DNA of 35,525 nt from contig JANTHE010000006.1 of assembly GCA_024762585.1 (NCBI GenBank), positions 1 through 35,525 on the forward strand. Direction: 5' to 3'. The notes beneath the pieces were generated by a model. The model was not told the DNA's origin, ran no database searches, and saw nothing but the letters and a program-made list of their open reading frames with translations. This document shows, in pieces, positions 1-35,525 of the stretch. The stretch's first letter is position 1. Each line of letters begins with the position of its first letter. This DNA is from Sulfuricurvum sp. GTDB taxonomy: Bacteria; Campylobacterota; Campylobacteria; Campylobacterales; Sulfurimonadaceae. A program made the translations under genes and the position numbers.

Positions 1-269
1 CAGTCTCCCCCGACATAATCTATTCCGGCAGTGATAGCCCGGTGTTGTCCAAAATTGCGTGACAGGTTGATACCTCTCACTCTGCTATCCTTTTGAGAAA
101 GTGATACAATAAATTCCCAACTCTTATCAGGGCTGGCATCGTTAACCATAATGATTTTAAAATCATCTGTGATTTGACCCACGGAATCCACTAGGCGGCT
201 ATATAGTTCTTCTAAAGATGCACCGCAGCCATATACTGGTATTACGATGGAAATATGCGGATTAGTCAC
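1..269 (-). CDS. Glycosyltransferase family 2, N-terminal part, truncated by the window edge
   Basis: Reverse-strand translation from a GTG start at 269 (GGAG 8 nt upstream): VTNPHISIVIPVYGCGASLEELYSRLVDSVGQITDDFKIIMVNDASPDKSWEFIVSLSQKDSRVRGINLSRNFGQHRAITAGIDYVGGD; typical GT2 N-terminus with IVIPVY, VNDAS and LSRNFGQ motifs. Confidence 0.88.
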   Translation of the reverse strand, partial: MTNPHISIVIPVYGCGASLEELYSRLVDSVGQITDDFKIIMVNDASPDKSWEFIVSLSQKDSRVRGINLSRNFGQHRAITAGIDYVGGD

Positions 270-315
270 TGTTTTTCTCCAAATTAGAAATATAATAATA
301 TTCCAAGTTCAAGTC

Positions 316-1042
316 ATTAAGTGCAACACCTCATTATGCTGCCAGACCTTCAACGATTTTACCGAAAAAGAACTGATGGGGTATTTTGAAGTCCAGGGTT
401 TTTTTCGGGCGACGGTTCAGTTTCTCCTGAACGGCTTCGATCTGTTCGTCTGTGATCTCTTCTAACCTTGTTCCTTTTGGAAAGTACTGTCGGATCAGCC
501 CGAGGGCACCCCAGGGGTATTTGTCGCTACGCTCGGGCATGTTTTCATTGGTACCCCGTTTCCATATCGATCTCGAAGTCGCCGATGCGTAAACGTTTGT
601 CGACGATCTCGGGACGCTCATCGATACTCACGCGGTTCCTGATCTGGCCACGGCGCTCAATGCTGCCGTAGCGCTTCCGGTATTTTCGGCTTTTATGGCG
701 CAGGTGCGTATAGAGTACTCCTCTTTGCTTGCAGTCCCGCTGCAAATACCGGTAGATCGTCTCGTGACAGACACGGCTTATTCCTGCATTCGTCATGGTG
801 TTGCTGATCTGCTCTGGACTCCATTCCTCTTTGATGCGCTCGTCGAAGGATCGACTCTGATGTTCAACACTATGGCTTTCTGGCTCACCCTCTCTTTTCT
901 CAAAGCGTCAATCTGATATCGCTGTGTTTCGGTCAACTGTGTATAGTGTCTCATAAGTGCTTCTCTCATCTTGTCAGGATAGTCAAGCCGACTCTATACC
1001 GGTTGACCTGGATATGCCGCTCAATAAAATTGCACTTATTGG
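316..1042 (-). mobile_element. Degenerate IS30-family insertion sequence
   Basis: IS30-type transposase fragments lie between short inverted ends: ATTAAGTGCAAC at about 316-327 and its imperfect complement ATTGCACTTATT at about 1029-1040. Confidence 0.72.
334..954 (-). pseudogene. IS30-family transposase pseudogene with internal deletions
   Basis: Start MRHYTQLTETQRYQIDALRKEG; middle EWSPEQISNTMTNAGISRVCHETIYRYL...IGDFEIDMETGYQ; C-terminus GLIRQYFPKGTRLEEITDEQIEAVQEKLNRRPKKTLDFKIPHQFFFG. The HTH continuation and much of the DDE core are missing and the pieces are in different frames. Confidence 0.85.
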
Positions 1043-1066
1043 TTGAATTCACGTTATTTTAATAAA

Positions 1067-1117
1067 GGGCATCTCTAAAAACCCTCTGAGATCTGTACAA
1101 GGTTTTTAGAGATGCCC
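1067..1117. repeat. 51-bp palindromic element: two perfect 17-bp inverted ends with a 17-nt spacer, IS-end/MITE-like
   Basis: GGGCATCTCTAAAAACC (1067-1083) and GGTTTTTAGAGATGCCC (1101-1117) are exact reverse complements. Confidence 0.8.
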
Positions 1118-1149
1118 TCCTAAAGATATTACACAATTTTCACACATAG

Positions 1150-1338
1150 ATTTCAAACCTACATCCATATGAAAAAGCCTTGTTCGTTTATGGAACTGAA
1201 AAAGTATATCGATTTACGATAAAGGGAATATTGAAGAATCCGATTGTACAGATGTTGCATGAAATCGGCATTACGAAGATATTGAAGCAAAGTGATTTTG
1301 TCAAATACGAGGTCGGCCACGCTCCCTCTCTAGTGTAA
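1150..1338 (+). pseudogene. Orphan C-terminal coding fragment of unknown protein
   Basis: Open frame with no in-frame start ISNLHPYEKALFVYGTEKVYRFTIKGILKNPIVQMLHEIGITKILKQSDFVKYEVGHAPSLV*; protein-like composition, family not recognised. Confidence 0.35.
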
Positions 1339-1417
1339 GCTCCCCACCATTATTTAGATAGTTTCAGGGGTAACTTTTTCCATTGTTTGATTGTAGCGTT
1401 CAAAAACTAGATCGGGG

Positions 1418-1790
1418 TTGATTTTTTCAGTGAGTCGTGATAACGATCGGTATTGCAATCGATCATCCTCTCTGCCGGCAGCTTGGGTTGTAAGAACGCT
1501 TAAACAGATCTGTGAGTGGCGTGGATACCTAAAGCAATCCGTGTTGACAACGGATCGGAATATATCTCACATAAGCTGGAGGAGTGGTGTGAACAACGGA
1601 AAGTCAATCTAAAGTTCAAGTGGCCGTGAAAACCGGCCGACATTGTCTGTATTGAGCGGCTCAATAGAAGTTTCCGAAGAGAACGGCTTGATGCTTATAT
1701 TTTCAATTCGCTTTCAGCAGTCTGTACAATGACCAAAAAGTAGATGAACGATTATGATACTGGAGCCTTCTCATGGCTCAATGGGTAAAT
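1418..1790 (+). pseudogene. IS3-family transposase (OrfB) remnant, frameshifted
   Basis: SLPAAWVVRTLKQICEWRGYLK continues after a 1-nt frameshift as IRVDNGSEYISHKLEEWCEQRKVNLKF...KPADIVCIERLNRSFRRERLDAYIFNSLS, the rve/DDE region typical of IS3-family OrfB, with a stop in the middle. Confidence 0.85.
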
Positions 1791-1791
1791 G

Positions 1792-2085
1792 CGAGTAGCA
1801 CGTCGCTGGTATCAATATCCTCACCACAAAGCCGGATATGCTGAGCGAGGTGAAGCCCGGCGGACAGTGTAGTCTTTTTGGCTTCTAGGGCTACCTCTTC
1901 ATTGGGTGCGATGCACTCCTGGCCGTCAGGAATACGTGCCTAGGTTATGATTCGAACGGTCTGTCCTACGCTTAAATTCTTTCGGTCAGAATGCGCCCCA
2001 GAACGATTACAATCGGGATGAACTCTCGGCGTCTTGTTGGGGTGAAGGTATAGATGTGCTCAACTTCTTCGACGGAGACAGGCAT
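1792..2085 (-). pseudogene. moeA: Decayed molybdopterin molybdotransferase (MoeA-like) fragment
   Basis: Reverse-strand MPVSVEEVEHIYTFTPTRRREFIPIVIVLGRILTERI*, then VGQTVRIIT-ARIPDGQECIAPNEEVALEAKK...LHLAQHIRLCGEDIDTSDVLLAF; resembles MoeA N-terminus plus the RIMTGAPVPEG / RxxGEDI segment, with an internal deletion and a stop. Confidence 0.6.
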
Positions 2086-2148
2086 GAGTGACTCTTTTTT
2101 GTTGATTATTTCTGTCGATTATAGGAAAGTTGGGGTAAAATCCGGATT

Positions 2149-2559
2149 ATGGAAGCCATGTATACACTCAGCGTTCAGCTGCATTTCGGTTCGGTTATCT
2201 TCTGGCTTGGCGTGATCGCCTTTAATATGGCTATGGTGCAATTTGCCGTGCAGGGAGGCGAGTATGTTCGGCGGGCGCGCATCGCGATGCCTTTTTCCGT
2301 CATGGCGATTGCCGCGACAGCTTTTACCGGAACGATCATGATGGCGGCGAAGCATCTGGAGTTCACATTGGAAAACATTGCGATGATTTTGCTGACCGTT
2401 GTGCTGATTGGCCTTGAAGCCAGGCGTTACAAGACGCTGCGCCGTCTGCGTACTACATTGCCCGAAGCACTTACGCTCTATCGTCCCTATGCCTTGAAGC
2501 TTTTGGGAGGCGAATTGCTGCTGAGTCTACTGATGATGCTCTGGATGGCGATGTTATGA
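2149..2559 (+). CDS. Small integral membrane protein, conserved hypothetical
   Basis: 136-aa ORF with several hydrophobic segments; stop overlaps the start of rsmE. Confidence 0.75.
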   Translation: MEAMYTLSVQLHFGSVIFWLGVIAFNMAMVQFAVQGGEYVRRARIAMPFSVMAIAATAFTGTIMMAAKHLEFTLENIAMILLTVVLIGLEARRYKTLRRLRTTLPEALTLYRPYALKLLGGELLLSLLMMLWMAML

Positions 2560-3227
2560 AGTTTCTGTTCCACGATGATGCCGGTATGAAACATTTGATT
2601 TTAAAAAGTGATTCGTATAAATACCTGATCAAGGTACGCCGACACAAAACAGGCGACTCGATCGCACTGCGCCGCCGTGCAGCCAGTGAAACGCTTTATA
2701 CTTACATGCTGCAAGCCATTGAGGGTCGTCGCGCCGAATTGCTGCTGAAAAAAGAGGAGCGTCATGTCGTTGCCGCAGAGAAGCTGCTGCATATCGGATG
2801 GTGTACCATTGATCCCAAATCGGTTGAAAAGGTTTTGGCGCAGCTGAGTGAACTGGGTGTGGCAAAAATCACCTTTATTCGCTGTGATCGAAGTCAGCAT
2901 CAGTTCAAGCACGATTTTGAACGCTACAACCGAATTCTTGAGGCATCCATGCAGCAATCAGGGCGCAGTGTATGGATAAAACTTGAAGCGGCAGACTCGC
3001 TGGCAGAGTTTATACACGCGTATCCGCAGACCGTGGTGCTTGATTTTGCAGAACAAATATTTACGCAGACATCGGGCATTGATACAGTACTCATCGGCTG
3101 CGAAGGCGGCTTCAGTGACGAGGAACGCACGTTGCTTCGTACCTGCAAAACCGTTCGCTTTGATACACCGATGATTTTGCGTTCGGAATGCGCCGCCGTT
3201 GCAGCGGCGGCAAAGGTTTTGTTATGA
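2556..3227 (+). CDS. rsmE: 16S rRNA (uracil(1498)-N(3))-methyltransferase
   Basis: RsmE-like: HLILKSDSYKYLIKVRRHKTGD near the N-terminus, VLIGCEGGFSDEE and a C-terminal LRSECAAVAAAAKVLL. Confidence 0.88.
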   Translation: MKFLFHDDAGMKHLILKSDSYKYLIKVRRHKTGDSIALRRRAASETLYTYMLQAIEGRRAELLLKKEERHVVAAEKLLHIGWCTIDPKSVEKVLAQLSELGVAKITFIRCDRSQHQFKHDFERYNRILEASMQQSGRSVWIKLEAADSLAEFIHAYPQTVVLDFAEQIFTQTSGIDTVLIGCEGGFSDEERTLLRTCKTVRFDTPMILRSECAAVAAAAKVLL

Positions 3228-5503
3228 AAGAACTGTACGAAAAACTGGGGCTTTTTTATCTGGGAAAATCTGTGGATGAGAAGGTGCCCACACTGGTGAA
3301 GAGTAAAGATTTCACAACGCATGCAGCCATCATCGGCATGACGGGAAGCGGCAAAACCGGGTTGGCTATCGGCCTGCTGGAAGAGGCGATGATCGACAAT
3401 ATTCCTGCTATTGTCATCGATCCCAAGGGTGACATGGGAAACCTCTGTCTGCGTTCAGCAGATTATGATCCAGAAGATTTTGTTCCATGGGTTGGAGAGG
3501 AAAAAGCTCAAAGTGCCGCTGCGGCGTGGAAAAAAGGGATTGAAAGCTTTGATCAGACTGTAGAGCGCTCTGCCCGACTGAGCCGAGTGCCTGTTACGAT
3601 ATATACTCCTGGCAGCAGTGCCGGTGTCGGTGTGAACATTCTTGGATCCCTGGATGTTCCGGGCGATGAAATAATGCAGGAGAGTGATCTGTTTTCCAGT
3701 TATCTCGGCTCCACGGTTGCCTCTTTGCTGTCAATGATTGGTGAAACAAATGATATTCAGTCAAAATCCTATACTTTTTTGTGCACACTGTTAGCTTCGT
3801 TATGGCAAAAAGGTGAAAAGATAACCCTGGAACGCCTCATAGCAGCGATCATCTCCCCACCGTTTTCCAAGGTGGGCTTTCTGGCGCTTGACGATTTTTT
3901 TTCGTCCAAAGAACGATTTGCATTGGCAACCCGTTTCAACAGCGTCGTAGCCAACCCCTCTTTCGCACAGTGGCTTGAGGGGGTGGAGCTGGATATTGAT
4001 GCGATGCTGTATGATGAAAACGCCAATGCAAAAGTGAGTATCTTTTCCATCGCACATCTCGACGACGCGCAACGCATGTTTTTCGTGACGATGCTGCTCA
4101 ATCGCTACGTGGCATGGATGCGACGTCAAAGCGGAACGACAACATTGCGCTCCTTGTTGTATATGGATGAGATCTACGGTTTTTTCCCGCCCAGCAAGAA
4201 TCCGCCTTCAAAAACACCGATGTTATTGCTGTTGAAGCAGGCGCGGGCTTTCGGGATAGGCGTCGTACTCTCGACACAAAATCCGGTCGACCTGGATTAC
4301 AAGGGCCTGGCGAACATCGGAACCTGGTTTATCGGAAGACTGCAGACGCGTCAGGATGTCGACCGGGTCATCGATGGACTCAGCGGGAAGCTGGGGTCGG
4401 AGTATTCACAAGAAGAGATTCGCTCGATGATAGCGCATCTGGACAAACGTGTCTTTTTTATCAAAAGTGCGCATCGAGAACGCATCGAACGTTTTACAAC
4501 GCGGTGGGTGCTTAGTTACCTCAAGGGACCGCTCAAGCGTGATGAGATAAAAATGCTGATGCACGATCAGAAAGTGCGGCTGCAGCCCATTAAAAGCGAG
4601 CCGCAGACTTCCAAGCAGCCGAAAGCTGCGCAGATGAATAATGCAGCGCCTTCACTTGAGATGGTTCAGTACTATGAAGGGGTGGGCAATACGGAACTGA
4701 CTCCGGTACTTTTGTATAAAACCAGCCTGTATTATCACAATGAGTCCAAAGGGATCGACCTGAATGTGTCCAGCGAATGCGAAATTGTTCTGGAGGGGGA
4801 CAAAAGGGTGGATTTTACTCGCGCAGAGCCTTCGGATGCATTGTCCAGACGCTATCCAACTGTACCGCCGAAACAGGCAACGTTCGCAGAGTTGCCTTCA
4901 GAGTTTTCACGTCACGGAATCGAAAAACTGTTGACAAAAGCATTGAAAGACTACCTCTACACCCACCAGGGTTTGCAGATGTATCGGGTACGTTCCCCGA
5001 GATTCGCGTCCAGGGCAGGCGAAACGTATCAGGCATTTTCACTGCGTTTTAAAGAAGAGCTTGATGTACGCAAGGCGGCTGAAAAAGAAAAACTGACTGC
5101 ACGCTATGAACGTAAAGAGGCCATGCTCCGTCGACAGTTGGAGCGTGCCCAGATAAAAGTAGAAAAAGAGGAGTCGGATGTTGCAGCGAAAACCACCGAT
5201 ACCCTTGTGAGTGCAGGGCTAGCCGTTTTGGGGGCTTTTTTCGGAGGCCGTTCTTCCAGTCGCATCGGCAGTACGGTCAGCAAGGGGACGCGCATTGCCA
5301 AAGAAAAGCGCGATGTTATTCATGCCCAGGAAGCGGTTGCAGAACTTGACAGACGCTATGAACGCCTCAGGCAGGACTTGGAGCAGCAGATTGATCTGAT
5401 AGATGCAAAGTACAGCCTGGAAAACTATACGATCGAGCCATATAAAGTTCGGCCAAAAAAACGCGATATATCCATCGACGCCATTGCACTGTTATGGCGA
5501 TGA
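3224..5503 (+). CDS. HerA-like/DUF87-type ATP-binding protein with C-terminal coiled coil and Gly-rich hydrophobic segment
   Basis: Walker A GMTGSGKTGL, IDPKGDMGNL, Walker B-like LLYMDEIYGFFPP, STQNPVDLDYKGLANIGTWFIGRLQT. Start at 3224 overlaps the rsmE stop (ATGA), preferred to the 3188 ORF start. Confidence 0.85.
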   Translation: MKELYEKLGLFYLGKSVDEKVPTLVKSKDFTTHAAIIGMTGSGKTGLAIGLLEEAMIDNIPAIVIDPKGDMGNLCLRSADYDPEDFVPWVGEEKAQSAAAAWKKGIESFDQTVERSARLSRVPVTIYTPGSSAGVGVNILGSLDVPGDEIMQESDLFSSYLGSTVASLLSMIGETNDIQSKSYTFLCTLLASLWQKGEKITLERLIAAIISPPFSKVGFLALDDFFSSKERFALATRFNSVVANPSFAQWLEGVELDIDAMLYDENANAKVSIFSIAHLDDAQRMFFVTMLLNRYVAWMRRQSGTTTLRSLLYMDEIYGFFPPSKNPPSKTPMLLLLKQARAFGIGVVLSTQNPVDLDYKGLANIGTWFIGRLQTRQDVDRVIDGLSGKLGSEYSQEEIRSMIAHLDKRVFFIKSAHRERIERFTTRWVLSYLKGPLKRDEIKMLMHDQKVRLQPIKSEPQTSKQPKAAQMNNAAPSLEMVQYYEGVGNTELTPVLLYKTSLYYHNESKGIDLNVSSECEIVLEGDKRVDFTRAEPSDALSRRYPTVPPKQATFAELPSEFSRHGIEKLLTKALKDYLYTHQGLQMYRVRSPRFASRAGETYQAFSLRFKEELDVRKAAEKEKLTARYERKEAMLRRQLERAQIKVEKEESDVAAKTTDTLVSAGLAVLGAFFGGRSSSRIGSTVSKGTRIAKEKRDVIHAQEAVAELDRRYERLRQDLEQQIDLIDAKYSLENYTIEPYKVRPKKRDISIDAIALLWR

Positions 5504-5633
5504 TTCAACGTTATGATGAAGGCTTGAAAAAAAAATAAATTTACGCTAAAATTTCGGTTCAAAATTCCGCACCCGTACGGAAGGAAAAAATATACCGATA
5601 GACGTACTTTGACGTGTATCAAAAGGCTTGATT

Positions 5634-5834
5634 ATGAAAAAAGGGATTCACCCCGAATACGTGGCGTGCAAAGTCACATGTGCCTGCGGCAACGAGTTTG
5701 AAACGAAAAGTTTGAAAGATACTATGCGTATTGACATCTGTAATGAGTGCCACCCGTTCTTTACCGGTTCCGAGCGCCAGGTCGACACGGCCGGACGTAT
5801 CGAGAAGTTCAAGCAGCGCTACAATATGAAATAA
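5634..5834 (+). CDS. rpmE: 50S ribosomal protein L31
   Basis: [63 protein letters not shown]; Cys-containing bL31. Confidence 0.96.
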
Positions 5835-5849
5835 ATCGGAGAGAGGGAA

Positions 5850-6665
5850 ATGCTTACCCTCGTTCCGACACCTATCGGCAATATTGCCGACATCTCCCTA
5901 CGCGCGATGGATACGCTGATGCGGGCCGATGTGCTCCTGTGCGAAGACACGCGTGTTACCAAAAAACTTCTCAATCTCCTCCACGAACGTTATGGAAAAA
6001 CAGCGCAAAAATCGCAACAATTTATTTCAGTACATTCACACAGTGAACACCATTTTCTTGAGAAATCAGATCCGTCGTTTTTTGACCAAAACGTGATCTA
6101 TGTCAGTGACGCAGGGATGCCGGGGGTGAGTGACCCGGGGCAGATGCTGGTGCGCTTTTGCGTCGAAAACGGCATCGAGTATGACGTACTGCCCGGGGCA
6201 AATGCCGTGTTGACCGCCTTTGCCGCCAGTGGATTCGTCGCGACGAAAATGCTTTTTTTCGGTTTTTTGCCTCACAAGGGAAACGAGCGCTCCGGTGCGC
6301 TGCAGCAGGCACTGTACAGCGGCTATACGACTGTGCTGTACGAGTCCCCGCATCGGCTGCAGAAGCTGCTGGGCGAGATCGATTCGGAAGCGCCGCAGCG
6401 CCGTCTATTCGCAGCCAAGGAGCTGACCAAGATGCATCAAACCTACCTGCATGGCACGGCGTCAGATATTTTGCGAACGCTCGGCGGCGGCGTCAAGGGT
6501 GAATGGGTCGTCGTCATTGAGGCAGGTGAAGCGCGGACATCGACCCTGGGTGAGCGTGACATACTTGCACTCGACCTTCCTAAAAAGGCGGCGGCGAAAC
6601 TGATCGCGAAATTGACGGGAGAATCTCCCAAGAACTGCTATCGGCGCCTGATTGAAAATGTGTGA
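5850..6665 (+). CDS. rsmI: 16S rRNA (cytidine(1402)-2'-O)-methyltransferase
   Basis: MLTLVPTPIGNIADISLRAMDTLMRADVLLCEDTRVTKKLL, SDAGMPGVSDPG, VLYESPHRL; RsmI signatures. Confidence 0.95.
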   Translation: MLTLVPTPIGNIADISLRAMDTLMRADVLLCEDTRVTKKLLNLLHERYGKTAQKSQQFISVHSHSEHHFLEKSDPSFFDQNVIYVSDAGMPGVSDPGQMLVRFCVENGIEYDVLPGANAVLTAFAASGFVATKMLFFGFLPHKGNERSGALQQALYSGYTTVLYESPHRLQKLLGEIDSEAPQRRLFAAKELTKMHQTYLHGTASDILRTLGGGVKGEWVVVIEAGEARTSTLGERDILALDLPKKAAAKLIAKLTGESPKNCYRRLIENV

Positions 6666-6695
6666 TATTTATCGTTTTTTAGCTACAATTTCCGA

Positions 6696-7379
6696 ATGCT
6701 GATTTACGGAAAACAACCGGTATACTATCTGCTTGAACACCATCGTGAAAAAATCAGAACGCTTTATTTGGCAAAGGAAGTGGAGCAAAAAGAGTACAGC
6801 CGTCTAATGCGGATGGGGTTTGAGATCAAGCGTATACCGGGTGCGGCGGCACAGAAGATGAGCCGTAGTGGAAACCATCAGGGGTTCTTGGCGGACACGG
6901 ATGCAATTGCACCGGCGGCGCTTCATGCCCTGGCTCAGAAGGAGTTTGTTGTCGTGCTGTGCGGTATTACCGATGTCGGCAATATCGGGGCAATCGTGCG
7001 CAGTGCCTATGCGCTTGGCGCAGACGGCATTGTGGTTACCGGATTGAAATCGCTGGCTTTTGAGGCGGTGCTGCGCAGTTCGACCGGGGCGTTGTATGAC
7101 CTGCCTGTGAATGTGACGACGAACCTTTATGACGCCATGACCGAGCTGAAAAATGCCGGACATACGCTCTACGGTGCAATCATGGAGGGCGTGGATGTCC
7201 GAAGCGTCGCCTTTGAGGGAAAACGTGCTTTGCTGCTGGGCAGTGAAGGTGCCGGGATCCCCGCACGTGCTGTCCGCCGACTCGATCAAGGAGTGAAGGT
7301 CTCGATGGCACACGATTTTGACTCGCTCAATGTCAGTGCCGCCGGTGCTATTTTGATCGACAGGATGCGTATCACATGA
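6696..7379 (+). CDS. rlmB: TrmH/SpoU-family 23S rRNA (guanosine-2'-O-)-methyltransferase, RlmB-like
   Basis: YGKQPVYYLLEHH, DVGNIGAIVRSAYALGADGIVV, LLLGSEGAGI, SLNVSAAGAILIDRMR. Confidence 0.88.
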   Translation: MLIYGKQPVYYLLEHHREKIRTLYLAKEVEQKEYSRLMRMGFEIKRIPGAAAQKMSRSGNHQGFLADTDAIAPAALHALAQKEFVVVLCGITDVGNIGAIVRSAYALGADGIVVTGLKSLAFEAVLRSSTGALYDLPVNVTTNLYDAMTELKNAGHTLYGAIMEGVDVRSVAFEGKRALLLGSEGAGIPARAVRRLDQGVKVSMAHDFDSLNVSAAGAILIDRMRIT

Positions 7380-8197
7380 GCGCCGCATCTGCTTCGGAGA
7401 CCCTGCGTGCCATCGGCGCAGAAGCCATTGTGCGTCAGACACATATCTCCCCCGCCAATGTCACCAGACTGCTTGCAGGTGATTTCAGCAGCTTTACACC
7501 GATTCAGTTCAATGGATTCGTGACAATACTTGAACGTGAATACGATATTGACCTGAGTGAATGGCGCAGCCACTTTCCTGCCGTTACGGAAAATGAGACG
7601 CAACGTACAGATAAATCCAAAATACATGACGACCCTTTTTCCAATGCGGCACGAGCTGAAAAACAGAAACGGCGCAATGCTGCAATTCTTGCAGGTTTGT
7701 TGTTGATTGTTGCCGTTGTCACTTACGTGGTGATTGGCACCGGTACGAAGGAGGAAAAGATTGAGCTCAACAATACTGCGATTGAGAAAGCGAAAGCGAA
7801 TATAGCTTCGAAAAGTGCCGTCTCCTCTTCTCCCACACTTGCGCAGGCCGATGCGGTACAGATGACTCACCAAAGTGAGGCGGCTGATGTGGCGCCAGAA
7901 GAAAATACAGTGCTGTTCGACGACTTGATTATTCGGCCGCGCTCGAAGGTTTGGCTGGGAGTGATTGATGCCGATTCTCGTAAACGGCAGACGCGAACGA
8001 GCGGTGAACCATGGCGGCTTGATGGTTCAAAACGCTGGCTAATCGTCACGGGACACGGGTACGTCACTTTTGACTGCGGTGAGAATGATATGACTTTCGC
8101 CCAAAAGAAACGGGTGCTGCTGCTGTATGAAGAGGGAGAGTGCCGCGAAATCGATGAAGCAGAATTTCGCTCCCGTAACAAGGGACGTATTTGGTAA
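7376..8197 (+). CDS. Hypothetical membrane-anchored protein with N-terminal HTH-like region and single TM segment (RodZ-like layout)
   Basis: ATGA overlap with the methyltransferase gene; hydrophobic AAILAGLLLIVAVVTYVVIG; C-terminal DUF4115-like WLGVIDADSRKRQTRTSGEPWRLDGSKRWLIVTGHG. Confidence 0.7.
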   Translation: MSAASASETLRAIGAEAIVRQTHISPANVTRLLAGDFSSFTPIQFNGFVTILEREYDIDLSEWRSHFPAVTENETQRTDKSKIHDDPFSNAARAEKQKRRNAAILAGLLLIVAVVTYVVIGTGTKEEKIELNNTAIEKAKANIASKSAVSSSPTLAQADAVQMTHQSEAADVAPEENTVLFDDLIIRPRSKVWLGVIDADSRKRQTRTSGEPWRLDGSKRWLIVTGHGYVTFDCGENDMTFAQKKRVLLLYEEGECREIDEAEFRSRNKGRIW

Positions 8198-9003
8198 TCA
8201 AAATACTTTTCACACTGTTTCTGGCGGTTTCGCTCAATGCGCAAATGCTACTGCTTGACAAAGTGCGATCGCTGGTGGGCGAGGAGACATATAAACAGAA
8301 CCAAGCTTTTATACGCATCATTTTCGAAAATGAATCACACTTTAATACCCAGGGCCGAATCGATGTCGTTCGCGTTGTTGAAACACTGCGAGAAAACGGT
8401 TTGCTTACACTGCTGTTCAGGCATCCTAAAACGCTCCAATTGACGTTCGAAACGAACGGAACGCCGCAGTTTTTTACCGCTTTGATGAGTAACACGCTCA
8501 GGGATATGGGTTATTATCATTATCTGACAGATTTTGCGCAAATGAACAACAGTGGGTATGTCTGGCGGATCACGATGGAATCTGAGTACGCGACCGACCC
8601 CGCGGCACTGCAGCGTGAACTGGCCCGGCGTGGGTGCAGCGTACTGGACATTGAGCGAAAGGATGAAGCGCATTGGCGCTACCTGATCGATATGAGTGGT
8701 GCGCATCTGAGGCTGTCGCCGCTCGAACCGGGAAAAAAAGTGACGATGAAACGGTTGGTCTATCCCCGTTGGCTTGATGTCTCCAATGCAAAGAAACTCA
8801 CGCTATGGAGCCTGAAAGGAAATAACTGGTATCCTTACATTGCATTTTACGACCACGATTTGCGCCTGCTTAAGCTTTATAAGCGCGATAAGCGAAGCTG
8901 GCAGATTATTATGAAACTTCCCCGCGGCTGCGCGTATGTGAAGGTGGCGGATCTCTACAGCCGCAAAAATATGAATGCCGGCCTGAGTGCCAGAGTGCAA
9001 TAG
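8191..9003 (+). CDS. Hypothetical exported protein
   Basis: TTG start, 270 aa, N-terminal signal-like ILFTLFLAVSLNAQ; overlaps the end of the upstream gene. Confidence 0.7.
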   Translation: MVIKILFTLFLAVSLNAQMLLLDKVRSLVGEETYKQNQAFIRIIFENESHFNTQGRIDVVRVVETLRENGLLTLLFRHPKTLQLTFETNGTPQFFTALMSNTLRDMGYYHYLTDFAQMNNSGYVWRITMESEYATDPAALQRELARRGCSVLDIERKDEAHWRYLIDMSGAHLRLSPLEPGKKVTMKRLVYPRWLDVSNAKKLTLWSLKGNNWYPYIAFYDHDLRLLKLYKRDKRSWQIIMKLPRGCAYVKVADLYSRKNMNAGLSARVQ

Positions 9004-9024
9004 TCGTCTATAGGATAAAAAATC

Positions 9025-10248
9025 ATGTTTGACGAAATCCAGTTTGATCGAATCCGTCGTCTGCCCAAGTATGTCTTTGCTGAAGTGAATGATCTCAAAA
9101 TGGCCGAGCGGCGCGCCGGAGCGGATGTAATCGATTTCAGTATGGGCAATCCCGATGGCGACACGCCCGAACATATTCGAAAAAAGCTGATCGAATCGGT
9201 TAACAAATCCAAAACACACGGTTACTCGAATTCAAAAGGGATCTATAAACTGCGTTTGGCGATTACAGACTGGTACAAGCGCCGTTACGATGTCGATCTC
9301 GATCCTGAAACCGAAGCGGTGGCTACGATGGGCTCCAAAGAGGGGTATGCCCACCTCGCTTATGCCATCACCAATCCGGGCGATGTCGCTGTCGTACCCG
9401 ATCCGACCTACCCGATTCATTCATACGCCTTTATTCTTGCCGGAGGCAGTGTTCAGAAGATGCCACTGGTGTTTGACGAGGATTACAATGTTGATGAAGT
9501 GGCTTTTTTTGAACACCTTGACACTGCCTTCAAGGAGGCATTCCCCAAGCCAAAATATGTAGTGGTAAATTTTCCGCACAACCCTTCTACCGCAACGGTG
9601 ACACCGGAGTTTTATGAGCGGCTTGTTGCCCTGGCAAAGCGCGAGCGCTTCTATATTATCTCCGATATTGCGTACGGCGATATCACATTTGACGGATACA
9701 AAACCCCGTCTATTATGAGCGTTGAGGGGGCAAAAGACGTTGCCGTAGAGTCGTTTACACTCTCGAAAAGTTACAATATGGCGGGGTGGCGTGTCGGCTT
9801 TTTTGTCGGAAACAAGAAACTCATTGGCGCACTGCAGAAGATTAAAAGTTGGTTGGATTACGGGATGTTTACCCCAATTCAGGTGGCAGCAACAGTGGCG
9901 CTCAACGGTGATCAGAGCTGCGTCGATGAAATTATTCACAAGTATGATACGCGTCAGGATGTACTCATTGATGCATTTACGCGGGCTGGATGGCCGATCC
10001 GGCGCAACCGCGCTTCAATGTTTGTCTGGGCAAAGATTCCCGAGTGCGCGGCGCATCTGGGATCACTCGAGTTTTCAAAACGTCTGCTGGTTGAAGCACA
10101 GGTGGCTGTTGCACCTGGTATCGGTTTCGGCGAGTACGGAGAGGGATATGTCCGAATAGCACTGATAGAAAATGAAAAACGGATTAGACAGGCGGCGAAG
10201 AATATCAAACAGTTTCTGAAACAGTTCGAGGGAGAAGCCCATGCTTAA
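9025..10248 (+). CDS. Class I/II PLP-dependent aminotransferase (LL-diaminopimelate/alanine aminotransferase-like)
   Basis: MGNPDGDTPEHIRKKL, PHNPSTATV, ESFTLSKSYNMAGWRVGF (PLP-binding Lys region); adjacent to hom. Confidence 0.88.
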   Translation: MFDEIQFDRIRRLPKYVFAEVNDLKMAERRAGADVIDFSMGNPDGDTPEHIRKKLIESVNKSKTHGYSNSKGIYKLRLAITDWYKRRYDVDLDPETEAVATMGSKEGYAHLAYAITNPGDVAVVPDPTYPIHSYAFILAGGSVQKMPLVFDEDYNVDEVAFFEHLDTAFKEAFPKPKYVVVNFPHNPSTATVTPEFYERLVALAKRERFYIISDIAYGDITFDGYKTPSIMSVEGAKDVAVESFTLSKSYNMAGWRVGFFVGNKKLIGALQKIKSWLDYGMFTPIQVAATVALNGDQSCVDEIIHKYDTRQDVLIDAFTRAGWPIRRNRASMFVWAKIPECAAHLGSLEFSKRLLVEAQVAVAPGIGFGEYGEGYVRIALIENEKRIRQAAKNIKQFLKQFEGEAHA

Positions 10249-11503
10249 AGTCGGTGTAATCGGTGTCGGTACTGTCGGATCGGCCGTGGTGGAGATTCTT
10301 GAAGCAAATAAGGATATGATCACGGCACGCGCCGGACGTGAAGTCGTGGTACGAAGGGGCGTTGTTCGCTCTCTTTCCAAGGCACGTGCTATCGATATCG
10401 CGCTCTCTACTGATCCTTATGATGTTGTCAACGATCCTGAAATCGACATTGTCGTCGAGCTGATGGGCGGTGTCGAAGGTCCTTTCGATGTCGTTAAAAA
10501 GGCGTTGGAGAACGGCAAGGCAGTTGTCACAGCAAACAAGGCTCTGCTGGCATACCACCGCTATGAACTGCAAGAACGGGCGGGGGAGATCGCATTCGAA
10601 TATGAGGCCAGTGTCGCGGGCGGGATCCCCATTATTAACGCATTGCGTGATGGACTTTCGGCCAACCATATTGAGCGTATTACAGGCATTATGAACGGTA
10701 CGTGTAATTATATGCTGACCAAAATGACCGACGAAGGGGTGGATTTCAACGCTATCTTGAAAGAGTCGCAGGCGCTGGGGTACGCCGAAGCCGACCCGAC
10801 GTTTGATATTGGCGGTTTCGATGCCGCACACAAGCTGCTTATTCTGGCTTCCATCGCCTACGGCATCGATGCCAAGCCCGAAGATATCCTAATCGAAGGA
10901 ATTGAATCGGTAACACAGGAGGATATTGCCTTTGCCAAAGAGTTCGGATACGCGGTGAAACTGCTTGCGATTGCCAAGCGCGACGGTGACGAGGTTGAAC
11001 TGCGTGTACATGCGGCACTGATAAACAGGGATGAGATGATTGCCAAGATCGACGGGGTAATGAATGGGGTAAGCGTCATCGGCGATTGCGTCGGGGAAAC
11101 GCTCTATTACGGTCCGGGGGCCGGAGGTGACGCTACTGCAAGCGCCGTGGTGGCAAATATCATTGACATCGCACGCTCAGGCGGCAAGCGCTCTCCGATG
11201 CTCGGATACAATACCCCGCTCGAACATGGCCTGAAGCTGCGCGCTCCCCAAGCGATCGTATCAAAGTATTATTTACGCATTCGGGTCGAAGACCGTCCCG
11301 GCGTCCTGGCGCAGATCACGCAGCTGTTCGGAGAGTACGCCATTTCGATCGAGACAATGCTTCAGCGTCCTTCCGAGGGCGGATACGCGAATCTGCTTTT
11401 CTCGACGCACGAGGCAGTTGAAGGAAATATGCAAGAGGTGCTTGTCCGGCTTGAATCGCTCGCTTTTGTCGCATCGGCTCCTGTGATGATTCGGATCGTC
11501 TAA
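10241..11503 (+). CDS. hom: Homoserine dehydrogenase
   Basis: VGVIGVGTVGSAVVEIL, VTANKALLAYH, GIMNGTCNYMLTKM, ALGYAEADPTFDIGGFDAAHKL, C-terminal ACT region. Confidence 0.96.
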   Translation: MLKVGVIGVGTVGSAVVEILEANKDMITARAGREVVVRRGVVRSLSKARAIDIALSTDPYDVVNDPEIDIVVELMGGVEGPFDVVKKALENGKAVVTANKALLAYHRYELQERAGEIAFEYEASVAGGIPIINALRDGLSANHIERITGIMNGTCNYMLTKMTDEGVDFNAILKESQALGYAEADPTFDIGGFDAAHKLLILASIAYGIDAKPEDILIEGIESVTQEDIAFAKEFGYAVKLLAIAKRDGDEVELRVHAALINRDEMIAKIDGVMNGVSVIGDCVGETLYYGPGAGGDATASAVVANIIDIARSGGKRSPMLGYNTPLEHGLKLRAPQAIVSKYYLRIRVEDRPGVLAQITQLFGEYAISIETMLQRPSEGGYANLLFSTHEAVEGNMQEVLVRLESLAFVASAPVMIRIV

Positions 11504-11535
11504 CAACAGCTTCTCTGTAACGCTGAGACCGTACA

Positions 11536-11553
11536 GGGTTTTTAGAGGTGCCC
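11536..11553 (+). repeat. Solo IS-like end GGGTTTTTAGAGGTGCCC
   Basis: CTGAGACCGTACAGGGTTTTTAGAGGTGCCCTAAAG matches the right half of the 1067-1117 palindrome (CTGAGATCTGTACAAGGTTTTTAGAGATGCCC). Confidence 0.7.
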
Positions 11554-11686
11554 TAAAGATTATGCGATATTGAAACCCGAAATGTGTATGCGGTATGACC
11601 TGTCTGATTAAGCACTCCATTGCTAGACTTATCTTTTTCATTAATGACGCATGCAACGTTTGATGTGTCAATCATCAGGATGGACA

Positions 11687-13756
11687 ATGAGTAATTGTGA
11701 GACGATCGACAGTGTCTGTACTTACTGTGGAGTAGGCTGCGATATTGAGGGGCATGTAGAGAACAATACGATCGTCAAGATCGGCGCAGCGGCGGACGGT
11801 TACGTATCGCAGGGCAAGCTCTGCATCAAAGGGAAGTACGGATTCGACTTTGTAACAGCTGAAAACCGGCTGCGAACGTCACGTATTCGCAGAGCGTTTT
11901 TACAAAAGAACCCACAGATTGCTAAGCGTGTAGAAGGAAATGTAACACCGCTGGACGCGACATGGGTCGAGTGCGATGCCGACACTGCCACAACTGCTGC
12001 GGCGATGAAACTGAACGAAATCCGGCAACGGTACGGCCGTAAGAGTTTCTGTGCGATCGGCGGAGCGCGCACCAGCTGCGAAAGTGCCTATCTGTTTCAG
12101 AAGTTCACCCGGCATACCATGGAGTCCCCACATGTCGACAACTGCGCGCGGGTCTGCCACAGCCCCAGCCTCAAAGGGATGCGCAAGACCATCGGCGAGG
12201 GGGCGGCGACCAACCCCTACAACGACATTTACGAAACGGAGTTCATGATCATCATCGGCTCCAATACGACCGAGGCGCACCCCATCGTGGCCAACCGCAT
12301 CGTCGAGGCGGCACAGAAACACAATAACCTCGCCGTCATCGACGTCCGCGACATCAAGCTGATGAAGTTCGCCAAACACAAGGCGATCATCCCGCACGAA
12401 GCGAACCTGCTGATGCTCAATATGATGGCGCGGGTAATCCTCGAAGAGGAGCTGTACAACAAAGCGTTTGTCGAAAACCGCACAAAGTGGTTTGAAGTGT
12501 ATAAGCAGAAGATCCTGGACGATCCGTATACCGATCCGGACTATTTTAAACAGATCGCCGGATTCGAACATCTGTCGAAACTGATCCCGAACATCGCCCG
12601 CGAATACGCGGTGAAAAAGTCGATGATCTTCTGGGGGCTGGGGATCACGGAGCATCTTGACGGCTCCTATGCCGTCATGGCGATCACACACCTGGCGCTG
12701 CTCACCGGCAATATCGGCATGACGGGCGCGGGTCTGATGCCGCTGCGCGGCCAGAACAACGTCCAGGGCGCGTGCGATATGGGCTGCCTGCCTTATTACG
12801 ACCCCGATTACCAGACACCCAAAGAAGAGGGGCTGATGACCCCGCAGCTTGTCGATGCGATGCTTGATGGCAAGGTCAAGGCAGTCCTCAATATGGGCGA
12901 GGACATTACGCATATCCATCCCAATCTCAACAAAATCGATGCCGCGTTCGAGCAACTGGAGTTTCTGATGGTGCAGGAGATAATGATGAATGATGTTGCG
13001 TCGCGCGCCGATATTGTCGTGGGGGTCAAGTCCGCCTATGAAAAAACGGGCGTCTATGTCAACGCCATGCGCCGTCTGCACCTCTCGCAGCCGCTGGTCG
13101 AAAGCGATCTGCCTGATGACTGGGAAGTGATTCAGATGCTCGATAATAAAATGGGCGGCGATTACAATTATCAAGACAGTTCGGAGGTGTGGGACGAGGT
13201 GCGCGAGGTGGCGCACCGCCGTTTCAGCGGCGCGTCGTACATGCGGCTGGAGCGTCATCGAAAACGGGGACTGCAGTGGCCGGTCTACACTGAAGACACT
13301 CCGGTACTGCACCTGCTTGATTTTCGTACCGATGACGGGCTGGGGCATTTTCACTATCACGGTTACACCCCGCGCGGGATGGTACCCGAACTGATCGAGA
13401 AGCAGCGTGTGGAAAACGGGTTTTACCTGACGACCGGCCGTACGCTGGCGCACTACAACAACGCCGCGCAGACAAAGGCGAGTGAAAAGTTGAACAAACG
13501 CTATGACGAAGATGTTTTGCTGGTGAGCGAGGCCGATGCAGAGGCTTTTCCGTCTGAGCGGGCCGTCTTGCGTACCGAGCACGGCGAGTCTGCGCCATTG
13601 CTGGTCAAGGTGACCGACCGCGTGCACCCCGGAACGCTGTTCGCCACGTTTCACCATGCGTCCTCGCGTATCAACGCGCTGTTCGGCGACAAGCGCGACG
13701 AACTGATTCTGACGGCAGCGTTCAAGTCCGTCAAAGTCGAAGCCGTTCCCGCATGA
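11687..13756 (+). CDS. Molybdopterin oxidoreductase, formate dehydrogenase alpha (FdhF)-like
   Basis: VCTYCGVGCDIEGHVENNTIVKIG...GKLCIKGKYG (4Fe-4S motif), NCARVCHSPSLKGM, ALLTGNIGMTGAGLMPLRGQNNVQGACDMGCLP, C-terminal molydopterin dinucleotide-binding region. MSNCETID start at 11687 preferred to 11651. Confidence 0.9.
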   Translation: MSNCETIDSVCTYCGVGCDIEGHVENNTIVKIGAAADGYVSQGKLCIKGKYGFDFVTAENRLRTSRIRRAFLQKNPQIAKRVEGNVTPLDATWVECDADTATTAAAMKLNEIRQRYGRKSFCAIGGARTSCESAYLFQKFTRHTMESPHVDNCARVCHSPSLKGMRKTIGEGAATNPYNDIYETEFMIIIGSNTTEAHPIVANRIVEAAQKHNNLAVIDVRDIKLMKFAKHKAIIPHEANLLMLNMMARVILEEELYNKAFVENRTKWFEVYKQKILDDPYTDPDYFKQIAGFEHLSKLIPNIAREYAVKKSMIFWGLGITEHLDGSYAVMAITHLALLTGNIGMTGAGLMPLRGQNNVQGACDMGCLPYYDPDYQTPKEEGLMTPQLVDAMLDGKVKAVLNMGEDITHIHPNLNKIDAAFEQLEFLMVQEIMMNDVASRADIVVGVKSAYEKTGVYVNAMRRLHLSQPLVESDLPDDWEVIQMLDNKMGGDYNYQDSSEVWDEVREVAHRRFSGASYMRLERHRKRGLQWPVYTEDTPVLHLLDFRTDDGLGHFHYHGYTPRGMVPELIEKQRVENGFYLTTGRTLAHYNNAAQTKASEKLNKRYDEDVLLVSEADAEAFPSERAVLRTEHGESAPLLVKVTDRVHPGTLFATFHHASSRINALFGDKRDELILTAAFKSVKVEAVPA

Positions 13757-14082
13757 GCCGCGCCGTCGGGGACGCGGCGGAACAGCGTGCCGTGGAGTAC
13801 CTGCGATCCATCGGTTTCCGGATAGTCGACCGCAATGTCAGTAGTCGTTTCGGCGAGATCGATATTCTGGCGATGAAAGCGGACGTGCTGCACATCATTG
13901 AAGTCAAAAGTGCTCCGTCGTTCGAACAGGCGGCGAACAACATCACCCCACGAAAAGTGCATCGTATCCTGATGACGGCCGAAACCTATATGAAAAAGCA
14001 CCGGCTCGACATCGATTATGTGCTCGATGCCGTGATTGTCAGCGGCGGGCAATGCGAACTGATTGAAAACATTACACTTTAG
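13753..14082 (+). CDS. YraN/UPF0102 family endonuclease-like protein
   Basis: GDAAEQRAVEYLRSIGFRIVDRNVSSRFGEIDILAMKADVLHIIEVK; typical YraN core. Confidence 0.9.
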   Translation: MSRAVGDAAEQRAVEYLRSIGFRIVDRNVSSRFGEIDILAMKADVLHIIEVKSAPSFEQAANNITPRKVHRILMTAETYMKKHRLDIDYVLDAVIVSGGQCELIENITL

Positions 14083-14090
14083 AGATGCCC
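14078..14090 (+). repeat. Solo TTTAGAGATGCCC repeat copy
   Basis: Identical to the outer 13 nt of the right arm at 1105-1117. Confidence 0.55.
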
Positions 14091-14201
14091 TGCTGCTTTT
14101 AGATACGGTTAATTTTAAATAGGATAAAATTTCTCTGATTTAAGATCGTATATATAATAAAAATTATCCGTTTAAAGATTTACATTTAAATATTTCGCGG
14201 G

Positions 14202-14207
14202 TATAAT
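14202..14207 (+). promoter_or_regulatory. Likely -10 box (TATAAT) of trxA
   Basis: GGGTATAATGAA 31 nt upstream of the trxA ATG, AT-rich upstream sequence. Confidence 0.55.
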
Positions 14208-14237
14208 GAAGATACGATTTCATGAAAGGATTCAAAA

Positions 14238-14555
14238 ATGGGAAAATACGTTGAACTTACTGCAGCTACGTTTGAAGAAACAATAAAAGAGGGGGTAACC
14301 CTGGTAGACTTTTGGGCACCGTGGTGCGGACCGTGTCGTATGATCGCGCCGGTAATCGAGGAGCTGGCGGAAGAGTATGAAGGCAAAGCGACAATCGCGA
14401 AAGTCAATACGGATGAGGAGCAGGACATTGCCGTAAAATTCGGTATTCGTTCCATTCCGACCGTGATGATCTTCAAAGACGGCGAAGTCGTCGATCAGAT
14501 GATCGGTGCGGCGTCCAAGCAGGCGTTCGAAGAAAAAATCAACGCACAGCTTTAA
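14238..14555 (+). CDS. trxA: Thioredoxin
   Basis: VDFWAPWCGPCRMIAPVIEELA, FGIRSIPTVMIFKDGE. Confidence 0.97.
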   Translation: MGKYVELTAATFEETIKEGVTLVDFWAPWCGPCRMIAPVIEELAEEYEGKATIAKVNTDEEQDIAVKFGIRSIPTVMIFKDGEVVDQMIGAASKQAFEEKINAQL

Positions 14556-14561
14556 TCATAC

Positions 14562-14617
14562 GCAGGCGATTGCCTGCAAGCCAACTTTCATTCGTTGCAC
14601 TGACGTGCAATGAAAGT
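14562..14617 (+). terminator. Two tandem hairpins between trxA and trxB (possible terminator/processing site)
   Basis: GCAGGC-GATT-GCCTGC (14562-14577) and ACTTTCATTcgTTGCAC-TGAC-GTGCAATGAAAGT (14584-14617); no strong T-run. Confidence 0.5.
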
Positions 14618-14691
14618 CCCTCTTTAGTATCTTATAGCTATTATTTCTATACAAAAAGACTAGATTATTCATAAAGCAGCAGGGAGAAGAT

Positions 14692-15639
14692 ATGCTCGAT
14701 TGTGCCATTATCGGAGGCGGACCGGCCGGGTTGACGGCGGGGCTTTATACCACGCGCGGCGGCCTGAAAAACGTCGTGATGTATGAAATGGGTTTGCCCG
14801 GCGGCCAGATTACGGGCAGCAGCGAGATCGAGAACTATCCCGGTGTCACGGGTGAAATTACGGGGATGGACCTGATGGCTCCGTGGCCCGAGCAGTGTAT
14901 GCGTTTTGGTCTGAAGCATGAGATGGTTCAAGTCGAGCGGGTATCGCGCAAGACAGACGGCACGTTTGTCGTTTCGCGCAGTGATGGTGAGGCGGACGAA
15001 GCGTTGAGTGTCATCGTCTGCACCGGTTCGACGCCGAAACGTGCCGGTTTCAAGGGAGAAGACGAGTTCTTCGGACGCGGTGTGAGTACCTGTGCCACCT
15101 GTGACGGTTTTTTTTATAAAGACAAAGAGGTGGCGGTCATCGGCGGCGGCGATACAGCGCTCGAAGAGGCGCTTTACCTGTCGAAAATCTGCTCCAAAGT
15201 TTATCTGATTCATCGCCGGGATACGTTTCGTGCAGCTCCAAGTACAGTAGAGCGTGTGATGAAAACAGAGAACATCGAGAAGATTACAAATTCACAGGTA
15301 ACGGAAGTATATGGCGATGCAATGGGAGTGACCGGTGTACGCATTGAAGATTGTTCCGAATCAAGGACATGGGATCTCACTGTACCCGGTATTTTTACCT
15401 TTGTAGGCTACAACGTCAACAATACGGTTTTGAGACAAGAAGATGAGAGCTGGCTGTGCGATCTCAACGACTGGGGACAGGTGATTGTGGATCTTGGAAT
15501 GCGCACCAGTACACCGGGCCTGTTCGCCGCGGGCGATCTTCGCATCGAAGCACCAAAACAGGTGATTTGTGCGGCCGGTGACGGGGCGACAGCGGCATTG
15601 CAGACGATAGCATATGTCGATGAAAAACAAAACGGATAA
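14692..15639 (+). CDS. trxB: Thioredoxin reductase
   Basis: [55 protein letters not shown]. Confidence 0.95.
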
Positions 15640-15651
15640 CAGAGGAAGCAG

Positions 15652-16419
15652 ATGATAAAAGTAGGGATTTACGGCGCCAGCGGTCGGGTCGGACGGCTGC
15701 TGATCGAAGATCTGCAGTGCGAAACCGAGTTGCGACTTGCCGCAGTGTTTGCGCGCAGAGAGTTTAACGGGACACTTCCCGAAGGAACACTGGTCACCAA
15801 CGACATCGATACATTTGTCAACGAAAGCGATCTCATCATCGATTTTTCACTGCCCGAGGCGATGCAGCCGCTCCTCGAATCGCTGCTGAAAACGCCCAAA
15901 CCGCTGGTCAGCGGAACGACAGGCCTCTCCGTGCATCAGCTGAACCTGCTCAAAGAGCTCAGCGCTCTCGCCCCGGTGTTGTATGCTACGAACATGTCGC
16001 TGGGCGTGGCAATGCTGAACAAACTGGTCAATCTCGCTTCCAAAACGCTCGAAGGATTTGACATCGAGATTGTCGAAATGCACCATCGTCACAAAAAAGA
16101 TGCCCCGAGCGGCACGGCGCTGACCCTGGCCGAGTCCGCCGCGGCCGGTCGCGGACTCGACCTGGACAAGGTGCGTATCAGCGGGCGTAACGGTAATATC
16201 GGGGAGCGCAGTGCCGATGAAATCGCCGTGATGGCTCTGCGAGGCGGCGACATCGTCGGGCGGCATACCGTCGGATTCTATAACGACGGCGAATTTGTTG
16301 AGCTGAACCATACCGCTACCAGTCGAAACACTTTCTCCAAGGGTGCCATCCGCGCGGCGAAATGGTTAAACACCCAGCAAAACGGCCTCTATTCCATCGC
16401 CGATTGCCTCGGGCTTTAA
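15652..16419 (+). CDS. dapB: 4-hydroxy-tetrahydrodipicolinate reductase
   Basis: [61 protein letters not shown]. Confidence 0.96.
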
Positions 16420-16430
16420 AAAGGAGCAGT

Positions 16431-17783
16431 ATGCGTCACTCCCTCAATGAAAAATGTGCCGTCGTCGGCATTTTCAACCACACAGAAGCCTCCAAGCTGG
16501 CCTATTTTTCACTGCATTCGCTGCAGCACCGCGGTCAGGAAGCGGCGGGCATCAGTTCCGGCGACGGGGAGCGGTTGCATACCATCAAAGACCGTGGTCT
16601 GGTCATGCAGGTGTTTAACGAGCAGAAGCTCTCCACGCTCAAAGGACATATGGCCATCGGCCATACCCGATACTCCACGGCGGGGGATGACTCCATTCTC
16701 GATGCGCAGCCGGTACATGCCAATTATGACCTCGGTCAGATCTCTATTGTGCATAACGGCAACCTGACCAACGCGCAAGAAGTCAGAAACGCACTCATAA
16801 AAGAGGGGGCGATCTTTCAAAGTTCGATGGACACGGAAAACCTGATTCACCTGATTGCTCGAAGTAACCAGCAGAAGCTGAAAGATCGCATCACGGATGC
16901 GGTCAAGCAGATTGAAGGGGCCTATTCGCTGGTCTTTCTCAGCCGCAGCAAGATGTTCGCGGTGCGTGACCGGTTCGGTTTTCGACCATTGGCGCTTGGG
17001 CGCATGGGCGAAGGGTACGTCGTAGCTTCCGAGACCTGTGCCTTTGACCTGATCGGTGCGACCTACATTCGCGATGTCGAGCCCGGCGAGATGCTGATTT
17101 TCGAGAAGGGAAAGGCGCCGCAGTCGGTGAAAATTTTCGATGCCGTGCCCAAACACTGTATTTTCGAGTATGTCTATTTTGCACGTCCCGATTCGGAAGT
17201 CTTCGGCAAAAACGTGTATCAAAAACGTAAAAATATGGGTATCGAACTGGCAAAGGAGCAGCCGGTTGAGGCGGACATGGTCGTTCCTGTACCCGATGGG
17301 GGTGTTCCGGCGGCTATCGGCTATGCGCAAGAGAGCGGCATTGCTTATGAAATGGGCATTATGCGCAACCACTATATCGGACGTACTTTTATCGAACCGA
17401 CGCAGGAGATGCGCGATCTTAAAGTGAAAATGAAGCTTTCGCCCATTCGCGAACTGATCGAGGGAAAGAGGATCATAGTGATCGACGATTCTATTGTGAG
17501 GGGGACGACGAGCCGTCGTATCATTCGCATGCTGAAAGAAGCTGGTGCGGCTGAAGTACATATGCGTATTTCAAGCCCGCCCACGACCGATCCCTGTTTT
17601 TACGGAGTCGATACACCGAACAAAGAGAAGCTGATCGCGGCCAATATGAGTGTTGAGGAAATCTGCCACTATATCGAGGCTGATTCGCTGGCATTTTTGA
17701 GCAATGAGGCGTTGATGCGTTCGGTAAAAGCCGAAGGGGATGAGTATTGTACGGCTTGTTTCACCGGCGAGTACATCGTATAG
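16431..17783 (+). CDS. purF: Amidophosphoribosyltransferase
   Basis: AVVGIFNHTEASKLAYFSLHSLQHRGQEAAGI, GHTRYSTAG, IIVIDDSIVRGTTSRRI (PRPP motif); AAGGAG upstream of ATG 16431. Confidence 0.96.
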   Translation: MRHSLNEKCAVVGIFNHTEASKLAYFSLHSLQHRGQEAAGISSGDGERLHTIKDRGLVMQVFNEQKLSTLKGHMAIGHTRYSTAGDDSILDAQPVHANYDLGQISIVHNGNLTNAQEVRNALIKEGAIFQSSMDTENLIHLIARSNQQKLKDRITDAVKQIEGAYSLVFLSRSKMFAVRDRFGFRPLALGRMGEGYVVASETCAFDLIGATYIRDVEPGEMLIFEKGKAPQSVKIFDAVPKHCIFEYVYFARPDSEVFGKNVYQKRKNMGIELAKEQPVEADMVVPVPDGGVPAAIGYAQESGIAYEMGIMRNHYIGRTFIEPTQEMRDLKVKMKLSPIRELIEGKRIIVIDDSIVRGTTSRRIIRMLKEAGAAEVHMRISSPPTTDPCFYGVDTPNKEKLIAANMSVEEICHYIEADSLAFLSNEALMRSVKAEGDEYCTACFTGEYIV

Positions 17784-17791
17784 GAATTTCA

Positions 17792-18757
17792 TTGCAACCC
17801 AAACAGATATACACCTATGGAAGCTACCTTCAGGAACGTTACGGCGAGAAGGTGTTCAAAGTCCCTGTTTCTATTTCCGGATTTACGTGTCCGAATATAG
17901 ATGGTACGGTAGCGCGGGGAGGCTGTACATTTTGTGAAAACGATTCATTTAGCCCGAGTTTGGATAAGGTGCAGCCGCTTAAGGGATTCCATCTGAACCT
18001 GGACAGCACGGAGAATCCTTTTTTGACCAAGCAGCTTGAACAGCTCGAACTGCAGTTCGGAACACTCTCCAGACGGCTTGCACGTGAATACGGCGCCACG
18101 AAGTTCCTGGTCTATTTTCAGTCGTTTACCAACACCTATGCTCCTTTTGAGACACTCAAGGCGCTGTATGACAAAGCACTCTCTTTTGACAATGTGGTCG
18201 GCCTCAGCATCGGGACCCGTTCGGACAGTATCACCGAGGAGACGCTGGAGTACCTCGCCACACTTTCCAAAACAAAAGAGATCTGGGTGGAGTACGGCAT
18301 TCAGTCCATCTATGATGAAACGCTCGAGCGCATTAACCGAGGCCATGACAGTGCCAATGTCGAACGATGGATCAAAAAAAGCAAGGCGGCGGGGCTCAAG
18401 GTCTGCGGGCATCTTATTTTCGGTCTCCCGGGCGAGACGCAGGCCATGATGTTGGAGACGGCGCAAAAAGCGTACGAGTGGGGGATCGATTCGGTCAAGT
18501 ACCATCCGCTCTATGTTGTCAAACGCACGGCGCTGGCCAACGAATATGCGCGGGGCGACTTTACGCCGATTTCGGAAGCGGAGTATATCGATACGCTGGT
18601 AAAAGCATTGCAGATGAAGCCGGAGCATGTTTCAGTGCAGCGCATCACGGCCGGCATCGACGATGATTCGCTGATTGCGCCGCAGTGGTGCCGGGATCGG
18701 AATGTGCAGGTTCGGCATATTAATGCGGCGTTGAAGCAAGTTGGGATGAAGTATTAG
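17792..18757 (+). CDS. TIGR01212-type radical SAM protein
   Basis: YTYGSYLQERYGEKVFKVPVSISGFTCPNIDGTVARGGCTFCEN; CHLIFGLPGET. TTG start at 17792 avoids a large overlap with purF. Confidence 0.85.
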   Translation: MQPKQIYTYGSYLQERYGEKVFKVPVSISGFTCPNIDGTVARGGCTFCENDSFSPSLDKVQPLKGFHLNLDSTENPFLTKQLEQLELQFGTLSRRLAREYGATKFLVYFQSFTNTYAPFETLKALYDKALSFDNVVGLSIGTRSDSITEETLEYLATLSKTKEIWVEYGIQSIYDETLERINRGHDSANVERWIKKSKAAGLKVCGHLIFGLPGETQAMMLETAQKAYEWGIDSVKYHPLYVVKRTALANEYARGDFTPISEAEYIDTLVKALQMKPEHVSVQRITAGIDDDSLIAPQWCRDRNVQVRHINAALKQVGMKY

Positions 18758-18767
18758 GTTCTTTTTG

Positions 18768-18950
18768 TAAAGCTACGCTTTGTTTGTTCCCCTTCTTTTT
18801 CGCTTGTCCGAAAAAGAAGCCGAACTGGGAAGAAAAAGGGACAATTTGCTGTCGCATGCACAGTTCGTTTATTTCGGGTTATGCTACGGGTGCGAACGAT
18901 GTGCTATGCATGAAGTATAGGTTTATATTTCTGTAAGGATGATTTGTCAT
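18768..18950 (+). repeat. Dispersed intergenic repeat, copy A (~183 bp)
   Basis: TAAAGCTACGCTTTGTTTGTTCCCCTTCTTTTTCGCTTGTCCGAAAAAGAAG...GAAGAAAAAGGGACAA...CTGTCGCATGCACA...TTCGTTTATTT; long match to 24696-24878. Confidence 0.85.
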
Positions 18951-18957
18951 CCTTGCC

Positions 18958-18999
18958 GGAACACGGAACACGGAACACGGAACACGGAACACGCAACAC
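18958..18999. repeat. Tandem heptamer repeat (GGAACAC)5 plus GCAACAC
   Basis: Five perfect and one one-mismatch unit, ending 4 nt before the hisIE stop. Confidence 0.95.
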
Positions 19000-19002
19000 G
19001 CC

Positions 19003-19692
19003 TTATTTCGGTCGTGCCGCCTTCTCCGTGATGCCGCTCATACCGAAGCGGCGCGCCAACTCCTGTTTGATGCGGTCGGGTGAGATATTTTTGTAGCCCA
19101 GCGCCACGAGAACATGGTAAGTGAGGTCGGCGGCTTCGTAGATGATCTCCTCTTCGTCATCGTCTTTGACGGCGAAACTGAACTCTCCCGCCTCTTCCAC
19201 GACTTTCTTCAAGATCGTGTTTTCGCCCTTGCTCAGCAGCTTGGCCGTCCAGGAGGTGTCCGGATCGGCGTTTTTACGCTCCAGGATCGTGTGGTATAGG
19301 GTGTCGATGACGCCGTAGGCTGCCGTGGTATCGACCTCGATGCCCAGGGTCTCGTTCCCGCTGTCGAGTTCGGTAAAAAAGCACGACTTTCGGCCGGTAT
19401 GGCAAGCGACTCCCTCCTGTTCGACCTTGAGCAGCAGGGTGTCGTTGTCGCAGTCGATCATGAACTGTTTGATATGCTGCAGGTGCCCGCTGCTTTCGCC
19501 TTTTTTCCATAGCCGCTGCTTTGAGCGTGAATAGTAGTGCGCCAGCTTCGTCTCTAGCGAGCGCTGCAGCGCCTCGCGGTCCATATAGGCCATCATCAGC
19601 ACTTCGTTGCTCTGCGCGTCCTGTACGATGACCGGCAGCAGCTCCTGCTTTTGCCAGTCGACACGATCGAGTATCTCTTGCATGTTTTCCAC
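19003..19692 (-). CDS. hisIE: Bifunctional phosphoribosyl-AMP cyclohydrolase / phosphoribosyl-ATP pyrophosphatase
   Basis: DAQSNEVLMMAYMDREAL, YYSRSKQRLWKKGESSGHLQ, DCDNDTLLLKVEQEGVACHTGRKSCFF; C-terminal HisE domain. Confidence 0.95.
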   Translation of the reverse strand: MENMQEILDRVDWQKQELLPVIVQDAQSNEVLMMAYMDREALQRSLETKLAHYYSRSKQRLWKKGESSGHLQHIKQFMIDCDNDTLLLKVEQEGVACHTGRKSCFFTELDSGNETLGIEVDTTAAYGVIDTLYHTILERKNADPDTSWTAKLLSKGENTILKKVVEEAGEFSFAVKDDDEEEIIYEAADLTYHVLVALGYKNISPDRIKQELARRFGMSGITEKAARPK

Positions 19693-19723
19693 CTTGGCGC
19701 GTGATATTGTCCCGGATCCGGAA

Positions 19724-19736
19724 TTTAGAGGTGCCC
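19724..19736 (+). repeat. Solo TTTAGAGGTGCCC repeat copy
   Basis: Identical to 11541-11553. Confidence 0.5.
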
Positions 19737-19753
19737 TTCAGTGATGAAGGGTT

Positions 19754-20821
19754 CTACCTGACTGAAGACTGCGTTTTGGCGTCTTTCATATCGACCCAGA
19801 TGTTCGGCGTAGCGCCGCCGGGCGTCAGGAAGATTTTGGCGTCTTTGTTGACGCGCAGCGCGTCGTTGAACTGCCCTTGTACCTTGATCTGCTCCATCTG
19901 CAGCAGTTTGGTCGTGAGCGACTGGCTGATCACCTTGTTGGCTTGGGCAGTCGCTTCTGCTTCGATCGTAATCGCATTGGCTTTACCCTGGGCATTGATC
20001 TTGACGGCATCGGCTTTACCCTGTGCTTCGGCGGCGCGCTTGAGCGCCTCTTGCTTGGCCCGCTGGACCTCCTGCTCGGCCCGCTGGACTTCTTGCTTGG
20101 CGATCTGGACACGTTCGATCTGGTCTTTTACCTTTTGCGGCAAGACAATCTCGCGCAGCTGTACCGACTGGAATATGGCCGGAGAGTTTTTCTGCCCTTC
20201 GATGCTCTGGCGAATCCCCTGTTCGATCTGATCGGCGATCTGGTTGCGGTTGGTCGGGAGCGATTCCGCTTCATATTGCCCGACGACATTGCGCACGACG
20301 TCGCGCACGACAGGGTTGATAATCTTCTCTTCCCAGCTGAATCCCCAGTTGGAGATGGTCTGCGCCGCGTACTGCGCGTTGAGGCGGTACTGTACCGTCA
20401 GTTCGATGGCGACAGGCAGACCGCGTTTATCCAGGACGGTAATCGCCGGTTTGACCTCGATTCCCTCGCCCTCGGCGCCGGCGCGCTCGATCTTATTGGC
20501 ATAGTTGATAATGCGCACTTTGGTGTCGACCAGGTAGACCTTCTGAATGACGGGGATGATGAAGTGCAGGCCCGGCAGCAGCGCGTTGGGCTCGTACTTT
20601 CCGTTGGTGGCGAGAATGCCGCGTTCGCCTTCGGTGATGATGACGAAAGGTTTTGCCAGCAGCAAGAATACCACGATGGCGATGGCGAAGAAGATCAGTG
20701 CCGATTTTCCTTTGCCCAGATTGAGATCCATTTTAGGGGGCTTGGGCGGTGTAAATCCGCCTCCGCTTCCGCCGGAATTGCCTTTTTTCTTGTTGAAGTA
20801 ATCGTTCATGTCGGTGGCCAT
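19754..20821 (-). CDS. SPFH/prohibitin-family membrane protein (HflK-like)
   Basis: TM segment ALIFFAIAIVVFLLLAKPFVII, EGERGILATNGKYEPNALLPGLHFIIPVIQKVYLVDTKV, coiled-coil KQEVQRAEQEVQRAKQEALKRAAEAQGKADA. Confidence 0.9.
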   Translation of the reverse strand: MATDMNDYFNKKKGNSGGSGGGFTPPKPPKMDLNLGKGKSALIFFAIAIVVFLLLAKPFVIITEGERGILATNGKYEPNALLPGLHFIIPVIQKVYLVDTKVRIINYANKIERAGAEGEGIEVKPAITVLDKRGLPVAIELTVQYRLNAQYAAQTISNWGFSWEEKIINPVVRDVVRNVVGQYEAESLPTNRNQIADQIEQGIRQSIEGQKNSPAIFQSVQLREIVLPQKVKDQIERVQIAKQEVQRAEQEVQRAKQEALKRAAEAQGKADAVKINAQGKANAITIEAEATAQANKVISQSLTTKLLQMEQIKVQGQFNDALRVNKDAKIFLTPGGATPNIWVDMKDAKTQSSVR

Positions 20822-20830
20822 TGTGTCTCC

Positions 20831-21754
20831 TTAGACGTAGGTCAGATAGTGTTCGAAATCGGGGTTGCGCCCGAAGACGATGTCGAAATAGTCGCTTTGA
20901 ATCTTTTCAGTGATCGGGCCGCGTTCGCCTTTGCCGATAATACGGGCATCGACTTCTCGGATCGGGGTGATCTCGGCCGCAGTACCGGTCAGAAACGCCT
21001 CGTCGGCGACGTAGATCTCCTCACGCGTAATGCGCCGCCGGGTGACCTTCATGCCCGATTTTTCCGCCATCTCGATGACGGTCTTTTGGGTGATGGATGC
21101 CAGGCTGTTGTCGTTGGGCGGCGAGATCAACTCACCGTCTTTGACCATAAAAAAGCATGCGCCGCTCGCTTCGGCGACATAGCCCTGGTCATCGAGCAGC
21201 AGCGCTTCGTCGTAGCCGCATTCAACTGCTTCATACTTGGCCATCTGCGAGTTGAGGTAGTTCGCAGTCGCCTTGGCCTTGCCCATGTTCGAGGTGTTGG
21301 CGGGACGGGTCATTGAGGCAATTTTCAGCCGGATGCCGCGGCGCATCCCCTCTTCACCGAGGTACGCACCCCACTCCCAGGCGGCAATGGCTGTCTCTAC
21401 AGGAGCGTCTTTATGGTAGAGTCCCATGACGCCGTACCCAAGGAAGGCAAAAGGGCGCAGATAGACATTGTCGCCGGTGAAGCCGTTTTTGCGGATCAGT
21501 TCGCACTGAACTTCATTCAGGGCCTCCACGCTGTAGGGGATCTCCATCAGCGTCATCTTGGCCGATTCGATCAGCCGTTTGGTGTGGTCATTCAGTCGGA
21601 AAATGGCGTACCCTTTGTCGGTCTTGTACGCTTTGGTACCCTCGATGACCCCGTTGCCGTAGTGGAGGGTGTGGGTGAGAACGTGGACATTTGCTTCGTC
21701 CCAGGGGAGGTATTCTCCGTTCATCCAGATATACTTTGCTTTATCCATATGCAT
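20831..21754 (-). CDS. ilvE: Branched-chain amino acid aminotransferase
   Basis: KYIWMNGEYLPWDEANVHVLTHTLHYGNGVIEGTKAY, GYDEALLLDDQGYVAEASGACFF, AFLTGTAAEITPI. Confidence 0.95.
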   Translation of the reverse strand: MHMDKAKYIWMNGEYLPWDEANVHVLTHTLHYGNGVIEGTKAYKTDKGYAIFRLNDHTKRLIESAKMTLMEIPYSVEALNEVQCELIRKNGFTGDNVYLRPFAFLGYGVMGLYHKDAPVETAIAAWEWGAYLGEEGMRRGIRLKIASMTRPANTSNMGKAKATANYLNSQMAKYEAVECGYDEALLLDDQGYVAEASGACFFMVKDGELISPPNDNSLASITQKTVIEMAEKSGMKVTRRRITREEIYVADEAFLTGTAAEITPIREVDARIIGKGERGPITEKIQSDYFDIVFGRNPDFEHYLTYV

Positions 21755-21832
21755 TTCCAGTTTTTAAAAGTGGGGTATTTTAGCGAAGAAGTGGTTAGGG
21801 GAGTGTAAAAAAGCGCTAAGTGCTGAGGGTTA

Positions 21833-21869
21833 AGCGTAAAACAAGACTATTTGGCCCTGTTTTAACGCT
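21833..21869. terminator. Hairpin between ilvE and the truncated hemoglobin gene
   Basis: AGCGTAAAACA (21833-21843) pairs with TGTTTTAACGCT (21858-21869) with one bulge. Confidence 0.45.
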
Positions 21870-21881
21870 ATGTGCCTGACA

Positions 21882-22331
21882 TTACTTGGATGGAGTGTTG
21901 ATCATCCAGGTAGAAAACACATTGATATAGTCCCAGAACGACTGCACATACGCTTCGTCGATCCCTTCCTCTGCCAGCTGCGGCAATAGTGTTGCATAAA
22001 ATTCCATCCAGCGTCGTCGGGCAGGCTCATCAATGCGAAAGGGTGCGTGGCGACCCACCATTTTTGGCGCACCGCGATGCTGGTTGAAATAGTCCGGACC
22101 TCCGCAGATCTGGATGAAAAAATCTGCGGCATTGTCTTTGGCATGCTGGAAATCCTCTTCGTCGTTGACGGGGAACAAAAAAGCGATGTCGCTGTCACGA
22201 ATCAGTTCATAATGGTCGTCGACCAGTTTGCGAAAACGCTCCTCGCCGACCTGATGGTAAAAGCCCGGATGCGGTTTGGTGACCGGAGGGCGGACGCCGA
22301 GTTCGCCCGGCATGATTTCAAGATTGAGCAT
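21882..22331 (-). CDS. Truncated hemoglobin (group II-like)
   Basis: LVDDHYELIRDSDIAFLFP, CGGPDYFNQHRGAPKMVGRHAPFRIDEPARRRWMEF; truncated-globin motif. Confidence 0.8.
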   Translation of the reverse strand: MLNLEIMPGELGVRPPVTKPHPGFYHQVGEERFRKLVDDHYELIRDSDIAFLFPVNDEEDFQHAKDNAADFFIQICGGPDYFNQHRGAPKMVGRHAPFRIDEPARRRWMEFYATLLPQLAEEGIDEAYVQSFWDYINVFSTWMINTPSK

Positions 22332-22422
22332 GAGATGCTCCTTTTTTGTTTCGATTGTAAAAAGTTTTCTCTAAAACCGGCGTTAATGGCAATAGGCAAA
22401 CTGTCGTTCAATCACACCTATG

Positions 22423-22428
22423 TATAAT
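22423..22428 (+). promoter_or_regulatory. Likely -10 box (TATAAT) of the aldehyde dehydrogenase gene
   Basis: TATGTATAATGG 28 nt upstream of ATG 22456. Confidence 0.5.
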
Positions 22429-22455
22429 GGAAACACTTTTTTGCAGGAGTGAAAG

Positions 22456-23871
22456 ATGGACGCAAAGGTTTTCTTCGGTTCGACGGAGGCGGAGACGGGA
22501 CGGTGGACGGAGCGCCGAAGCCCCTATGACGGCAGGGTGGTCTCGCGTGCGGCGGATTGCGGTGCGGAAGAGACGCACAAGGCACTCGAAATCGCCAAAA
22601 ACGCCACAAAGGCGGCAAAAGCCTCGACGCTGTCGCAGCGTTGCAGCTGGATGCATGACGTGGCGGAAAAACTGCGCGAGCATAAAGAAGCGATAGCCCA
22701 AACGATCACCGACGAGGTCGGTAAGCCTATCGCCTTCGCTCGTGTCGAGGTCGAGCGCGCCATTGAGACGGTGACACTGGCCGCCGAGACCATGCGCACG
22801 ATGCACGGCGAGACGATCAACACCGACGCCATGCCCAGCGGGCGGAAGGCGACCGCATTTTTCAAACGCGAGCCGGTAGGGGTCATTGCAGCCATTACGC
22901 CGTTTAATTTCCCGCTCAATCTTGTTGCGCATAAGCTCGCGCCGGCACTGGTGGCCGGCAATACGGTCGTATTGAAACCGACGCCCGAGGCTCCGCTCAC
23001 CGCTTATAAATTCGCCAAAATCATCATCGAAAGCCCCTATGCGGTCAAAGACGCGCTCAGCGTCGTGTACGGCGATGCCGAGGTGGGGTCGGCGCTGGTC
23101 GGCAGTGATATTCCCCGAAAGATCAGTTTTACCGGTTCCGTCCCGGTCGGAAACATCATCACCAAAAGCGCGGGGATCAAAAAGGTGAGCCTGGAGCTAG
23201 GGGGCAACGCCGCGACGTTCATTGATGAGAGCGCCGACGTGGAACTGGCCGCACAGCGCTGCGCGCTGGGGGCATTCGTCAACTCCGGGCAAGTCTGCAT
23301 CTCGCTGCAGCGTATCTACGTGCATGCCGCCATCTATGAGACATTCGCGCAGAAAATGGCGGAAGAGACGAAAAAACTGACGGTCGGGTCGCCGTATGAC
23401 GACAGTACCTTCATGGGACCGCTGATCAACGAAGAAGCCGCGGAGCGCGCACTGGGGTGGGTGCGCAGTGCCATAGATGAGGGCGCGAGAGCGATGACCG
23501 ACGTACGGCGCGAAGGGACAATGTTTTACCCCACGGTCATGGCCGATGTTACCGATGATATGGCCATCGTCTGCGAGGAGGTGTTCGCTCCTATCGTCTC
23601 CTTGGTAAAGGTGGAGGGGTTCGATGATGCCTGTCCACGGATGAACGATTCTCCCTACGGGCTGCAGTTTTCGGTATTCACCAACGACCTGAAGCTGACG
23701 CAGCGTGCCATTGACGAGCTTGAAGCCGGCGGCGTCGTTATCAACGACATGCCGACGCTGCGTTTTGATATCCAGCCTTACGGCGGAGTGAAGCTCAGTG
23801 GAGTTGGGCGCGAAGGACCCCGGTTTGCTATCGAGGAGATGACGGAGCTGAAATCTGTGGTGATTGTGTAA
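22456..23871 (+). CDS. Aldehyde dehydrogenase family protein
   Basis: GVIAAITPFNFPLNLVAHKLAPALVAGNTVVLKPTPEAPL, SLELGGNAATFI, NSGQVCISLQR, EEVFAPIVSL. Confidence 0.93.
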   Translation: MDAKVFFGSTEAETGRWTERRSPYDGRVVSRAADCGAEETHKALEIAKNATKAAKASTLSQRCSWMHDVAEKLREHKEAIAQTITDEVGKPIAFARVEVERAIETVTLAAETMRTMHGETINTDAMPSGRKATAFFKREPVGVIAAITPFNFPLNLVAHKLAPALVAGNTVVLKPTPEAPLTAYKFAKIIIESPYAVKDALSVVYGDAEVGSALVGSDIPRKISFTGSVPVGNIITKSAGIKKVSLELGGNAATFIDESADVELAAQRCALGAFVNSGQVCISLQRIYVHAAIYETFAQKMAEETKKLTVGSPYDDSTFMGPLINEEAAERALGWVRSAIDEGARAMTDVRREGTMFYPTVMADVTDDMAIVCEEVFAPIVSLVKVEGFDDACPRMNDSPYGLQFSVFTNDLKLTQRAIDELEAGGVVINDMPTLRFDIQPYGGVKLSGVGREGPRFAIEEMTELKSVVIV

Positions 23872-24236
23872 TGGGTATTATTACGAGAAAGAGTATCGTT
23901 TTACTTATGAGCGCGGTGGTGTTGCTGATTTATAGCGGATGCAGCGAGAAACATAAACAGAAAAGCTACGAAGAGGTTTGTATATCGAAAATGCTTGAAG
24001 ATGAAAATTTCAGAGCAAATCCCAATGGCGGAGCGATTGCCAAAGATATCTGCAGATGCAGCGCAGCGACATATGTTGACTTGAGCGAACAGTCCAAATC
24101 AGAATACATGGATTTGGAAAGTAAAGGGAAAGCGATGCATTTAAGTGATCCAAAAGATGACGCCTCTATGAAAGCCGCTATGACCGATTGCGCGATGCAG
24201 GCGGTTGTCCATCAGCTGCAAAGTGCCGGCGAATAA
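23871..24236 (+). CDS. Putative lipoprotein, hypothetical
   Basis: Signal peptide with lipobox-like LIYSGC; TAATG overlap with the aldehyde dehydrogenase stop. Confidence 0.75.
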   Translation: MGIITRKSIVLLMSAVVLLIYSGCSEKHKQKSYEEVCISKMLEDENFRANPNGGAIAKDICRCSAATYVDLSEQSKSEYMDLESKGKAMHLSDPKDDASMKAAMTDCAMQAVVHQLQSAGE

Positions 24237-24263
24237 TGCCGGTACTATGAAAGGGATGCCATA

Positions 24264-24698
24264 ATGAAGGTGGTAGTTTCTGCATGTTTGCTCGGTGAAG
24301 CATGCCGGTATGACGGCTGTTCAAAAAAAGAGGACCGCGTGCTCACTTTTGTAGAGGGTAAAGAGGTCATTCCTTTTTGTCCTGAAGCACCAGTGTTCGG
24401 AACGCCGCGCGGGCGCATCAGCGTTGTCGCGACCGAAGAGGGTATGTTGCGGGTGAAAAAAGATGCTGATGGCTCAGACGTGACCGAGGCGCTGATCGAA
24501 CAGACAGAAGTGTTGATAAAGGCGCATCCGGATGCAGACCGGATTATTCTCAAGGCCAAATCGCCCAGTTGCGGGATTGCGACGACGCCGATTCTGGATG
24601 AATCGGGGAATGAGATCGGCAAAGGCAATGGGGTGGCTGCCGATCTGCTGCTGCATGCGTTTCCTGATGTTGAAATTACGGATGAGGGTGGTTTTTAA
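24264..24698 (+). CDS. DUF523 family protein
   Basis: VVVSACLLGEACRYDGCSK, PFCPEAPVFGTPRGRISV, ILKAKSPSCG; typical DUF523. Confidence 0.92.
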   Translation: MKVVVSACLLGEACRYDGCSKKEDRVLTFVEGKEVIPFCPEAPVFGTPRGRISVVATEEGMLRVKKDADGSDVTEALIEQTEVLIKAHPDADRIILKAKSPSCGIATTPILDESGNEIGKGNGVAADLLLHAFPDVEITDEGGF

Positions 24699-24878
24699 AG
24701 CTCCGCTTTGTTTGTTCCCCTTCTTTTTCGCTTGTCCGAAAAAGAAGGGGAAGCGGGAAGAAAAAGGGACAAACGGCTGTCGCATGCACATTTCGTTTAT
24801 TTTCGGGTTCTGTTGTAGGTGGGGACGATGCGCCATGCATGAAGTGTAAGTTTATCTTGATTTAAAGATAACTTGTCA
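24696..24878 (+). repeat. Dispersed intergenic repeat, copy B (~183 bp)
   Basis: TAAAGCTCCGCTTTGTTTGTTCCCCTTCTTTTTCGCTTGTCCGAAAAAGAAGGGGAA...; contains a 16-bp perfect stem at 24715-24752. Confidence 0.85.
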
Positions 24879-24922
24879 GTCAACACTATGCTATCATTAC
24901 CCAAAAAATCAAGGAGCAAAAG

Positions 24923-25429
24923 ATGTTGGAAGTTGGAAAAGAAGCCCCGGAATTTTGTCTGCAGAATCAGGATGAGGTGGAGATCTGTCTGCGTGATCTC
25001 AAAGGCAAGTGGATTGTGCTCTATTTTTATCCCAAGGACAATACGCCCGGGTGTACCACCGAGGCGTGCGATTTTACCGAACAGCTGCCCGATTTTGAAG
25101 GCTTGAATGCGGTGATCTTGGGCGTGAGTGCCGACTCGCCCAAGGTGCATCGCGGTTTTATAGAGAAGCAGAACCTCAAAATCACGCTGCTGAGTGATCC
25201 GGAACATGCGATGATGGAAGAGTACGGGGTCTGGAGATTGAAGAAAAACTACGGAAAAGAGTATATGGGAATTGTTCGTTCAACGTTTATTATTGACCCT
25301 GACGGAAAGGTCGCCGCGGCGTGGGACAATGTCAAGGTGCGTCAGAAGCGTTCGAAAAACAAGGTCAAATATGAGATCGTTCACGTCGAAGAGGTCAAAA
25401 AGAAGCTTGAAGAACTGCAGGGAAATTAG
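24923..25429 (+). CDS. bcp: Peroxiredoxin, thioredoxin-dependent thiol peroxidase (Bcp)
   Basis: VLYFYPKDNTPGCTTEACDFTEQLPDFE; Prx catalytic motif. Confidence 0.93.
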   Translation: MLEVGKEAPEFCLQNQDEVEICLRDLKGKWIVLYFYPKDNTPGCTTEACDFTEQLPDFEGLNAVILGVSADSPKVHRGFIEKQNLKITLLSDPEHAMMEEYGVWRLKKNYGKEYMGIVRSTFIIDPDGKVAAAWDNVKVRQKRSKNKVKYEIVHVEEVKKKLEELQGN

Positions 25430-25500
25430 CGTTAAGTGTTAAGCATATAGCGTGGGGAATCGCAAAGTTCTAACGGACGGTCCCACGCTTAACGCTTTTA
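25428..25500. terminator. Nested hairpins between convergent bcp and porin-like gene (probable bidirectional terminator)
   Basis: AGCGTTAAG (25428-25436) with CTTAACGCT (25488-25496); inner GCGTGGG (25450-25456) with CCCACGC (25482-25488). Confidence 0.55.
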
Positions 25501-25516
25501 GCCCCTGCACCGCGGC

Positions 25517-27160
25517 TCAATACCGATAGCGCAGATAGAAACGGATATCCTGTGCCTTATCGACAGTGACACTGGCGAGACCGGCCATCTGCGGATTGTT
25601 TTGAAGATCGCTGATCTTGTATGGTGTTCCCGTCGCCGAACCGAAGAAACCATTTGAACCGGAATAGTCGTAGTCAATGTATGTATAGCGAATCTGGAAG
25701 CTGAAGACGTCTTCGATGAGGTAATCGGTGTAGTACGCTTCGAATGCGTTACCGCGCGCGGCGACTTTTGAACCGATGTTCGTGTCTTCTGCGTAAGTAA
25801 TAGAGCGCCAGTACTTATCGCCGTGATTGTACTCCAGGCCGAACCGTCCCATCTCACTAAAGCCCGAAGGTGTCTGCAGACCGATCCAGTATGACGAGCC
25901 GGTCTTGCTGTCAGTAGTGCCCAGCATCCCCTGGCCGTCTTTTTTCGGATCGGTGATGCTCCATGCGCCGCTGATGAAGAAGATGGTGTCGTCGAGAAAG
26001 TCACTCCATTCATCGCCGATGCCGTTGATGGCGAAGTTGGCGGTAAGCGCGTGCATGTTGCCGACATCGGTCATGCCATTGAAAGTAGGTTGCTGCGGGT
26101 TTGTACCCATGTCAGCATCGATCAGGTTGGCCGCATAGTAATATTGTGTTCCAACACTATACTGCCCGTCGTCATAGGGTACAAAAATAGCCCCGATAAG
26201 ATCGATATCGGGAATATCTGCCGAATTCTTGGCATAGGGTGCCGCGACGCTCGGTGTTCCCGTTTGGTCGACGGTAAAGAATTTGGCATTGGCGTTGGTG
26301 CCGCCGCGGCCGGCACAGAACTTGACATACATCCCTTCGATGCCGGTGACGTCTTCGAATCCTATCTTGGCGCTGGCGCCGTCGAACTCGACGTTGATAT
26401 TGTGTCCCATCGGCGATGCGGCGTGGTCGTCGTCACGCAGGTTGATGAGGTGGCCGTTAGTCGAAGGGCGGCGGCCGATGCTGAACGTCCATGGCAGCGC
26501 CGCGCCGAACATTTCGTCGTTACGGAGGAAGAAGTAGGCCGAACGGACGCGGACGGTGTCGTCATAGGCATTTTCATTCGTGATCCAGTCAAACGTCTCA
26601 AAACCGGGGTAGCCGCCGTTGAAACCGCTGCGATAGCCGTAGGCTTTATTGTAGGCTAATTGGCCGGTGAAGCTGATGTTGTCCGTCGCTTTCCAGTTCA
26701 TGTTGATCCAGAGGCGATTGGTCATAAAGGCATCGTTGCTCTGTGTGTCCTTGCCGACAAAACCCTGATCCTTGACATACGCTTTACCTGCCATCTTATA
26801 CTGAAGATTGTCTACCGCGGTGCGAAAGTCCACGCCGAATTTTAAATGACTTCCGGCCGTGTTTCGGTTGATTTCGGAGACCTGGTCTTCAAGATCGGTC
26901 AGACGCTCTTCTGTCTCATCCCCATCGTCAGCTTCTTCGTCATCCTCTTCTTCTTCATCTTCATCAGAGACTTGTTCATCTGTCTCATCTGCTTCTTCAT
27001 CTTCGGTAATGTTATTGGCTGTTTTTAGAGTGGCAAGCTCCTCTTGCAGCGTTTCAATCTGTGCCTGCATCGCTTCCAGACGATCGGAAGTTTCGTCTGC
27101 CTGCAGGCCGACAGAAAGGACTGCGGCAGCAGCAACAGAAAGTATCAGCGGTGTTTTCAT
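25517..27160 (-). CDS. DUF3373-like outer membrane porin-type protein
   Basis: Signal peptide MKTPLILSVAAAAVLSVGLQA, coiled-coil EAMQAQIETLQEELATLK, acidic tract, then beta-barrel-like sequence ending DIRFYLRYRY. ATG 27160 preferred to 27208. Confidence 0.82.
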   Translation of the reverse strand: MKTPLILSVAAAAVLSVGLQADETSDRLEAMQAQIETLQEELATLKTANNITEDEEADETDEQVSDEDEEEEDDEEADDGDETEERLTDLEDQVSEINRNTAGSHLKFGVDFRTAVDNLQYKMAGKAYVKDQGFVGKDTQSNDAFMTNRLWINMNWKATDNISFTGQLAYNKAYGYRSGFNGGYPGFETFDWITNENAYDDTVRVRSAYFFLRNDEMFGAALPWTFSIGRRPSTNGHLINLRDDDHAASPMGHNINVEFDGASAKIGFEDVTGIEGMYVKFCAGRGGTNANAKFFTVDQTGTPSVAAPYAKNSADIPDIDLIGAIFVPYDDGQYSVGTQYYYAANLIDADMGTNPQQPTFNGMTDVGNMHALTANFAINGIGDEWSDFLDDTIFFISGAWSITDPKKDGQGMLGTTDSKTGSSYWIGLQTPSGFSEMGRFGLEYNHGDKYWRSITYAEDTNIGSKVAARGNAFEAYYTDYLIEDVFSFQIRYTYIDYDYSGSNGFFGSATGTPYKISDLQNNPQMAGLASVTVDKAQDIRFYLRYRY

Positions 27161-27591
27161 ATTCTTCTCCTTGATGTGGACACGTATCATTTGGATAACG
27201 ACTTTCAATGCAAATTAAAAATATTATAAAAACAAATGAATCACATTCGTATAACAAGCGTAGCAGAAGCACTATAAAAATAAATTTAATTTAAGGTTTT
27301 TGAGGGATGAATTGTAGTGATCAGGTCAAAATACAACACTGGAAGATGTTGGCAAGGGCCAAAGTGGGAGTTTCTTAACAAATATATAAGTATGTTTGAG
27401 ATAAAATTTCGCGATTTTCTACACAGTACAGCATTTTCATCGTACTGGAAGTAGAACAAGATCTCAGGTGCCAAACCCAAAAATCGGTGCAGACCTGCTT
27501 GAAAAAATAGGCGGAATCTGCCGGGGGCATTGAAGCGAACCGGTATTTATTTAATCGTATTAAGAAGTACGATGCAAAAAGGACCATATCC

Positions 27592-28362
27592 ATGGTAACT
27601 ATGAAAGACCTTCTCGAGTGCGGTGTGCACTTTGGCCATCAGACACGTCGCTGGAACCCGAAAATGAAAAAGTACATCTTTGGCGTGCGTAAAAATATTT
27701 ATATTATTGACCTGCAGAAGACCCTGCGCTATTTTCGTAACACCTACCAGATTGTTGCCGATGCCGCTGCAGAAGGGAAGACAATCATTTTTGTCGGTAC
27801 AAAAAAGCAGGCGCGCAGCGCAGTAAAAGAAGCAGCAGAGAGCTGTGGAATGCCCTATGTTGACAACCGGTGGCTCGGCGGTATGCTGACCAACTTCCCC
27901 ACAATTCAGAAATCCATTCGGAAACTCGAAGTCATCGAGCAGATGCAAGAGAGCGGGCAGATTGACCTGCTGACAAAAAAAGAGGCGCTGATGATGGCGC
28001 GTACGAAAGAGAAGCTTATTGCATATCTTGGCGGAATCCGTCACATGAAACAGTTGCCGGACATGATGTTCGTCATCGATGCGGTCAAAGAGCATATCGC
28101 AGTCAAAGAGGCGCGCAATCTTGGTATTCCTGTCATTGCACCGCTCGATACGAACTGCGATCCGGATCTGATCGACTTCCCGATTCCGGGCAATGACGAT
28201 GCAATCCGTTCCATCCAGCTTTTCTGTAAAGAGATGGCGGCAGCGATCAACGAAGGCAAGGCGATTATCGCTGACAATGCCGAAGCAGAAGAGGAAGCAG
28301 CGGAAGCGACTGCTGAAACTGAAGAAGCGGCAACTGAAGAAACTACAACAGAGGAAGCATAA
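27592..28362 (+). CDS. rpsB: 30S ribosomal protein S2
   Basis: [41 protein letters not shown]. Confidence 0.98.
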
Positions 28363-28364
28363 AC

Positions 28365-29432
28365 ATGGCAGCAATCTCAGCAGCAATGGTAAAAGAGCTG
28401 CGTCAGGCGACTGACGCGCCGATGATGGACTGTAAAAAAGCGCTGACGGAAACCGACGGCGACATGGAAAAAGCCAAAGAGTGGCTCCGCGAACGCGGCG
28501 TTGCCAAAGCGGCGAAAAAATCGGACCGCGTTGCCGCTGAAGGCGCGGTCAGTGTTAAAGTCGCTGACACCTTTGCATCGGCATCTTTGGTCGAAGTCAA
28601 CTCCGAAACGGACTTCGTTGCGAAGAACGAAGGCTTCCAGGCCCTCATGGGCAATACGATCGCACAGATTTTCGACAACAAACTCGGCAGCGTCGAGGAG
28701 CTGATGGAAACCGGCTACGAGACCGGAAAATTTTCGGAGTATTTCACCGAGACGGTCGCCAAAATCGGCGAGAAGATCGAAGTACGCCGTCTGATCACGA
28801 TTGATGCTGCCAAAAACGGCTGCGTCAACGGTTACGTACATGCCAACGGGCGTGTCGGTACGCTGGTGGCCTGCGTCTGCGACAATGAAAAAACGGCGGA
28901 ACTGATGGCACCGGTGATGAAGCAGGTAGCCATGCATGCCGCGGCAATGAAGCCGACAGTGTTGAGCTATAAAGATTTCGATCCCGCATTTGTCGAGGCG
29001 GAAACGGCCGGACGTATCGAGGCGATCAAAAAAGAGAACGAAGAGCGTGCACGCATGAAGAAGCCGCTGCTCAACGTACCGCAGTTCATCAGCCGCCTGC
29101 AGCTGACCGATGCAGTCATCGCGGAAGCAGAAGCGAAGATAAAAGAGGAGCTGGTTGCTGAAGGCAAACCTGAAAAGATTATTCCGAATATTCTGCCGGG
29201 AAAACTCAAGCGCTTCATCGAAGACAACACGACGCTGGACAAAGAGCAGGCCCTGCTTGATCAGAACTATGTGCTCAACGACAAGCTTACCGTTGCCGAA
29301 GCGGTCGCCGAAGAGGCGAAAAAGCACGGCGGTACGTGTGAGATCGTCGAATTCGTCCGCTATGAAGTCGGCGAAGGCATCGAGAAAAAAGAAGACGACT
29401 TCGCTGCCGAAGTCGCCGCACAGATGGCGTAA
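28365..29432 (+). CDS. tsf: Elongation factor Ts
   Basis: [44 protein letters not shown]. Confidence 0.98.
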
Positions 29433-29467
29433 GCGTTTCTGCGCTTCGCTGCTTGCAGTGATACTCT

Positions 29468-29500
29468 AAAACTAACCCAAAACTAATCCAAAACCAACTA
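29468..29500. repeat. Three 11-bp tandem units AAAACTAACCC/AAAACTAATCC/AAAACCAACTA
   Basis: Direct reading of the spacer upstream of the ABC ATPase gene. Confidence 0.75.
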
Positions 29501-29510
29501 TTATCTTTTT

Positions 29511-30155
29511 ATGAAACTTATTGAAGCCCGGGGGATCGCCCACCATTTTGACTATCCGCTTTTCAATGACATCAACCTGACGTTGGAACCGCACGATTCC
29601 ATTGCGATTGTCGGAGTCAGCGGCAGCGGAAAGTCCACACTGCTGCACATTCTCAGTACGCTGTTGCGTCCCGATCATGGCAGTGTGCAAATGCTTGGTA
29701 AGCCTGTTGATTCTCTGGATAATCGGCGTTTGGTCCAACTGCGTCGTGATGCGCTTGGCATTATTTTCCAGTCGCATTATCTATTCAAGGGTTTTTCTGG
29801 GATGGAGAATCTTGAAGTAGCATCGATCCTTTCAGGGGAGCCCGTGGATGAGGCACTGCTGAAACGGTTGAAAATAGATCAGGTGATCGGGCAGAAAGTC
29901 ACTGAACTTTCCGGCGGCCAGCAACAGCGGGTATCCATTGCGCGGGTGCTGACCAAAAAACCGAGTATCATTTTTGCCGATGAACCGACCGGCAATCTGG
30001 ATGCGGAAACAGCGGATGAAGTGATGGCGCTCTTTGAAGACTATATATCTGCACATCAAGCGGGTCTGGTGCTGGTCACTCATGAGTCTTCGCTTGCCAT
30101 GCGGTGCAAATATGTCTATAAGCTGGAAAATCAGCGATTGGTGCCATTAAAGTAA
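29511..30155 (+). CDS. ABC transporter ATP-binding protein (LolD/MacB-like)
   Basis: [57 protein letters not shown]. Confidence 0.92.
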
Positions 30156-30619
30156 TTTTCGCACTCCTGGCGCAGCAGCTGAATCGTTTGCGAAAACAGT
30201 GAGGAATCATCACAAAAAAGAATGCCGTAATTATTGCGAAAACTTTCACTCTCAAGTGTGCCACTGACAAAACAGGCATCTGATTTTTCGGCCGCAACAA
30301 TTGAAAAACCGAGTGGCCTGTTATGAGACAGCATACAAGCACTGACTGTTTGGTACATCGCCCAGTGTGATGCCGTTTTTATTGAGGTTGTTATCAATAA
30401 TACACGCTGTTTTTCTTTAATTTCATGGCGAAGCGCGCGTTGAAGCTGTGTGTCGGACAAGCTGTCCGTAACTATAATCAGCATAGAATCAGCATGGCGG
30501 ATCACTCTATTGATTTCATGACGTGCATCATGCCATCGATGCGGAAGAAGATAGGCAGATTCAGCCAAGAGTTGGAAGATCAAAAGAGTGAGCATTACAA
30601 CATACTTCATAGGATTCAT
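30131..30619 (-). CDS. Exported protein, possibly a PLD-like fold without a clear HKD motif
   Basis: 162 aa, N-terminal hydrophobic segment, YLLPHRWHDARHEINRVIRHADSMLIIVTDSLSDTQLQRAL...QRVLLITTS. Confidence 0.65.
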   Translation of the reverse strand: MNPMKYVVMLTLLIFQLLAESAYLLPHRWHDARHEINRVIRHADSMLIIVTDSLSDTQLQRALRHEIKEKQRVLLITTSIKTASHWAMYQTVSACMLSHNRPLGFSIVAAEKSDACFVSGTLESESFRNNYGILFCDDSSLFSQTIQLLRQECENYFNGTNR

Positions 30620-30670
30620 GACGCTTTTTTGTTACAATGCTATCACAACACATGCCCAAAAGGGAAACCT

Positions 30671-31405
30671 ATGACTATTGCGCTGCTCAACACCACTCCT
30701 ATCGTTGAAAAGCTCGTTGAACGCCTGGCGCAAAAGCGTGGGGATATGCTGATTGATACGGGAGATGGCGGGCAGGCCGATATTGTGATCGTCGATGACA
30801 GTGTAGCACAGAAATACGATGCTGATGCCGCTGGCGAGCTGGGTCGTTATACACTCTATGTGGGGTCACGTTTCGATGAGATGCCCGAAGGGTACGATGC
30901 AGTGCTCGGAAAGCCGTTTTTACCTGACGAACTGAACGGATTATTGGAAAATGCAGAACTGGAATTAGGCGCATCCGTAGACCGAAGCAATATCTTCGAT
31001 GCAGATGAAGCCGCTGCCGCAATTACGGCAGATGCAACGGCAGAGGAGCCGCTTTTCAATCCTGACGATGTCGATGAGCTCAAAGCACTGCTCGAATCCG
31101 TGGAAACGGAAAGCACGGAAGATGTGCTGAATGCGACCGAACTTGAGGCACAGATTGAATCGGCACTGGACACGATGGAGCCTGATGCATGGGAACAGCC
31201 GATTGAAGAGGTGCTTTACGATGCCAATGCACCGCAGCAGAGGAGCAGCAGCAAAACGCCGGATAAATTTGAGGGAATTGATTTGCATGCACGCGGTGTT
31301 GAAGCGCTGCAGGATCTTATGTCGATTCTGAGCGACGAGTCGGTAGCGCGTGCGCTTAAGGAGATGGGTGTACGCATCGATATATCATTCGGGGAGAAAC
31401 GATGA
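30671..31405 (+). CDS. Acidic hypothetical protein
   Basis: ATG 30671 start MTIALLNTTPIVEKLVERLAQKRGDMLIDTGDGGQADIVIVDD; overlaps the gmk start (ATGA). The 30425 ORF start would overlap the opposite-strand gene. Confidence 0.75.
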   Translation: MTIALLNTTPIVEKLVERLAQKRGDMLIDTGDGGQADIVIVDDSVAQKYDADAAGELGRYTLYVGSRFDEMPEGYDAVLGKPFLPDELNGLLENAELELGASVDRSNIFDADEAAAAITADATAEEPLFNPDDVDELKALLESVETESTEDVLNATELEAQIESALDTMEPDAWEQPIEEVLYDANAPQQRSSSKTPDKFEGIDLHARGVEALQDLMSILSDESVARALKEMGVRIDISFGEKR

Positions 31406-32022
31406 AAAAAGACGGCGGGGCGATACTGGTGCTCTCTGGACCCAGCGGGGCGGGGAAAAGTTCGCTGATCAATACGGTGGCAGAAGCGATCGGACCTTTT
31501 TATTTTTCCATTTCCACAACGACGCGCCCAATGCGCGAAGGAGAAATTGACGGGGTGCATTATCACTTTGTCGATGAGGCGACGTTCAAACAGGAGATCG
31601 AAGAAGAGTACTTTTTAGAATATGCGATCGTGCACGGGAATTATTACGGTACATCGATCAAGCCGGTGAAACAGGCGCTTGGCGAAGGGAAACTGGTTAT
31701 TTTCGACATCGATGTGCAGGGGCATGACGCTGTTCAGCACCGCATGGGAGATATCACGACTTCAGCGTTTATTACTACCCCGACTTTGAGCGAACTTGAA
31801 CGGCGTCTAACTGCGCGAGCGACAGATGCGCAAGCAGTGATTCTTAACCGGATCGATATGGCTAAGCGTGAAATCCAGCGTATGAGTGAGTACGATTATA
31901 TTATAATAAACGACGATCTCGACGAAGCAGCAGAGGTATTGGTTTCTGTTGCGAGAGCTGCAAGACTGAAGGTTCCTACACTGATGATCAATGAATTTGT
32001 TCAGCAGTGGGAAGCGAATTAG
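31402..32022 (+). CDS. gmk: Guanylate kinase
   Basis: GAILVLSGPSGAGKSSLINTV, FYFSISTTTRPMREGEIDGVHYHFVDE. Confidence 0.96.
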   Translation: MKKDGGAILVLSGPSGAGKSSLINTVAEAIGPFYFSISTTTRPMREGEIDGVHYHFVDEATFKQEIEEEYFLEYAIVHGNYYGTSIKPVKQALGEGKLVIFDIDVQGHDAVQHRMGDITTSAFITTPTLSELERRLTARATDAQAVILNRIDMAKREIQRMSEYDYIIINDDLDEAAEVLVSVARAARLKVPTLMINEFVQQWEAN

Positions 32023-32079
32023 CCTTTTTTCGCTATTATTACATTTCCAAAATAGACAAAACAGAATCAAGGATTTATA

Positions 32080-32316
32080 ATGGGTATGCCAAGCGGAACT
32101 GAACTGTTGCTGATATTCGGGATCATCGTCCTGCTGTTCGGTGCGAAGAAAATCCCGGACCTGGCCAAGGGAGTCGGCAAAGGGATTAAGAACTTCAAGA
32201 ACGAGATGAAAGACGATGCGCCAGAAGAGGTTGCGTCGAACGAGGCAACCAAAAAGGTTGAAGGCGGTGAAGCGGCGACAGCTGACGCGCATAAAGAAAC
32301 AGAAAAACAGGCGTAA
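32080..32316 (+). CDS. tatA: Sec-independent translocase component TatA
   Basis: [46 protein letters not shown]. Confidence 0.95.
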
Positions 32317-32321
32317 CGCAT

Positions 32322-33917
32322 TTGAAACAGCGTGTGTCGGTGCTTCTCAAAGCGCAGTTTGAACGTGACGTCGTTCTGGAAAAGCCCAAAGATCGTTCGT
32401 TCGGCCATTATGCTACCCCTATTGCTTTTTCGCTTGCCAAGGAGTTGCGCAAATCTCCGATGGTGATTGCAGATGAATTGGCTTCTTCATTCGGTAATCA
32501 TGCCATGTTCTCTGCCGTCGAGGCGACCAAGGGTTATATCAATTTTCGTCTTTCCGAAGCTTTTATGGATGAGTATGCCACCTGGGCGCTCGAGAATGAA
32601 ACATTGTTCGGCCACGCAGAGCGAGAAGGCAGAATTTTGCTGGAATTCGTCAGCGCGAATCCGACGGGACCGCTGCATATCGGGCATGCCCGCGGTGCGG
32701 TGTATGGCGATACACTGCTGCGTCTTGGGCGGCGATTGGGGTATGACATAACAGCGGAGTATTATGTCAATGATGCTGGAAACCAGATCGATCTGCTGGG
32801 ACTCTCCTTGCAGCTTGAGGGACAGCACAGTGTACTCAATATGGAAGTGGAATGGCCGGAGAAGTACTACCGCGGCGAATATATGACAATCCTCGCGGAA
32901 GAAGCACTTAGTGCCTTTGGCAGCGACATTCTCACCAATCCCGACCGCCAGAAGGAGCTCGCGCTTTGGGCCAAGGACAAGGTGATGGAGCTGATCGTTT
33001 CAGACCTGGGCGATGCGAATATCCATTTCGACACTTTTGTCAGCGAGGCGTCGCTCTACGACGACTGGGACCGCGTCATGAAGAAACTTGGTGACGGCGT
33101 CTTTGATAGCGAGGGCAAGCTCTGGCTTCGTTCGACGGAGTACGGTGATGAAAAAGACCGCGTCGTCGTACGAGAAGATGGCCGCCCGACTTATCTCGCC
33201 GGCGACATCGTCTATCACAACCGCAAGTTCGAACAGGGGTTCGATCACTACATAAATATCTGGGGCGCTGACCACCATGGCTACATCGCCCGGGTCAAAG
33301 CTGCGGCGCGTTTTTTGGGATACGATGCGGAAAAACTGGAAATTTTGCTCTCTCAAATGGTCAGCCTGCTAAAAGACGGCGAGCCGTATAAGATGAGCAA
33401 ACGCGCGGGTAATGTCATTTTGATGAGTGATATCGTCGAAGAGATCGGTGCGGACGCACTGCGCTTTATCTTTGCCAGCAAAAAAAGTGACACGGCGCTC
33501 GAGTTTGACGTCGAGACACTCAAAAAGCAGGATAACTCCAATCCGGTCTACTACGTCAACTACGCCCATGCGCGTATTATGACGATGCTCTCCAAAAGTG
33601 TACTGGAAACAGAAACGATTATGGCCTCGGAGCTGAAAGCTTTGCATGCTGACGCCGATGCGCTTCTGTTCGAGGCACTGCTGCTGCCCGAGGTCATCGA
33701 AGATGCCTTTAGCTCCCGGCAGGTACAAAAACTGCCTGATTACCTCAAATCTCTCGCGGCACGGTTGCACAAGTTCTACTACGATCACCGGATTATCGGC
33801 ACCAAAGATGAAGCCAAACTGCTGAAATTGATGCTGATGGTCGCGCTCTCAATCCGCACCGGCCTCTCCCTGATGGGAATCACGGCCAAAGACCGCATGG
33901 TCGCTGACGAGAAGTAG
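32322..33917 (+). CDS. argS: Arginyl-tRNA synthetase
   Basis: FVSANPTGPLHIGHARGAVYGDTLLRLGRRLGYDITAEYYVNDAGNQ; C-terminal LSIRTGLSLMGITAKDRM; TTG start. Confidence 0.97.
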   Translation: MKQRVSVLLKAQFERDVVLEKPKDRSFGHYATPIAFSLAKELRKSPMVIADELASSFGNHAMFSAVEATKGYINFRLSEAFMDEYATWALENETLFGHAEREGRILLEFVSANPTGPLHIGHARGAVYGDTLLRLGRRLGYDITAEYYVNDAGNQIDLLGLSLQLEGQHSVLNMEVEWPEKYYRGEYMTILAEEALSAFGSDILTNPDRQKELALWAKDKVMELIVSDLGDANIHFDTFVSEASLYDDWDRVMKKLGDGVFDSEGKLWLRSTEYGDEKDRVVVREDGRPTYLAGDIVYHNRKFEQGFDHYINIWGADHHGYIARVKAAARFLGYDAEKLEILLSQMVSLLKDGEPYKMSKRAGNVILMSDIVEEIGADALRFIFASKKSDTALEFDVETLKKQDNSNPVYYVNYAHARIMTMLSKSVLETETIMASELKALHADADALLFEALLLPEVIEDAFSSRQVQKLPDYLKSLAARLHKFYYDHRIIGTKDEAKLLKLMLMVALSIRTGLSLMGITAKDRMVADEK

Positions 33918-34026
33918 CCTCTCTCTCATCACAGCATTACCACGGTAAAGCCCCCTGTTTTATTAGCTTCGGTCTGCCGAAGCGCATCAATCAATCATAA
34001 AAACTGTCGTTTTGCACTCCTTGAAA

Positions 34027-34230
34027 GCCGCCCTGGTGGCAGTCGTGCCGGGAAGGGCGAGCGTTTTGCAAAACGACGATTTTCTTTTGGTACTTCTCTT
34101 TGTAAAAAGAAAAGTACGGGAGTAGCAACGCTTCTGAAAGTATTGCCACTTTTTTAAAAAAAGTAGCGCAAAAAGCGGCCTTTCGCGATTCGCTTCGCCC
34201 TTCCCGGCGGTTAGACGCCTCCAGGACGGC
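34027..34230. repeat. ~204-bp inverted-repeat element between argS and the DUF167 gene
   Basis: Arms share a perfect 14-mer GCCGGGAAGGGCGA (34047-34060) / TCGCCCTTCCCGGC (34195-34208) and extend imperfectly to GCCGCCCTGG / CCAGGACGGC; internal ACTTTTTT/AAAAAAGT hairpin. Confidence 0.8.
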
Positions 34231-34339
34231 TGACAAAGATCGCGCTCAAGGCCAAGAGTCCATTGATCGATGCGCTTCGATATCTCGAAGCTTTTGTTCG
34301 TAATGAGATTCGGTTCCCGAACTCATTTCTGCGAAGCCT

Positions 34340-34618
34340 TTAACGCTCTACCCCATCCGGCAGCAGTCTGGGAGATTTGACCCGCACCCGTTTATGTTTC
34401 CCCAGCTCTCCGGATTCTATGATTACATCTCCCTTGGCGACCTTGCACATCTTTGCCAGTAGCGCTATGATATGTTTATTGGCTTTGCCGTCTACCGGCG
34501 GGGCAGTGATGCGCAGTTTGCGCGCTTCACCCATGATTTCAGCCAGTGCGTTTGAGCTCGCTTTGGGTTGAATGCGCAGATGTAAAATGAGATCATCGTT
34601 ATCGAAATCGTACCACAT
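34340..34618 (-). CDS. DUF167 (YggU-like) family protein
   Basis: LILHLRIQPKASSNALAEIMGEARKLRITAPPVDGKANKHIIALLAKMCKVAKGDVIIESGELGKHKRVRV. Confidence 0.92.
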   Translation of the reverse strand: MWYDFDNDDLILHLRIQPKASSNALAEIMGEARKLRITAPPVDGKANKHIIALLAKMCKVAKGDVIIESGELGKHKRVRVKSPRLLPDGVER

Positions 34619-34651
34619 GTCGCAATTATAGCGCTAGTAAGGGAGAACAAG

Positions 34652-35041
34652 ATGAAATCCGTTTTCATGATCGCAGCATTCGCTATGGTACTTTCGGCGC
34701 TCACCCGTGAAGAGTGCAGCGGGATGCTGGAGCGTTTTAATGCTGTCGAGTTGGCCTACGACGCTGCGGTGCTATCCAAAGTGGCGGCCCCAGCCACAGC
34801 TGAGGCAATCACCCGTTTTCGCAAAGAAGGTAAATATATTTACAATACCTGCAAAGACAAAATGAGCACTACGCGTTGGTATATGCTTGGCAAGAAAGTA
34901 AACGATTCCAAAGCGGATATTGCAAAATTAAGACTTGAAAGTGTATCGGAGCTGACGCAGTATGCCATCACGCATCCGCCCGTGATCATCAAAAACCTCT
35001 GCGGTACGATTAGGCAGGGCATTCATTTGCCCCCAAAGTGA
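34652..35041 (+). CDS. Small exported Cys-containing hypothetical protein
   Basis: Signal peptide MKSVFMIAAFAMVLSALT; three Cys residues in the mature part. Confidence 0.7.
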   Translation: MKSVFMIAAFAMVLSALTREECSGMLERFNAVELAYDAAVLSKVAAPATAEAITRFRKEGKYIYNTCKDKMSTTRWYMLGKKVNDSKADIAKLRLESVSELTQYAITHPPVIIKNLCGTIRQGIHLPPK

Positions 35042-35046
35042 CAATT

Positions 35047-35406
35047 ATGAAAAAAATAGTCCATGCCGCCGTACTGCTGCCTTTTTTGCTTTGGTCTGCC
35101 GACTGTAAAAAACTCGAATCGGATTTTGCCGCATTGGATCAAGATTATCGTATGGCGCGTACCATCAAGTCCTCAACGAAGCGGTACGACTACTATTACC
35201 GCTATATTGTTACGGGGGCGGAGCTGATGACACGGTGCCGCACGGATCGAAGAAATTACAAATATACGGAGATCGTCCGAAAACTACGGGCTGCTGAACG
35301 TGAACGTGCCGGACTGCGACAGGCGGTCATTCGCGAGCAGTGGAAATTAAACCATGTCAAACCGATTGTCAAATACGTTTACCAAAATTGCACCTATTCC
35401 AATTGA
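35047..35406 (+). CDS. Small exported Cys-containing hypothetical protein, likely diverged paralog of the upstream gene
   Basis: Signal peptide MKKIVHAAVLLPFLLWSA; Cys spacing similar to the upstream gene. Confidence 0.7.
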   Translation: MKKIVHAAVLLPFLLWSADCKKLESDFAALDQDYRMARTIKSSTKRYDYYYRYIVTGAELMTRCRTDRRNYKYTEIVRKLRAAERERAGLRQAVIREQWKLNHVKPIVKYVYQNCTYSN

Positions 35407-35439
35407 AGCCCGGGTGCGCTAAAATACGCTTCCGCATTC

Positions 35440-35515
35440 GTCCTCATCGCTTAACTGGATAAAGCAGGGCCCTCCTAAGGCCTAGCTCGAGGTTCGAGTC
35501 CTCGTGGGGACACCA
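35440..35515 (+). tRNA. tRNA-Arg (anticodon CCU)
   Basis: GTCCTCA...TGGGGAC acceptor stem, anticodon loop CTCCTAA, T-arm GAGGTTCGAGTCCTC, encoded CCA. Confidence 0.95.
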
Positions 35516-35525
35516 GAAAACTTAA

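Follow-up and report, generated by a model that had tools for sequence, protein, structure and literature searches.

Intergenic repeats of a Campylobacterales genus with three matched arms and strict replication polarity: candidate pseudoknotted intrastrand triplexes

Described triplex motifs and the repeat pair

The closest described counterparts of the repeats reported here are the potential intrastrand triplex (PIT) elements of Hoyne and Maher and the class II motifs of ITxF (Holder et al., 2015, PMC4666352), in which a pyrimidine arm, a purine arm and a mirror purine arm lie on one strand; these motifs are intergenic and multicopy and follow the purine-motif triplet code. As summarised in the latter paper, the Hoyne-type definition calls for perfect triplets of >7 nt with loops of 0-10 nt, and ITxF class II for loops of 1-6 nt. 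The BoxC (TM-ECO) elements of E. coli, with the consensus CCCTCNCCC N3-6 GGGNGAGGG N3 GGGNGAGGG, are intergenic, G/C-rich and of class II order, and clustering nearer the origin has been reported for them in K-12 (PMC4666352). The same source attributes the stability of the purine motif to G-G-C triplets and reports that in vivo footprinting in E. coli revealed no stable triplex for a related GC-rich motif. Two other groups of bacterial repeats are relevant, namely the REP and REPIN elements with RAYT (PMC2817692, PMC3733652), which are short, intergenic and form hairpins, and the AIMS, 8-bp sequences whose orientation tracks replication (PMC5993296).

The window analysed here, 35,525 nt in length, is contig 6 of the draft genome G000 of a Sulfuricurvum species (1.97 Mb, 221 contigs). 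It had been predicted to hold two repeats on the same strand, and both were found where expected and in one orientation. Copies A and B align over 18764-18949 and 24692-24878 with 84% identity across ~187 bp (E 1.4e-53), and with 91% identity in the initial 111 nt. The elements and their neighbours are as follows, the two genes flanking copy A being named from sequence only.

17747-18757, + strand: radical-SAM-like gene upstream of copy A
18764-18954, + strand: copy A, whole element (5′ mini-hairpin, predicted triplex-pseudoknot core, 3′ domain, 3′ hairpin)
18769-18781, + strand: copy A 5′ mini-hairpin, AAAGC-TAC-GCTTT
18792-18801, + strand: copy A arm a, pyrimidine, CTTCTTTTTC
18804-18809, + strand: copy A loop segment b, TTGTCC
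18810-18819, + strand: copy A arm a′, purine, GAAAAAGAAG, Watson-Crick partner of a
18829-18838, + strand: copy A arm a″, purine, GAAGAAAAAG, mirror of a′ and proposed reverse-Hoogsteen third strand
18839-18844, + strand: copy A segment b′, GGACAA, complement of b, predicted pseudoknot helix
18848-18934, + strand: copy A 3′ domain, beginning GCTGTCGCATGCACA, common to other G000 copies
18935-18954, + strand: copy A 3′ hairpin, AAGGATGA-TTTG-TCATCCTT
18957-18993, + strand: heptamer array (CGGAACA)n, directly 3′ of copy A
19003-19692, − strand: HisI/HisE-like gene downstream of copy A, convergent
24264-24698, + strand: DUF523-like gene upstream of copy B, its stop codon overlapping the 5′ end of copy B
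24692-24878, + strand: copy B, whole element
24720-24729, + strand: copy B arm a, CTTCTTTTTC
24732-24737, + strand: copy B loop segment b, TTGTCC
24738-24747, + strand: copy B arm a′, GAAAAAGAAG
24757-24766, + strand: copy B arm a″, GAAGAAAAAG, mirror of a′
24767-24772, + strand: copy B segment b′, GGACAA
24776-24878, + strand: copy B 3′ domain, beginning GCTGTCGCATGCACA
24923-25429, + strand: peroxiredoxin (Bcp-like) gene downstream of copy B

Copy A begins 7 nt beyond the stop codon of the radical-SAM-like gene (TAG, 18755-18757) and ends at about 18954, the end of an 8-bp hairpin (18935-18954) after which the heptamer array comes next. The stem proposed for copy B is indeed perfect, with 16 bp and no mismatch (TTCCCCTTCTTTTTCG / CGAAAAAGAAGGGGAA, loop CTTGTC, 24714-24751), and encloses arm a with its adjoining bases; 11 of these base pairs are retained in the interrupted stem described for copy A, and the bases taken as the opening of copy B do form the DUF523 stop codon (TAA, 24696-24698). 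The long hairpin of the original prediction is therefore real as a stem but accounts for only half of the structure, and the shared block GAAGAAAAAGGGACAA, recognised at the same time, proves to consist of a second purine arm that mirrors the first, joined to a segment complementary to the loop.

The repeats were sought in eight genomes of the genus (G000-G007, one per species, G004-G007 being complete) using a covariance model built from 23 cores, with 113 candidates scored per genome. Instead of the two copies originally noted, G000 carries 8 copies; G003 has 9, G001 has 2 and the complete genomes have 17, 17, 18 and 16 strong copies, respectively, counts that more divergent copies may escape, and no copy was found by this search in G002. 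The family is thus represented by 2 to 18 copies in most of the sampled genomes of this genus. The 5′ mini-hairpin recurs in most G000 copies and in both G001 copies, and the 3′ hairpin is perfect in one further G000 copy (C58) and one G001 copy (L069) but imperfect in the other G000 copies.

Anatomy and covariation of the core

Every core has the order GTTCC - a - b - a′ - CCGAACCGG (or close) - a″ - b′ - (G)GCTGNCG and is followed by a conserved 3′ domain of ~90 nt, giving a whole element of about 165-190 nt. Arm a′ and segment b′ are the reverse complements of a and b, respectively; a″ mirrors a′ and hence runs parallel to a. This places the third purine arm antiparallel to the purine strand, as in the code of purine-motif triplexes (A.A:T, G.G:C). 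Since a″ would finish at the loop end of the stem, b′ would be well placed for its pairing with the loop. In roughly ten copies of the genus the loop contains a 47-nt module with two TTTA-loop hairpins; the module is recorded at L004, L007, L069, L079 and L080, and its stems still pair in another genus (L080 versus G000). A consensus fold of the 3′ domains of G004-G007 yielded almost no conserved pairs, and a TCCGCT/AGCGGA pairing noticed on inspection of some 3′ domains was discarded because it is lost in others. The 3′ domains of these four genomes also contain a conserved TTGACA-like hexamer on the element strand, shortly before the domain end.

Among 79 copies the stem is CTTCTTTTTT, CTTCTTTTTC, CTTTTTCTTT, CTTCTTCTTT or TTTCTTCTTT and b is TTATCC, TTGTCC, TTGTAC, TCGCAC, TTGTGC, TTGCCC, TTGCAC, TCGTAC, TCATGC or another variant, and both nearly always occur with matching partners. 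In the 23 cores, 97.3% of cells are paired compared with 56-65% in slid controls, and six pairs are altered on both sides, three of them in the pseudoknot helix b:b′; none of 500 shuffles came up to the observed values for percentage paired, cells changed on both sides or covariation score. For 32 distinct cores, agreement is 309/320 for a:a′, 310/320 for the a′:a″ mirror and 170/192 for b:b′, none of which was equalled in 20,000 permutations, and triplets change jointly from T.A.A to C.G.G at three positions, although such counts overstate independent events because copies share ancestry and cores move as blocks. When b:b′ pairing was considered within stem classes, it was significant in one of the three tested (7/20,000 permutations), the two smaller classes giving 4065 and 1293 of 20,000 without significance. 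Copy count and covariance, either of which could have spoken against a family, returned many copies and compensatory changes.

The three-arm motif is accordingly a member of the published potential intrastrand triplex class (PIT, class II; PMC4666352). Copies A and B have the pyrimidine-purine-purine order and a mirror third arm of >7 nt without mismatch (10/10 Watson-Crick pairs and 10/10 mirror positions), and their loops of 8 and 9 nt lie within the PIT range and outside that of ITxF class II; copies with the 47-nt insert, with a loop of 55 nt, would fall outside the PIT range. The family differs from PIT and class II motifs in being A-rich rather than G/C-rich, in the b/b′ helix that would join the loop to the 3′ side as a pseudoknot, in its long conserved 3′ domain, in its strict replication polarity, compared with 13 plus and 10 minus motifs in E. 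coli MG1655 (PMC4666352), and in occupying fixed loci across species with core replacement. It shares triplex order, intergenic location and clustering nearer the origin with BoxC, but its A-rich cores do not conform to the BoxC consensus, and a pseudoknot segment is absent from the description of those elements. In contrast to REP and REPIN elements, the repeats occur in tens rather than hundreds of copies, are far longer and strictly polarised, and most genomes of the genus that bear them are without Y1 transposase; unlike the AIMS, they are structured, ~180 nt long, present in <25 copies and absent near the terminus. As far as searched, four features are new among the open-access literature, namely the pseudoknot helix with its covariation, the orientation by replication, core replacement at fixed loci, and the 3′ array.

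The arm order is also that of an H-type pseudoknot, so that a structured RNA, whether a multicopy small RNA, as originally suggested, or an mRNA 3′-end element, has to be considered, in which an A-rich third loop would occupy the minor groove of the first stem. Such an RNA would fit the covariation of both helices, the origin-proximal position of the copies, often after a 3′ end, and the pairing of the two-hairpin loop module across genera, and the polarity would then reflect co-directional transcription of highly expressed RNA genes. RNA helices are expected to tolerate G-U pairs. Among 1264 paired positions, 1217 are Watson-Crick, 9 are G-T and 10 are A-C, so that the surplus of G-T over A-C by which an RNA would be recognised is missing. 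Moreover, a″ tracks a′ base by base, G included, a match that A-minor contacts do not need. No match to the window was obtained in Rfam 15 at the gathering level, and four relatives searched at E<=1 gave nothing above threshold, only miRNA and sRNA noise far below it, the miRNA matches on L094 being rejected as low-complexity noise. The small RNA of the original prediction thus receives backing neither from Rfam nor from the mismatch spectrum. None of the listed promoter-like or terminator-like sites overlaps copy A or B and, in the account given by PMC4666352, citing its ref. 43, purine-motif triplexes do not form in RNA. Taken together, a structured RNA appears unlikely.

Loci, replication polarity and gene context

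The complete genomes hold 68 copies at 19 loci, and 18 clusters are made up of orthologous copies whose flanks are also homologous, usually to either side; copy A itself has orthologs in four other species that share both flanks (cluster 4). More than one stem type is found between species at 15 of the 18 clusters. At cluster 15, for example, G004 and G006 have CTTCTTTTTT/TTATCC and G007 has TTTCTTCTTT/TCGCAC, each internally matched. The G006 copy at cluster 11 is a chimera that combines the hairpin of one type with the a″-b′ of another, a similar half-swapped chimera occurs in G005 at cluster 17, and two other G006 copies, those of clusters 1 and 15, are nearly the same throughout core, 3′ domain and heptamers. 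Because orthologous loci differ yet match internally, with a few chimeras, blocks are replaced between copies, most simply by gene conversion or template switching.

The 68 copies of G004-G007 fall into two segments, 122-947 kb, where all occupy the + strand, and 1954-2341 kb, where all occupy the − strand; the terminus-proximal ~40% of the chromosome contains none. The replication origin was placed by GC skew, sampled in G006, where the sign switches within 1.28-1.33 Mb and again close to coordinate 0. Flanks of all 68 copies show positive skew on the element strand, and the 8 copies of G000 all agree with this polarity as judged from the skew of their contigs. Since skew is positive on the element strand and orientation follows the chromosome arm, the element strand corresponds to the lagging-strand template. 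Even if the 19 loci alone are counted, leaving aside those confined to G000, full agreement under random orientation has a calculated probability of ~4 in a million. Gene direction does not explain the polarity, as coding DNA near the copies is not biased towards the element strand (180,873 bp, versus 208,272 bp on the opposite strand). The polarity of all placeable copies suggests that the structure is exposed on the lagging-strand template.

IS200/IS605-type elements insert into the lagging-strand template, which gives them strict replication polarity. The repeats might likewise be non-autonomous mobile elements of single-strand DNA, inserted by a single-strand transposase into this template, mostly fixed by now and homogenised by gene conversion, and a motif of this kind does form both inverted ends of ~560-bp units in Paraburkholderia caribensis. 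Yet 18 loci are common to species of the genus, with conserved flanks, and the Y1 transposase family PF01797 is present in only three of the eight genomes (G001, G002 and G004) and absent from G000, G003, G005, G006 and G007, several of which are copy-rich; this also ruled out a link to RAYT. No MITE-type terminal inverted repeats were seen at the ends of copies A or B, where inverted repeats are internal. Nor was a target duplication seen, the gap corresponding to copy B in five other species being occupied by other hairpin repeats and offering no clean empty site for comparison. A blastn search with the 187 bp against phage and plasmid records gave no match. Homogenisation between copies is supported; the simple mobile repeat originally envisaged is not supported for this genus, and we regard the transposition of a single-strand element as rather improbable. 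As to the content of the DUF523-Bcp gap, G004-G007 (L264, L265, L267, L268) carry a different, hairpin-rich repeat of ~350 bp, the inner part of which appears inverted in G004 and G005 relative to G006 and G007, and G003 retains a short hairpin remnant.

On the basis of codon-scored gene calls, single cases of which may be wrong, 57 of the 79 copies lie in convergent gaps, 16 in ‘−−’ gaps, six in ‘++’ gaps and none in divergent gaps. The 3′-end element of the original prediction therefore describes a frequent location, but with 16 copies beside the 5′ end of the upstream gene, 3′-end placement is a common and not a defining trait of the family. A bidirectional terminator or read-through barrier between convergent genes, with mirror arm and polarity as by-products, would suit this distribution but is highly improbable, as no T run follows the stem, no terminator-like site overlaps the elements, the matched a″ arm and the b/b′ helix are left unexplained and, despite the symmetry of a convergent context, no copy is inverted relative to replication.

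Heptamer arrays, a possible mechanism and occurrence outside the genus

Arrays of heptamers (CACTTAG, CTCTTAA, CGCTTAA, CTACCTA or CGGAACA) are found downstream of 21 of the 79 copies and upstream of none, and control flanks contained one period-7 run in 329 kb. Counted from the end of the core, most arrays in G004-G007 begin at +84 to +88, and those of copy A and of copy C34 in G000 at +100.

The reading that we favour, with a probability of about 0.55, is that single strands of these intergenic elements, exposed as lagging-strand template, fold into a purine-motif triplex with a pseudoknot, leading to polymerase arrest and to template switching between copies. Lagging-strand synthesis would expose the element strand and allow arm a to pair with a′, the mirror arm a″ to enter the groove of the stem (A.A:T and G.G:C triplets) and b′, next after a″, to pair with loop b as a pseudoknot. 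This structure would arrest a polymerase arriving from the 3′ side of the element. Slippage at the arrest could seed the heptamer arrays with their constant starting point on the 3′ side, and a switch of template to another copy could exchange the whole core at once. The side on which arrays lie would agree with slippage after stalling, because the lagging-strand polymerase would reach the 3′ side first.

The anatomy, the covariation, the lack of an RNA-like wobble excess and the polarity, as well as the fixed loci, the block replacement and the position of the arrays, are properties read directly from compared sequences. From these we infer that the triplex probably forms in cells, that it would stall replication and that the element may be kept for a replication-linked role rather than as a selfish passenger; the positions of the arrays and chimeras suggest stalling, slippage and template switching. 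Two points weigh against a stable triplex: the stems are A-rich and A.A:T is held to be weaker than G.G:C, and the E. coli footprinting cited above revealed no stable triplex for the GC-rich counterpart. A more ambitious version, in which a replication-polarised pseudoknotted intrastrand triplex on the lagging-strand template is selected for its three-dimensional structure and renewed by template switching between copies, is put forward tentatively, as possible rather than probable. If true, it would supply comparative-sequence evidence for intrastrand triplexes in living cells, with an architecture that recurs in other phyla. Independent evolutionary evidence on triplexes in cells comes from the joint change of the three arms according to the purine-motif code and from the constant use of the folding strand as lagging-strand template, and it makes the question testable with orientation and compensatory mutants. 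The fixed array start and half-swapped cores would also document, in nature, how polymerases slip and switch templates at a single kind of structure.

A strict purine-tract pattern, too strict to gauge spread, matched 23 places in six of 397 genomes, and its reversed control none. A contig search with a short pattern retrieved only AP10.010, from the same genus, and two chance matches without the architecture. Weaker relatives occur in G014 and G021, genomes of the same bacterial family, and in a second bacterial family, f6 (G104, G255 and G261); six copies of G104 and two of G261 obey the polarity by position when coordinate 0 is taken as the origin, with a skew in their short flanks that is mostly, not always, positive. 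Matched arms and b/b′ segments were also found in two viral-collection contigs (L234, L236) and in a Pseudoalteromonas chromid (L238). The ~560-bp unit of the Paraburkholderia caribensis chromids, bounded by the motif at both inverted ends, is present in tens of near-identical copies and looks recently mobile; in NZ_CP013104.1 (L247-L263), simple tandem repeats, hexamer-like as in (GCTTTC)n, lie outside several of these units. The likeness of these viral-collection, Pseudoalteromonas and Paraburkholderia occurrences appears to be one of architecture, that is, of matched arms with b/b′. In Pseudoalteromonas piscicida (NZ_CP074588.1, L242), a second long-hairpin block, GTTCGTTCTTTTTCGTCGTTTAAAAAGAATGAACG, is located just upstream of the motif.
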